Virus record (IMG/VR): IMGVR_UViG_3300044998_000101
Location: 1-41,093 of that record
Source: a virus
Direction: 5' to 3' (one strand)
Length of the DNA: 41,093 bases
Shown: positions 1 to 41,093 of the stretch, piece by piece
How positions within the stretch are numbered: the stretch's first letter is position 1
Layout: the number at the start of each line of letters is the position of its first letter
Position numbers and translations under genes: made by a program
The notes under the pieces: model-generated
Database searches by the model: none
What the model saw: the letters and a program-made list of their open reading frames with translations, nothing else
Told to the model about the DNA's origin: nothing

Positions 1-127
1 CCATCAATCTCTTTACCAGCCACCAAGAAGAAGTTAGTCATACCGCCGGAAGCAATCTGCGCGGAAAGTCCCGCCTCTTCAAACAACGTACCCAATGCTA
101 GCGCGTCTTGAATGCTTGGCCGTAATG
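1..127. repeat. Left copy of 127-bp terminal direct repeat
   Basis: The first 127 bases are identical to bases 40967-41093. Both copies lie inside the tape measure gene, which continues in frame across the join. The length equals a common assembly k-mer, so this is best read as the overlap left when a circular (circularly permuted or circularised) genome was written linearly. It is not a biological terminal repeat. Confidence 0.95.
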
Positions 128-737
128 CCTCTGGTAGCTGTCCAAGTCTGGTTGCGAACTCGGTCATGTTGGCCGTCGTACCCGCACCAATAGCGCCGAG
201 CGTGTTGATTGCCGATCCAGCGCGGTTGATCGCGTCCGCCACGTCGAGGTCTTTTGTTTCTCCGAAAAGTGTCGTAAGTTTCCCCATCGAGGTTGCAGCT
301 TCTTCAACTCCGCCCGAAAAGTCTTTGCCGAGTGCCACGTTAAACACGTCAATCTGCTTGGTAAAGCTCATGATCTGATCTTCAGCCACACCTAATTGTC
401 CGCCGATCTCCGCAATGCTTGCTAGTTCGTCGGCGCTTGTCCGTGTAGATTTACTCAGTTTGAGGAGGTCGTCGCTTAGTTGTGCCAATCCGTCGCCGGT
501 GATGCCGGTCGTCTTTGCCACGTCAGCCATCTTGTCTTGAAAAGCCACCGCAGAGGTAGCAGAGGCCACCAGCGCAGCTGTCGCAGCTGCACCGAACGCA
601 ATAAAGCCAGCAGTGGCAACTTGAGCAGCCTTAGCAGCGTTAACCCCAAACTTCGAGAGTTTGTTTTCTGCTTCGTCTACCCCTTTACCGTCGCTTTCAG
701 TGGTGATTTTTGCTCGTAGTTCGGCGATCTCTGGCAT
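1..737 (-). CDS. Tail tape measure protein, N-terminal part (continues at right end)
   Basis: This is the 5' part of the tape measure gene. Its ATG is at 737, just after the tail chaperone gene, and it runs off the left edge. Because the window is circular it continues at 40966 and ends at 39703, giving about 666 residues in all. The first 40 residues are charged and helical, followed by an Ala-rich hydrophobic stretch (about 40-70). A TP901-type tape measure core follows, with typical short runs such as GITGDGLAQLSDDL and TRTSADELASIAE. The protein sets tail length by acting as a ruler inside the tail tube. The position after the chaperone pair is the classical one. Breaking the gene at the window edge is an assembly choice, not a mutation. 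Confidence 0.93.
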   Translation of the reverse strand, partial: MPEIAELRAKITTESDGKGVDEAENKLSKFGVNAAKAAQVATAGFIAFGAAATAALVASATSAVAFQDKMADVAKTTGITGDGLAQLSDDLLKLSKSTRTSADELASIAEIGGQLGVAEDQIMSFTKQIDVFNVALGKDFSGGVEEAATSMGKLTTLFGETKDLDVADAINRAGSAINTLGAIGAGTTANMTEFATRLGQLPEALRPSIQDALALGTLFEEAGLSAQIASGGMTNFFLVAGKEID

Positions 738-769
738 AGTGTGTCCTTAAATGGTAGCACAAAACGAGG

Positions 770-1335
770 CTACCGGCGATGCTTCCCTCTGGGTTGTTTC
801 TTCTTTTTTTGTTTTCTCAATCTAGCCTCAATGTCCCAGATTTCCATATCGGTCTGAATCACTCGCCACGGCGTATTCATCAACTCTTGCCACGACAAAT
901 TAAATGCCTGTCGGTATCGCAATAATTGCAACTCAATCGGGACGGGGTGGGGGTGTGCAGGGTCGCCGTTTTCTCGGTCAATGTCGGCCGAAAGTGCCAG
1001 CGTTATTTCTTTTTTTTTGCGTCAGTCATCGCCTCTAACGACTCATTGATTCCAGTCTCGTCAATAATCACCATGAGGTCAGCAGCCGGCAAGTATCCTA
1101 CGTTCTCCGCAGTAATCGGGGCTGGTTGTCCGCCGATGGTAATGTTCCAAGCTCGAATCACCTCAACGAACACACCTGTACCCGCTTGTTTTGGGTTGTT
1201 CTTATACTGCCCAATAGCCAAAATATCGCTTGCGCGCAAGTCGGTGTATACCTCTGCCCATGCTTCGTCATTCTCTGAACTCGAGGCAGGTAATACAACT
1301 CGTTTGGCTTCTCGGTTTATCTTTAGTTCTGGCAT
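770..1335 (-). CDS. Tail assembly chaperone, long -1 frameshift form (gpGT-like)
   Basis: This is the predicted fusion made when ribosomes reading the 110-aa chaperone slip back one base at the A AAA AAG heptamer (1015-1009). Translation then passes the TAA at 1005-1003 and continues in the -1 frame to a TAG at 772-770, about 188 residues in total. The added part is charged and ends in a Lys/Arg-rich tail (RLRKQKKKKQPRGK). It has no start codon of its own with a ribosome site. Lambda gpG/gpGT and many siphoviruses make this pair between the tail tube and tape measure genes, where the long form bridges the tape measure and tail tube subunits. The frame is read directly; the frameshift is inferred from the motif, the open extension and the position. 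Confidence 0.85.
1003..1335 (-). CDS. Tail assembly chaperone, short form (gpG-like)
   Basis: A 110-residue acidic/mixed protein lying between the tail tube gene and the tape measure gene, where the tail assembly chaperone sits in siphoviruses. It ends in a run of lysines encoded by an A-rich tract that holds a dnaX-type slippery site, two codons before the TAA. The family is poorly conserved in sequence, so the call rests on position, size and frameshift signal. Short and long forms together would coat the tape measure protein before tube polymerisation. The neighbouring tail tube gene ends 21 bases upstream, which suggests one transcript. Confidence 0.85.
   Translation of the reverse strand: MPELKINREAKRVVLPASSSENDEAWAEVYTDLRASDILAIGQYKNNPKQAGTGVFVEVIRAWNITIGGQPAPITAENVGYLPAADLMVIIDETGINESLEAMTDAKKKK
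1009..1015 (-). other. Slippery heptamer A AAA AAG for -1 frameshifting
   Basis: In the frame of the short chaperone the mRNA reads GCA AAA AAA AAG AAA TAA, so the last seven slippery bases are A AAA AAG, as in dnaX. A GAGG lies about 18 bases upstream and might act as the internal Shine-Dalgarno stimulator. Downstream a short TCGG...CCGA stem can form. Nine consecutive A residues also allow transcriptional slippage, which would give the same products. Confidence 0.8.
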
Positions 1336-1355
1336 GGCGTTGCCCTTTCGTTATT

Positions 1356-2543
1356 TTATGATGCAATACTTGATAGCGCGTTCAACACTTCCACCTTCAC
1401 AGCCATTCCGTCAGCAGAGCTGTATTCAGGCAGTAAAACGTGTTCAGCGTAAATCGGATCTCCACTTTCCATCTCAGGTGCGTACTCATTGGTTGCGTAT
1501 TTGAACACAGTAATGCGTAGCTCATATCCTGTCTCTGAGAAGTGGCGAATCACCAACACTTTGTTTTTGGTGTTGCGCAAGAAGTTTGCGTAGTCGCGTG
1601 GATCGTCAAAGTATTTGGTCAGCTCGATTTCCATGTTGCCCTGAGTGCGGACGAGTTCAGCAGGATCGGCAGCGCCACTTCGTTGTGCGCCCTTTTCGTC
1701 TTCAAACTCGTAGCTCAATGTCCAACTTGCTTCGTCCATACGAACTTGAGAGGCGGACAGGGCGGTTGCCTCATCAGCTCCAAAGCGGTACTCAGTGCGT
1801 ACCCAGTTGAAAGGCACTCGGATAGAAGCACTTGGGGCGGTTGCTGGTCGGATGAATAACAAGTCGCCATCAGCAACACCAGTCAAAGTTCCCGCTAAGT
1901 CAATGCGAACGCCGGATTCAACAGTGTCGATCACGTCATCAATGTACGTCCCGTCAGCCTTCATAATGCGAACAAGGTCGCCCACCTGTAACAGTTCAGT
2001 TGGTGCGGGGTCTAATCCGTTGTTAGTTTTCAGGGTAACTTCATTACTGTTTGCGAATGAGGAGATCTCAGCAACAATAAACGACTTCAAAGCAGCAACA
2101 GTTGCGTTCAGCACCATCTTGCTCTCGTCGTACTCGTTGTTCAACTCAGAGGCTTCAACACCAGCATAACGGCAGACCACTTGGCCTTTGGCTACGTCTA
2201 CGGTGTAACTCTTTGGGTTGGTGGTTACTGAAAATCCAAAGGTGTGTGTATATGGACCACTGCCGGAAGTTGCCGAACGGGTCATCAACATAGCAATCAG
2301 GTGAGCAATCGTGTTTGGCTCAGCCATCGCTTGGAACTCTCCGCCGTGACTTCTTTTGCCGAGTAATGTTTGGAATCGAGCAAATACGTTACCGATAATT
2401 GGGTTGTCTTCATCTAACCCAACGTCAGTAGCAAGGTTCTCTGAGTAAATAGGAACAACCAAGTTAGGAACACCAGCAGGTACGCCTTTGGTAGTCTCTG
2501 GTTTGATAGCTAGGTAGCCTTTGTTGGAAACGTGAGTTGACAT
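1356..2543 (-). CDS. Major tail tube protein
   Basis: A 395-residue protein, long for the family, which suggests an inserted or appended domain. The N-terminus (GYLAIKPETTKGVPAG) and the following tract with PIIGNVFARFQTLLG are typical of phage tail tube proteins that start with a short strand and a loop. A separate beta-rich segment at roughly residues 155-235 (SNEVTLKTNNGLDPAP onwards, with VGDLVRIMKADGTY) looks like an inserted small barrel. The tube fold then resumes (MDEASWTLSYEFED) and ends with beta strands. The gene is directly upstream of the tail chaperone pair, as expected. It forms the inner tube through which DNA leaves. Confidence 0.85.
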   Translation of the reverse strand: MSTHVSNKGYLAIKPETTKGVPAGVPNLVVPIYSENLATDVGLDEDNPIIGNVFARFQTLLGKRSHGGEFQAMAEPNTIAHLIAMLMTRSATSGSGPYTHTFGFSVTTNPKSYTVDVAKGQVVCRYAGVEASELNNEYDESKMVLNATVAALKSFIVAEISSFANSNEVTLKTNNGLDPAPTELLQVGDLVRIMKADGTYIDDVIDTVESGVRIDLAGTLTGVADGDLLFIRPATAPSASIRVPFNWVRTEYRFGADEATALSASQVRMDEASWTLSYEFEDEKGAQRSGAADPAELVRTQGNMEIELTKYFDDPRDYANFLRNTKNKVLVIRHFSETGYELRITVFKYATNEYAPEMESGDPIYAEHVLLPEYSSADGMAVKVEVLNALSSIAS

Positions 2544-2545
2544 AA

Positions 2546-2740
2546 TTATTTCCTGCCTTTGGTTTTAGTTACTGGAATGACGCCGGTTTTGCCTTCCTCG
2601 TCGGTTTGTTCTGTTTTCTCTAACTTAAAGTTGGGATTTTCAATAGGAACAGCGCTGTGAATAGCATCATCAGCCTTCACTTCGCCCACGCCCATTAAAA
2701 CTTGATCAACTCCAGAGATATTGCGATAAGTATACTTCAT
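2546..2740 (-). CDS. Small protein between tail terminator and tail tube
   Basis: A 64-residue protein starting at the second ATG, which sits seven bases after a strong GGAGG; an ATG two codons earlier overlaps that site. It opens with a short hydrophobic/beta stretch (YTYRNISGVDQVLMGVGEV) and ends in a charged, Lys-rich tail. Small proteins with this kind of beta-hairpin N-terminus are common in phage structural operons, sometimes next to the tail tube gene. No specific function can be given. The stop is two bases before the tail tube start, so the pair is probably translationally coupled. Confidence 0.7.
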   Translation of the reverse strand: MKYTYRNISGVDQVLMGVGEVKADDAIHSAVPIENPNFKLEKTEQTDEEGKTGVIPVTKTKGRK

Positions 2741-2781
2741 GCTCATTCCTCCATTCTAGGTACTTTTTTTATAGGTGTCAA

Positions 2782-3264
2782 TTATTCTCGCCCAACAATA
2801 GGTACTAATTCCTGTAACTCTAGTGTAATCCGTGCCTCGGCCGTGGTCAGCTCTTCAGAACGTGCCACAAAACCCTTCTCTACTGTGCCGATACTCTGAA
2901 TGGAAAGCCCCTCGAGTGTGAAGTCTTTTCGCAACACTCCCATAATCGTATTTGGCAGTAATGCCCCTGCCTCGTCTCGACCTTGCACAATCTCGTCGAG
3001 CTTCTTGTCGAGTGAGCTTGCTTGGTCTTTGTTGCCGAAGTCTGCTTTTTTGTTGAGAACCACTTGAATGCGTAATGTGTGTGTAGCTTTGTCGTAGCCG
3101 GTTGCGTCCGCTTCCCACCGTGTCGTGTCCTCAGTAACCAACAATGCGGGCATTTGGCTCTGTGGCAAAATGATTGGGTCGCCTTCTCTGAACCACTTAA
3201 AGCGATGGTCAACTAATCGTTTCTCAAAAAGATCTAGTAAAAGCTGTGGAACAGTTGGCCTCAT
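2782..3264 (-). CDS. Tail terminator / tail completion protein
   Basis: A 160-residue alpha/beta protein in the slot between the Mu G/gpS-like protein and the tail tube, which is where siphovirus tail terminators lie. Visible features are an N-terminal helix (PQLLLDLFEKRLVDH), a strand reading ALLVTEDTTRW, and later strands (HTLRIQVVLNKKA, EARITLELQELVPI), matching the small alpha/beta fold of lambda gpU-type terminators. It would cap the tail tube and make the joint to the head. Its start overlaps the end of the upstream gene by four bases. The call is mainly positional. Confidence 0.65.
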   Translation of the reverse strand: MRPTVPQLLLDLFEKRLVDHRFKWFREGDPIILPQSQMPALLVTEDTTRWEADATGYDKATHTLRIQVVLNKKADFGNKDQASSLDKKLDEIVQGRDEAGALLPNTIMGVLRKDFTLEGLSIQSIGTVEKGFVARSEELTTAEARITLELQELVPIVGRE

Positions 3265-3719
3265 ATTACCCTTTTCATTCTTTCAAGTAATCCTTTTTTC
3301 AAAACGTCCACAATGTACTTCTCTTGTGTGCTATCAATGCGTAGTAGTGGACGGCGCGGAATCTTTTTGCGCGGTTTTGTGGACTGATGGTATACACCGT
3401 ATGGTACGTTGTTTTCCATGAGTAGTCCACCTTTGCTGGCCTCAAAGCGCCAGCCCTTGCGCAAGTCGCCGGTTCTCTCAAGGATTCCCTTACCGGAAAA
3501 CTCAACGCGCTTCTTTAGTTCGTACTTCGGTGACAGCTTCGGCCAAGGATACCCAAAAATTGCACCCTCGTATTCAAACACAAGGTCAGTTAAATACTTC
3601 TTAAAGTGCTTCTCCATTGTCTGAAACTCCGGCGTCCAGTCCAACACCTCTTTGCCAAACTTCTTCAGCTTGCCAATAAACTCTTTGTCACCAATGACTT
3701 CAATCTCGATCTTGAGCAT
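3261..3719 (-). CDS. Virion morphogenesis protein, Mu G / P2 S-like tail completion
   Basis: A 152-residue basic protein. The pattern WPKLSPKYELKK, then GKGILERTGDLRKGW, then VPYGVYHQSTKPRKKIPRRP is the signature of the phage virion morphogenesis family (Mu gpG, P2 gpS). These act in head-tail joining or tail completion. The protein starts on the last base of the upstream connector gene and overlaps the terminator gene by four bases, so the three are likely translated as a unit. This agrees with the Mu-type head genes elsewhere in the genome. Confidence 0.8.
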   Translation of the reverse strand: MLKIEIEVIGDKEFIGKLKKFGKEVLDWTPEFQTMEKHFKKYLTDLVFEYEGAIFGYPWPKLSPKYELKKRVEFSGKGILERTGDLRKGWRFEASKGGLLMENNVPYGVYHQSTKPRKKIPRRPLLRIDSTQEKYIVDVLKKGLLERMKRVI

Positions 3720-4651
3720 TAAAACTCCTGATCTCGAGTGAACATCCTCTCTCGAGTAATTGATGTTTCAACTTCGTCATTCAACGGGTAGCCTCGTACT
3801 CCCGTCCCTACCGTCACCGTCTCGCCGTTCACAGTAATCGTGGTGCTTTTGTTCGCAATCTTGGCGAGCATCGCTCGTCCCATTGCCAGCTTCCGCTCTC
3901 CGTCTTTGTTTGTGCCGTTGTGTTCCGGACCATAGTCTTTTACCAGTAAAAATCCAGCTGCAATCAATCGGATCGCTTGTTTAATTACCTCTGGTACGCT
4001 TGCCAGTGGTAGTGTGTGTCCACCATCCACTAATGCGCTATCTGCTTCGCCTTCAGCTGCAAGCAGTTTCTCATACACTTCCTCGTCGGTAATGAATTGG
4101 TTGTCCTCAAGTCCGGCCTCGCGTCGTACCTCAAAAACAGTCACATATCGGCCGTAGTTTCCCCCGCGCACAGAATCCGCGTCAGCCAATGAGGTTTCGG
4201 TGTCAGTGATCGAGTTGTAATAGGTGAACTTGTACCAGTACCCGCTTCCGCCGTCAGTATCAATGTAATCCGTCATCTCACTGTCTACGTCAATATCCAC
4301 AGTTGTCAAAACAGCAAAGTCAGAGTCGGCCGGTTGGTCGCCGGTTACGTTTGGCGCTCGGTAAAATCTGATCTGGTTGTACCGCAAAATAGTTACCAGC
4401 TCATTGCGACGGTGGGCGCGTTCTACGTTGTCCACGGTAGTAATGTTGTTTCCGCTAATTGCCTCAACTCTGTGTAGTTCTGCTGTCTCTTTGCCGGGAA
4501 TGTCCAAAACAAAAAACCGCCCCACAGCAAAGCCGTTGGCGTTCTTCACCACAACATCGTCCGTATCAGCAACAACGTCACTTGCCAATTCAGACCGTCC
4601 GAGGATATTGATTTCGCCGAAGTTCTCGGCTGTAAGTAGTTCTTGTGCCAT
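3719..4651 (-). CDS. Head-tail connector (head completion) with N-terminal beta domain
   Basis: A 310-residue protein. Residues 1 to about 165 are beta-rich and read like one or two Ig/fibronectin-type strands (VVVKNANGFAVGRFFVLD, GSGYWYKFTYYNSITDTETS). The C-terminal half (about 170-260) is helical, with the short pattern FITDEEVYEKLLAA followed by IKQAIRLIAAGFLLVKDYG, like Mu gp36/DUF1320-type head completion proteins. The fusion of a beta domain to a connector is longer than usual for the family. It sits at the start of the neck/tail genes, right after the giant LamG protein. Connector role is inferred from position and the helical half. Confidence 0.6.
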   Translation of the reverse strand: MAQELLTAENFGEINILGRSELASDVVADTDDVVVKNANGFAVGRFFVLDIPGKETAELHRVEAISGNNITTVDNVERAHRRNELVTILRYNQIRFYRAPNVTGDQPADSDFAVLTTVDIDVDSEMTDYIDTDGGSGYWYKFTYYNSITDTETSLADADSVRGGNYGRYVTVFEVRREAGLEDNQFITDEEVYEKLLAAEGEADSALVDGGHTLPLASVPEVIKQAIRLIAAGFLLVKDYGPEHNGTNKDGERKLAMGRAMLAKIANKSTTITVNGETVTVGTGVRGYPLNDEVETSITRERMFTRDQEF

Positions 4652-4652
4652 G

Positions 4653-7600
4653 CTATTTTCTCCTCTGTTTCAGTATAACACTGTGCATCTTTTGTCGTAA
4701 TACAGTGTGTTTTTTATTAGTTTTTAATACCGTCTTAATAAGGTTCAGCGTTCCCGTCACCACTACAATCGGCACGTCCACGCCTTGCCCGCTGTCGTTA
4801 ATGTTCAAAAAGGCAAAAATGCTCTCTGCGTCCGTTCCCTGTGCGTTGTCGGTAAGGGTCACAAAGTTAGTGGCTTGCAGTGTGTCGTCGCCTTGGCCTT
4901 GCTCGTTCACCCCCACGTTTGCCTGTAATGCCAATTGGTCGCTTCCGCTTCCGTTGTCGGCTTTGGTAATCTGGGCGAGTAGCTGTATGGTGTCGTTTGC
5001 GGTTGCGTTGTCGGTGATTCCTGCCTGTACCAATATGCTCAGTAACTCGGTTGCGCTGGCGCTGTCGGTCACGTTCAACTGTACAAACACCTGCAATAGT
5101 TCCGTGGTCGTTGCGTTCTCCGAAATGTTCACCAATGCAGTAATGGCCGTCTGGTCTGCCCCGCTTCCCGTCTCTCCAATGCCGAGTAGGGCGAGTAAGT
5201 TGAGTGTGTCTGCGCCCACTGCTGAATCACTAATCCCCAATTGTGCCAACACTCCCACCGCGTCGCTTCCGGATGCGCTATCAGTAATGGCGATAATGTC
5301 GGCCGTTTGCTCTGCGTCTACGGTGTCCGCGCCGGTGGCTGTCTCGTTCACGGCGATGTTTGCCAAAATAACAATCACTTCTGTTCCGCTTCCTGAGTCC
5401 CCCACAGGCACAAAAACGGCTACATTCACCGCGTCCACTCCCGTTGCACTCTCAGCAATAGGAATCAGGGCAAGTAAGGCCACTGAGTCGGTTGCGCTCC
5501 CTGTTTCTGCAATGCTGAGGAGAGCTAAAATGCTGATTACGTCTGCTCCGGTCGCTGTTTCGGCAATAGCAATCTGTGCCAGTATGCCAATAACATCGCT
5601 CCCACTTCCTGAGTCAGTTACGTTTTTCTCTGTAGTGGTATCCACGTCCTCAACCAAAACCGCGTCAGGATCAACCCCTCCGGCCACTGTAGAGCCTAAG
5701 GTGTAAAAGGTTGCAGGGTCTTTGAGTGTGTTTCTGGAAGTCAAAATATAGTCATTGCTTCGGCCAACGCTGTGTACACGTGCCTCGTCAATCGCACCCT
5801 TGTAGTATCCAGCTGAGTGTAAACCAATGTTCAGGTCAAACGTACCGGCCACAATGTCGGTTGTCTTGCCGGTTGTGGACTGCTGAACACCCTCAATAAA
5901 CGTCCGCAAGTTGGTTTTGTCGTAACTTCCCGCAACGTGACTCCATGTTGTGCCGTCTTTTGGTGTCGAAGCCCCCGCCCACAATCCAGTGTAGCCACCA
6001 GTAACAGTGTTCACTTCCATACGCAAGTCGGCGGTGTCGTTCTGAATCAGGTTGTAATGCGTGTGTGAAATAATACCGCGCTCTCCGCCGGGAAGCGTCG
6101 CGTCAGGTCGCACCAATGCCTCGAGTGTCGTCTCGGTCAGGTTCATAATTGCACTGTGTGATCGGTAGTCTTTGTCGTTTGTCCCGTCGTACAGTCGCCC
6201 GCCCGCGTGGAAGCCGGTTGTGTCGGTTGCTCCGCTGGCTGTTAGGTGTAATGCGTTGGCCGTCGAGTCGTTCAGGTTTCCGTTCAAGTGGTATACGGCC
6301 AAGTAACCCGAGTTCCACACTGCGGTTGGGTCTTGCTCCGTGGCGACAATGTTTTTCCCAAAATACATGTAAATCGTGGTGTCGGCTGTAGCTCCGAGGG
6401 TTGGAATCTTCACGTGAGCGACTATTGCGCCCGTGGTCGCGTTGTAGCTCTCAATTTCGTGCTTGAGCTGTGTGCCGTTTCCAAGTTCAAAGCGCACGTC
6501 TAAGTGTGTGCCGTTCTTCACGTACCCGCCGTTGGCCTCGCTCTTGAGGTCGTTGTCGGTAGATTTCACTAGGATTGGAAAGTCGGTGAAGTCGCTTGAT
6601 CCCGCCACCTTCGTGTGGTCAACAGTAATTGATTTGCGGTATCCGTACCCGTTGGAATATGCAGCGCCGGTGTTGCTGTCGCTAATGCCAATCAGCGCCA
6701 AAATGCCGAGCGTGTCCGCTCCAGAGGCCGAATCTGTCACTGGTTTGTCGTCAATTGTGACCGTCGAATACAGCACCTCAACATACACTTGCGTTACTGC
6801 CTGTCCACCGCCAGTCACACGGTACATACCTGCCTGTAGTGCGTCAATTTCGCTCCATGTCCACGCTGAGCCAGTGTTCGGGTTGGTTAGCCAGAGGTAG
6901 CTTTCAACGTGATACGTGTTGTTCTTGAACTGCAAATCTGGTGACTCGTAGTTTGTACTATTGGTGCGAATAGAAGCTCTAACCGTGTTCTCAATGTCGT
7001 CGAGTCCCCTCATCATCAGGTTTACTCTGACGCCGAAAATAGTCCCCGTCTCGCTTCCGTGGTTCTCCAATGCGAAAACAGCCCGCCGGTTGTCGGTTGG
7101 AGTGTACAAGCGGGTCGTGTCTCCGTCGCTGGTTACGTCGTCCACTCTGGTGTAGTCTCCGTCTTCCGCGTCCCACTGCATCTCGTTACCCGCGCCGTTC
7201 GGTCGCAAGGTTAAAACCGTGTACCCAGAAATAGCAGCTCGAATCTCGTATGCAATGTAGTAACGGCTTGTGCCGGTCGTTGTCCATGTTCTGGTGTTAC
7301 TCCCCGCGCTTGCCACGTCGTTGGTGTACACAAACACGCCAATTCTGAACTGGTTTTGTGGGGTCACGGGGTTGCATCGCAATGTTCCCGCGTCGAGTGA
7401 TGCTGTTGGTGAGGTTGAATCGTCTCTGTTTGCGCCTAAAAAGTCCACACGCACACTGCCGTTTTGTACGATGGTCATCGTCATGTCATTGGGGCTTGCC
7501 GTGCCGTTCTCGCGCACCGCTGTACCAATAGGGTCGGTCTGATCCACGCCAGTAAAAGACACTACACCTAGCGTTTTAATGTTTCCGCCAGACACCACAA

Positions 7601-8159
7601 CGTTCTTGCTTCCCGTCCCCGGATTCAGGTAATAGGCAGCCTCGGCTGGACTCTGGGTAATAATGTCCTGCATAGCGCTACCGTCAAACGTGGCGGAAAG
7701 TTCCCCGCCTAGTGCGGAGTAGTTGGCCGTCACCAGTCGGTCAGAACCCGAGCCAATCGTCACTGTAACCGTGATTGTGGTCGGCTCTCCCGAGTGGCTA
7801 CTTTGCCCCGCGGTGTCGTATGCAATCGCCCCGAACATCATCGGTGCTTGGAAGGCGGTGTAGTGTGCCTTTTCGTGATCTCGTAACGCAATGAAAATAA
7901 ACGCAACTAAGCTCCACGCAATTCTGCTTGCGACGGTGGGCGCAAATGGGTTGGTCAGGAATCCTAAAATGTCGGCTTTAATATTCGCCCACTGAATCTG
8001 ATACCACGTCTTGGTGTTAATCACCTTGTGGTTGTTGGCCTTACTGCTCGTGTCGTACTGCACCTCTTCGCAATAAGCAACGTACCGATTTAATAGCGTC
8101 GCATTAACGGCTCTGTCCACCATCACTGGCTTGCGGATAGTTACTGTTCTTTTTTCCAT
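4653..8159 (-). CDS. Giant virion surface protein: DUF2341, LamG-like domain and 18-residue repeats
   Basis: A 1168-residue protein, the longest in the genome. The first 100 residues include a possible hydrophobic segment (SRIAWSLVAFIFIAL). A beta-rich region follows, then one VTDSASGADTLGILALIG unit near 475. Next is a DUF2341-type domain (about 500-610; YGYRKSITV, FPILVKSTDN, IYMYFGKN) and a LamG/concanavalin-like domain (about 613-825; GYLAVYHLNG, TLEALVRPD, WSHVAGSYD, GAIDEARVHS). Sixteen 18-residue repeats (847-1134) precede a basic C-terminus. LamG-type folds usually bind glycans, so adhesion to host surface sugars or a capsid/neck fibre role is likely. The gene lies between head and neck genes, an odd place for a receptor-binding protein. 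Its stop lies one base before the connector start. Confidence 0.8.
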   Translation of the reverse strand: MEKRTVTIRKPVMVDRAVNATLLNRYVAYCEEVQYDTSSKANNHKVINTKTWYQIQWANIKADILGFLTNPFAPTVASRIAWSLVAFIFIALRDHEKAHYTAFQAPMMFGAIAYDTAGQSSHSGEPTTITVTVTIGSGSDRLVTANYSALGGELSATFDGSAMQDIITQSPAEAAYYLNPGTGSKNVVVSGGNIKTLGVVSFTGVDQTDPIGTAVRENGTASPNDMTMTIVQNGSVRVDFLGANRDDSTSPTASLDAGTLRCNPVTPQNQFRIGVFVYTNDVASAGSNTRTWTTTGTSRYYIAYEIRAAISGYTVLTLRPNGAGNEMQWDAEDGDYTRVDDVTSDGDTTRLYTPTDNRRAVFALENHGSETGTIFGVRVNLMMRGLDDIENTVRASIRTNSTNYESPDLQFKNNTYHVESYLWLTNPNTGSAWTWSEIDALQAGMYRVTGGGQAVTQVYVEVLYSTVTIDDKPVTDSASGADTLGILALIGISDSNTGAAYSNGYGYRKSITVDHTKVAGSSDFTDFPILVKSTDNDLKSEANGGYVKNGTHLDVRFELGNGTQLKHEIESYNATTGAIVAHVKIPTLGATADTTIYMYFGKNIVATEQDPTAVWNSGYLAVYHLNGNLNDSTANALHLTASGATDTTGFHAGGRLYDGTNDKDYRSHSAIMNLTETTLEALVRPDATLPGGERGIISHTHYNLIQNDTADLRMEVNTVTGGYTGLWAGASTPKDGTTWSHVAGSYDKTNLRTFIEGVQQSTTGKTTDIVAGTFDLNIGLHSAGYYKGAIDEARVHSVGRSNDYILTSRNTLKDPATFYTLGSTVAGGVDPDAVLVEDVDTTTEKNVTDSGSGSDVIGILAQIAIAETATGADVISILALLSIAETGSATDSVALLALIPIAESATGVDAVNVAVFVPVGDSGSGTEVIVILANIAVNETATGADTVDAEQTADIIAITDSASGSDAVGVLAQLGISDSAVGADTLNLLALLGIGETGSGADQTAITALVNISENATTTELLQVFVQLNVTDSASATELLSILVQAGITDNATANDTIQLLAQITKADNGSGSDQLALQANVGVNEQGQGDDTLQATNFVTLTDNAQGTDAESIFAFLNINDSGQGVDVPIVVVTGTLNLIKTVLKTNKKHTVLRQKMHSVILKQRRK
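4758..5621 (-). repeat. Sixteen 54-bp coding repeats (18-residue units)
   Basis: Within the giant protein, residues 847-1134 are about sixteen tandem units of mostly 18 residues with the form [IV]-x-[DE]-[ST]-[AGST]-[STA]-G-[AS]-D-x3-[IVL]-LA-x-[IVL]-x. Examples are VTDSASGADTLGILALIG and ISDSAVGADTLNLLALLG. Unit length is almost constant (one of 21, one of 19, one of 17). At DNA level the copies have diverged, so the array is old or selected at protein level. Alternating polar turn and hydrophobic strand fits a beta-solenoid or stacked-hairpin shaft. Confidence 0.85.
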
Positions 8160-8449
8160 AGTCGTTTGTCATCGAGTCTTGCCTCGCCTTTTGCTTTTAT
8201 GAAGTTACTATCATGCCCGTCTAAAATAATGTCCTCGTGTACCGCCTTGCAGTTGGGGCAAACAACGTCCGGTTGTACCTCTCCGCTCTCGTAAATCTCA
8301 TACCCCGCTAGGCTCATGTGTTGCCCACAATCGGGGTTCTTGCATCGGAATGTAACAATCCCATTGTCAATAAAGTACCCGCCGAGTGGCGCGCCTTTTT
8401 CTGGTATTCGTTCTTTGGGGGGTCGGTGTTTCTTGAAATGTTTTGCCAT
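8141..8449 (-). CDS. Small zinc-ribbon protein
   Basis: A 102-residue basic protein starting at the ATG that reads MAKHFKKHRPP; a longer reading frame would begin inside the upstream terminator. It has two cysteine pairs, CKNPDCGQH and CPNCKAVH, about 30 residues apart, typical of a zinc ribbon. It overlaps the start of the giant LamG protein gene by 19 bases. Small zinc ribbons in phage structural operons may assist assembly or bind nucleic acid. No specific function is evident, and a good ribosome site is not visible, so the exact start is uncertain. Confidence 0.7.
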   Translation of the reverse strand: MAKHFKKHRPPKERIPEKGAPLGGYFIDNGIVTFRCKNPDCGQHMSLAGYEIYESGEVQPDVVCPNCKAVHEDIILDGHDSNFIKAKGEARLDDKRLWKKEQ

Positions 8450-8467
8450 ACTAATCATTCTACTAAC

Positions 8468-8496
8468 AAAAACCCCCAACCGCTAGGGAAGGGGGT
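8468..8496 (-). terminator. Intrinsic terminator after the head operon
   Basis: Read leftwards, an ACCCCC/GGGGGT stem with a 13-base loop region is followed by TTTTTG. It lies between the end of the gene at 8525 and the zinc-ribbon gene, so it would end or thin out transcription of the capsid genes before the neck/tail genes. Confidence 0.75.
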
Positions 8497-8524
8497 CTGA
8501 TGTGCGTGTAAACAGTTAAAAATC

Positions 8525-9067
8525 TTAACTGATAGTGATCGTAACGGTAACTCTCCAAGTCTGGCCTGAGGTTTTCGTACCTTCAGCAGAAACCTTGCGG
8601 TTCAGCATTGTGCCAGCAGATGAAGCGTTAAACACTGCAAACTCATTCCAAGCAAAGTTCGCGTCACTTGATTCAAAGTCTGACTGGAACACAATCTGTT
8701 GACTTGTTCCGTAGGTTGGATACGAAGCGTTCATCGCTTTGCGCAATTTGTTGGAAGCAGCCTGTAGGTCTGTTTGTGAAGCAGCAGCAGCCGTACTCGA
8801 GTCACCAACACCAATATACGCGTTCGCGTTATTGAATGCAGTGCCACCGCCTCCAGCGAGAAGTGTGAGCATGGCGTTAATACCAGCGTTCACTAAAATG
8901 TTCTTCTCAAACTCAGAGACTTCGTATGCTTTGCCGGCTTTTACAGCGTCGTCATTTGCAAACTTCTCAATTCTAAAATGAGCCTTCCATACACCCTTGT
9001 CGCTCACGCCCTTCATGTTCATGGATTGAAGGCTGTCAATGCCAATACCAGCGTCGTGTTTATTCAT
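8525..9067 (-). CDS. Putative virion structural protein
   Basis: A 180-residue protein. The ATG at 9067 follows a GAGGAGG site by seven bases, so it is preferred over an upstream TTG. The pattern ILVNAGINAMLTLLAGGGG then NANAYIGVGDSSTAA then SDANFAWNEFAVFN is seen in many small phage virion proteins of unknown role found among head or fibre genes. C-terminal strands (TWRVTVTITIS) suggest a beta sandwich. It is the last gene before an intrinsic terminator, in the capsid operon. A head-decoration or head-fibre role is possible but not shown. Confidence 0.65.
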   Translation of the reverse strand: MNKHDAGIGIDSLQSMNMKGVSDKGVWKAHFRIEKFANDDAVKAGKAYEVSEFEKNILVNAGINAMLTLLAGGGGTAFNNANAYIGVGDSSTAAAASQTDLQAASNKLRKAMNASYPTYGTSQQIVFQSDFESSDANFAWNEFAVFNASSAGTMLNRKVSAEGTKTSGQTWRVTVTITIS

Positions 9068-9254
9068 TGTCGGCCTCCTCTTCAATCACACCGAGAGCAA
9101 TAAGTTTCAGGCGCACTGGCTCGTTCACTGTTGCCATTCGCTTAGCGACTTCAACAGTGCATTGACGCATCACGTCCTCAATAGGGTCGTAGTATTCAAC
9201 TAAACCCTGTGAGAGCAGAACATCGTCATTGGTAACGGGTCGTGGTTGTGACAT
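9060..9254 (-). CDS. Small acidic protein of the capsid operon
   Basis: A 64-residue protein (MSQPRPVTNDDVLLSQGL...). It begins one base after the stop of the preceding gene and its TAA overlaps the start of the next gene by eight bases. The sequence is helical with a C-terminal acidic end. I do not recognise a family. The tight spacing on both sides supports a real gene in the capsid transcript. Confidence 0.6.
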   Translation of the reverse strand: MSQPRPVTNDDVLLSQGLVEYYDPIEDVMRQCTVEVAKRMATVNEPVRLKLIALGVIEEEADNE

Positions 9255-9255
9255 A

Positions 9256-9594
9256 TTATTGGTTCTTTAGTGTCTCTAATATTTCTTTCTTGGTTTTACT
9301 CTCGTCTACAGCAATGCCTTTTGATCGAGCGTACTCAACAACTTCCACTTTCGTGTTGTCCATGTTCACTGGTAATCCAGTGTCCTCGGTTGTGTCGTCT
9401 TGTGTGTTCTCGTCAGTGTCAGCGTTTGCTTTTTCGAGTTCTGCTAGGCGCTTAGCGTCGCTCTTACTCTTTGGAGTCTCAATTGCTCCGCTCTCTTGGA
9501 GACTTGCAATCGTTTCTTTGTCCATTTCCTTTGGTACTTCCATACCTGCGTTATAGACTTGTCCGCCGAATTTTACGTTAGATGCGAATTTCAT
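9256..9594 (-). CDS. Small capsid-operon protein with C-terminal HeH/SAP-like motif
   Basis: A 112-residue protein in three parts. A beta N-terminus (KFASNVKFGGQVYNAGMEV) resembles the short hairpin found at the start of many phage head-associated proteins. An acidic linker rich in D, E and T follows. The C-terminal 30 residues (VEVVEYARSKGIAVDESK, then TKKEILETL) match the helix-extended-helix pattern of HeH/LEM/SAP-like domains, which bind DNA or other proteins. Such proteins often follow the major capsid gene and act as head-fibre or head-completion factors. Function is inferred. Confidence 0.6.
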   Translation of the reverse strand: MKFASNVKFGGQVYNAGMEVPKEMDKETIASLQESGAIETPKSKSDAKRLAELEKANADTDENTQDDTTEDTGLPVNMDNTKVEVVEYARSKGIAVDESKTKKEILETLKNQ

Positions 9595-9613
9595 GGTATT
9601 CCCTTCTTAGTGT

Positions 9614-9641
9614 AAGGGGGCTGAGTTTCCCCAACCCCCTT
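9614..9641 (-). terminator. Hairpin after the major capsid gene (weak terminator or mRNA stabiliser)
   Basis: AAGGGGG and CCCCCTT arms flank a 14-base loop, directly after the capsid gene stop. In the reading direction it is followed by ACACTAAG rather than a U tract. It is therefore more likely a 3' stabiliser or partial terminator that raises capsid mRNA over downstream genes. Confidence 0.5.
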
Positions 9642-9653
9642 GTATTTTCAATC

Positions 9654-10589
9654 TTACTTGACGTCTTTGATTAAGTAGACAGCTTCAGCAGCTACCAACT
9701 TAGCTTCAAAGTAGTCGGTGAAACGTACAAATGTAGTTCCACGGCCAGCTTGTGGCTCGTCCCATCGGTCAACTACGCGCTCACCTTCAACTTGCAAGGT
9801 GTACATAGGGTTGATCTGAGTCAAGTCTGGCTCAGTACCTTCTGCAACGACCATACAAATCGCGTTGTCGCCCCAGACACGTGCTAACACGTCGGCTTGG
9901 CCCTCTTTAGCGGTGTTGTACATAGCTTTACCAACGATGATCTCGTCAACTTGGAAAAGAGCTTCCAATTGTTCCATTGTCAGAGGAGTGCGCAAAGTTG
10001 CGGTACTCATACGAGCAATGAGTTGAGCGTTAGATCGAGCAGTTTCAAAGGCTTCGTAACCTAAGAGCAAGACTCTTCGGCCAGAGATTCCTTTGGCTTC
10101 GATGGTAGCAAAACCGAGTTCAACGTCAGCGACAGGGTTGGAATCAGCATGAACTGCGCTCCATTTGTCGTTTGAGGTCAAAGTCACGTTCTGAGTGATG
10201 ATCGAAGTGTTCTGCAAAATGTCAGCAACGGTCTTCTCATGGCGAAGCATGATTTTTCCGGTAACGTTAGCAGCAGCTCGGCGAAGAGCTTTTTCCTCAC
10301 CCATAACGCGTTTCTCTTTACGAGTAACACCTTGTTCGAGTGAGTGTTCGATCAATGGACCGTAACTAGCGAGACTCATTGAGTAGTCAACGCGGTTCGC
10401 CCGTGCTAAGCCAGTACGCAAGTCATCTTCAAGACGCTTTGCTTCTTGGCCGTACACGTAGTAGTAACCAGTGTCGCTCTCAACATTGACGCGAGGTGCG
10501 ACTCTGTCGGCGATGAACGTGTTACTGTTGTAATCCTTTGCAATTTGGGTTAACAGCGGATCAACTGTGTATTCTACGGATTGTGGCAT
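9654..10589 (-). CDS. Major capsid protein, HK97 fold (lambda E-like)
   Basis: A 311-residue protein placed after the protease/scaffold and decoration genes. Features of E-type capsid proteins are visible: an N-terminal arm (PLLTQIAKDYNSNTFIADRV), the strand pattern TGYYYVYGQEAKR, a long spine helix region (ALRRAAANVTGKIMLRHEKT), and a C-terminal domain with VWGDNAICMVVAEG and FVRFTDYFEAKLV. Length is normal for this class. A hairpin follows the gene, as often seen for highly expressed capsid genes. Confidence 0.9.
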   Translation of the reverse strand: MPQSVEYTVDPLLTQIAKDYNSNTFIADRVAPRVNVESDTGYYYVYGQEAKRLEDDLRTGLARANRVDYSMSLASYGPLIEHSLEQGVTRKEKRVMGEEKALRRAAANVTGKIMLRHEKTVADILQNTSIITQNVTLTSNDKWSAVHADSNPVADVELGFATIEAKGISGRRVLLLGYEAFETARSNAQLIARMSTATLRTPLTMEQLEALFQVDEIIVGKAMYNTAKEGQADVLARVWGDNAICMVVAEGTEPDLTQINPMYTLQVEGERVVDRWDEPQAGRGTTFVRFTDYFEAKLVAAEAVYLIKDVK

Positions 10590-10622
10590 ATAGATTTATT
10601 CCTTTATTCCTTTCTTAAATTA

Positions 10623-11000
10623 TTATGGTGTTGGGATGAGTAATGGGTCGCCGTAAGCTTCAATTACGTCTCCTGATACACCACTCTCCATTGCGTAACC
10701 AAAACTCTCGTCACCGGCTACAGCTTCGATAGCTTTAGCATTCGCGTTGGAAGCGAGTCTGTCGCCACGATCCACAGAGCCTTCAAGTTTCACTTTGAAA
10801 GTGACGCCAGCAGTAATGCGGACGACTTCTGCGGTTTCGCCTGATTTTGGTTTGTTGTTAATAACGCCGAAAACCTTAACACCGTCCCCTGCGAGGGTAA
10901 CTTGTTGATCTCCGGTTTGAGTTACCAAGTGATACTGCTTTGCGCTGTAGTCAGCAGCAGCGGTCATGGAACTGAACTCAGAATGTTGTGTGACTGCCAT
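10623..11000 (-). CDS. Capsid decoration protein, DUF2190-like
   Basis: A 125-residue beta-rich protein. The patterns LAGDGVKVFGVINNKPKSGE, ITAGVTFKVKLEGSVDRGDR and SFGYAMESGVSGDVIEAYG match the DUF2190 family of capsid cement proteins, which trim the outside of HK97-fold shells. It lies between the protease/scaffold and major capsid genes, the usual position. Length fits the family. Confidence 0.85.
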   Translation of the reverse strand: MAVTQHSEFSSMTAAADYSAKQYHLVTQTGDQQVTLAGDGVKVFGVINNKPKSGETAEVVRITAGVTFKVKLEGSVDRGDRLASNANAKAIEAVAGDESFGYAMESGVSGDVIEAYGDPLLIPTP

Positions 11001-11025
11001 ATGTTGTTTTCCTTTACTATTTTAG

Positions 11026-11763
11026 TTATTTAGCCAATTCTTTTTGGGCTTGTTTGTATAGTTCTGGATGCTCCTTCTCCATTAAGTCTAATGCTTTTTC
11101 GGTAGAGTGTCCAGCTTTTTTGTAACTCGCCATGATTGTTTGATATTTTGTTGCTACGCTTCCCTCATCTTGGCTATCCTTTCCGATCTCCCCAGCAAGT
11201 TTCACACCGGGTAAACCGTTCACAATTGTGCGGAATGCGTCTGCCGTTTTCTGGTCAGCGCTCATCAGGAAGTCAACAACAGCATCTTTTTGTGCTGGCA
11301 AAATACGGGTCATCCCGTCGTTGCCTTTGATTAAGCCGTCAACTTCTTTTGAAACTTCGTTGCGCTTCACAGTTTCTTGTGCCTTCACCAATTCAGCTTG
11401 TGCAGCTTGGAATGCTTTGAGTTCACTAGCCTTGATGGTTACGGGCTTGTCCTCGTTGGCTTGGATGTCTTCACTACCTTCGCCTGAGCCTTCGCCTTCT
11501 CCCTCTTCACCTGCTCCAGCACCCTCGTCAGAAGCACCAGCGTCTTCAGCGTCAGAATCTCCACCCTCTCCAGCGCCTTCGCCGTCAGTAGATGTATCTT
11601 CGTTTGCACTGTCATCGTTTGCCCCTTCGTCACTAGCATCAGTCTCAGCTTGCAACTGAGCTTTTTGCTCTTCAGATAATTCAGCGACGTGTTCCGTGAG
11701 GAATGCTTTTTCCTCTTCGGTTCGGTCGGCAGCTTTTTTGGCTAAGATTTCTTGTACTGTCAT
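11026..11763 (-). CDS. Internal-start scaffold protein (Mu gpZ-like)
   Basis: Codon 180 of the protease/scaffold gene is ATG, in frame. It is preceded by a very strong double Shine-Dalgarno site (AGGAGAGGAG) six bases away, followed by MTVQEILAKKAAD. Translation from here gives a 245-residue scaffold lacking the protease domain. Mu (I/Z) and lambda (C/Nu3) use the same nested design to supply excess scaffold. The ribosome site is seen in the sequence; the product is inferred. Confidence 0.75.
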   Translation of the reverse strand: MTVQEILAKKAADRTEEEKAFLTEHVAELSEEQKAQLQAETDASDEGANDDSANEDTSTDGEGAGEGGDSDAEDAGASDEGAGAGEEGEGEGSGEGSEDIQANEDKPVTIKASELKAFQAAQAELVKAQETVKRNEVSKEVDGLIKGNDGMTRILPAQKDAVVDFLMSADQKTADAFRTIVNGLPGVKLAGEIGKDSQDEGSVATKYQTIMASYKKAGHSTEKALDLMEKEHPELYKQAQKELAK

Positions 11764-12300
11764 GATTTGCTCCTCTCCTAATAGTAGCATAATTTCGTTG
11801 TTCTTTGTCAAGTCTACCTGTTGCGCTCGGCTTTCTGCGCCTTTTTCAGAGGCAAGCAACGGGAGTTCTTTGAGCAACGGTCTGTTTGTAAGTGTACCAG
11901 CTAAAAATACTGGACCTTGGTGTGTGCTTGTCTGAGGGTCAACCCAATCAAAGCTCCACTCTGGTGAAAACAATCGATAAATCTTTTCGGTTAGCAACTC
12001 TTTACCGTAACTTGTCCAATCAATGTCAGCGTAAAGTCCGTCCTCTTCGGCGGTCAATTGTTCAACCCAACCGGCAGCTTTTCCGCCGTCGTGGTCTACG
12101 TCAATCGGAACGCCCTTGCGGACTCCTCGGCTAAAGTACGCCACCATCTGCTCGGCAATCTCTTTGGTCATCACCACCATGCCATACCAGTACGTGTTCC
12201 ACTCTCCGTATGGTAAAACCTTGATCTTTGTAGGCAGTGAGCCTTTTTCGTCGGCAGCAATAACTGTTGCGGACACTGATTTCATCGTTTTATTTTTCAT
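11026..12300 (-). CDS. Head maturation protease fused to scaffold (Mu gpI-like)
   Basis: A 424-residue protein. Residues 25 to about 165 match Mu gpI-type prohead proteases (WYGMVVMTKEIAEQMV, GVPIDVDHDGGKAAGWVEQL, RLFSPEWSFDW, FLAGTLTNRPLLKELPLLA). Residues 180-424 form a scaffold-like half. It has a helical start, a very acidic low-complexity stretch rich in E, D, G and A (about 215-285), and a helical C-terminus ending in a basic segment. The protease cleaves scaffold and itself during head maturation. An internal start (see next entry) probably makes scaffold alone, as for Mu gpZ. A promoter-like sequence lies just upstream at 12312-12340. Confidence 0.88.
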   Translation of the reverse strand: MKNKTMKSVSATVIAADEKGSLPTKIKVLPYGEWNTYWYGMVVMTKEIAEQMVAYFSRGVRKGVPIDVDHDGGKAAGWVEQLTAEEDGLYADIDWTSYGKELLTEKIYRLFSPEWSFDWVDPQTSTHQGPVFLAGTLTNRPLLKELPLLASEKGAESRAQQVDLTKNNEIMLLLGEEQIMTVQEILAKKAADRTEEEKAFLTEHVAELSEEQKAQLQAETDASDEGANDDSANEDTSTDGEGAGEGGDSDAEDAGASDEGAGAGEEGEGEGSGEGSEDIQANEDKPVTIKASELKAFQAAQAELVKAQETVKRNEVSKEVDGLIKGNDGMTRILPAQKDAVVDFLMSADQKTADAFRTIVNGLPGVKLAGEIGKDSQDEGSVATKYQTIMASYKKAGHSTEKALDLMEKEHPELYKQAQKELAK

Positions 12301-12311
12301 AGGTTCTCTCC

Positions 12312-12340
12312 ATGATATGCGGTTTATAGTTCCGCGTCAA
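12312..12340 (-). promoter_or_regulatory. Putative sigma70-type promoter for the capsid operon
   Basis: Read leftwards: TTGACG (12340-12335), a 17-base spacer, then TATCAT (12317-12312). It lies in the 45-base gap between the minor head protein stop and the protease start, one of the few real gaps in the late region. Confidence 0.6.
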
Positions 12341-12345
12341 ATATA

Positions 12346-13194
12346 CTAGTAGCTCAACATCTCCACGACTTTCTTTGCAATATCAATGTCCCACTGCTTC
12401 GGCTTCCCGTTCTCTGGGAAAAGCAACTTAATCAAACATCGGCAATTAGGATGCCCCGGAGTTCCGCTTTTGCCGTTGCTAAACATCGCGTCTAGTCTCA
12501 CCGTTTCCCCGTTCGAGCTTGCACAAATCGGGCAAGGTTCGCTCGTTGCGTCCCACTGCTTGCGGTCAGCCCCACTTTCAAACCCCACCATCAAACGGCC
12601 ACCAGTAAAAGCACGGACACTCTCAGTGTGTGCGATCGTTGCGCTTCGCTTCTTGTCTGAGATCGTGCTGTACAGTCTCCCCTTTGCCACCTTCGTGCTT
12701 TCGCCCAACTGAATACTCAGTTTAATAGCATTGCGGATGCGGTCTATTGTGGTGTCGGTCAGCTCGCCAGCCAGCTTCGGAGTGTACAGGTTCATGAATC
12801 GGGTAGCCGGTGCGTCGTCTCCGCTCCACCCTATGTCTTGTCCTAGCTCCATCTCGGTGTATTCGCCTCCAGCTTCCAATGCGTCCATAAGTGTCTGCGT
12901 TAACAATAAGGTGATTTTCAGCTTCTCATCGCTCCACGATGTCTTCACTAAATCCATAATTCCGGCTTTTCTTTTCTCGTATGCGTCCCAATCCACCTCA
13001 CGAATCACTCTTTTTGCTTGTTTATCAAAAAAAGTACGTAACTCGTTCTCGGTCTGCATATCAGATCGGGTAAGTTTGCGGAATATTGCCATGTCCTTCT
13101 GGTAGTCAGGATGGTACTGCTCCCCCGGAAGTTCACTGGCGTGGTAGAGGGCTAAAAGCTCCTCAGCTTGTATGAGTTCGCTTAGTAAGGGCAT
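12346..13194 (-). CDS. Minor head protein, Mu gpF / SPP1 gp7-like
   Basis: A 282-residue protein following the portal, with which it overlaps by about 32 bases. The C-terminal half carries the family signature: TIAHTESVRAFTGG, KQWDATSEPCPICASSNG, GTPGHPNCRCLIKLLFP, with a Cys/His cluster typical of the Mu F-type domain. The N-terminal half is helical. These proteins enter the head with the portal and are thought to help assembly or DNA ejection. The ATG at 13194 follows an AAGG by six bases; the TTG two codons earlier is less likely. Confidence 0.88.
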   Translation of the reverse strand: MPLLSELIQAEELLALYHASELPGEQYHPDYQKDMAIFRKLTRSDMQTENELRTFFDKQAKRVIREVDWDAYEKRKAGIMDLVKTSWSDEKLKITLLLTQTLMDALEAGGEYTEMELGQDIGWSGDDAPATRFMNLYTPKLAGELTDTTIDRIRNAIKLSIQLGESTKVAKGRLYSTISDKKRSATIAHTESVRAFTGGRLMVGFESGADRKQWDATSEPCPICASSNGETVRLDAMFSNGKSGTPGHPNCRCLIKLLFPENGKPKQWDIDIAKKVVEMLSY

Positions 13195-14953
13195 GGACAA
13201 CCTTGTTCAACTGCTCGCCGAACTTTAGCAGTAACGGGTTGCTTCCCTCGTTAGCTTCCTTTTTTCCCGGCGCTGGTTTTGTATTTACGCTATCAATCTC
13301 TTTTTGCAGTTTTTCAATCTTCTGTTCAAACTCAGTCTTTTTGTTAAACACTTCCAATTCTTTTTTGGCTTTGTCTTGGTCGCTCAGCTTCTCACCCTTT
13401 GCCCGTCGCTCTAAGTTTTCTTTGCGCACCTGTCGTGCAAAGTCTTTCATCTCTTGGCGAATCTGTTTGATCTTTTCTTTTTTTGCCTTCACCTCTGGGT
13501 TATCGCTGGCTTTGGCTTTTTTCTTTTTGCCACTTCCACCCTTGCTCTTCGAGCGTTTCAACGCCCCAGAGATCTTGCGTTTGTGTTCGTCGCTCAGCGG
13601 TTGGCCTTTGGCAGCTTCAATCACACCCGGAATCCCGTTCTCGTGTGCTTCAGTAACTTCCTCTTCGGTAACAATCGGCTCACCGTTCTCGTCTAATTCC
13701 TCGTCTACCTCGTCTAAACCTGCCTCTGGGTCGGTTTCTAAGTCAAGTAGCATAGCGTCCATTTCTTCTTGGCTAAAGTCTCCACCCTCTTTTTGTGGCA
13801 ATCCGAGGTGACTTCGGGAAATACGCTCAACACTCTCGTCTTTTTCAATCACTCCCTTGTCCATCATCTTCGCCATAGCCTCGCTCCATTTAGCTAGGTC
13901 TACGTCACCGATCTGCTCGTAGCTCAGTACTGGTGGTTCGGTGTCTGGGAAGTTGTAAGCAACAATCTTGTTGATAATGTACTTCTGAATGTTTGCTTGA
14001 ATGTAGTTTGCAATTGCCTCGAGTGATTGAATAAACAGCTTTTGGTGGTCTTCACTCAATGCGTAACTGCCGGTCGAACTTGCCCCAAGGTCAATGAACT
14101 GTGCTAATACGTTCTTGAGCATCTGTCGGTCGTGGTGTCCAATCATCTCAATAGGGCTTTTGATTGTGCCGGCCTTCATGTCCATAAAGCCCACTTCCCA
14201 ATCAACAGGGAAAATCAACCGGCCTTCTTCGTTCGCGCCGATGTTCGCCAGTATTTCCTCCATCTTGTCCACGTCTCGCTCTAGTGCGCCGGTTGGCTTC
14301 TTAGCGTAAGGAATACCGAGGCCTTGGCGTTCGTGTGCCATCGCGTCGATCAAGTAGTACTTGCTCTTGATGTAGTAGTTCTGGAATGCAGGGCGCAAAA
14401 CAGATCGACCCCACCAGCTCCCGCCTTCGCGTTGGTTAATAAACACCACTAGCTTCTCGAAAGGAATATCCACACTTTCTAGTCCCACGTTCTGGGTCAT
14501 CACGTTTTTGTCGTCGTCAAAGTTTACGATTGTAGTCGGCCATCGGCTGGCTAGCTTGCGAATGTACAGGTAGCCGTCCTTGTCGAAGTCCCAAACTAGC
14601 TCAAACGGCATCACACCGAATGGTAAGTACAACAAAACCTCTTGCAATGTCTCTTGCCACGTCTTTGTCATGCCCTCAAAAAGATTCCACTCTACAAACT
14701 CCGCAGCCTTCTGGCTCTTGCGGGTTTCGTCCGCGGGGTCAAGTCTCCACTTTGTCGAAAGGATCGGCAGGAAAATCGCCATCAATGCAGCGTTAATGGT
14801 TGCGTCCACAAGTCGCATTTTGTTGAACTCTTTAATGCCCTTTTGCCCTTTGAGGTCATTGTTGAACTCTGTGGTGTTGACAATGTTATTCAACATCAAC
14901 AACCCGCCGTGTCCAAGTTCATTAGTAGATGGGGCTTTGGGTTCGGTTGGCAT
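13163..14953 (-). CDS. Portal protein, Mu gp29-like (DUF935), with long basic C-terminal tail
   Basis: A 596-residue protein. Residues 30-390 follow the Mu-type portal pattern: MRLVDATINAALMAIFLPIL, PFGVMPFELVWDFD, GGSWWGRSVLRPAFQNYYIK, GLGIPYAKKP, ALSEDHQKLFIQSLEAIANY. After an acidic linker (about 400-440) comes a segment GQPLSDEHKRKISGALKRSK (about 450-469) that looks like a NUMOD3 DNA-binding motif, then a Lys-rich coiled-coil tail to the end. The usual portals of this family stop near residue 450-500, so the tail is an extension. The portal forms the 12-subunit DNA gate. The gene starts three bases after the terminase stop. Confidence 0.9.
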   Translation of the reverse strand: MPTEPKAPSTNELGHGGLLMLNNIVNTTEFNNDLKGQKGIKEFNKMRLVDATINAALMAIFLPILSTKWRLDPADETRKSQKAAEFVEWNLFEGMTKTWQETLQEVLLYLPFGVMPFELVWDFDKDGYLYIRKLASRWPTTIVNFDDDKNVMTQNVGLESVDIPFEKLVVFINQREGGSWWGRSVLRPAFQNYYIKSKYYLIDAMAHERQGLGIPYAKKPTGALERDVDKMEEILANIGANEEGRLIFPVDWEVGFMDMKAGTIKSPIEMIGHHDRQMLKNVLAQFIDLGASSTGSYALSEDHQKLFIQSLEAIANYIQANIQKYIINKIVAYNFPDTEPPVLSYEQIGDVDLAKWSEAMAKMMDKGVIEKDESVERISRSHLGLPQKEGGDFSQEEMDAMLLDLETDPEAGLDEVDEELDENGEPIVTEEEVTEAHENGIPGVIEAAKGQPLSDEHKRKISGALKRSKSKGGSGKKKKAKASDNPEVKAKKEKIKQIRQEMKDFARQVRKENLERRAKGEKLSDQDKAKKELEVFNKKTEFEQKIEKLQKEIDSVNTKPAPGKKEANEGSNPLLLKFGEQLNKVVHALTKRTHTS

Positions 14954-14955
14954 AA

Positions 14956-16539
14956 TTAAAACTCTTTTTTGCGTAAATCGCCGGTAATGGTTTTTCTTCT
15001 AATCCGTGTGCGCTGTACCGGCTGTTCAGCGGGTGCTTTTTCCTCTTCCATGCTAGCATGAATATGAGCTATCAGTAAATCATACAGCAAAATAATTCCA
15101 TAGCGTAGTGCGTCCGGACCGTGGTCATTGTCTTTAATTGGGATTGTCGAGTACGTCCCGTCGAGGTTCTTCTTGCGCTTGTACCCCATCATCTCGAGGT
15201 GCAACTGGTGACAGTTGCGGGTAAACATGATTCTGCCAGTGCGCAACAGGTTCTTGACCATCTTGATACCGTTGTTCACTTCGTACCGCGCGCCTTCTTT
15301 GTGCTTCTCCATCATCGGCGCACCGCGTCGTCGTCGGTCTGCAATCTCAGTAATGCCGTGGTAGTCAGGAATCCAACCCCGCACGTTTTCGGCAATACTC
15401 ATCCCGTATGTAGCCAGCTTTGATTCTATGGCTTGCCAGATCTCTTCTGTGTCATAGCCCACTAGGTATAGCTCGTCGAAAATAATCACACGGTCAAAGG
15501 TGGTAGGAACAAACGCAAACAGCACTACGTTTGGGTGCTTCTCCACGTTTCCAAAGTCCTCAAAAAGATAAATGTACCCCTGCTTGTTGTCGGTGGGTGT
15601 CCAGTCAATCATGTTCTCTTCTTCGCTGTACACGCTTCCGTAAATCACGCCCTCCAATCCCGGACGCCTACACAACCACTCAGCGTCCCACACTTCGGGG
15701 TCGAGCTTCCGGTGCTTGGTAATTGCGTCGTCCCAGCTGTAATACCCGTCTGCTTCCTCTATGCGGTCGGGCAATTGGCCTTTGAACTCGTCGAGTATCT
15801 TCTTGAGTTTCTTAGGGTCGGTCGGTAGCTTCTCGATCACTTCCCAAATACACCACTGGTACAGTTTTGTGTCCTCATCGTGCTTGGCTTCGTCAATAGC
15901 GCGTTGCATAACTCCGCTCGGGAACTTGCGCGTACTGGTAATAACGATCTTGCTTTCAATGCCATTCTTGCTCTGGGGCATGGAGAATGCTTGCTGGAGA
16001 ATGAACCACAACATCAGGTCGATCTCGTCCAAAAAGAGTAGTTGAGGGTGAGGTGAGTTCACGCCACTAACAGTACCCGTGACAATTTCCACCTTTGCGC
16101 CGTTGTCTAACGTGGTGCGTTTCATCGACTTTTCTTTTTTGTGGTGGGCGAATGGGAATCGGTCGCTAAAGTTCTGGAAGTACTCGTAACACCTCTGGGC
16201 TTGCGCTTGGATAGCACCTACCGTAGCAATCTCTGCCGGCAGGAAGTAGCTCATGATGGTGTCGAGAATCGCAAAGTCAATCGTCTTGCCACCAGAACGG
16301 TTAGCAAGTACGACAGCATTACGGAACTCGTTGAAAATATAATCAGCTACAAAGTCGAAGGGGGCGTTGTGGTCAGGGCAGATCTGTTTGCGTGGTATCT
16401 GTACGCCGAGGTTAAAAGCGATCCACTCCCACAGCAGGTCTTTATCCTTTTCCTCAACTGCCAGCCTCAGCGCTTCCAGCCGTGTTTTCTCCGGTATCCG
16501 TAGCTCCTCGCTCGGCTCGTAGTTTTTTTCGTTCGGCAT
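14956..16539 (-). CDS. Terminase large subunit
   Basis: A 527-residue packaging motor and nuclease. The ATPase half shows a Walker A-like ANRSGGKT (79-86), a Walker B LLFLDEID (167-174) and the coupling segment KIVITSTRKFPSGVM. The RNase H-like nuclease half shows FEDFGN (first acidic site), VIIFDELYLVG (second) and DNDHGPDALRYG (third). Length is normal. Its 5' end overlaps the small subunit gene by 86 bases, a larger overlap than elsewhere here. The C-terminus is basic. Confidence 0.93.
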   Translation of the reverse strand: MPNEKNYEPSEELRIPEKTRLEALRLAVEEKDKDLLWEWIAFNLGVQIPRKQICPDHNAPFDFVADYIFNEFRNAVVLANRSGGKTIDFAILDTIMSYFLPAEIATVGAIQAQAQRCYEYFQNFSDRFPFAHHKKEKSMKRTTLDNGAKVEIVTGTVSGVNSPHPQLLFLDEIDLMLWFILQQAFSMPQSKNGIESKIVITSTRKFPSGVMQRAIDEAKHDEDTKLYQWCIWEVIEKLPTDPKKLKKILDEFKGQLPDRIEEADGYYSWDDAITKHRKLDPEVWDAEWLCRRPGLEGVIYGSVYSEEENMIDWTPTDNKQGYIYLFEDFGNVEKHPNVVLFAFVPTTFDRVIIFDELYLVGYDTEEIWQAIESKLATYGMSIAENVRGWIPDYHGITEIADRRRRGAPMMEKHKEGARYEVNNGIKMVKNLLRTGRIMFTRNCHQLHLEMMGYKRKKNLDGTYSTIPIKDNDHGPDALRYGIILLYDLLIAHIHASMEEEKAPAEQPVQRTRIRRKTITGDLRKKEF

Positions 16540-17044
16540 ATTTCTGTAACATCCTCTCAGCAGCCAGTTCTTCTTCTTCGCTTTGTGGTGCGTCGTCGAA
16601 GTGGTGAGTGTTGTCGGTCTTTGGCATAAAGCGTTTGTCTCGTCGCTCTAATAACCACTTGGCCGTGTTCACGTCACCGGGAATAGGTGGGTCTTCAACT
16701 TCCACCAGCTTTCTGTCTCGGTCGAGCGCTTTTCTTTTTCTGGCCGGTGTTCCCACAATGGCCTTGTGTACGCTCACTAGAGCAGCAATGGTGGTAAAGT
16801 CCTCGGAAGCCTCAATTGTTTCACGGAACGTCTTTGATCGGTTCAGGTATCTGTGGAAGGTTTCATGACTAATGCCAGCGGTGCGGTAGGCCTGTTGTCG
16901 GGTCATGCCGTTTTGTAAGCCGTTAATCAGGCTGTGAAAGATAAATTCATCCAATGCGAGTACATTGCCGTCCTCTCGCTCGGTGTGGGCTTTCAGCTCT
17001 TCAAAGATTTTCGCTAGTAATTTGTTTGGTTGTTCGGTTGCCAT
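16454..17044 (-). CDS. Terminase small subunit
   Basis: A 196-residue protein directly upstream of and overlapping the large subunit. A helix-turn-helix is visible (about 35-75; GMTRQQAYRTAGISHETFHR), followed by a helical segment (TTIAALVSVHKAIVG), WLLERRDKRF and a charged coiled-coil tail. This is the arrangement of small terminases that recognise the packaging site and form a ring on DNA. The family is inferred from HTH plus context. Confidence 0.85.
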   Translation of the reverse strand: MATEQPNKLLAKIFEELKAHTEREDGNVLALDEFIFHSLINGLQNGMTRQQAYRTAGISHETFHRYLNRSKTFRETIEASEDFTTIAALVSVHKAIVGTPARKRKALDRDRKLVEVEDPPIPGDVNTAKWLLERRDKRFMPKTDNTHHFDDAPQSEEEELAAERMLQKYAERKKLRAERGATDTGENTAGSAEAGS

Positions 17045-17045
17045 A

Positions 17046-17300
17046 TTAAAAGTCTTCTAACGGTACGTTTTGTCCAGCCAGTGGGTGAGTGTAGTCTGGC
17101 AGGTACTCAATGTTACCGTTTTTTATAAACAAGTGACACACCTCGTCTCCTACTCTGCTCACAACGCTCGGGCTAACTGTCAGTGTTTCTTCGTCTAGTT
17201 GCCATCGGTCGTCAATGTAATGACCACAGCCACAAGCGGTACACCAAAATGCCCTATAACCCTTTGTGTCGCCTTGTGTTTCTAGTTTTCTAAACTTCAT
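17046..17300 (-). CDS. Small Cys/His protein, DUF6527-like
   Basis: An 84-residue protein. The layout FWCTACGCGHYID, then PSVVSRVGDEVCHLFIKNG, then IEYLPDYTHPLAGQNVPL is seen in small phage proteins of the DUF6527 type, often found next to terminase genes. The Cys and His residues suggest a metal site. Function is unknown. It lies one base upstream of the small terminase start. Confidence 0.7.
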   Translation of the reverse strand: MKFRKLETQGDTKGYRAFWCTACGCGHYIDDRWQLDEETLTVSPSVVSRVGDEVCHLFIKNGNIEYLPDYTHPLAGQNVPLEDF

Positions 17301-17331
17301 AAAGTGCGCCCGTTGGTCGCAAGTGCAGGTA

Positions 17332-17571
17332 CTACCATTCTAACACTGCCTTCCATGTTTCTACGTCGCACTGGTCGCCAGCGCGTCCGGTTTCTATTGC
17401 GCGTTGTATCTCACCTTTGATCTGATCTTGGGTGTGAACGGGTATCAATTCCCAATGGTTGCTCAGGTATGTGCGTACCATTGTCGGCGCAGCTGTTCTC
17501 CGGCCGAGTGCATATCTAAAAGCAAAGAACATTATGTCCTCTGGTAGTGGCTCTAACGATTGGCGTATCAT
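17332..17571 (-). CDS. Small conserved phage protein
   Basis: A 79-residue protein reading ...FFAFRYALGRRTAAPTMV... and ending in ETWKAVLEW. Short proteins with an ALGRRT core followed by a helical segment and a terminal W are common in phages near packaging or nucleotide genes. No function is known. Its start overlaps the glycosyltransferase stop by four bases, so it belongs to the same operon. Confidence 0.7.
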   Translation of the reverse strand: MIRQSLEPLPEDIMFFAFRYALGRRTAAPTMVRTYLSNHWELIPVHTQDQIKGEIQRAIETGRAGDQCDVETWKAVLEW

Positions 17572-18407
17572 TTGCCTCCCATCATGGTTTTGCGCCAGTT
17601 GTTAATTGACTGCTGGCTATACAGTCTGAACGCGAGTTCCGAGTGTGGGTGTTGTCCGGCTTTCTTGTGGTATCTGAAAAGTCCGGGATACTTGCGCATT
17701 AAATACGCACAATCTTTGATCTTTGCCTGTTCTCTCTCTGGGTACGTTCCGCATCCGCCCTTTTCGTAATGCTTGGCGAGTGGGAACACAAACTTATTCA
17801 CCAATACTTGCCCGCGTCGGAGTAGGTTTTCGGCTGTGTACTGGTAGTCGTCCAGTGTGTGCAGGTGTTCGGTGTCGAAGCGTAAATCCCTCTGGCGCTG
17901 GATCAGTGTCATCTTGCCTACTACTAACCCCGAACGCATCCAATGTTTCTCTCTGAAGTATGGGTTGTCGAATGCTGAAAAGCCGGCGTAGCTTATGCCA
18001 TCGGTTTCGGCTCTCAGTATCATGTGCTGTGCAATGTCTAGTAGTTCGTGGACGGTTAGGTGGTTTTTGAATAGCTGGTAAATGTTTTTGTCGGTTCTGG
18101 CCGGTACAAAGTCTCGATCATGGAATCCCAATGGTAAGCCGGAAAAACCAGAGATGTTGTCGTCCATGTTGAAAAGCCACTCCCCCTCAGCCACAAGGTT
18201 GTCCACCATCCACTGTCGGGCGCTTGGCATTCCGAGTGGCGCGTTGCTCACAACAATCTTGCTTGGGTTGATGGTTGGGTTCATCAGGTAGCCGGCGCGC
18301 TCTTCTTCGTTGTGCAACACAATCACATAATCAACTCCCGCTTTTTCGAGCATGAGGTGGGTTTTGATCTGGTTCGGCCGGTTGTAACTTGGAATGGCTA
18401 TGCGCAT
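17568..18407 (-). CDS. Glycosyltransferase of the TET-associated (TAGT) type
   Basis: A 279-residue GT-A-like protein. The start MRIAIPSYNRPNQIKTHL is a nucleotide-sugar-binding strand/loop. LGMPSARQWMVDN and the acidic motif FNMDDNI (80-85, D82/D83) form the metal/UDP-sugar site. TLDDYQYT (D186/D187) is the second acidic site. This arrangement matches the glycosyltransferases that phages carry beside TET/JBP oxygenases and use to put a sugar on oxidised pyrimidines in DNA. Here the TET/JBP fusion lies 176 bases upstream in the same overlapping gene run, which supports that role. The sugar is unknown, and a protein or glycan target is not excluded. Confidence 0.85.
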   Translation of the reverse strand: MRIAIPSYNRPNQIKTHLMLEKAGVDYVIVLHNEEERAGYLMNPTINPSKIVVSNAPLGMPSARQWMVDNLVAEGEWLFNMDDNISGFSGLPLGFHDRDFVPARTDKNIYQLFKNHLTVHELLDIAQHMILRAETDGISYAGFSAFDNPYFREKHWMRSGLVVGKMTLIQRQRDLRFDTEHLHTLDDYQYTAENLLRRGQVLVNKFVFPLAKHYEKGGCGTYPEREQAKIKDCAYLMRKYPGLFRYHKKAGQHPHSELAFRLYSQQSINNWRKTMMGGK

Positions 18408-18586
18408 GGATACCCCATATCTTCAAGCTCTACCTTAATGTCGATCAGGTAGTTGTGTAATGCGTCCTCTTCTCGCCAGCTCAGTTTGTTTTGGTCGCCC
18501 TCGTACTTGGCTAGGTACTCTTGAATCGCTTGGTACACGTGTCGTGCGGTATTAACATCTGGTGCGGTTCGTATGCGTAAACTCAT
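18398..18586 (-). CDS. 62-aa protein between TET fusion and glycosyltransferase
   Basis: A short helical protein (ARHVYQAIQEYLAKYEGDQN, ending in LEDMGYPCA). It overlaps the TET fusion by four bases (ATGA) and the glycosyltransferase by ten, so all three are translationally coupled. No family is recognised. The position inside a DNA-modification module suggests an accessory subunit, but nothing in the sequence shows this. Confidence 0.65.
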   Translation of the reverse strand: MSLRIRTAPDVNTARHVYQAIQEYLAKYEGDQNKLSWREEDALHNYLIDIKVELEDMGYPCA

Positions 18587-19326
18587 TTTGCCATCCGTTT
18601 CTTTTCCCGTTCAAACTTCACGTTACGGATTCGCTCTACCTCTTCGCGCAATGGTAGGCAATCCCACATCTTGCGGAGTGAGTAGTACACGATAGTGAAT
18701 CGGTACGCATCGGGTGTCAGGAACTTAATTGGTGTAACGCCATGCAAAATCTGCTGGCCGTCGAAAATAGTCACAGAGTTGTTTGCAATGGCTAGCCCTA
18801 CATCATAGGCGGGAAGGGCAAGGTGTCCGCCGGCTGTTCCGCCTCGGATGGCGAGCATGGTGCTAAAGACTTCCTTAAAGTTTCCAGAGTCAAAGTGGTA
18901 CTTGAGGGGGTTGTTTTTGTTAACGATTCCCGAAGTAAACGGCGTTCCCGGAATGACATAATCCCGTAAAACTTTGTCGGTGGTTTGCGTGTGCGTGGCA
19001 TAAGTCTCTGGTGCGAAGTGCTGGTTGTCGGTAAATGCTAGTTCGATTGCTTCCTTTTCGTCGGCTGGACTGTTCAGGTTTACCCAAACGTCCTCAATCC
19101 CAAGCTCTGCGTACACGTCAATGCGGTGATTGCCCCCGAGTAACTGGCCTTCTTTGCCCCACTTTTCGCCGGTGTTCACTTGCAGGGGGTGACGTTGGCC
19201 TTGGCGCTCAATAATCTCTTTGAGCTGGTCGTGTTCGTCGGTAGTGATTTCCCTCGGGTTCTTGTCCCACTTAAAAAGATTCTTAATGCTGGTGTAGGTG
19301 CGCCCATCTTTAACAAATGTCTTCAT
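18583..19326 (-). CDS. ParB-like domain fused to TET/JBP-family 2-oxoglutarate/Fe(II) dioxygenase
   Basis: A 247-residue fusion. Residues 10-85 resemble a ParB/sulfiredoxin-fold domain: NPREI (23-27), LKEIIERQGQRHPLQV, and the GNHR box (65-68) followed by AELGIEDVWVNLN. Residues 120-225 carry the TET/JBP core: HFD (H144, D146) for iron, then GGTAGGHLALPAYDVGLAI, then FDGQQILHGV with the distal His195, and YRFTIVYYS with Arg209 for 2-oxoglutarate. TET/JBP enzymes oxidise the 5-methyl group of 5-methylcytosine or thymine in DNA. The ParB-like part may bind DNA or hydrolyse nucleotides. The gene is coupled to a 62-aa gene and a glycosyltransferase. Confidence 0.85.
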   Translation of the reverse strand: MKTFVKDGRTYTSIKNLFKWDKNPREITTDEHDQLKEIIERQGQRHPLQVNTGEKWGKEGQLLGGNHRIDVYAELGIEDVWVNLNSPADEKEAIELAFTDNQHFAPETYATHTQTTDKVLRDYVIPGTPFTSGIVNKNNPLKYHFDSGNFKEVFSTMLAIRGGTAGGHLALPAYDVGLAIANNSVTIFDGQQILHGVTPIKFLTPDAYRFTIVYYSLRKMWDCLPLREEVERIRNVKFEREKKRMAK

Positions 19327-19335
19327 GTCTGTCTC

Positions 19336-19767
19336 CTAGAATGGTGTGTCCTCTCCCTCACTTGCTGGTGGTGTCCAGTCGTCGGTTGGGTCGGGTTCTT
19401 GTTGGGGTGTGCTTGCGCCCGTGGTCGCTTTTTTACTTCGATGTGGAATAACGTCCTCGGCAATGATCTTGCTCGAGTATCTTTTTTCGCCGTCTTTTTC
19501 GTAGGTGGAATTGTCAATGCGTCCATACACAGTAACGGCTTGGCCTTGGGTCAGGTTCTTGCTCAACCACTCAGCGATTTTCCCGAACACAGTAATGTTG
19601 TGAAAGGTTGCCACGTCTTCGTAGCCACCCTCAGCTTGTTCGTTCTTTACGCTTCGGTTTGTTGCAATGGAAAAGTTCAACACAGCCACTTTGTTTGGTG
19701 TGTATCGTAACTCGGGGTTTCTGGCACAGTTGCCAACAAGGATCGCTTGATTTATTGAAAATGACAT
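19336..19767 (-). CDS. ssb: Single-stranded DNA-binding protein
   Basis: A 143-residue OB-fold SSB: AILVGNCARNPELRYTPN, VAVLNFSIATNRS, FHNITVFGKIAEWLSKNL, GQAVTVYGRIDNSTYEKDG. The linker is short and the acidic tail ends EGEDTPF, close to the DDIPF-type tip that recruits host repair and replication proteins. It coats single-stranded DNA in replication and recombination. It is the first gene after its own promoter and leads the DNA-modification and packaging genes. Confidence 0.95.
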   Translation of the reverse strand: MSFSINQAILVGNCARNPELRYTPNKVAVLNFSIATNRSVKNEQAEGGYEDVATFHNITVFGKIAEWLSKNLTQGQAVTVYGRIDNSTYEKDGEKRYSSKIIAEDVIPHRSKKATTGASTPQQEPDPTDDWTPPASEGEDTPF

Positions 19768-19798
19768 GGCGTTGTTCTCCGTTCTGTAATGTAGTTAC

Positions 19799-19827
19799 AG
19801 TATGCCGTGAGAATCAACACTTTACAA
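19799..19827 (-). promoter_or_regulatory. Promoter in front of ssb
   Basis: Read leftwards: AATAACCC directly before TTGTAA (19827-19822), a 17-base spacer and CATACT (19804-19799). The TAACCC block and the -10 sequence are shared with other early promoters in this genome. It would drive ssb and the downstream modification and packaging genes. Confidence 0.7.
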
Positions 19828-19830
19828 GGG

Positions 19831-20247
19831 TTATTTTTGGTGGTTTTTTTTGTCGCGCTTGCGTTCGTTGGTTTGTCTGGTCTTAATGCGGGCAGCGTCA
19901 AAGTTTGCTTCTTTGTTTCCCTTGAGAATACTGGCTAATATTAAATCACCCTGCTTCGCGCTTTTATCTAGCTTGGCCTCAAAAGTTTTGAAGATGTCTA
20001 GTCGGTTAATGACCTTGACGACGTTATGCTCCATGATTTCGCGATGGTTGCTCAAGTCTTTGGTGTCGCTAGCGATTCTAGCAATCTGGTCTGTCTGTAA
20101 ACTCAGTCTAGCGAGTATTCGCTGTGTCACTTTCTCCAAGTCTCGGAAAGAACCTGCAATCCGAACCACACAAAAGGTCAGGTAAAGCGTTTGGAATGCT
20201 AATAATAACAGCGCAGACAGAACGAGGATTTGGTCGAGTTCATTCAT
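19831..20247 (-). CDS. Membrane-anchored coiled-coil protein
   Basis: A 138-residue protein. The chosen ATG at 20247 has an AAAGGA site six bases upstream and overlaps the previous gene's stop by a few bases; a longer frame reads into that gene. One transmembrane helix near the N-terminus (ILVLSALLLLAFQTLYLTF) is followed by a helical, charged cytoplasmic or periplasmic part (RDLEKVTQRILARL..., MEHNVVKVINRLDIFKTF) and a Lys/Arg-rich C-terminus. Single-helix plus coiled-coil is the layout of Rz-like or superinfection proteins, but no family can be named. It ends just before the ssb promoter. Confidence 0.65.
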   Translation of the reverse strand: MNELDQILVLSALLLLAFQTLYLTFCVVRIAGSFRDLEKVTQRILARLSLQTDQIARIASDTKDLSNHREIMEHNVVKVINRLDIFKTFEAKLDKSAKQGDLILASILKGNKEANFDAARIKTRQTNERKRDKKNHQK

Positions 20248-20731
20248 GTGATCCTTTCGGGCAGGTATGCTCCGCTGGTATAAACCATTTCTTATGTTCC
20301 AAACAAAATTGTAGCTTAGGTTTTCGCGGTACGTCTTCAACCTCAGTAATAACGTCGGTTTGGTCGTCTTTCGTCATGACCTCTAACTTCTCCGGTGTCC
20401 AGTCACTATCACTAGCGCGCTCTAACAGCTCGATTCGGTTTTCTTTTCCAGCCAAGGCTCGGAACTGCGTCCAACTGAGATAGCTAAATGTATCTCTTTG
20501 TTCTAGTGTGTACGCTTTTGATACGTCTCGGTATCGGCAAAGTGTGCGGTAAGGAATCTTGACTGAGCTTGCAAAGTCTCTGAGCTTCTTCGCTCCAAAC
20601 ACTCGCGTGATTTCGATTGCAATGTCGCCCCACTCAAACTGTTCTTTGTCTGCTTGTTGGCGTTTTTGTAATGCGTAGTCTATGATTTCGTCCCAACTTA
20701 ACTCTTTGGCGTCAAAGCTAAGTTCAAGCAT
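20240..20731 (-). CDS. HTH DNA-binding protein with C-terminal Cys/His tail
   Basis: A 163-residue protein. Residues 50-85 (FGAKKLRDFASSVKIPYRTL, CRYRDVSKAY) form a likely helix-turn-helix like those in ParB/KorB-type or phage regulatory proteins. The segment YLSWTQFRALAG follows, then an acidic linker and a C-terminal CLEHKKWFIPAEHTCPKG cluster that could bind zinc. AAAGGA six bases before the ATG supports the start. It may be a transcriptional regulator or replication/partition accessory. Confidence 0.65.
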   Translation of the reverse strand: MLELSFDAKELSWDEIIDYALQKRQQADKEQFEWGDIAIEITRVFGAKKLRDFASSVKIPYRTLCRYRDVSKAYTLEQRDTFSYLSWTQFRALAGKENRIELLERASDSDWTPEKLEVMTKDDQTDVITEVEDVPRKPKLQFCLEHKKWFIPAEHTCPKGSHE

Positions 20732-20734
20732 ACG

Positions 20735-21037
20735 TTATCCTTTCACCGATACTCCCATTTGATCAAGAATCTGATACACACGCACGTCACTAATTTTGTG
20801 GTCGGTCGCAATGTCTGGAACTGGTACGCCCTTCTTAAAAGACTTCACAATCTCTTTGTTGCGGTCGGCCTTCTTGTGTGTACCTCGGCGTGGAATGCCA
20901 TAGTCGTCAAGAATCTGGTAAATGCGGGTACTACTCACGCAGTACGCTCCACAAATAACAGGGATAGGAACTTCATTCTGGTAGTCTTTAATCAGATCGA
21001 GATTTCGATCTTCTTTTTTTTTATTTTCGCTTGTCAT
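20735..21037 (-). CDS. Tandem helix-turn-helix regulator
   Basis: A 100-residue protein made of two copies of one HTH unit. The first reads PIPVICGAYCVSSTRIYQIL-DDYGIPRRG and the second PVPDIATDHKISDVRVYQIL-DQMGVSVKG, each after a basic linker (RNLDLIKDYQ and RNKEIVKSFK). Two recognition helices per chain suggest binding to a direct repeat or a long operator as a monomer. A start at 21037 is preferred because of the GGA before it. Target sites are unknown; the shared promoter blocks in this genome are candidates. Confidence 0.75.
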   Translation of the reverse strand: MTSENKKKEDRNLDLIKDYQNEVPIPVICGAYCVSSTRIYQILDDYGIPRRGTHKKADRNKEIVKSFKKGVPVPDIATDHKISDVRVYQILDQMGVSVKG

Positions 21038-21176
21038 GTTTTCCATTATCTAACACTTTTTTAGTCTTTTCAAGTCTTTCATTCCAGAGAATGGCAGCTC
21101 GAACGCAGTAAAAAATCACCGCAACCAAAACAAAATTGATTGCCAAAAAGACAATAAGCCCTTTGATTATTTCCAT
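21021..21176 (-). CDS. 51-aa single-pass membrane protein
   Basis: The ATG is preceded by GGAGGT with a four-base gap, one of the best ribosome sites in the window. The product is MEIIKGLIVFLAINFVLVAV followed by IFYCVRAAILWNERLEK and a basic tail ending DKRK. It has one transmembrane helix of about 22 residues with the positive charges after it. It overlaps the start of the tandem-HTH gene in another frame. Function is unknown. Confidence 0.65.
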   Translation of the reverse strand: MEIIKGLIVFLAINFVLVAVIFYCVRAAILWNERLEKTKKVLDNGKHDKRK

Positions 21177-21309
21177 AAAAACCTCCATACCCCCAGCTTA
21201 GTAAGTATTTTCCCAATGGCAATATTTTTGCCACGTCGGGCTAACTTTGTGGGGCTTGATAGTTTGCTCGCAGTATTTGCGATGCGGGCAGTCTTGTAAA
21301 GCAAATTAA

Positions 21310-21483
21310 CTATGTTAATTGTTTATAAAGTTTCTCTAAAACTTTCTCCGCTATTTTTTTGTGAGCGTCGAATGCGTCCTCTTGATCTAATGTCTGGGTG
21401 TAGTCAATCAGCGCAGCTTCAAGAATAATCATTTCGTATCCCTCGAAACTTACTGCTGGTTTAAGTTGTGTATCTTCTGGCAT
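21310..21483 (-). CDS. 57-aa acidic helical protein
   Basis: The reading frame MPEDTQLKPAVSFEGYEMII, then LEAALIDYTQTLDQEDAFDA, then HKKIAEKVLEKLYKQLT is helical and acidic. The ATG follows immediately on the stop of the upstream HNH-like gene, and a GAGAGG lies seven bases before it, so translation is coupled. No family is recognised. About 130 bases downstream, to 21177, hold no confident gene. Confidence 0.6.
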   Translation of the reverse strand: MPEDTQLKPAVSFEGYEMIILEAALIDYTQTLDQEDAFDAHKKIAEKVLEKLYKQLT

Positions 21484-21939
21484 TTATGCCTCTCTGCCTT
21501 TAATCGGCTGTAAAAGTATTTTGTTTACTACTGCCGGCCTTCTTGCGATGGCCTCATCAACAATTCGTTGCATCTCTTCTTTGCCTACCTTGTATTCAAT
21601 CCAAGAGTGACAGCCTTCACATGCCTTCACAACTCGGATCAACTCACCGGGAAGTAAGTCGTTTCTCTTCTTCGCGTGTGCGTAGGCCACCGCAAATCCG
21701 TTGTGCTTACCCGGTATATTCAGCTCGCACCGCTCAATCTGTACCGCGTAAAACCGCTGATTGAGGATTCTGCGGGTGTTGTCCCACTCCGTGGTTTTCT
21801 TGCCCTTTTTCAGGGGCTTGCGTGGCTTGACGCTCACGCCCGCGTTCTTCATTGATTTGCCGAACTTCTTGATTGCCTTGTCGGTACTCGTCTCTTTCAC
21901 AGGCTTTCCCAATTGTTGGCTCTTTGAATAAGCTGGCAT
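21484..21939 (-). CDS. HNH-like nuclease-fold protein
   Basis: A 151-residue basic protein. The C-terminal part has the pattern RCELNI...AYAHAKKRNDL...VKACEGCHSWIEYK...MQRIVDEAIARR, which matches small phage HNH-like proteins: Cys near the first strand, AHA-K motif, then C-x2-C-H-x3-E. The first Cys lacks a close partner, so zinc binding may be partial and nuclease activity is uncertain. The N-terminal 50 residues are Lys-rich. The ATG has a GAGGAG site nine bases upstream. It could process recombination or packaging intermediates. Confidence 0.65.
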   Translation of the reverse strand: MPAYSKSQQLGKPVKETSTDKAIKKFGKSMKNAGVSVKPRKPLKKGKKTTEWDNTRRILNQRFYAVQIERCELNIPGKHNGFAVAYAHAKKRNDLLPGELIRVVKACEGCHSWIEYKVGKEEMQRIVDEAIARRPAVVNKILLQPIKGREA

Positions 21940-22006
21940 ACCATTTGCTCCTCATCATTTTTATTCCGGCCAGTATCAGCAACAGGCCAATTAACGCGTC
22001 CATCAT
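21734..22006 (-). CDS. Membrane protein with long tail overlapping the HNH-like gene
   Basis: A 90-residue frame beginning MMDALIGLLLILAGIKMM (one membrane helix) and followed by a hydrophilic, Gln/Glu/Arg-rich tail. The tail is read in another frame over 206 bases of the HNH-like gene. The start overlaps the stop of the 36-aa membrane gene by ATGA, which supports translation. Extensive out-of-frame overlap is like Rz/Rz1 pairs, but no lipobox is seen. The tail may be only a consequence of the overlap. Confidence 0.45.
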   Translation of the reverse strand: MMDALIGLLLILAGIKMMRSKWYASLFKEPTIGKACERDEYRQGNQEVRQINEERGRERQATQAPEKGQENHGVGQHPQNPQSAVLRGTD

Positions 22007-22113
22007 CCGAAAAACCAGACCACTAAACCAACCAGCACAGCGAGTATCGCCATAACGAGCAATGGGTTTGGTGGTTCTGTTCCCTCGTTGAGGTACAAAT
22101 TATCTGAGTGCAT
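22003..22113 (-). CDS. 36-aa membrane microprotein
   Basis: The frame reads MHSDNLYLNEGTEPPNPLLV followed by MAILAVLVGLVVWFFG. It has a short polar N-terminus and one transmembrane helix running to the C-terminus. Its ATG is two bases after the stop of the upstream gene and its TGA overlaps the next ATG. The size and layout fit small phage holin-like or regulatory microproteins. Too short for any family call. Confidence 0.55.
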   Translation of the reverse strand: MHSDNLYLNEGTEPPNPLLVMAILAVLVGLVVWFFG

Positions 22114-22114
22114 A

Positions 22115-22540
22115 TTAGCCTCTCTTGGTCAGTTTGTACTGAGCCTTAATCCGAATTGTGTCTCCGTTTTCGTCCTCAATGCTGTCTTGACTAGTTGTTT
22201 TCCGGTAACTATCAACATGATCGAATAGTGTGAGTTGTGCGTCTTTCAGTTCGCGCTCCATGTCTTTCGTTTCAGCAACATAGTTGGTGAGGTTGTTGTC
22301 AGTAATAACTCTGAGCTTTTCCTCTTTCATCTTGAGTACCAATGCGCGTTGCTCTTCTTTCAACTTGGAATATTCCGCGTCGTTGTCGAGTGCGTTTCGC
22401 ACAGACTCTTTGCGTAATTTGATCTGTTCTTTGCGTTGCTCAACGTCTGCCATTGTTCTCAGCGTTACGTTGGTAATCGCAACAACATTCTCTGCGCCCG
22501 CCGGTCGCACTATTGCTGGAGGTGTAAGTGGGTCGTTCAT
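22115..22540 (-). CDS. Coiled-coil protein of the middle region
   Basis: A 141-residue protein with a helical, strongly charged middle (about 30-110: VEQRKEQIKLRKESVRNAL, YSKLKEEQRALVLKMKEEK, VAETKDMERELKDAQL) and a beta C-terminus (DTIRIKAQYKLTKRG). The Pro-rich N-terminus precedes VTLRTMADVEQR. Proteins of this type are common in phage early/middle operons; no function is known. It starts one base after the preceding gene ends. Confidence 0.65.
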   Translation of the reverse strand: MNDPLTPPAIVRPAGAENVVAITNVTLRTMADVEQRKEQIKLRKESVRNALDNDAEYSKLKEEQRALVLKMKEEKLRVITDNNLTNYVAETKDMERELKDAQLTLFDHVDSYRKTTSQDSIEDENGDTIRIKAQYKLTKRG

Positions 22541-22541
22541 A

Positions 22542-22793
22542 TTATTTTGCTCCGTGTTCTTTTAAAAACTCAATGGCTTCTTCCATTGCTTCGCCAAGTT
22601 CTGGCTGTTTGTCACAAGCTCTAAGCAACGTAACCATACAACCAATCAAAGCAGCTTGACAGCCTTCAGTCATAACGACACCTTGGGCGCTGTTGTTGAA
22701 CTCAATAACAATCTTTGCTGAGTGTTCGTGGTTTTCTGCTTGCTCTTCTGAAGAATCCTTGTGTTGGCCTTTTAGTTTACTGATGATTGACAT
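22542..22793 (-). CDS. 83-aa protein, first gene after promoter at 22.85 kb
   Basis: A small protein with a charged N-terminus (KLKGQHKDSSEEQAENHEHS), a beta strand (AKIVIEFNNSAQGVVM) and a C-terminal helical half (CQAALIGCMVTLLRACDKQP, then a charged helix). An AGGA site nine bases before the ATG supports the start. It is the first gene of the leftward transcript. Function is unknown. Confidence 0.65.
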   Translation of the reverse strand: MSIISKLKGQHKDSSEEQAENHEHSAKIVIEFNNSAQGVVMTEGCQAALIGCMVTLLRACDKQPELGEAMEEAIEFLKEHGAK

Positions 22794-22825
22794 ATCACTG
22801 TCCTTTCATTTTTATAATTGACTCA

Positions 22826-22853
22826 ATTATCTCCTGTATTAAAGACTTGTCAA
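22826..22853 (-). promoter_or_regulatory. Leftward promoter opposite the MazG promoter
   Basis: Read leftwards: TTGACA (22853-22848), a 16-base spacer and GATAAT (22831-22826). The bases AAGTCTTTAATAC after the -35 box are identical to those in the promoter at 25.54 kb. It is back-to-back with the rightward promoter, leaving about 12 bases between the two -35 boxes. Confidence 0.75.
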
Positions 22854-22865
22854 GTGTTACTTGTA

Positions 22866-22894
22866 TTGTAGGGAAAAACAATAACTGCTATTCT
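22866..22894 (+). promoter_or_regulatory. Rightward promoter for the MazG-like gene
   Basis: TTGTAG (22866-22871), a 17-base spacer and TATTCT (22889-22894). Each box matches the consensus at four of six positions. This is the only place where a rightward promoter is needed, and it lies 37 bases before the MazG-like start. Confidence 0.5.
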
Positions 22895-22930
22895 TAATCG
22901 CAACTACAAATGTACCCCTCAGGAGTCTCC

Positions 22931-23449
22931 ATGCCCGAGCAACGCCAATACCCCGTTCCATTTAGTACCGAGGTTGCACCCTATCACCCCGAAGTCACCC
23001 ATCACGTTATAGAACAAAACGAAAACCGCAAACACTGGCAGGAAAACGACACTAACCAGTCTCTTGAACAAATGATGCGCGATGAGTTTCAAGAGTACCT
23101 TGAAGCAATGGAAAAATGCCAACTTGGAGATGACCCCTTCTCGTTTGTTTCTGAGGCTGGCGATATGGGCTACCTTTACGTGAAGCGCCGTCGCTCCGGA
23201 ACTCCTCTGCCAATCGACATTGTGGACATGATGATTCAAGTCGAACGTGATTTGGCCTCGGTGAACATGACAATGGAGGAGTGCATCACCTTCAAAAACT
23301 GGCGCAATGATTACAAGTACGTCAGTATGGCAACCAATAACGGCTACCAACCAGATCAGGCAAGATCAATCATTAAAGAGTTTTGGTCGCATATGGGCGG
23401 TGATCTCGTTTTCTACTACGCCTACATGATGATGGCCGAAAAGCTCTAA
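22931..23449 (+). CDS. MazG-like nucleoside triphosphate pyrophosphohydrolase
   Basis: The only rightward gene, about 172 residues from the ATG at 22931, which has AGGAG six bases upstream; a longer frame from 22910 lacks such a site. It is all-helical. The acidic pattern MMRDEFQEYLEAMEK (E-x-x-E type), then SEAGDMGYLYVKRRR (E-x-x-D type), then MTMEECITFKNWRNDYKY, matches the metal-binding core and K-x3-ND end of MazG-like all-alpha NTP pyrophosphatases. Such enzymes remove unwanted nucleotides or lower the alarmone/NTP signals of the host. Its 3' end overlaps the convergent gene 23366-23695 by 84 bases. Confidence 0.8.
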   Translation: MPEQRQYPVPFSTEVAPYHPEVTHHVIEQNENRKHWQENDTNQSLEQMMRDEFQEYLEAMEKCQLGDDPFSFVSEAGDMGYLYVKRRRSGTPLPIDIVDMMIQVERDLASVNMTMEECITFKNWRNDYKYVSMATNNGYQPDQARSIIKEFWSHMGGDLVFYYAYMMMAEKL

Positions 23450-23695
23450 GTGATGTTCAACAATCCAATTTTGTTTTTCGCTGATCGTTTTCATTTTCAA
23501 GTAGTCGTCGAGCAAGTGGTTGTATTCAATGGTCGATCCCTCTGGAAGCCCAACACTACCGGCAAAATCAAGAAAGTCTAAGTACTTGCAAACCCTGCAC
23601 TCTGTGCAAGCGTTCAGGCAAATTGAGTCATTGTTCCAATCACAGTCGAATCTTCTAACTGTTCTGCCGTCTAGTAATGGGTTTATTTTTCTCAT
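23366..23695 (-). CDS. Cys-rich small protein, convergent with MazG gene
   Basis: About 109 residues from the ATG at 23695, which overlaps the previous stop as ATGA. The frame reads MRKINPLLDGRTVRRFDCDW and then CLNACTECRVCKYLDFLDF, a cluster of four closely spaced cysteines suggesting a metal site. A helical C-terminal half contains LFGHHHVGV. The last 84 bases are antisense to the MazG-like gene. It is the final gene of the transcript from the 25.5-kb promoter. Function is unknown. Confidence 0.6.
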   Translation of the reverse strand: MRKINPLLDGRTVRRFDCDWNNDSICLNACTECRVCKYLDFLDFAGSVGLPEGSTIEYNHLLDDYLKMKTISEKQNWIVEHHLELFGHHHVGVVENEITAHMRPKLFND

Positions 23696-23859
23696 TTCTT
23701 TACTGAACCCCAACAAGGATTCGTGTCCTGTGGTATGCGCGCAGCTTCATATCGCTCGCACTCTCGGGTGTAGTCGCCGTCTTTGAATGCAAGATAAAAC
23801 GTGAACAGTAATAACCCGCACAGCGTCAGCATAAAAAACCAAGTTAAAAATCTACTCAT
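23692..23859 (-). CDS. 55-aa membrane protein
   Basis: The frame reads MSRFLTWFFMLTLCGLLLFT (one membrane helix), then FYLAFKDGDYTRECERYEAA and a C-terminus with one more Cys. Both ends overlap neighbouring genes by ATGA. The extracytoplasmic part has two cysteines that could form a disulfide. No family is recognised; a signal-anchored small phage protein. Confidence 0.6.
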   Translation of the reverse strand: MSRFLTWFFMLTLCGLLLFTFYLAFKDGDYTRECERYEAARIPQDTNPCWGSVKK

Positions 23860-24146
23860 AACATCCCTTTCAACTGCTCGACAATCTTAGCAGTGTCCAA
23901 CACTTCAGCGGTTGGCGTTTGTGTGTCGAATGCTAGGCCGATTTCGTGTTGGCTGTCTGCTAGCGCTAAACCTACTTTGCGGTGGTTTTGTGGTAGTGTT
24001 CCTTTTCTCTGCATCTCAACAAAGATCTGCAAAATGGTGAGCGAGTCCGATTGGAACACAATAAAGTCTTTGCTCGTCTTTGGTTTGCCGTCTTTCACAG
24101 CAAATACCTCAATAATGTGTCGTGTTATTTTTACGGGTTTGTTCAT
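23856..24146 (-). CDS. 96-aa protein of unknown function
   Basis: The sequence starts VKITRHIIEVFAVKDGKPKT, continues with FIVFQSDSLTILQIFVEMQR and ends in a helix (LDTAKIVEQLKGML). Mixed alpha/beta, no recognisable motif. It overlaps both neighbours by four bases and so belongs to the coupled chain 25182-23366. Confidence 0.6.
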   Translation of the reverse strand: MNKPVKITRHIIEVFAVKDGKPKTSKDFIVFQSDSLTILQIFVEMQRKGTLPQNHRKVGLALADSQHEIGLAFDTQTPTAEVLDTAKIVEQLKGML

Positions 24147-24490
24147 GTTGTCTCCAGTATTCTTTTCTTGATTTCTTCAGTTGTTAGACAGTTTTTGTTG
24201 CTCACACCGGCATAAAAGTCGCAGTCATTTTCTAACTCTCGGTGGTAGATCGGCTTGTGGTTTGAGAATCTAATTTTGTACATTGTGTTTTCTTTATACA
24301 CAAAGACATACTTTGATACCCTAACCTCGTACACCTTAATGTTCCAGCCGGCTTCTATCATGTCTTTAATAAACAGTAGCCATTTTGCAACCGGATATTT
24401 TGTTGTGTACTCTGCAATCCTTTCGTCTACCATTTCCTTTGTAACTTTCCTCGCTCGGTGAAAGTTCTTCTTGAAAGGTAATCGTGTCAT
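24143..24490 (-). CDS. 115-aa basic protein of unknown function
   Basis: A basic protein beginning MTRLPFKKNFHRARKVTKEM, with a helical segment (AKWLLFIKDMIEAGWNIKVY) and beta strands (VSKYVFVYKENTMYKIRFS). It has two cysteines in the last third. No family is recognised. It is coupled by four-base overlaps to the RlpA-like gene upstream and the 96-aa gene downstream. Confidence 0.6.
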   Translation of the reverse strand: MTRLPFKKNFHRARKVTKEMVDERIAEYTTKYPVAKWLLFIKDMIEAGWNIKVYEVRVSKYVFVYKENTMYKIRFSNHKPIYHRELENDCDFYAGVSNKNCLTTEEIKKRILETT

Positions 24491-25182
24491 AGTAATTCAA
24501 TCTTGACGTTGCTCCCATTTTTCTCAGTAGGCTCTAAGCGGTGGTTATTGGTCTTAGCGCCAATTTGTAATGCTAATCCGTGGCTCAGGTCGGCCACGCG
24601 GTCGTACTTAGCGAATCCGCCACAGTCGGTGATTGTTGCCTCACTGGTCAATCCGTTGTCGAGGTTAGTAACGCGCACCTTGGTGTTGTATCGGATCGTC
24701 TTGTCGAGGATCAATTCACAAGGCACGGCAAGTGTCATTGCGTTTTCGTCGAATGGCTGGCCGTTCCCCATGATTTGTTTTTCACCACAACCCAAACATC
24801 CAGCGTGTGAATATGAACTCACTTTGCCCATGTAGGTTAGCTTTGGCTCTGGGGTTGGCTCAGAAGCGTGTGCAACTGGAACGATCTTGACTGACGCGCT
24901 TTCGGTTGCTTCCTTTGCGCTGTCGGTTGCCGGCGTTGGAGTTCCCACTGGGTTAATCAACTCTCGGCTTCGCTCTTTTACTAAAATAGGTGACTGAATA
25001 ATGATGGGACTCTGGTAATCGAAGTAATACTTGTTGTAAAAAGCATTTGAGCCTACAACAATGCCCGTCAGCAATGTGATGATTATTCCGGCGGTTGCGC
25101 CAATCTTCACAGCAGTCGGTACTTTGAAGTCGAACCCGATGGTGTCGCTTTCAAGTTTTGGTTTAATGTTTTTGAATTGCAT
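24487..25182 (-). CDS. Membrane-anchored RlpA-like double-psi beta-barrel protein
   Basis: A 231-residue protein. After a cytoplasmic start there is one membrane helix (about 26-48: AVKIGATAGIIITLLTGIVV), then a Ser/Thr/Pro/Ala-rich linker, then an RlpA-like barrel (about 115-215): YMGKVSSYSHAGCLGCGEKQ, FDENAMTLAVPCELI, VRVTNLDNGLTSEATITDCG, RVADLSHGLALQIGA. RlpA/expansin-type barrels bind or cleave peptidoglycan glycan strands; the key Asp is present in TDCG and the final DLS motif is kept. Extra cysteines (GCLGCG, DCGG) could form disulfides. It may loosen the wall during lysis, entry or exclusion. Confidence 0.8.
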   Translation of the reverse strand: MQFKNIKPKLESDTIGFDFKVPTAVKIGATAGIIITLLTGIVVGSNAFYNKYYFDYQSPIIIQSPILVKERSRELINPVGTPTPATDSAKEATESASVKIVPVAHASEPTPEPKLTYMGKVSSYSHAGCLGCGEKQIMGNGQPFDENAMTLAVPCELILDKTIRYNTKVRVTNLDNGLTSEATITDCGGFAKYDRVADLSHGLALQIGAKTNNHRLEPTEKNGSNVKIELL

Positions 25183-25206
25183 ACTTATTCTCCATTTTTA
25201 TATTTT

Positions 25207-25500
25207 TTAATATGTTTTGATACTAACCGTTAAACATGAGTGCATCGTGTCCAGCATCTCGTCTGGATAGTAAGCTAGGTCGAACTCCTCGCCTCGCTCT
25301 TCAATAATTTTTTCCACTCTCAATCTCATGTTTCTCATTGCGGTGTTGTCTCGGTAGTCGATCTCTGGGAAAAACATCTCAACGTCTACCCAGTGTCGGC
25401 TTGTTCCTCTACCTAGTTTTACTGATCGCACTCTGTTTTTACCGAATACGTCACTAAGCATTTTTTTATGGTTTTTGTGTTTGGCATATTTATTCTCCAT
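25207..25500 (-). CDS. 97-aa protein, first gene of the 25.5-kb transcript
   Basis: The frame begins MENKYAKHKNHKKMLSDVFG, then RHWVDVEMFFPEIDYRDNTA and a helix (MRNMRLRVEKIIEERGEEF), ending in MHSCLTVSIKTY. No family recognised. Sixteen bases separate its ATG from the -10 box of the promoter. The run of Lys near the start and the later acidic helix suggest a nucleic-acid or protein-binding factor, but nothing specific is visible. Confidence 0.6.
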   Translation of the reverse strand: MENKYAKHKNHKKMLSDVFGKNRVRSVKLGRGTSRHWVDVEMFFPEIDYRDNTAMRNMRLRVEKIIEERGEEFDLAYYPDEMLDTMHSCLTVSIKTY

Positions 25501-25515
25501 TCTTTTATTATATTA

Positions 25516-25544
25516 AGTATGCCTCGGTATTAAAGACTTGTCAA
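25516..25544 (-). promoter_or_regulatory. Promoter upstream of 25500-23366 genes
   Basis: Read leftwards: TTAACCC then TTGACA (25544-25539), a 17-base spacer and CATACT (25521-25516). The stretch around the -35 box is nearly identical to the promoters at 22.85, 28.98 and 30.85 kb. Confidence 0.75.
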
Positions 25545-25547
25545 GGG

Positions 25548-25778
25548 TTAATTTACAGAGGTAATCATATATCCGGCTGGTCGTTCTCCGTCGTCGGTTT
25601 CCCCTCCAAGCTCTTCTCGCACAATCTCCAGTGTGGTGTTTGGGTCTTTGGCAGCCCCCTTGCGCAATGCATCCTCTGCAATAGCTATGTAGTGCATTGC
25701 AACACTTGCACTTACCGGCGTTGGAAGTTTTATTGTTACTTTGGTGGTGATACTTATTTCACTATATTGTTTTGCCAT
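25548..25778 (-). CDS. 76-aa alpha/beta protein
   Basis: A small protein reading MAKQYSEISITTKVTIKLPT, then a helix (SASVAMHYIAIAEDALRKGA) and a short acidic tail. The strand-helix layout suggests a small ferredoxin- or KH-like fold but no family is recognised. It starts one base after the lipoprotein gene ends, and its stop abuts the next promoter. Confidence 0.55.
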   Translation of the reverse strand: MAKQYSEISITTKVTIKLPTPVSASVAMHYIAIAEDALRKGAAKDPNTTLEIVREELGGETDDGERPAGYMITSVN

Positions 25779-25779
25779 A

Positions 25780-25989
25780 TTACCTTTCAGTCTCCAAGCA
25801 ATGCTCGTAAAACTTTTGATTGTCCCAACCCTGCTCTTGCAGGTACGCCCATCGCTCCGGCGTAAAATCCCTACTATGGTCGCGGATAAACTCCGGCCGG
25901 CACTTTTCTTCTGGTAACTCTGGCGTTGTAGTGCAACCAGTAAGTAGTGCCGAGCCGGCTAGTATGATGATGGCGGTTCTAATTTTCAT
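25780..25989 (-). CDS. Small lipoprotein
   Basis: A 69-residue protein with a classic lipoprotein signal: basic MKIR, hydrophobic TAIIILAGSALLTG, then lipobox LTGC with the modified Cys at residue 19. The mature part is about 50 residues, charged, with three Trp/Tyr-rich stretches and two cysteines. Small phage lipoproteins act as outer spanins or as superinfection-exclusion factors. It overlaps the upstream DUF5659-like gene by 11 bases. Confidence 0.75.
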   Translation of the reverse strand: MKIRTAIIILAGSALLTGCTTTPELPEEKCRPEFIRDHSRDFTPERWAYLQEQGWDNQKFYEHCLETER

Positions 25990-26215
25990 TGTTATATAAC
26001 TGCTCTTTTAATGTTCTCATACTGTAAAACAGGTCTTGAGGTACTAGCGCAATTCTCCGCGCGTTGTATTCTTTTACGTCATTTCTCAGGCCTTCCGTGT
26101 CTCCAAAAACAAACATCGCTTTGCGTTCGCTTTTGTCCACTGTCTCGAGGGTATAACCAAGGGTAAGCAGTGTTGAGGCTAAATAAATGTCGCTAGTCTT
26201 GTACGTCAGTGTCAT
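25979..26215 (-). CDS. DUF5659-like small protein
   Basis: A 78-residue protein: YKTSDIYLASTLLTLGYTLE, SERKAMFVFGDTEGLRNDV, and ARRIALVPQDLFYSMRTLKE. The pattern (threonine-serine-aspartate start, leucine-rich helix, FxF strand, then V-x-x-x-x-F) matches the DUF5659 family seen in phages and mobile elements. Function is unknown. It overlaps the SWIM gene by 23 bases and the lipoprotein gene by 11. Confidence 0.65.
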   Translation of the reverse strand: MTLTYKTSDIYLASTLLTLGYTLETVDKSERKAMFVFGDTEGLRNDVKEYNARRIALVPQDLFYSMRTLKEQLYNNEN

Positions 26216-26444
26216 ATTGATCCTTTCGGGCTTTCAATTCTTGTAATTTTTGGCGTACTTCCGCCCCGTGTTTACACTCGTGGGTTCTGGTGATACTGTC
26301 CATGCAAGAGCAATAAAATCGCTTTTGGTCTTTACTCCACTGAACTCTGTACCAGTTGCCCGCGTTGGTGTGGCTCTCCACAAAGAAGTCGTATCTTGAA
26401 GCCCGCACAATCGTTGCGGAGAGCATTACACTGTTTTGATTCAT
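26193..26444 (-). CDS. SWIM zinc-finger protein
   Basis: An 83-residue protein with SWIM motif features: GNWYRVQWSKDQKRFYCSCM followed by CKHG, i.e. C-x-C-x(n)-C-x-H. SWIM domains bind DNA or proteins, and in Sws1/Zswim7-type factors support recombination. The gene is four bases into the end of the coiled-coil gene of the recombination block, so co-function with the Rad52/exonuclease pair is plausible. Confidence 0.75.
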   Translation of the reverse strand: MNQNSVMLSATIVRASRYDFFVESHTNAGNWYRVQWSKDQKRFYCSCMDSITRTHECKHGAEVRQKLQELKARKDQYDTDVQD

Positions 26445-27601
26445 AAGCTTTCCGCCCCCTTCTCGATGTGCTTCACCAAATCAACCAACTTAACATGCAC
26501 CTCACTCAATAGGTCTTTGGCCTCTTCGCTTGTAACTTCTGGTTTTGGTAAATGCTTCAAGTACTCCGCCATTGCCAGCAACTTTTCTCGGTCTGGGGCT
26601 AGTTTGGCTTTGCGCTCTAGCTCTGCTTTTTTCTTGGCTTCCTCAGCCTCTTTGTGTTTTCGTTCGAGTTCGGCTTTTTCCAAGGCTTCGCGCTTCTCAC
26701 GTTCTGCCTTCAGTTTTGCTTCCTGCTCGGCTCTGGCCTTTTCCGCAACCTTGCGTTCTGCTTCGAGCTTAGTTTGTTGTTTGGCGCGTTCGATCTTCAG
26801 CTTTTCTTCAGCTTTGCGCTTTTCCTCGGCAGCTTTTTTCTCTCTGGCCTCAGCTTCTTTTTTCAGCTTTTCGTTCTCAATTCTGATCTGCTCTTGCTCG
26901 AGGTCGTACTTTTCTTTTTTGTTTTTCGCAGCCTCTAAAATGTGGCCGTACTCTAGCTCGTCGGTGTGCAGTGAGATTGGAGTGTGTACCCATCTAGCAA
27001 AAGGTGCTAACTCCATCATTCGGTTTCGGTACACCTCTTCTTTACGGGCGTTTTCGGCTCTTTCTTCTTCTGCCTTGCGCTCGGCTTCCTTTTGCGCTTC
27101 GTAGGCTTTGCGTGAGTTTTGGAGCAGTTTTTCAAACACCGCTTCATCCATATCGAGCAAGTTAAACACAGTCACATCCTCAACATAATGCCCTAGCATC
27201 TCGCGTCGGTCGTTCAGTCGGGTAAGTTTTCGGTTTTCCTCTGCCATCTCCGCAAACTTTTCTTGCTTCTCGAGGTGTTCTTCAACTGGCACAATCAATG
27301 CCTTGATAATATTTGCCATACCGTCGATAGCCTTACCCTCGCGCAATGATTGCTCTTTGAGTTCTTTGCGGGTTTTCTCGACGTTCACGCGGATCTCTTT
27401 GAGCTGTAAGCGTTTCTGTCTGGCTTGGCTCATCTCGCGTAACTGCTCTTCGTTGGTTACAACAATGCTTTTTGATTCCTCAGCAATCTGTCGTGCCTTC
27501 TGGAAGCTGTCGCTAAAACTCTCTATCAAGGTTTTCACTTTATTTTCCTGTAGTCCGCTCTGTTGAGCAATTACTACCAGTTCGTTCTGTGTGTTTGTCA
27601 T
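26441..27601 (-). CDS. Long coiled-coil protein of the recombination block
   Basis: A 386-residue protein, almost entirely charged helix. Residues 1-160 are a mixed helical region (LVVIAQQSGLQENKVKTLIE, ELKEQSLREGKAIDGMANII). Residues 160-345 are a Glu/Lys/Ala-rich coiled coil with many EAERK/AEEKRK repeats, interrupted near 195-225 by a non-repetitive segment (MMELAPFARWVHTPISLHTD). Similar proteins stand next to phage exonuclease/annealing genes and are thought to be accessory recombination factors. It overlaps the exonuclease gene by four bases. Compositional similarity to TolA-like proteins is not homology. Confidence 0.75.
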   Translation of the reverse strand: MTNTQNELVVIAQQSGLQENKVKTLIESFSDSFQKARQIAEESKSIVVTNEEQLREMSQARQKRLQLKEIRVNVEKTRKELKEQSLREGKAIDGMANIIKALIVPVEEHLEKQEKFAEMAEENRKLTRLNDRREMLGHYVEDVTVFNLLDMDEAVFEKLLQNSRKAYEAQKEAERKAEEERAENARKEEVYRNRMMELAPFARWVHTPISLHTDELEYGHILEAAKNKKEKYDLEQEQIRIENEKLKKEAEAREKKAAEEKRKAEEKLKIERAKQQTKLEAERKVAEKARAEQEAKLKAEREKREALEKAELERKHKEAEEAKKKAELERKAKLAPDREKLLAMAEYLKHLPKPEVTSEEAKDLLSEVHVKLVDLVKHIEKGAESL

Positions 27602-28188
27602 TGTAGTTTCTCCAAAATAGTTTCTAACATTGCTACGCCTTGCACTAAGCCAGCTCTCAGTTTGTTGATGTCTGCCTCGTTGCGCGTAACTCTTTGAATA
27701 ATCGTGGTGCGCTTAAAGTTCTCGTTGTACACCACGTAGTCCGCCCATTGTCTGCCGGACACCAACATTTGCATTTGCATTTGCCAGTAGTGAGCCGGAT
27801 CAATCTTCATCTCGTACATGTACCGGGCAAACTTGGCATCATTCATGCACTTAATCTCAACCAACCCATCCTCTGCAATCATGCCGTCTGGTGAACAGCC
27901 GATCTTCTCGTCCATCTCAATGAAGGCAATCTCAGTCACTACGTTGCCGGTTTCCAGCTCGTAGTTGTTGCGGGCAATCATCTCTAGGGCGTGTCCGCGT
28001 TCGATGTCTTCATTGGTGTACTGCTCTTTCAATTTGCCGGTCATTGTCTCGGCGACCTTTTCAAACACCAGTGTTTCCAGTCCTTTGCCATTGGTTGCAA
28101 TGGCTTGGGCTGTCGAGGCGGTGAACTTGCCGAGTCGCAATCTCAACCACTCCTCTGTTCCTTGTTGGATGTTAGTGTGCAATTTCAT
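27598..28188 (-). CDS. YqaJ/lambda Exo-type 5'-3' exonuclease
   Basis: A 196-residue PD-(D/E)XK nuclease: QQGTEEWLRLRLGKFTAS, NEDIERGHALEMIARNNYEL, IGCSPDGMI (catalytic Asp), GLVEIKCM (E-x-K), YWQMQMQMLVSG (QMQ motif of lambda Exo/YqaJ). It degrades one strand from a DNA end and hands single strands to the annealing protein encoded just upstream, whose frame overlaps it by 17 bases. Length is typical. Confidence 0.93.
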   Translation of the reverse strand: MKLHTNIQQGTEEWLRLRLGKFTASTAQAIATNGKGLETLVFEKVAETMTGKLKEQYTNEDIERGHALEMIARNNYELETGNVVTEIAFIEMDEKIGCSPDGMIAEDGLVEIKCMNDAKFARYMYEMKIDPAHYWQMQMQMLVSGRQWADYVVYNENFKRTTIIQRVTRNEADINKLRAGLVQGVAMLETILEKLQ

Positions 28189-28915
28189 CGAGTTCTCGCT
28201 TTCTCTGGGTGTACATCACCTCAATGGCTTTGTGGTATTTGTCGTCGAGTGTTGAGCGTAACCCGTTGGCAATCTTCAACAACTCTTCTTTTGATTGTGC
28301 GCCCGTCAGTCGCACTTGGTCGGCTGGCTCTAATGCGGTGAAGTCGTCTCTTACCGCTTCGCCTTCAACCACTTCAATCTGTGAGTATTCGCCCTCGGCG
28401 TACACATCGTTGCAGATTCCCCACTCATTGGCGCACTTCTTCAATGCGTCGGTGGTCGCAGCTTTGTAGTCGTCCGCGAGGTCTACTGGTTGGTCGGTTG
28501 GGACTTTTACCGGCTTGTTCCAGCGGTTCATTACCGTGTTGCCTTTTTCATCCTTTTTGTCCTCAGTAATAAACTTAATCTCAGCACCACCGAATTGCTC
28601 TTTAGTGATCGAGAATGTAGGGTTGAAATGCACCACTAAGCGACCATGCACCCAGAGTTGGTTTCCCTCTCGGCCTTTGTCCACAATCACGAAGTCCCAC
28701 ATGTGTCCAAAAATCTCATTTAATTTTTGTTTAATGTAGTGACCCTTCACGTAGGTGAACTCATTACCACCGCGTCCTTTTCGTTTGTACAAAAACTCTG
28801 GCGGGGTTGGTTTTGAAATTACAGAAATCTGTTTGGGTGAAAGTATTGATTTACCAACCGTTAGGTTTTCTGGTAAAACCCTAATGATGGCTTTTTTGTC
28901 TGCCTTAACGGGCAT
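28172..28915 (-). CDS. Rad52/22-family single-strand annealing protein
   Basis: A 247-residue protein. The start at 28915 is chosen because GGAGG lies five bases upstream; an ATG further up covers that site. Core features of Rad52/22-type annealing proteins are TPPEFLYKRKGRGGNEFTYV, KGHYIKQKLNEIFGHMWDF, NQLWVHGRLVVHF and DDYKAATTDALKKCANEWGI. The C-terminal third (about 185-247) is acidic then helical. It pairs with the YqaJ exonuclease as a phage recombinase system. Confidence 0.9.
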   Translation of the reverse strand: MPVKADKKAIIRVLPENLTVGKSILSPKQISVISKPTPPEFLYKRKGRGGNEFTYVKGHYIKQKLNEIFGHMWDFVIVDKGREGNQLWVHGRLVVHFNPTFSITKEQFGGAEIKFITEDKKDEKGNTVMNRWNKPVKVPTDQPVDLADDYKAATTDALKKCANEWGICNDVYAEGEYSQIEVVEGEAVRDDFTALEPADQVRLTGAQSKEELLKIANGLRSTLDDKYHKAIEVMYTQRKRELDEIAH

Positions 28916-28948
28916 ATGATCCTCCATTTTTATTTTTATATTATGTTT

Positions 28949-28977
28949 ATTCTGCTCTTATTCTAAGGAGTTGTCAA
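28949..28977 (-). promoter_or_regulatory. Promoter for the recombination block
   Basis: Read leftwards: TTAACCC then TTGACA (28977-28972), a 17-base spacer and CAGAAT (28954-28949), 33 bases before the annealing-protein ATG. Confidence 0.75.
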
Positions 28978-28991
28978 GGGTTAAATTGTGA

Positions 28992-29051
28992 CGGGCTATA
29001 AAGGTCGTTCAGTGGGTTCTGGTAGAACTACCGAGCGACTTTTGTAACCCG
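28992..29051. other. Long, near-perfect hairpin with tRNA-D-arm-like top
   Basis: Bases 28992-29010 pair with 29033-29051 in 18 of 19 positions (three wobbles on the plus-strand RNA), capped by GGTTCT/AGAACT. The top contains GTTCAGTGG...GGTAGAAC, the consensus of a tRNA D-arm with extra bases. It has no U tract in the leftward direction and no anticodon or T-arm, so it is not a tRNA. It may be an RNase III site, a stability element or a tRNA mimic. It overlaps the end of the 53-aa gene. Confidence 0.7.
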
Positions 29052-29170
29052 CCATTTTCAACACAATACAACAACGGGTGCAAGTTCATTCTGTCAGTTG
29101 TCAATAGAACAAACAGGATCAATAGTAATCCTATACTAGCATAGCCTAGTATTTGTGCGACAACTTTCAT
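29009..29170 (-). CDS. 53-aa membrane protein
   Basis: The frame reads MKVVAQILGYASIGLLLILF, then VLLTTDRMNLHPLLYCVENG and a Ser/Thr/Arg-rich end. It has one membrane helix near the N-terminus. No strong ribosome site is seen, but the ATG lies ten bases after the preceding stop. The end runs into the long hairpin. Confidence 0.45.
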   Translation of the reverse strand: MKVVAQILGYASIGLLLILFVLLTTDRMNLHPLLYCVENGGLQKSLGSSTRTH

Positions 29171-29179
29171 TTGTGTTTT

Positions 29180-29548
29180 TCATTTCTTCAAATACTTTCC
29201 GAATGTTGCTTCCATGTCCACCACCGTTGCAACCGCGTGTTGGTGTAGCCCTTGTATTGCCTGTGAGCTGTTCCGGTATGACCAAGCCAAACAATCTGCC
29301 AGCGCTTGGTAGTCAAAACCTTTTTTAGGTTCTCCGTCCAATACCTTGTCGTTAAAATCGCTCACCGCTTGCTCCCAACCCATTTTGTCTTCACTAATTT
29401 TGTAGCCGGCGGTGAATCCTAAAAACTTTGTCGGCTCAAAAATCTTCAATCGGTACACCTTCACTACCAGCTTTTTTGTTTTCGGTTGGTAGTATTTCTT
29501 ATCATGTAGTCTGATGTCCTCAAAAGGAACTTCTAATAACTGTGGCAT
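29180..29548 (-). CDS. 122-aa protein of unknown function
   Basis: A mixed alpha/beta protein: MPQLLEVPFEDIRLHDKKYY, KLVVKVYRLKIFEPTKFLGF, and a helical C-terminal half with KGFDYQALADCLAWSYRNSS. It ends in HAVATVVDMEATFGKYLKK. I do not recognise a family. The helical half resembles small phage DNA-metabolism accessory factors only in general terms. Confidence 0.6.
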   Translation of the reverse strand: MPQLLEVPFEDIRLHDKKYYQPKTKKLVVKVYRLKIFEPTKFLGFTAGYKISEDKMGWEQAVSDFNDKVLDGEPKKGFDYQALADCLAWSYRNSSQAIQGLHQHAVATVVDMEATFGKYLKK

Positions 29549-29583
29549 ATCTCACCTTTCTTTTGTGTAATGTTTTTGTAAGT

Positions 29584-29931
29584 CTATAAATCCGCCCAAT
29601 TGCAGGTGCATTGCTTGTACCCTACGTGTTCCATGTGGCCGTACTCCGGCTCACCCAAGTGTTCATACTCTGGCTCTCTCAACTCTCCGCAATTTTGGCA
29701 TACAGCTTCTAAGTAACACTCGTTGCACATTCTGATGTTCTCGATTGTGTAGCCACAACTTGAACACAGTGGTCGTAAACATAGGTCACAACTGTCAATG
29801 GCTTCGGTTTTTGGATCATACGTACAGCCCTCAACTTCCGGCATTCTTGGAGGACAACTAAGATCCATTGTTTTTGCTCGCTCCAATCCGTTTTTCCATG
29901 CTTGCGCTGTTTTTTCTGCTTGTCTGTTCAT
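29584..29931 (-). CDS. Cys-rich zinc-binding protein
   Basis: A 115-residue protein with an ordered set of Cys pairs: SCPPRM, CTYD, then CDLCLRPLCSSCGY, CNECYLEAVCQNCGEL and a final CTCNW. This looks like a B-box-like or double zinc-ribbon fold. The first 25 residues are a helix (QAEKTAQAWKNGLERAKTM). The role is unknown; such phage proteins often bind host factors or nucleic acid. The stop of the DUF3560-like gene overlaps its ATG by four bases. Confidence 0.65.
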   Translation of the reverse strand: MNRQAEKTAQAWKNGLERAKTMDLSCPPRMPEVEGCTYDPKTEAIDSCDLCLRPLCSSCGYTIENIRMCNECYLEAVCQNCGELREPEYEHLGEPEYGHMEHVGYKQCTCNWADL

Positions 29932-30416
29932 AATGGCCTCACGTAACTTTTATCTCTCGAAAATGTCGATCCGGTTCGGTCGAATTTAATCCGGTAGCTT
30001 TTGGGGTAAACTCGTACAACTTCCCCGTCTCCGAAGCAAAAATCATGCACTCGTGTTCCCACGGTAATGAGTTTGTCCAATGCGTCGCGGGTTGCTTGGC
30101 GTTTGCGTTCAGCGTCACCCTTCACTTGGGCTTTGCCCGCGTCGATCCAATCAGCCTTCTTGCGCAACTCGTCGGCTTCGGTGAGTAGTTGCAATCCGGC
30201 CTCGTATCGGTCAGTGATTCTCGCTCGTCGTTTTGCGAATGGGCTATTGGCCTTTGCTGGTTGGAACATGAATCCGTGGTCGCCATGGTATGACTTAAAC
30301 TCTTGCATCTTCTGCTCTGCTTGAGCTTCTAACCTGTCAGCTTGAGCGCGGAGTTTGGCGGTGTATCGGTCGCGCTTGGCTTGTCGGTATGCTCTGATCT
30401 CTTTTTGCGTGTACAT
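29928..30416 (-). CDS. DUF3560-like helical protein with C-terminal KOW-like strand set
   Basis: A 162-residue basic protein. Residues 1-110 form two long helices with the DUF3560-like pattern RYTAKLRAQADRLEAQAEQK, MFQPAKANSPFAKRRARITD, RYEAGLQLLTEADELRKKAD. Residues 120-162 (VGTRVHDFCFGDGEVVRVYP, KSYRIKFDRTGSTFSRDKSY) read like a small beta barrel of the KOW/Tudor type. AAGGAGAGAC before the ATG is a good ribosome site. DUF3560 proteins are found in phages and plasmids without known function. Confidence 0.7.
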   Translation of the reverse strand: MYTQKEIRAYRQAKRDRYTAKLRAQADRLEAQAEQKMQEFKSYHGDHGFMFQPAKANSPFAKRRARITDRYEAGLQLLTEADELRKKADWIDAGKAQVKGDAERKRQATRDALDKLITVGTRVHDFCFGDGEVVRVYPKSYRIKFDRTGSTFSRDKSYVRPL

Positions 30417-30424
30417 GTCTCTCC

Positions 30425-30592
30425 TTAAAGGTAAATGTAGTATTCAGTTTTTCCCATATAGTTCACAGGAATCTTTCGGGCAACTTGGCCGTTGGCGCGT
30501 CGAACTAATGCCTTGCGCTTGGGTGCGACGGCAGGGCGCAAACGTGATTTAGCTTTGGAAGTAATGCCGAGTAGGCGTAAAAGTGTTTTCAT
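30425..30592 (-). CDS. 55-aa very basic protein behind the structured leader
   Basis: The frame reads MKTLLRLLGITSKAKSRLRP, then AVAPKRKALVRRANGQVARK and IPVNYMGKTEYYIYL. It is strongly basic and likely binds nucleic acid or ribosomes. A GGAG lies eight bases before the ATG. It is the first gene after the structured RNA at 30622-30804, so that RNA is its 5' leader. Confidence 0.6.
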   Translation of the reverse strand: MKTLLRLLGITSKAKSRLRPAVAPKRKALVRRANGQVARKIPVNYMGKTEYYIYL

Positions 30593-30621
30593 TTTTATTC
30601 TCCATTTTTATATTTAGTCTT

Positions 30622-30804
30622 GAGAGAGGAGGAATCAGAATTGCTATATTGGTTGGTTTGGTTATCGTCCGCGTCGCCATCTCAGATTTGCGGTTCGCCC
30701 TTGCGGGACAGGCCAGTGGTTTGATGGTTTCCACCTTGTCAGCCATCCGATTATCTGAGGTAGTAGCGCCCTTCCTAGGGAGCAACCCTGATTTCTCATC
30801 TCTC
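30622..30804 (-). ncRNA. Structured RNA element closed by a 24-nt inverted repeat
   Basis: On the minus strand the first 24 bases pair with the last 24 (30804-30781 with 30645-30622) at 22 of 24 positions, two of these by G-U wobble. Inside, CTCAGAT pairs with ATCTGAG (30759-30753 with 30687-30681). This encloses GGT-GGAA-ACC and CCC-GCAA-GGG hairpins, both with GNRA-type loops. A CCCT-AGGA-AGGG hairpin lies between the two outer helices. The element starts 20 bases after a -10 box and ends 30 bases before a basic-protein gene, so it is a leader RNA or a processed ncRNA. No riboswitch class could be assigned. The open frame across it looks unlike protein. Confidence 0.7.
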
Positions 30805-30823
30805 TTAACTTGTTAATAGCTTA

Positions 30824-30852
30824 ATTATGCCTTATTATTAAAGGGTTGTCAA
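30824..30852 (-). promoter_or_regulatory. Strong promoter in front of the structured RNA
   Basis: Read leftwards: TTAACCC then TTGACA (30852-30847), a 17-base spacer and CATAAT (30829-30824). This is the best match to consensus of the shared promoter family. Confidence 0.8.
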
Positions 30853-30924
30853 GGGTTAATTACCAGAGGTAGTATAAAACTGCTCGCCGGTTTTCCCCAA
30901 CTAAGGGGGTGGGCTTATTTGGGT

Positions 30925-30967
30925 AAAAGTTCGAGTCCTATTTACTAGGGAAGACGAGACTCGAACT
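30925..30967 (-). terminator. Terminator-like hairpin after 30969-31403
   Basis: Read leftwards: AGTTCGAGTC pairs with GACTCGAACT across a 20-base loop, followed by TTTT. It begins right after the stop of the upstream gene. The TTCGAGTC string resembles a tRNA T-loop, but the arms pair with each other and no tRNA fold is possible. Confidence 0.7.
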
Positions 30968-30968
30968 C

Positions 30969-31403
30969 TCAAAACATATACACTTCGCCACAATGGCTGT
31001 TTGCGGGTACTAGGTGTACGGGTTTGGTCATCTGTTGGTCGGCGCGTTTATGCCTAAAATGGAGAGTATGCTCGGGTAGCTCTAGGTTGTTTAGGTGGTA
31101 CACCCGTGCGATTTTGGCGGTTTCAAAGTAATACACCACAAAGTAATCAAACTGAGGGTAATTCCGGACTACTGCCACTTTGTCAGCGGAAATAAAGTAA
31201 TTCGGGTAAGCGTTCGCTCCAATGTCTCTCACATTCACGTCCAGCCCTGCTCCAATCTGACCGTTGTAATAGCCTCGAAAATCAAAGATCGCCGTTTTTT
31301 TCTGGCTTTGTTGCCACTGGTATGGCCTCAGCATCGGAACTAAGTCCTGAATGCTGGTGAGAATGTAAAGCTCGTTCTCTAAATCTTTTTGGTTTACGTA
31401 CAT
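30969..31403 (-). CDS. 144-aa protein of unknown function
   Basis: A mixed protein: YVNQKDLENELYILTSIQDL, AIFDFRGYYNGQIGAGLDVN, VAVVRNYPQFDYFVVYYFET, then AKIARVYHLNNLELPEHTLH. The strand-rich middle with acidic and aromatic residues could be a nuclease-like alpha/beta fold, but no catalytic set is clear. It follows the structured 350-nt stretch and ends at a terminator, so it may be the only protein of that transcript section. Confidence 0.6.
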   Translation of the reverse strand: MYVNQKDLENELYILTSIQDLVPMLRPYQWQQSQKKTAIFDFRGYYNGQIGAGLDVNVRDIGANAYPNYFISADKVAVVRNYPQFDYFVVYYFETAKIARVYHLNNLELPEHTLHFRHKRADQQMTKPVHLVPANSHCGEVYMF

Positions 31404-31753
31404 AAAGTTACCTATGCTTCCCGCGGTGGTGTTGATGTTTTGGCACGACTAACCAACCCTTAGTAATAGCCCCGTCAATAAAGGAGTGTTCCTAGTGGTG
31501 TTTCAAATCTTAGTAGCGTGTCCGGTTTTCTCTCCGCCTACTGCAAAGTAACGGGCAAAGGGAACGCAGAGGTGTATCGTTTCACACGTGCATCGCCCCT
31601 TGGCTCTTATATTCCGCGCCGTCGCCTTCTCGCGGTTGGTGGCTCAATGCCTCCCACTGGAATCCTGTCCAGTACATCAGTGTTCAGCGGTCGTTACTCG
31701 CTGAGTTCCAGAGCTGAGCCTTACTCCAGCCCCAGAACTCAACGCACAACGAG
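31404..31753 (-). ncRNA. 350-nt gene-free stretch dense in stem-loops, candidate structured RNA
   Basis: No convincing gene is present on either strand. The minus-strand RNA can form a 14-bp hairpin (GAGTTC.GGGGCTG with CAGCTCT.GAACTC). It can also form TCAGCG/CGCTGA, ACTGGA/TCCAGT, CCGCG/CGCGG, a three-part AAGGG-GCA-GTGT/ACAC-TGC-CCCTT stem, and GTAG-CGG/CCG-CTAC, one after another. It lies between the zinc-ribbon gene and the 144-aa gene, on one transcript. The number of nested helices in 340 bases is high, so a functional RNA is likely, though no known class was recognised. Confidence 0.55.
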
Positions 31754-32095
31754 CTAGGATGCCTTTTTTCGCCGTCGTTCATCCCGCTTCGCTAGTAGTT
31801 GTTCTGCCTTTGCTCCGCGCGCTTTAATCGCGTGTTCACAGGCCGTCCGTGCGTGTTTACTCCATTGCTCGCCATAGGCTTGTTGCAGTAGCGCCTTACA
31901 CGCATAACAAATACCGTACTGAGAATCTTTGGAAATAATACGAACGTGCGCGTGTTTTCCGCACATGTCACAAATACCGCCTGAAGTTTTCGGCGGTGTC
32001 ACAAAAGTGTTTTGAGGGGTAGGAACAGAACGGGGCGCTGTTTGTGCTAGCTCCCTTGCTCGTTTGATCGCTTGTTCTACGGTTATTTTTGCCAC
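31754..32095 (-). CDS. Zinc-ribbon protein behind an attenuator-like leader
   Basis: A 113-residue protein from a GTG at 32095. An AAGGAG lies eight bases upstream, within the 3' arm of the leader hairpin. It has a helical start (MAKITVEQAIKRARELAQTA), then CDMCGKHAHVRIISKDSQYG and ICYACKALLQQAYGEQWSKH, a two-pair zinc ribbon. A helical basic tail (KARGAKAEQLLAKRDERRRK) follows. An in-frame GTG at 32170 would add 25 residues read through the hairpin, which is less likely. It may be an early regulator. Transcription comes from the promoter at 32211-32239. Confidence 0.7.
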   Translation of the reverse strand: MAKITVEQAIKRARELAQTAPRSVPTPQNTFVTPPKTSGGICDMCGKHAHVRIISKDSQYGICYACKALLQQAYGEQWSKHARTACEHAIKARGAKAEQLLAKRDERRRKKAS

Positions 32096-32156
32096 AAAAA
32101 AGACTCCTTTGGAGTAGTGCTGTGCTATGTGCGACAACAGCACTCCAAAAGAGTCT
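32096..32156 (-). promoter_or_regulatory. Leader hairpin combining a terminator and a hidden ribosome site
   Basis: On the minus strand a 20-bp stem (5' AGACTCTTTTGGAGT-GCTGT; 3' arm with a three-base bulge and one G-U pair) is followed directly by TTTTT. Its 3' arm contains the AAGGAG of the downstream zinc-ribbon gene. So the formed hairpin would both stop transcription and block translation; the leader peptide is read through its 5' arm. Confidence 0.7.
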
Positions 32157-32172
32157 GTAAAACTACACACAT
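32125..32172 (-). CDS. 15-aa Cys-rich leader peptide
   Basis: An ATG at 32172, with GGAG eight bases upstream, opens MCVVLQTLLECCCRT and ends at a TAG in the hairpin loop. Three consecutive Cys codons come near the end. A ribosome translating or pausing here would cover the 5' arm of the hairpin. This is the layout of attenuation leaders. Very short, so inferred from position and ribosome site. Confidence 0.4.
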   Translation of the reverse strand: MCVVLQTLLECCCRT

Positions 32173-32210
32173 TGTATTACTCCGAAATCGTTTTAACAAG
32201 TTCAAAAACA

Positions 32211-32239
32211 ACTATACCCCATTCTGTTGAGTTTGTAAA
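32211..32239 (-). promoter_or_regulatory. Strong promoter for the leader and zinc-ribbon gene
   Basis: Read leftwards: TTTACA (32239-32234), a 17-base spacer and TATAGT (32216-32211), each five of six to consensus. It follows the terminator of the lysis operon, so it opens the early transcription region. It lacks the TAACCC block of the other promoters. Confidence 0.75.
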
Positions 32240-32261
32240 GTGGATCAAATCGTATCGAACT

Positions 32262-32296
32262 AAAAAACCCGCCCCACCCATGAGTGAAGCGGGGCG
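32262..32296 (-). terminator. Intrinsic terminator of the late/lysis operon
   Basis: Read leftwards: CGCCCC pairs with GGGGCG over a 15-base loop, then GG and TTTTTT. It stands about 100 bases after the holin stop. No gene is seen in the 226 bases 32173-32397 apart from this and the promoter. Confidence 0.88.
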
Positions 32297-32397
32297 ACTG
32301 AAGCCTCGCAACGCCATACAAGAACCTCAGCCACACGTCGGTCAGTATGTCGCCGGACGCGTAGCTTGAGTATAACCTGATAATTTATCGGGTTCAA

Positions 32398-32691
32398 TTA
32401 AAATGGAATTACGCCTTGGCTCTCGCCTTGTGCAGCCTTGATTGGGTGGAGTAGTTTGTTGGTCAAGTGTGTATACTTGTCCCAAGCCTTCACAATAGCG
32501 GTCTGGAATGTACCGAGGAACATTACCAAAGCGGTAAGCCCTACGATTGTCCAATTCACGCCGATTGTGCCGGTTGTGAGGTTGATGCCAGTAATAATCG
32601 CACCAATCACCGTAGTGATAAGCGGAACTAAGCCGGCGACCATCACTCGGCCAAACTCTTTCATTGATTCTTGTGCTGGACTATTTTCCAT
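32398..32691 (-). CDS. Putative holin, two membrane helices
   Basis: A 97-residue protein from an ATG placed after GGAAGG. Helix 1 is about residues 16-37 (VAGLVPLITTVIGAIITGIN), helix 2 about 44-64 (WTIVGLTALVMFLGTFQTAI), followed by a basic, polar tail (KAWDKYTHLTNKLLHPIKAA). Two helices, small size and a position next to the lysis peptidase fit a class II-like holin that opens the membrane for the lysin. It lies just before the terminator. Confidence 0.75.
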   Translation of the reverse strand: MENSPAQESMKEFGRVMVAGLVPLITTVIGAIITGINLTTGTIGVNWTIVGLTALVMFLGTFQTAIVKAWDKYTHLTNKLLHPIKAAQGESQGVIPF

Positions 32692-32693
32692 AA

Positions 32694-33614
32694 TTACCAC
32701 CTTCCTGATAATATTGCTTGTAACGTGAGCGTAATAAGCTGTTGCGCTCCCAGCGTTCCGGCTGGTACAGGTTTCTCTACAATCTTTTCCACTTCTTTTT
32801 CCACAATCACTTCTTTAATTACCTCGGTGTACACCGGTACTTCTTTGATAATTTCCACGGGTTTTTCCACAATCTTCTCCACAGTGATTGTCGGTCGCTC
32901 GCGCAGTTCTTTTTCTAACTGCTCAATGCGCGCCGTCTTCTGAGCGGTCAGTCGGGTAACTTCGCTCTGAATCCGTGCGTCCACGTCGGTTTTGCGAATG
33001 TACAACTGGAGGTTCACAACGTCGTCATACACCTGCGCAAGAACTTTGTTGCTCTCCATGTTGGATAGGTCTACTTGTTTGCCGGACTTCATAGTAAACA
33101 TCATAGGTAGGTTTCCTTTCGTGATTTTGAACACACGTAAACTGAGTATGTTTCCATATTGATTGTATCGGTTTGTTACCTTTTGATCCTCTAATCCGTC
33201 CCAAGGGTCGTCAATATATGTCATGGAAATAGTGCCTTGTGGCGTGACGTCTACGCGGTCAATCTTCACAAAATGCTGTCCAGTTCCGCCAATGCCCTTG
33301 CCAGAAACTTCACCCACAACAAAATAGCTCGGGTCTTTCAGGTAAGCAATCAGCTTCGCGTCGTTCCAAGCCTCATTGCGTCCCTCGAGGAAAATGTCTC
33401 CAACCTTCAGCGCAATAGTAGCAGCGGAGAGTAGGGCAGAACCCGCTCCGAATACTCCCCGCTGTTTGAACAGGTCGTTTAATTCTTGGATGGTAAATCG
33501 GTGGCCGGCTAACACCAAGCCTTGATGAATAGAACTTAAATAACATCCGTCAGTAGCGATGGTGTAGTTCGAGTTTCCGAGCTTGACGTTGGTGTAGAGT
33601 CGCTGGTTAATCAT
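32694..33614 (-). CDS. C39-type cysteine peptidase, putative endolysin
   Basis: A 306-residue protein. The N-terminal 170 residues have papain-like/C39 peptidase features: TDGCYLSSIHQGLVL with Cys24, GTGQHFVKIDRV with His114, and TYIDDPW with Asp135/136. Residues about 205-240 are a coiled coil; 240-290 is a repeated VEK/EKP rod (VEKIVEKPVEIIKEVPVYTE). The C-terminus (GAQQLITLTLQAILSGR) is a short amphipathic or hydrophobic helix. C39_2-type domains are used by phages as peptidoglycan-cleaving lysins. It stands immediately before the holin. Wall substrate is unknown. Confidence 0.8.
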   Translation of the reverse strand: MINQRLYTNVKLGNSNYTIATDGCYLSSIHQGLVLAGHRFTIQELNDLFKQRGVFGAGSALLSAATIALKVGDIFLEGRNEAWNDAKLIAYLKDPSYFVVGEVSGKGIGGTGQHFVKIDRVDVTPQGTISMTYIDDPWDGLEDQKVTNRYNQYGNILSLRVFKITKGNLPMMFTMKSGKQVDLSNMESNKVLAQVYDDVVNLQLYIRKTDVDARIQSEVTRLTAQKTARIEQLEKELRERPTITVEKIVEKPVEIIKEVPVYTEVIKEVIVEKEVEKIVEKPVPAGTLGAQQLITLTLQAILSGRW

Positions 33615-33787
33615 TGCAACTCCTCTGGGGTAAACACATGCCCAGAGTTTATTTCTGGGTCGCTATCAGCATCAAACTTTCGGCCAGATGGTTTCTTTGG
33701 AAGTGGGAAAATCTCTCGAGAGCCATCATCATAAACAACCACCACTTGGTCGTTTTCAATGAATCGGCGTTGTTCAGTTTTCGGCAT
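33611..33787 (-). CDS. 58-aa acidic protein before the lysin
   Basis: The frame reads MPKTEQRRFIENDQVVVVYD, then DGSREIFPLPKKPSGRKFDA and a tail ending VFTPEELQ. Its TGA overlaps the lysin ATG (ATGA). It is polar, with one hydrophobic strand. No family is recognised. The ATG lies five bases after the stop of the small membrane gene upstream. Confidence 0.6.
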   Translation of the reverse strand: MPKTEQRRFIENDQVVVVYDDGSREIFPLPKKPSGRKFDADSDPEINSGHVFTPEELQ

Positions 33788-33791
33788 ATCG

Positions 33792-33935
33792 TTACAATCG
33801 TTGACCGCGGATGATGCGGACTAACAACACGACAAAAGCAATCACCAACAAAAGATGGATCAAACTTCCGGCGAGGTTAAATCCCCAACCACCTAGCCAA
33901 GCTAGTACTAAAATGATGATGAGTAAATCTAGCAT
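33792..33935 (-). CDS. 47-aa lmo0937/DUF5670-like membrane protein
   Basis: The frame reads MLDLLIIILVLAWLGGWGFN, then LAGSLIHLLLVIAFVVLLVR and IIRGQRL. Two short membrane helices, the G-rich turn (GGWGFNLAGSLIHLLL) and the RIIRG ending match the tiny lmo0937/DUF5670 family. A strong AGGAGG lies six bases before the ATG. The family is common in bacterial genomes with no known role; in a phage lysis region it may be a holin-like helper or an anti-holin. Confidence 0.75.
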   Translation of the reverse strand: MLDLLIIILVLAWLGGWGFNLAGSLIHLLLVIAFVVLLVRIIRGQRL

Positions 33936-33945
33936 GATTTGCCTC

Positions 33946-34116
33946 CTATTTATTTTTAATACTACGCGCTTTTTGATCTCTTTTCAAGTCTTTAATCTCC
34001 TCGGCCATTCGCTTATCCGTCCCCATTGATTGCTGTCGTTCTTGTCGTTTTGCGTTGCGGTTACTGTCAGCAATATGTTCGGGGGGTGTATTGGCCGTGG
34101 TAAATCCGGTAGCCAA
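33946..34116 (-). CDS. Short basic coiled-coil frame, uncertain
   Basis: A frame of up to 56 residues from a TTG at 34116, overlapping the four-helix membrane gene, or 26 residues from an ATG at 34026. The sequence HIADSNRNAKRQERQQSMGT, then DKRMAEEIKDLKRDQKARSI is charged and helical, unlike random sequence. No ribosome site is seen, so the start is unknown. It ends eleven bases before the lmo0937-like gene. Confidence 0.35.
   Translation of the reverse strand: MATGFTTANTPPEHIADSNRNAKRQERQQSMGTDKRMAEEIKDLKRDQKARSIKNK
33959..33987 (-). promoter_or_regulatory. Putative promoter for the lysis genes
   Basis: Read leftwards: TTGAAA (33987-33982), a 17-base spacer and TAGTAT (33964-33959). It lies at the 3' end of the short coiled-coil frame and 24 bases before the lmo0937-like gene. 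Confidence 0.5.
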
Positions 34117-34438
34117 AAAATGCGGTGAATGCCTTGCCTAACGCGAACACAAACAGAATAACTTGTGATGTAGTACTCACATATGTACCCGTGGTGTATG
34201 CGCGCAAAGCAACATTTATCAGGAAGTAGGTGGCAATGGTAGTGGTGGTGAACAGCGTAACGCCCATACCGAGTAAGTGTTTTCTCAGCTTCGCTAGGCC
34301 GTTGCGCACTCCCGCTTGTTTAATCTGCAAAGGAATCACAAACGCAAGAATGGTCAATGCCGATAAAAAGCAAAGTAACAAAGAAACGTACAGCAAGAAG
34401 TTTGTCTGTATAGGTGGCAGCAATGGTTCTGGTTGCAT
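34067..34438 (-). CDS. Multi-helix membrane protein of the lysis region
   Basis: A 123-residue protein with three to four membrane helices: FLLYVSLLLCFLSALTILAF (about 15-35), MGVTLFTTTTIATYFLINVA (about 58-78), TSQVILFVFALGKAFTAFFG (about 90-110). It may be a holin or an anti-holin next to the lysis genes. The charged loop KQAGVRNGLAKLRKHLLG lies between helices 1 and 2. No family is recognised. Confidence 0.65.
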   Translation of the reverse strand: MQPEPLLPPIQTNFLLYVSLLLCFLSALTILAFVIPLQIKQAGVRNGLAKLRKHLLGMGVTLFTTTTIATYFLINVALRAYTTGTYVSTTSQVILFVFALGKAFTAFFGYRIYHGQYTPRTYC

Positions 34439-34441
34439 AAA

Positions 34442-34699
34442 TTAAATATTCCCCGTTGCCTTAGCAATCATGTAGGCGGTGTCGATTACCCTGTTTAGTT
34501 TGTCCGCCTCTCGCTTCACGGCTCGGGCTTGTTGTTGTATCTCTCCCCAATCGACAGTGGTTTGATTTTTCTTTTTGTGAACCTCTTGGCTCACTTCATC
34601 ACATCCGGCAATAATAGCGTTTGTTTTACGCTCAATCTCAGTATGAATGGGCTTGCCGGTCACTCTTCTGCCAAATAGTAGTGTAAATAAGTTTCGCAT
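34442..34699 (-). CDS. 85-aa coiled protein of the late region
   Basis: A basic N-terminus (MRNLFTLLFGRRVTGKPIHT) is followed by a helical region (KTNAIIAGCDEVSQEVHKKK, WGEIQQQARAVKREADKLNR). It sits between two membrane protein genes. No family is recognised; it may associate with the membrane through its first ten residues. Confidence 0.55.
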   Translation of the reverse strand: MRNLFTLLFGRRVTGKPIHTEIERKTNAIIAGCDEVSQEVHKKKNQTTVDWGEIQQQARAVKREADKLNRVIDTAYMIAKATGNI

Positions 34700-34701
34700 A
34701 G

Positions 34702-34983
34702 TTACTTTTTGAACTCAAGCACACGTGCTATATTGTCCACCGATTTTTGCAACGCAGCGTCGGCGTTTACTAAATCTTTGCCTAAAACAACAAAATTAGC
34801 AATATACTTGTCAGTATCAGCTAATCGTTTTTCTTGTACCACATTCAACGCTTGATTCAACGACTTAATCTCTTCGTCCTTTTTGTCCATCTTTTTCTGC
34901 ATGTACGCAATAACCCCACCTAAAATAACAACCACCGCACCGAGGAGGCCGTAATCGAGAAACTTTGCAATAGCTTGTTCCAT
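34702..34983 (-). CDS. Holin-like protein: one membrane helix and coiled coil
   Basis: A 93-residue protein from the ATG at 34983 (a TTG three codons earlier overlaps the tail-fibre stop). A membrane helix (FLDYGLLGAVVVILGGVIAY) is followed by a charged coiled coil (KMDKKDEEIKSLNQALNVVQ) and a C-terminal helix. This layout is seen in BhlA-type and other small phage holins. It follows directly on the tail-fibre gene. Function in lysis is likely but not certain, as several membrane proteins are encoded here. Confidence 0.6.
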   Translation of the reverse strand: MEQAIAKFLDYGLLGAVVVILGGVIAYMQKKMDKKDEEIKSLNQALNVVQEKRLADTDKYIANFVVLGKDLVNADAALQKSVDNIARVLEFKK

Positions 34984-34984
34984 G

Positions 34985-36256
34985 TTATGCAAAGCTGTAC
35001 GCCCAGCTCCCCCCTATGCGGAAAAAGAACTGGATAAATGCAACAGTAGCGTGTGCTGGCTCATTGTTTGCCGAATTCGCCGATGTCTGTGCAGCTACCC
35101 AAGAACTTGTCGCCGTTCCGACTGATGTAATACTATGGTCGTGTTCTCTCACCGCGTTCGCTGATTGGTTATTTGTACCGCCAGTAATGGCCGTAAATCG
35201 AGCAATAGATCCGGTGTGCGTGTGTGTTCCCGGAGCAGTGTGATTGTGACTGTCGCCCAATGCGTGGGTGTGGGTGTTGCTTCCGCCCGTGTTCCCCACT
35301 TCGCCGGCGGTGTTCGTAATCTTGAGGTATCGCTGACGCATGTCAATTGTGCCATTGCTTCCATCACACAACTTCCAGCCCTTCGGAATGTTCGCTAGTA
35401 ATCCTCTGAATAATGCGATCATGCCCTTTTTAGGGTGCTTGTTTCCCGCGGAAGTGTTTTGTAACGCCCGCAACTTTGTGTATGCCGGCTCTACTGTCTC
35501 CGCTCCGCCGGCCGTGCCAGTGTAACTGTTTGGGGTTTCGCTTGTCGAGTTCAATGTCACGGCGTGAGTGTGGAAGCTCGGTGCTTTCGCTGGACCATCA
35601 CCAGCACCTAAGTCTCTCGTGTTCCCGTTTGCTCCGCCGAGGTTGTCTTGGTGGTAGTGGGAAACTGACGGGTGACTATGGTTAATGCTGTGGAGGTTTT
35701 GCGTACTTCCACCAGTCGCGCCAGAGTTTGCGCCCGTACCTGCTCCGCGTGGGTATTTGTTACGCATGTCATATGTGCCGTTGCTTCCGTTGGAATCAGA
35801 GAATCCCGTTGGTGCAGTGGTCGAAAGGCCGTAAAAAAGAATCCCACCCACTGGAATTGTGGTATCTCGGGTCGCCTTAATCCAAATCAACTCAACGAAT
35901 GGTGGGTTGTTTGAAACTAAGCCGTAGGTTACGTTTCCGCTCAATCCACCACCAACCAATCCGTTCACCGTTCCGCTATGGCTGTGAACATCACAAGCAG
36001 AACTACCCGAGCCTGAGCCTTGGTAGCTGTCGTTAAAGTTGTTGCCAGTTGTTACCGCGTGGCCGTGCGCCACCATTGCGTGAGTGTGGGTTGGTGAAGT
36101 GTGTTGGTGATAATGCGCACCACCAGCACTATTCGGGTTTGTTGCGTTCGCCGTTCCTTTTGGAAAACGCTCATCCAAATCAGTCTCACGCGTAAATCCG
36201 GCTGGAATACTTGCGTGATTGCCCTTGTAGCCAATAATGGTGTTTTTTTTGATCAT
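34985..36256 (-). CDS. His-rich tail fibre/collar protein with three repeated modules
   Basis: A 423-residue protein with three related modules. Each opens like PAGF, APTGFSDSNGSNGTYDMRN or IPKGWKLCDGSNGTIDMRQ and runs into a Gly/Ser/Thr/His-rich part with many H-x-H pairs (HYHQHTSPTHTHAM, HSINHSHPSVSHYH, NTHTHALGDSHNH). This is the style of phage tail-collar/short-fibre receptor-binding proteins, where H-x-H pairs hold metal ions along the trimer axis. The C-terminus (ATVAFIQFFFRIGGSW) resembles the usual collar-domain ending. It is expected at the tail tip. Confidence 0.8.
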   Translation of the reverse strand: MIKKNTIIGYKGNHASIPAGFTRETDLDERFPKGTANATNPNSAGGAHYHQHTSPTHTHAMVAHGHAVTTGNNFNDSYQGSGSGSSACDVHSHSGTVNGLVGGGLSGNVTYGLVSNNPPFVELIWIKATRDTTIPVGGILFYGLSTTAPTGFSDSNGSNGTYDMRNKYPRGAGTGANSGATGGSTQNLHSINHSHPSVSHYHQDNLGGANGNTRDLGAGDGPAKAPSFHTHAVTLNSTSETPNSYTGTAGGAETVEPAYTKLRALQNTSAGNKHPKKGMIALFRGLLANIPKGWKLCDGSNGTIDMRQRYLKITNTAGEVGNTGGSNTHTHALGDSHNHTAPGTHTHTGSIARFTAITGGTNNQSANAVREHDHSITSVGTATSSWVAAQTSANSANNEPAHATVAFIQFFFRIGGSWAYSFA

Positions 36257-36261
36257 CTGAA

Positions 36262-36474
36262 CTACTCCCTACCATCAAGCCTCTTGTCATAAAAATGTTC
36301 CATGACTCCGCCCATCCGGTAGTTTTTCTTCTTGAGAATCTTTTTGGCTTTTTCCAAAGCCTCTTTTTCTGACTCTGCCACAACACTGATGTTAACCAGA
36401 TTGAGGAAGCCGTCAGACTCAGCGATGTACTTGTCGTACCCCTGTACTGTGTAAAGAAGATATGTGTGCGTCAT
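36262..36474 (-). CDS. 70-aa protein between baseplate and fibre genes
   Basis: A small protein reading THTYLLYTVQGYDKYIAESD, then FLNLVNISVVAESEKEALEK with a Lys-rich helix. It overlaps the upstream gene by four bases and ends five bases before the tail-fibre start. It may be a fibre-assembly helper. No family is recognised. Confidence 0.55.
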   Translation of the reverse strand: MTHTYLLYTVQGYDKYIAESDGFLNLVNISVVAESEKEALEKAKKILKKKNYRMGGVMEHFYDKRLDGRE

Positions 36475-37322
36475 ATCGTTGTTACTCCCACGTCCCCGTA
36501 TGATAAATGGTAGGTGGACGCCCCTACTTTTCTAATCACAATAATGGTCGAGCTACTGGCCGTGCCGTCGAGTTGTGGTGCTTCTCCGCCCGAGGCTCGC
36601 TTGGTGAAGTTAAATGTGGCGGTGCGGTTGCCCGTTCCGTCTTGGAAAAACTCAATAATCAACACGTCGCCAATCTGCATGTTAGTTGGTGTGTTCACAG
36701 TGATGTTGCCGGTCATTGATGGAATCTGTTGCATACTACCGTTCTCGTAGTCCGGTGTCACCGTTGCCGAGTATGGCAGGGTGTAAATCGGTCTTGGAGT
36801 CACAAAGAAGGCTCTGCGCCGTGCGTCTGCAATGTCCCCGTTTTCAATGTCTGGTGTTCCGTTTGGTACGGTAATGTTTGCAATGACCTCGTATGGGTTG
36901 CTCGATCCAATAGCGGTAGCAATTTCACTGTCAGTCGGTGCGACTGGTGAAGCCGAAGCAGCGCCCAACACTTTCGTAATGGTGACAAGTCCGCTTCCGT
37001 CGTTTGCAACGCTTGGGTCAGCCGAAAGGTCAAGATACACCACGATTGAAGCAATCAGTGGATTGCCCGCATTGTTGTTCGCAATCGCAAGGTTTACTAC
37101 TCCGGAGTTGCGTACTGGATACACATTGCCGGCCTTCTTCAAGTAAATGCGTCCAGCTGCAATATCCACACTCATGTTTGCGCCCGCGCCTCGTTGTGTT
37201 ACCGCGAAGTCTCCGCCAGCCACATTCAACACTCCCCCCTTGCGCACCATGTCGGTGAAAGGTTGTAATACCGTATCTTCTGGGTGGTTGTCAGCGCCAG
37301 AGCGCCATGTGTACAGTGCCAT
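36471..37322 (-). CDS. Putative baseplate/upper fibre protein
   Basis: A 283-residue beta-rich protein. The N-terminal part (YTWRSGADNHPEDTVLQPFT, VAGGDFAVTQRGAGANMSVD) resembles the start of phage baseplate/tail-fibre proteins that hold a following fibre. The middle has LIASIVVYLDLSADPSVAND and a conserved-looking ADARRRAFFVTPRP. The C-terminal part is a beta-sandwich-like stretch with DVLIIEFFQDGTGNRTATFN. It lies in the tail-tip gene group. Confidence 0.65.
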   Translation of the reverse strand: MALYTWRSGADNHPEDTVLQPFTDMVRKGGVLNVAGGDFAVTQRGAGANMSVDIAAGRIYLKKAGNVYPVRNSGVVNLAIANNNAGNPLIASIVVYLDLSADPSVANDGSGLVTITKVLGAASASPVAPTDSEIATAIGSSNPYEVIANITVPNGTPDIENGDIADARRRAFFVTPRPIYTLPYSATVTPDYENGSMQQIPSMTGNITVNTPTNMQIGDVLIIEFFQDGTGNRTATFNFTKRASGGEAPQLDGTASSSTIIVIRKVGASTYHLSYGDVGVTTI

Positions 37323-37324
37323 AG

Positions 37325-37558
37325 TTAAGCTCCTTTAGTCTTCACTTTCTTAATAAGCGCCTTGTCTCTGGTTTTCTTAATATCAGAATCAATGGTCGCT
37401 CGCAGTTCTTTTAATTTTTCCTGTTCCTTTTGGAACTGGTACTTTTCCATGAGTGGTCGCATCAAAGCGATCTCAATATAGTCTTCGGGTTTTGTAAAGC
37501 CCTCGGCAACAATAAACGCTTCCAGCTCTTCAGGTAGTTCAATAGTATATTGGCTCAT
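37325..37558 (-). CDS. 77-aa helical protein of the tail-tip region
   Basis: Start at 37558 is supported by a GGAGAG upstream and an ATGA overlap with the previous gene. The frame reads MSQYTIELPEELEAFIVAEG, then PEDYIEIALMRPLMEKYQFQ and a Lys-rich helical tail ending KKVKTKGA. The N-terminus resembles a short strand then helix. No family is recognised. Confidence 0.6.
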   Translation of the reverse strand: MSQYTIELPEELEAFIVAEGFTKPEDYIEIALMRPLMEKYQFQKEQEKLKELRATIDSDIKKTRDKALIKKVKTKGA

Positions 37559-37779
37559 ACATCTCTCCAAGTTCCGTTTTCGCACACTCTGGCTTTGTGC
37601 GTCGTGGTGTTGTAATACATCTTACCATTTTCCGCGGTTGGATTAGTAGAGTGGTGAGGCAAAATAAACTTGCCGTCACTCGGAATAACCACATTACGCA
37701 AAATGTTCTGCTTGAGCTGGGTAATGTCCCGCTTCATTTGCAATACTTGCTTGCTGAACTCCTCTAATAAGTGTTTCAT
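37555..37779 (-). CDS. 74-aa tail-tip protein
   Basis: Residues 1-30 are a coiled helix (LLEEFSKQVLQMKRDITQLK), followed by a short beta module (MYYNTTTHKARVCENGTWRD). The latter is typical of phage fibre or baseplate pieces that start with a coiled stalk and end in a small trimeric cap. It overlaps the upstream and downstream genes by four bases each. Confidence 0.6.
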   Translation of the reverse strand: MKHLLEEFSKQVLQMKRDITQLKQNILRNVVIPSDGKFILPHHSTNPTAENGKMYYNTTTHKARVCENGTWRDV

Positions 37780-38831
37780 CGTAACTCCGTTGTAATTACT
37801 GCCACGCCGTCATCACTGGAAACTGAAAACTTGCGAGCGTACACGCGCTTGTATTCGTTCTCTAAGTCCAATTGTGGCAGGTTCACTTTTACGCTGTCGC
37901 CCAATGCGTACTCGTCCCACCCTACAATTCGATCACTATGCACCAAGGTTGGGAAAATGATTGTACTCGTTGCCTCGTTGTCTAAAATGCGGTCGCCCTT
38001 GTCTTGCAGTGTGGTTGTCTCCGTGACTCCGCTCTCCTCTGATTTCGCTTCCATCAGTCCGAATGGGGTCTTGAGCGCGTTGCTTGCGTTACGCGTTGCG
38101 TACAAAACGTTCTCATTTTGGCCGTCGCCGGTGACGTGTACTTTGTTGGTCAGCCCTCGGCTAATCCGTTCTTTCCATGTCCAACTGAGTAAGTTTTCAC
38201 CACTAAAAATAAGGTTCGGTTTATTTTCGCCCTTCTGTGGATAGTACACATTAAACGCTCGGGTATTGTCGATCTCAAAGTCAAACGAATCGTTCAGGTT
38301 CTCGTTAGAAAGTCTCACAATAGACTCGCCCACTTCATCGAAGCTATACTTCCGATCACTATTTTTACTCGTTTCAATCGTCCCCTCTGTAATGCCTAGG
38401 TCACTGTACGGTGTGTCGCTGGTCTGGCTCTCATCAATCAGTGTCCACGCAATCTCTCCGCGGTCAGTAGCAACAAACTGTCGCAATGGTATTCCCGCAT
38501 ACCGCTTCCGTAATAACCCAAACACCCCTACGGTTTTGATCGTCACCTTCCGCTCTCCGTTTTCTTCGGGTGTAATCTCAATGTCGTCCACAATGCTGTC
38601 CAAAATCTTCACCCCGTTGCGGTAAATGAACAAGTTTCGTGTACTCGCAGTAAAGATGTCCGTCACTGTCGTGCCGTATGCTTTGGCTAATTTTCGCATT
38701 TCTTCAAAAGAAAAATCAAAACTCCCTACCGGCTCGTGGTTCAACTGTTCTCGGAAACTATACGACTTTAGCAGTAGGTTGTACCTATCGCCAAGTGCGG
38801 GATTCTCCAGAATAACTTGATAGTTCAACAT
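37776..38831 (-). CDS. Tail-tip protein, Gp37-like / Tal N-terminal type
   Basis: A 351-residue beta-rich protein from the ATG at 38831, with AGGA 11 bases upstream; the GTG at 38870 lies in the Dit gene. MLNYQVILENPALGDRYNLL, VGSFDFSFEEMRKLAKAYG, RNLFIYRNGVKILDSIVDD, GERKVTIKTVGVFGLLRKRY and the C-terminal YARKFSVSSDDGVAVITTE follow siphovirus Gp37-like tail proteins. These form the hub below the Dit ring. Its position after the Dit-like gene fits. No lysin-type domain is attached. Confidence 0.75.
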   Translation of the reverse strand: MLNYQVILENPALGDRYNLLLKSYSFREQLNHEPVGSFDFSFEEMRKLAKAYGTTVTDIFTASTRNLFIYRNGVKILDSIVDDIEITPEENGERKVTIKTVGVFGLLRKRYAGIPLRQFVATDRGEIAWTLIDESQTSDTPYSDLGITEGTIETSKNSDRKYSFDEVGESIVRLSNENLNDSFDFEIDNTRAFNVYYPQKGENKPNLIFSGENLLSWTWKERISRGLTNKVHVTGDGQNENVLYATRNASNALKTPFGLMEAKSEESGVTETTTLQDKGDRILDNEATSTIIFPTLVHSDRIVGWDEYALGDSVKVNLPQLDLENEYKRVYARKFSVSSDDGVAVITTELR

Positions 38832-38842
38832 AATTCGGTTTC

Positions 38843-39703
38843 CTAAATGCCTAGGTATTTGTCTCTCCACTGCAAATTGACATAGCCAATGGAGTTATAC
38901 ACAGCCGTAACGAGCTTCAACGTGTTCGTGCCGGCCACTAACTTGAGCCAGTCGCCACCAATGTATTGCAACACGTTCGCCCCTTCTGGGTCGTCGTCCG
39001 CGGTGTAAAACAATGCAGTCTGTCGTTTGGTGTCAATCTCAATTCTTTGTCCCGCTGTTAGCGTGTAGTTGAGGGTAATCTGTTCGCCGGTTGTTTGGTT
39101 GGTTAATGTCGGGTCTTCTAGCTCTCCGTGGAAAATGATAATCGGATAACTGTCGCTGTCTCCGTCGTTGGTTGCGGTACTGGTCACGCTTACCCCGCCG
39201 GCCATACTCATCGGAATTGCCATTGGAATCGCCATACCACCACCACTGAATACATAAATACTCAGCGTCTTCAGCTTGTCGCTTTCCAAGTACTCTTGCT
39301 CACTGTACAGGTTTAGCCGGTAACGTTCGCCGAAAAGCAACTCGTCAGTGAATCTAAAATCTCTGGTATACACAGGCACTCGCAATGTGAGGTCGTCCAT
39401 CGTCGTAAACTTAAAAATGCGTGGCGTAATGTCTCCGTCAATCAATCTCCTGCTCACGGCTTGAATCAATTGTCGCCTTCGGGTTCTGTACGTCTCAATG
39501 TCGTCACCCGTAACTTTCCCAACAATGCTAATTGCCCGCCCACCGTACAACTGATTGCCTACGAATGCGCCGTCGGTCGCGGGTCGTTGGCTTGCCGAAA
39601 GTCGAATCTCTGGAATGTCCAAGCCTTCAACCTTCTGGAAATAAAACCCAATGCGCTCGGAGTTACTGTGCATCTGGAAGCTGTCGAGGTATCCTGTTTT
39701 CAT
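38843..39703 (-). CDS. Distal tail protein (Dit-like)
   Basis: A 286-residue protein directly after the tape measure gene, sharing one base with its stop. MKTGYLDSFQMHSNSERIGF and FQKVEGLDIPEIRLSASQRP, GGRAISIVGKVTGDDIETYR, RRQLIQAVSRRLIDG and YTRDFRFTDELLFGERYRLN are the pattern of siphovirus Dit N-domains that form the hexameric ring at the tail tip. The C-terminal half (from about 170) is a beta-sandwich, GQRIEIDTKRQTALFYTADD, like a Dit galectin-type domain. The stretch GGGMAIPMAIPMSMAGG links them. Confidence 0.82.
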   Translation of the reverse strand: MKTGYLDSFQMHSNSERIGFYFQKVEGLDIPEIRLSASQRPATDGAFVGNQLYGGRAISIVGKVTGDDIETYRTRRRQLIQAVSRRLIDGDITPRIFKFTTMDDLTLRVPVYTRDFRFTDELLFGERYRLNLYSEQEYLESDKLKTLSIYVFSGGGMAIPMAIPMSMAGGVSVTSTATNDGDSDSYPIIIFHGELEDPTLTNQTTGEQITLNYTLTAGQRIEIDTKRQTALFYTADDDPEGANVLQYIGGDWLKLVAGTNTLKLVTAVYNSIGYVNLQWRDKYLGI

Positions 39704-41093
39704 TATGCCGTCCTTAGTGCGTATGATAGGTCGCGCAAGGCGAAAGCCACGTCTACATCACTGTAAATGTGGTTTGTCTGTTGAATCGTCTTACCGCCCA
39801 TGCCTTGTAATTCTGGGTTGCTATACACGTCTGATCCTCGTGGTAGGTTCACTAATTCAGGACCGCGCTCGCCCACAATAGCAGGACCACCGCGGAAGTT
39901 TCGCGCACCTTCAGCCAGCATCGGAATCTCATTGACCGTGGTGTAGCCCGGAATCTTGTCTCCCACGCTGTTTGCTCCGCGGATCAACATGTTAATACCG
40001 CCGATCACGTCGTTAATGCGTCGCTTAATCTCTCCCACAATCGAGTTCAAAATGCCGAACACTAACGACTTGATGCCGTTCCACACGTCGCCCCAAGTGA
40101 GGCCGAGTGCGTTCAGTCCAGCAGTCATCAACTTAAATACGTTCTCAATTGGCTTCCAAAATGTATTGCTCAAAAACCCAACAAAAGCCGTAAGTAAAGG
40201 AATGATAATCAGGTTAAATATGTTCGTAAAAATCTGGCCGAGCGTTGTGAGGACAGCCCCAATGAACCCGAAAATGCTTTGCAACACCGGCCACACAGTC
40301 CCCTGCATAAAGCCAAGGAAGCCGTTTACAATCCCTTGAATGTTCATGAAGTTGTTTTGCCACGCCAAAAACAGAGCTGCAACCGCAGCTGCAACGAGTA
40401 GGAAAATACCAATCACCGGCAACACCGAGATGGTCGCCGTCACTCCAATAGCGGTCAGTAGTCCGTTAATTCCAAGTAGTACCGTTGCTAAAAGTCCAGC
40501 ACCAGCCACAATCGCCAGAATCGCAGCCACTACTGTTGGGTGTTGAGCTGCAAATGTGGCGAATGCGTCCACTGCCGGTAGCACCGCGTCCATAATCATG
40601 TTGAGCGCCGGAAGCAAAGCGTTTCCAATCGTGATCGCCGTAGCGTTCATAATGTTCTTGAACTTGTCCATTTGAGCAGCAGCCGTGTTGTTCTTGACGT
40701 TAAACTCATTGATGAGTGACGTTCCTTTTGCGAACTCCGCATTGGCCGTACTCTGCAACAGTCTAAACCGATCCACTCCACCGCCCAAAGCGCCCACTAC
40801 CTTAATTGTTTCCTGTGTGCCGATCTTGAGGGTGTCCAATGTGTTGGCCAATTCCACAGCGTCCATGCCTTTGAGTGATTCTGAAAACTTAATCGCAAAC
40901 TCGGTCGGGTCAGTACTCAACAGCTCTTGTGCTTTTTTGGTGGTCATTCCCATGAGAGCTGCAAAGCCATCAATCTCTTTACCAGCCACCAAGAAGAAGT
41001 TAGTCATACCGCCGGAAGCAATCTGCGCGGAAAGTCCCGCCTCTTCAAACAACGTACCCAATGCTAGCGCGTCTTGAATGCTTGGCCGTAATG
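39703..41093 (-). CDS. Tail tape measure protein, C-terminal part (continues at left end)
   Basis: This is the remainder of the tape measure protein that begins at 737, including the 127-base duplicate at its 5' end. It runs LFEEAGLSAQIASGGMTNFF, QLLSTDPTEFAIK-type core and KVVGALGGGVDRFRLL, followed by hydrophobic helical stretches (about residues 350-500 of the whole: TVVAAILAIVAGAGLLATVL, ISVLPVIGIFLLVAAAVAAL, FLGFMQGTVWPVLQSIFGFI). It ends in a region with GPAIVGERGPELVNLP. The hydrophobic segments are expected in tape measure proteins that insert into the host membrane at DNA entry. Confidence 0.93.
   Translation of the reverse strand, partial: LRPSIQDALALGTLFEEAGLSAQIASGGMTNFFLVAGKEIDGFAALMGMTTKKAQELLSTDPTEFAIKFSESLKGMDAVELANTLDTLKIGTQETIKVVGALGGGVDRFRLLQSTANAEFAKGTSLINEFNVKNNTAAAQMDKFKNIMNATAITIGNALLPALNMIMDAVLPAVDAFATFAAQHPTVVAAILAIVAGAGLLATVLLGINGLLTAIGVTATISVLPVIGIFLLVAAAVAALFLAWQNNFMNIQGIVNGFLGFMQGTVWPVLQSIFGFIGAVLTTLGQIFTNIFNLIIIPLLTAFVGFLSNTFWKPIENVFKLMTAGLNALGLTWGDVWNGIKSLVFGILNSIVGEIKRRINDVIGGINMLIRGANSVGDKIPGYTTVNEIPMLAEGARNFRGGPAIVGERGPELVNLPRGSDVYSNPELQGMGGKTIQQTNHIYSDVDVAFALRDLSYALRTA
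40967..41093. repeat. Right copy of 127-bp terminal direct repeat
   Basis: Identical to bases 1-127; see the left copy. Removing one copy leaves a 40,966-bp circle in which the tape measure gene is intact. Confidence 0.95.

What the first reader, a model, noticed from the sequence alone, without database searches (positions are those of the whole stretch)
17568..19326. Three-gene DNA hypermodification module with no cytosine methyltransferase: possible base-J-like pathway
A TET/JBP oxygenase, a 62-aa protein and a TAGT-type glycosyltransferase overlap each other's frames. Known phage TET systems start from 5-methylcytosine and need a C5 methyltransferase. I find no such enzyme in the 41-kb genome. 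JBP enzymes oxidise thymine directly to 5-hydroxymethyluracil, which a glycosyltransferase turns into base J. This module has exactly the parts for that route; host-made 5mC is the alternative.
Basis: partly seen in the sequence, partly recalled or inferred. Interest (0 to 1): 0.85.

Follow-up and report, generated by a model that had tools for sequence, protein, structure and literature searches.

The report
Phage ParB-TET-glycosyltransferase DNA modification module
This bacterial virus carries a small gene cassette that probably oxidises the methyl group of thymine in its own DNA and hangs a sugar on it, much as trypanosomes make base J; such cassettes turn out to be common in phages and to lack a cytosine methyltransferase as a rule, and this copy is odd because its targeting gene and oxygenase gene have been fused by a deletion.

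Summary
In detail: a TET/JBP oxygenase, a 62-aa ORF and a TAGT glycosyltransferase overlap in one operon, and the 41-kb genome (127-bp terminal repeat, so probably complete) has no C5-methyltransferase. Relatives encode ParB as a separate gene, usually just upstream of TET; here an in-frame loss fused the two and removed the conserved TET N-terminal subdomain. The missing methyltransferase is the rule in this clade: 2 of 48 records carry one, against 47 of 49 in a contrast clade. Cultured and uncultured members of the window's clade carry TET beside amino acid:DNA transferase and P-loop kinase genes, thymidine-hypermodification families expected to act on 5-hydroxymethyluracil. Thymine is therefore the likeliest substrate and a base-J-like product plausible, but neither is shown. 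The nearest relative (about 70% identical) does have a C5-methyltransferase, host 5mC is not excluded, and the truncation makes activity of this enzyme uncertain. ParB-Tet thymidine hypermodification was already proposed for Rhodococcus phage Tonitrus (2025). Verdict: new variant of a known, predicted kind.

The parts
19018..19326 (-). ParB/Srx-like (ParB-CTPase fold) N-terminal half of the fused gene, residues 1-103
   Evidence: phrog_723 3e-15, residues 10-102; 36-38% identity over 105 aa to separate ParB genes next to TET in L003/L004; model pLDDT mostly above 90 there, Foldseek hits are ParB structures with bound CTP analogue or CDP
18583..19017 (-). TET/JBP 2OG-Fe oxygenase core, residues 104-247: H144-x-D146, H195, R209; N-terminal subdomain missing
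   Evidence: PF12851 profile positions 50-162 of 164; 35 of 35 columns invariant in relatives are kept; no copy of the missing N-terminal part elsewhere in the window
18398..18586 (-). 62-aa ORF, overlaps TET by 4 bp and TAGT by 10 bp; role unknown
   Evidence: no useful family hit
17568..18407 (-). TAGT, TET-associated glycosyltransferase; conserved R10, D82-D83, D187-Y188 and G217-G218 present
   Evidence: PF20691 2.6e-8, over its cut-off; phrog_842 'beta-glucosyl-HMC-alpha-glucosyltransferase' 1.2e-10; 29-row alignment A3
17332..17571 (-). 79-aa ORF, overlaps TAGT by 4 bp; same operon, function unknown
   Evidence: phrog_11947 3.4e-13
17046..17300 (-). 84-aa DUF6527 protein between module and terminase; membership in the module not shown
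   Evidence: PF20137 2.2e-7

Best explanation
A phage in-situ DNA hypermodification cassette. The TET/JBP oxygenase, steered to DNA by its ParB-fold part, hydroxylates a C5-methyl already present in replicated phage DNA, most likely that of thymine, giving 5-hydroxymethyluracil; TAGT then adds a sugar to the new hydroxyl, giving a base-J-like glycosyl-5hmU that would protect the DNA from host nucleases before packaging (the cassette lies next to the terminase genes). Shown: the genes, their overlaps, intact Fe/2OG and glycosyltransferase motifs, absence of a C5-MTase in a probably complete genome, and clade-wide linkage of ParB, TET and a tailoring enzyme. Inferred: thymine as substrate, the sugar step on DNA, ParB as the targeting part, the anti-restriction role, and that the fused, N-terminally truncated TET is active.
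For: C5-MTase PF00145 in 2 of 48 records of this TET clade against 47 of 49 in the contrast clade (Fisher p about 1e-22, rows not independent). No PF00145 in the window, in six other records with 123-127-bp end repeats or in seven complete actinophage genomes, which also lack PF00303 thymidylate-synthase-type enzymes. In the same 55-row tree clade (SH-aLRT 99) TET lies near ADDT PF18724 and P-loop kinases: MossRose, Tonitrus, Kozie, and ADDT in the uncultured L017 and L018; PMC11955845 reads the Tonitrus set as thymidine hypermodification. The positions aligned by motif with TET2 N1387/H1904 are N/L (one N/I) throughout this clade and D/D (one D/G) in the C5-MTase clade. TAGT in 28/48 records, ParB-like ORF on 48/56 loci.
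Against: The closest relatives, L003/L004 (69-72% identity over the core, L003 sister at SH-aLRT 93), carry a C5-MTase in the same cassette. The fused protein lacks the N-terminal subdomain, whose R77, S85, G89, P92 and C101 are invariant in 46 relatives, and has changed faster than L003 (17 against 3 unique changes, p 0.003). Three bacterial genomes with TET prophages all encode a C5-MTase, so host-made 5mC is not excluded. TAGT is also found on 9/49 C5-MTase-clade contigs. No chemistry is known.
Confidence: 0.55

Rival explanations
1. The same cassette acts on 5-methylcytosine made by the host (or by a co-infecting element), giving glycosylated 5hmC at host methylation sites.
For: The nearest relatives L003/L004 have a C5-MTase between two ParB genes in the cassette. 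Hosts of three related prophages encode C5-MTases. Phage TETs working with a C5-MTase and glycosyltransferases on cytosine are the characterised case, as told in PMC12730594.
Against: The 5hmU-type enzymes ADDT and kinase are in the same clade; the 5mC-linked clade differs at the two substrate-contact positions, and L003 itself has the N/L signature; M. smegmatis, host of many related phages, has no clearly established 5mC (PMC4938668, which itself asks for re-examination).
Confidence: 0.2
2. A decaying or repurposed cassette: a deletion in an L003-like ancestor joined ParB to the TET core, removing the ParB C-terminus and the TET N-terminal subdomain (and, if the upstream ParB was the donor, the C5-MTase too), leaving an inactive or non-catalytic TET half.
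For: Window ParB half is closest to L003/L004 ParBs and the TET half closest to L003 TET; the junction falls inside both parent genes; the L003 model aligns with TET2 over its whole length including the lost part (Z 21); the TET half of the fusion was modelled with low confidence; faster change.
Against: All 35 invariant core residues are kept although 17 lineage-specific changes occurred (probability 0.006 by chance); frame intact; TAGT motifs intact; an almost identical contig L002 (2 differences in 16.4 kb) has the same fusion. The low model confidence came from an alignment with only six other TET rows, so it is not a fair comparison with the 46-row model.
Confidence: 0.2
3. TAGT acts on protein or wall glycans, or the cassette is not about DNA at all.
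For: Glycosyltransferase families are broad; no solved TAGT relative was found by sequence.
Against: A TAGT-cluster gene lies near TET in 33 loci, mostly adjacent, and that slot is taken elsewhere by other hydroxyl-tailoring enzymes: ADDT, kinase, FkbM methyltransferase.
Confidence: 0.05

Closest known systems
ParB-TET-ADDT-5hmU kinase thymidine-hypermodification cassettes of actinophages (Tonitrus, MossRose; Kozie without an annotated ParB in the stretch shown; PMC11955845)
   Same: Same TET clade, ParB gene upstream of TET, at the genome left end and in most cases just before the terminase, no C5-MTase and no PF00303 enzyme in the complete genomes
   Different: Tailoring by amino acid:DNA transferase and kinase instead of TAGT; ParB and TET are separate, full-length genes
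Arthrobacter phage Altadena ParB-TET-TAGT-PIG-L cassette
   Same: ParB, TET of the same clade, then TAGT (PF20691 3.5e-16), no C5-MTase
   Different: Separate ParB and full-length TET; extra PIG-L deacetylase suggesting an amino sugar; N/I instead of N/L
C5-MTase-linked phage TET clade (Methylophilales phage Melnitz and viral contigs)
   Same: TET/JBP oxygenase, sometimes TAGT (9/49)
   Different: C5-MTase on 47/49 contigs, D/D instead of N/L at the two substrate positions, ParB rare (7/71 loci); separate tree clade
Kinetoplastid base J pathway (JBP plus glucosyltransferase)
   Same: Two-step in-situ logic: hydroxylate thymine in DNA, then glycosylate
   Different: Eukaryotic, not compared by sequence here; product not measured here; the comparison rests on general knowledge and PMC12730594

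Membership tests
TET/JBP 2OG-Fe dioxygenase (PF12851) | HxD...H iron triad and 2OG arginine in the catalytic core | tested here: met
   H144, D146, H195, R209; PF12851 over its cut-off
TET/JBP 2OG-Fe dioxygenase (PF12851) | Complete domain including the N-terminal subdomain | tested here: not met
   Only profile positions 50-162 matched; N-terminal HMM finds nothing in the window. The protein is therefore filed as a truncated, fused relative of the family
TET/JBP 2OG-Fe dioxygenase (PF12851) | Oxidation of a 5-methylpyrimidine in DNA | not testable with these tools
   needs an enzyme assay
TAGT glycosyltransferase (PF20691) | Family profile over gathering cut-off, acidic nucleotide-sugar motif, neighbourhood with TET | tested here: met
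   34.5 bits against 27.5, D82-D83 and D187 conserved, one short ORF away from TET
ParB-CTPase fold | ParB/Srx fold with the GGN-x-R motif | tested here: met
   phrog_723, alignment A4, Foldseek to ParB structures; NTP binding not tested
Base J pathway | Thymine as substrate | tested here: inconclusive
   Indirect support from genome context and clade; nearest relative has a C5-MTase
Base J pathway | beta-D-glucosyl-hydroxymethyluracil product | not testable with these tools
   needs LC-MS
C5-MTase-dependent phage TET system (5mC to glycosyl-5hmC) | Phage-encoded C5-MTase | tested here: not met
   No PF00145 in the window
Thymidine hypermodification of the ADDT/5hmU-kinase type | ADDT gene | tested here: inconclusive
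   No ADDT in the near-identical 17.5-kb record G001 and none among the window ORFs scanned; the whole window was not searched with PF18724

The most novel reading that the evidence does not exclude
A minimal phage base-J-type pathway in which a single ParB-TET fusion, lacking the N-terminal subdomain present in the relatives examined, finds and hydroxylates thymine in DNA, with a ParB NTP-switch domain doing the DNA targeting, and a TAGT completes glycosyl-5hmU.
Probability: 0.3. Interest if true: 0.72.

Novelty: new variant of a known kind. Interest (0 to 1): 0.52.

Why it matters
If right, oxidation of thymine in place, the first step of base J, is a widespread phage strategy, separable by gene content and by two active-site positions from the 5mC-based phage TETs. 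That makes a direct test possible on cultured phages. Enzymes that hydroxylate thymine in DNA would also be useful tools for DNA labelling and sequencing. The ParB fusion suggests that ParB-fold partners, present almost everywhere in this clade, are working parts of the oxygenase system rather than neighbours by chance.

Tried and rejected
Hidden C5-MTase in the window: rejected by PF00145 search in six frames and a motif scan. Incomplete genome as the reason: unlikely, 127-bp terminal repeat. Split gene, with the TET N-terminus elsewhere: not found. The 62-aa ORF as a missing ParB or TET piece: no hit to either HMM. tblastn of the TAGT against 50,697 phage records: no match at that sensitivity, and its direct IMG/VR search found only the near-identical contig; relatives came through TET neighbourhoods. 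Using host genomes to exclude host 5mC failed: all three had a C5-MTase. Sequence search of TAGT against solved structures: one chance-level hit. A first fusion alignment put ParB rows on the TET half and was replaced. The model of the fusion's TET half is low confidence and is not used alone as evidence of misfolding. Iyer 2013, Burke 2021 and Lee 2022 are not in the held library, so what they say is known only second-hand or from memory.

Full report
1. What is there. On the minus strand the order is SSB (19336-19767), ParB-TET (18583-19326), a 62-aa ORF (18398-18586), TAGT (17568-18407), a 79-aa ORF (17332-17571), a DUF6527 protein (17046-17300), TerS (16454-17044) and TerL (14956-16539). 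PF12851 (Tet_JBP) and PF20691 (TAGT) both pass their curated cut-offs. The record ends in a 127-bp direct repeat, the usual mark of a circular assembly, and a tape-measure frame runs off the end; the genome is therefore probably complete at about 40,966 bp. No PF00145 C5-methyltransferase is found in six frames.

2. Only residues 103-216 match Tet_JBP, and only profile positions 50-162 of 164. Residues 10-102 match ParB-like families (phrog_723, 3e-15). The N-terminal half models with high confidence and its best structural matches are ParB proteins with a bound CTP analogue or CDP. A search of IMG/VR gave 57 loci; apart from the near-identical contig L002, complete relatives are about 266-331 aa and have a different N-terminal part, and 48 of 56 loci have a separate ParB-like gene, usually immediately upstream of TET. 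The window ParB half is closest to the ParB genes of L003/L004 (36-38% over 105 aa) and its TET half is closest to L003 TET (72% over 132 columns, sister at SH-aLRT 93). The alignment places the junction at residue 103/104, inside both parent genes. The simplest history is an in-frame loss joining ParB to the TET core. If the donor was the upstream of the two ParB genes in an L003-like ancestor, the same event would also have removed a C5-MTase; this is conjecture, since the two ParBs score about equally.

3. Is the truncated oxygenase still working? In 46 relatives R77, S85, G89, P92, C101 and Y128 (L003 numbering) are invariant and lie in the lost part. The L003 model (pLDDT 92.5) aligns over residues 1-267 with human TET2 from residue 1175 on (Z 21), and also with NgTET1 and CMD1, so the lost part belongs to the conserved TET fold. 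No piece of it is elsewhere in the window. Against plain decay, all 35 columns of the core that are invariant among relatives are kept, although 17 changes are unique to the window against 3 to L003; with 17 changes spread at random over 141 columns the chance of missing all 35 is 0.006. The fusion may be younger than many of these changes. L002, with 2 differences in 16.4 kb, has the same fusion, so a one-off assembly error is unlikely, though L002 may come from a related sample.

4. Substrate. Across records holding this TET clade PF00145 occurs in 2 of 48, and both are the L003/L004 lineage. In a contrast clade seeded with Methylophilales phage Melnitz-2 it occurs in 47 of 49, mostly on contigs under 15 kb. 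Rows are related, so the Fisher p of about 1e-22 describes the contrast and is not a count of independent events. Six further records of the window's clade with 123-127-bp end repeats (G006, G015, G016, G030, G042, G048) lack PF00145, as do seven complete actinophage genomes (Nigel, MossRose, Ottawa, Cinna, Tonitrus, Kozie, Altadena), none of which has a PF00303 enzyme either. In MossRose, Tonitrus and Kozie ADDT (PF18724, amino acid:DNA transferase) and a Ploopntkinase3 kinase follow TET; in the uncultured L017 and L018, much closer to the window, ADDT also lies by TET, and the L017 protein also matches aGPT-Pplase3, 'alpha-glutamyl/putrescinyl thymine pyrophosphorylase'. By established knowledge these families work on 5-hydroxymethyluracil in DNA, and the Tonitrus authors read their ParB, Tet-like, aGPT-Pplase2 and 5-hmU kinase genes as a possible thymidine hypermodification system (PMC11955845). 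This makes thymine the probable substrate of the clade.

5. Active-site signature. Aligning by the HxD and R motifs, the positions of TET2 N1387 and H1904 (5mC contacts, from memory of the TET2-DNA structure) are N and L in the sampled members of the window's clade (one I, in Altadena), D and D in the Melnitz clade (one G), and D or N with R in a third group. The split matches the tree, in which the window's 55-row clade and the other 20 rows are separated at SH-aLRT 99 (few columns, long branches noted by the program). Asn is also found in TET2, so the signature supports a difference in substrate but does not by itself prove thymine.

6. Limits. The nearest relative has a C5-MTase in its cassette; the three bacterial genomes with TET prophages have C5-MTases, so host-made 5mC remains possible; M. 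smegmatis has no clearly established 5mC but the question is described as open (PMC4938668). TAGT is on 28 of 48 records here and on 9 of 49 of the C5-MTase-linked clade, so TAGT does not tell thymine from cytosine. Where TAGT is absent, the slot next to TET holds FkbM methyltransferases, P-loop kinases, unassigned genes or ADDT, which fits a pathway in which TET makes a hydroxyl and a second enzyme decorates it.

7. Comparison and verdict. The kind is known: Pfam names TAGT as TET-associated, and ParB-Tet thymidine hypermodification has been proposed in print. A 2025 survey of ParB-fold fusions, in the passages read, lists phage fusions to methyltransferases and DUFs and names no TET fusion (PMC12704722); only part of that paper was read. 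What is added here is the fusion with loss of the TET N-terminal subdomain, the clade-level contrast in C5-MTase linkage, and the matching residue signature. The module is a new variant of a known kind; thymine oxidation is probable, base J proper is unproven.

Noticed in passing
window 1-127 and 40967-41093: 127-bp direct terminal repeat; a tape-measure gene runs off the end, so the record is a circular, probably complete genome.
   Followed up: yes
L017:79-3872: ParB, TET, a class II glutamine-amidotransferase-like ORF, an acetyltransferase-like ORF, ADDT/aGPT-Pplase3 and a P-loop kinase in a row: an apparently richer thymine-tailoring operon (the amidotransferase and acetyltransferase readings are by eye).
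   Followed up: partly
L003:1158-4741: ParB, C5-MTase, ParB, TET, then a Fic-domain gene: the one lineage of this clade with a C5-MTase.
   Followed up: partly
L008:3982-4719 and the five other loci of cluster 9: FkbM-type methyltransferases sit next to TET in six loci without TAGT there, suggesting O-methylated hydroxymethyl bases.
   Followed up: no
L103:5478-6068: Phage Altadena has a PIG-L de-N-acetylase after TAGT, hinting at a GlcNAc then glucosamine decoration.
   Followed up: no
window 28172-28927 and 27598-28188: Rad52-like annealing protein beside a YqaJ exonuclease: a phage recombination pair.
   Followed up: no
window 22910-23449 (+): 179-aa ORF on the opposite strand to its neighbours, without family hits.
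   Followed up: no

Follow-up and report, generated by a model that had tools for sequence, protein, structure and literature searches.

A candidate structured 5' leader closed by a 24-nt helix upstream of a small basic protein gene in an uncultured tailed phage

The window analysed here is the whole stretch of 41,093 nt of the IMG/VR record IMGVR_UViG_3300044998_000101, which originates from an uncultured tailed phage; none of the annotated phages searched is closely related to it. The genes surrounding the 183-nt stretch considered here are encoded on the minus strand and its RNA is accordingly read from position 30804 to 30622 (Table 1). The promoter preceding it is the best match within the part scanned (25-41 kb) and the closing helix begins approximately 20 nt downstream, confirming the proposal of the first-pass annotation that the element lies right after the strongest shared promoter. 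Judged from the promoter sequence, transcription would start at approximately position 30817. Between the promoter and the Shine-Dalgarno (SD) sequence with its ORF lie approximately 210 nt without a convincing gene. The SD is embedded in the context AUGGAGAAUAA, which recurs ahead of other genes of the phage, and the 55-aa ORF behind it agrees with the tiny basic protein gene that had been predicted to follow the RNA; no family or homologue of this protein was found in the collections searched. It is followed in the operon by genes encoding proteins of 162, 115, and 122 aa, for which no Pfam or convincing PHROG match was obtained. The genes for a Rad52-type annealase and a YqaJ nuclease lie in a second unit downstream.

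Table 1. Features at the leader locus, in the order of reading on the minus strand
Feature	Position	Strand	Evidence and remarks
Terminator-like hairpin AGTTCGAGTC...GACTCGAACT + TTTT	30926..30969	-	end of upstream gene; folding, local z -4.5
Promoter: -35 TTGACA, 17-nt spacer, -10 CATAAT	30824..30852	-	11/12 consensus positions
5' arm of closing helix	30781..30804	-	purine-rich, GAGAGAUGAGAAAUCAGGGUUGCU; 22/24 pairing with 3' arm, 0/2000 shuffles
Open leader frame overlapping 55-aa gene	30549-30785	-	intermediate codon score
Interior, 135 nt	30646..30780	-	structure no greater than chance, z -0.44
Inner 7-bp helix, 5' strand CUCAGAU	30753..30759	-	pair probability 0.9-1.0; excess over chance not established
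Inner 7-bp helix, 3' strand AUCUGAG	30681..30687	-	pair probability 0.9-1.0
3' arm of closing helix	30622..30645	-	pyrimidine-rich, AGCAAUUCUGAUUCCUCCUCUCUC; CCUCC at 30632-30628 can pair with SD
Shine-Dalgarno GGAG of 55-aa ORF	30600..30603	-	sequence; 18 nt after helix
55-aa ORF, first gene of operon	30425..30592	-	strongly basic: 7 K, 7 R, 1 acidic; pI 11.4

The upstream TTAACCC and the spacer of the promoter at 30852 are common to the promoters at 25544 and 28977. At these sister promoters only approximately 28-38 nt separate the -10 element from the start codon and a similar A-rich ribosome-binding site (RBS) follows directly, indicating that the leader behind the 30852 promoter carries a specific extra segment; from its sequence, this unit looks like the standard unit with an added segment of approximately 200 nt. 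A wider family of minus-strand promoters (25544, 28977, 30852, and 22853) has the TTGACA and spacer pattern in common, with an upstream TAACCC in three of the four, and it possibly marks the site of a phage or host regulator. The terminator-like hairpin upstream, the loop of which exceeds the length allowed in the terminator scan, suggests that the 30852 unit is a separate transcription unit. This hairpin, next to TTTT, has a long perfect stem, and on either strand its motif GTTCGAGTC resembles a tRNA T-loop; it would be a terminator or, possibly, an attachment-site remnant. In the gene upstream of it, a phage PDDEXK family of Pfam is matched weakly, below the threshold.

On the minus strand, positions 30804-30781 and 30645-30622 pair through 20 Watson-Crick and two G-U pairs, leaving a U.C and an A.C mismatch at positions 7 and 11. 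The 22 of 24 paired positions, G-U pairs included, had been described before and are borne out here beyond what shuffled sequences give: the best 24-nt pairing reached in 2000 dinucleotide-shuffled leaders was 20, and among 225-nt segments on both strands of the whole genome a pairing of 22/24 is unique to the leader. When the full leader was folded from the putative start at 30817 into the ORF, the paired positions of the helix showed pair probabilities of 0.85-1.0. With arms no more than 400 nt apart, a genome of the same make-up would by expectation contain approximately 0.4 pairs of this kind on each strand, and the position of the helix within the leader therefore matters to the argument. 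The 24-nt closing helix in the leader is genuine and non-random.

The 135 nt enclosed by the helix fold no better than shuffled sequences, 65 of 200 being at least as stable, and it is thus the outer helix that makes the 183-nt unit more stable than shuffled sequences (z -3.47). Approximately 16 of the 1342 windows of 180 nt in a genome scan showed a z near -3.5 or lower, so that stability alone does not single out the region. From the inner structure described in the first-pass annotation, the 7-bp helix does form, although taken together the interior contributes no structure above chance level; the hairpin with the GCAA loop (CCCGCAAGGG) is only half-formed (pair probability approximately 0.5), and the one with the GGAA loop (GGUGGAAACC) is nearly absent from the ensemble (pair probability 0.03). 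A further hairpin, CCCUAGGAAGGG, is also half-formed (approximately 0.5).

Relatives were searched with the annealase, the 162-aa, the 55-aa and the PDDEXK-like proteins, the terminase (as single sequence and as alignment) and the promoter motif in IMG/VR. Neither the leader nor the 55-aa gene has a relative in any collection searched, and a near-identical contig (99.99%) stops at position 30403 of the window, just short of the leader. Distant phages share the terminase at 39-56% identity and contain no detectable leader or tested neighbouring genes. G007 and G010 are the two relatives on record with a long early region; neither matches the leader DNA, and in neither was a convincing similar long helix found after promoters. 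The 55-aa protein is unmatched in G007 and the 162-aa protein in both. The latter has one homologue (44%) in a different context (L010). Searches of phages and plasmids by blastn and tblastn returned no match or weak ones, mostly in the A-rich RBS stretch, and in genome contigs the promoter motif matched twice, without phage context. Within these collections the leader is a single orphan sequence, in which the helix is solid and the rest of the structure is not.

A promoter, approximately 210 geneless nucleotides, a non-random helix and then an SD with its ORF support a structured leader of some kind. Our preferred reading, to which we assign a probability of roughly 0.4, is that the 183-nt stretch acts in cis as the 5' leader stalk of the phage operon and keeps the SD open by default; the helix would probably set translation or cutting of the message of the 55-aa gene. 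We infer transcription of the leader, the effect on translation and the involvement of RNase III or a protein. In this model the two 24-nt ends of the nascent leader would pair into the helix, leaving between them a 135-nt loop whose folding is at chance level. The helix would end 18 nt before the SD and tie up the pyrimidine-rich arm UUCCUCCUCUCUC, which could otherwise pair with GGAG, making an open ribosome-binding site the default state. Opening or cutting of the helix would free the 3' arm to cover the SD and lower expression. Candidates for this step are RNase III, the binding of a protein (possibly that encoded by the 55-aa ORF) at the 5' arm, or the entry of a ribosome at an AUG within this arm. 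As a stalk the helix compares with the lambda N leader or an rRNA leader-trailer helix, and by analogy with the latter it may be an RNase III site.

The sequence is consistent with a leader that would be open by default and would close on opening or cleavage of the helix. With the helix in place the SD bases are unpaired with probabilities of 0.64-0.95, mostly approximately 0.9, while on removal of the 5' arm the four GGAG bases drop to 0.02-0.15, mostly below 0.05, by pairing with the CCUCC of the 3' arm. Among random 24-mers from the genome, just 0.7% equal the 3' arm in covering the SD; shuffled versions of the arm do so in 22% (mononucleotide) and 46% (dinucleotide) of cases, showing that the coverage largely follows from the C/U-rich make-up, of which the anti-SD pairing may be a side effect. 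An anti-SD within the same mRNA has been described for icaR of Staphylococcus aureus, where pairing of UCCCCUG in the 3' UTR with the SD was shown experimentally and RNase III is involved (PMC3868564). In both mRNAs a C-rich stretch can pair with the SD; the anti-SD of icaR, however, is located in the 3' UTR, whereas that of the phage lies in the 5' leader and is predicted only. If the reading of a default-open leader stalk is true, it would be a simple case in which a long-range mRNA helix beside a recombination gene cluster controls phage gene expression. That it would, beyond this, define an undescribed class of phage leader RNAs, in which an end-to-end helix serves as anti-anti-SD and is switched by the basic protein of the operon or by RNase III cleavage, seems improbable.

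Among the alternatives, a processing stalk is rather unlikely; here host RNase III would cut the long helix, release the interior as a separate RNA and give the operon mRNA a new 5' end. Long helices that close a segment and are cut by RNase III are known from bacterial rRNA leader-trailer pairs (PMC10250234), and the phage leader resembles these in a long, near-continuous helix that joins both ends of a segment around a loop, with pair probabilities near 1; a double helix of approximately 20 bp or more closing a segment, as in an RNase III stalk, is present (22/24, probabilities 0.85-1.0). In contrast to the rRNA systems, the 135 nt to be released are not a functional rRNA. They have no structure beyond chance, no relatives and no Rfam match, and the helix has two internal mismatches. 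The same pairing could also reside in the DNA, which we consider unlikely: a small mobile element with terminal inverted repeats of 24 bp could have left a remnant between promoter and RBS, or a palindrome bound by a protein could have been inserted there. The G-U pairs had been taken to favour an RNA over a DNA repeat, an argument that turns out thin because the opposite strand, with 21 of 24 positions paired and one G-U, folds more stably (-69 kcal/mol against -62 kcal/mol for the minus strand) at about equal z (-3.45 and -3.47). Since both strands fold equally significantly, folding does not tell an RNA role apart from a DNA-level inverted repeat; the absence of the segment from the sister promoters and an arm identity of 20/24 at the DNA level likewise agree with an insertion. 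However, the segment is present in a single copy, with no second one in the phage or in the collections searched, target-site duplication does not go beyond AA in the flanks, and the transcribed strand pairs slightly better (22 versus 21). A MITE-like mobile element would come with multiple copies and target-site duplications, with which the single copy and the flanks sharing only AA do not agree. It is also improbable that the leader is or was protein-coding, although one minus frame containing MADKVETIKPLACPARANRKSEMATRTITKPTN... is open through the whole leader into the 55-aa gene, which counts against a leader stalk. Its codon score of 0.15 per codon exceeds that of 95% of wrong frames and lies higher than the 5th percentile for real genes, and an open frame scoring equally well occurs in only 1.2% of shuffled leaders. 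No SD precedes its ATG (30746) or TTG (30785), however, whereas the surrounding genes have strong SDs; the frame overlaps the 55-aa gene and shows no convincing family or homologue. A 45-aa ORF inside the RNA (30799-30662) was discarded, as it has no SD and a codon score of -0.36, like wrong frames.

In the lambda pL-N region, a promoter is followed by a leader of approximately 220 nt, a long RNase III hairpin before the SD of a small basic protein, and recombination genes downstream. The phage locus is alike in the promoter, the leader length, the long helix before the SD of a basic protein and the downstream recombination genes, and the order of leader, small basic protein, Rad52-type annealase and YqaJ exonuclease recalls the pL operon. 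An antitermination leader, either of the lambda nut/N type, in which the basic protein would act as N, or of the HK022 put type, is nevertheless very improbable. The hairpin CCCUAGGAAGGG, which we take to be reminiscent of boxB, counts in its favour. Unlike in lambda, the leader contains no boxA within one mismatch, the minus strand from 24 to 30.8 kb yielded no intrinsic terminator to be overcome, the helix encloses 135 nt instead of a short loop and the proteins are unrelated in sequence; a lambda-type nut/N leader, which would combine boxA followed by boxB with downstream terminators, is not supported. The put RNAs of HK022 are similarly RNA elements just past an early phage promoter but differ in fold, comprising approximately 70 nt with two stem-loops (PMC9378689), while the interior here has no structure beyond chance. 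The roles originally suggested for the RNA, i.e., a ligand-sensing riboswitch, a stable trans-acting ncRNA or a host-factor sponge, appear highly doubtful. They are in line with the leader position and with superficially cobalamin-like strings (GGUG.AA..CC and CCCGCAA); this likeness to the cobalamin riboswitch had already been judged superficial, and no such Rfam model matches at E up to 10. Scanned against Rfam at gathering scores the sequence is unmatched, and relaxing the limit to E up to 10 added nothing but chance matches to sR6 and bxd_5. The interior is at chance level, there is no intrinsic-terminator switch that would speak for a riboswitch, and for an ncRNA or sponge neither a terminator at the 3' end of the RNA nor a relative was found. 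The 6S covariance model is unmatched, and no tRNA or tmRNA was found.

Elsewhere on the minus strand, a gap of 350 nt without a convincing gene (31404-31753) lies between the 138-aa and 144-aa genes. It has no relevant Rfam match and no homologue, contains a long hairpin near its 5' end (z -5.0 at 31599-31778) and is possibly a better structured-RNA candidate than the 183-nt leader. At 24487-25182 (minus strand) a 231-aa protein is encoded whose GCLGC...ITDCGGF motif resembles RlpA-like/3D-domain proteins; G007, a distant relative, has it as well (L020:11994-12506). Directly after the 311-aa gene, a G/C-rich 12-bp hairpin (AGGGGGTTGGGG...) is located at 9595-9653 (minus strand), and the segment surrounding it gave the lowest z (-5.7) when the genome was scanned.
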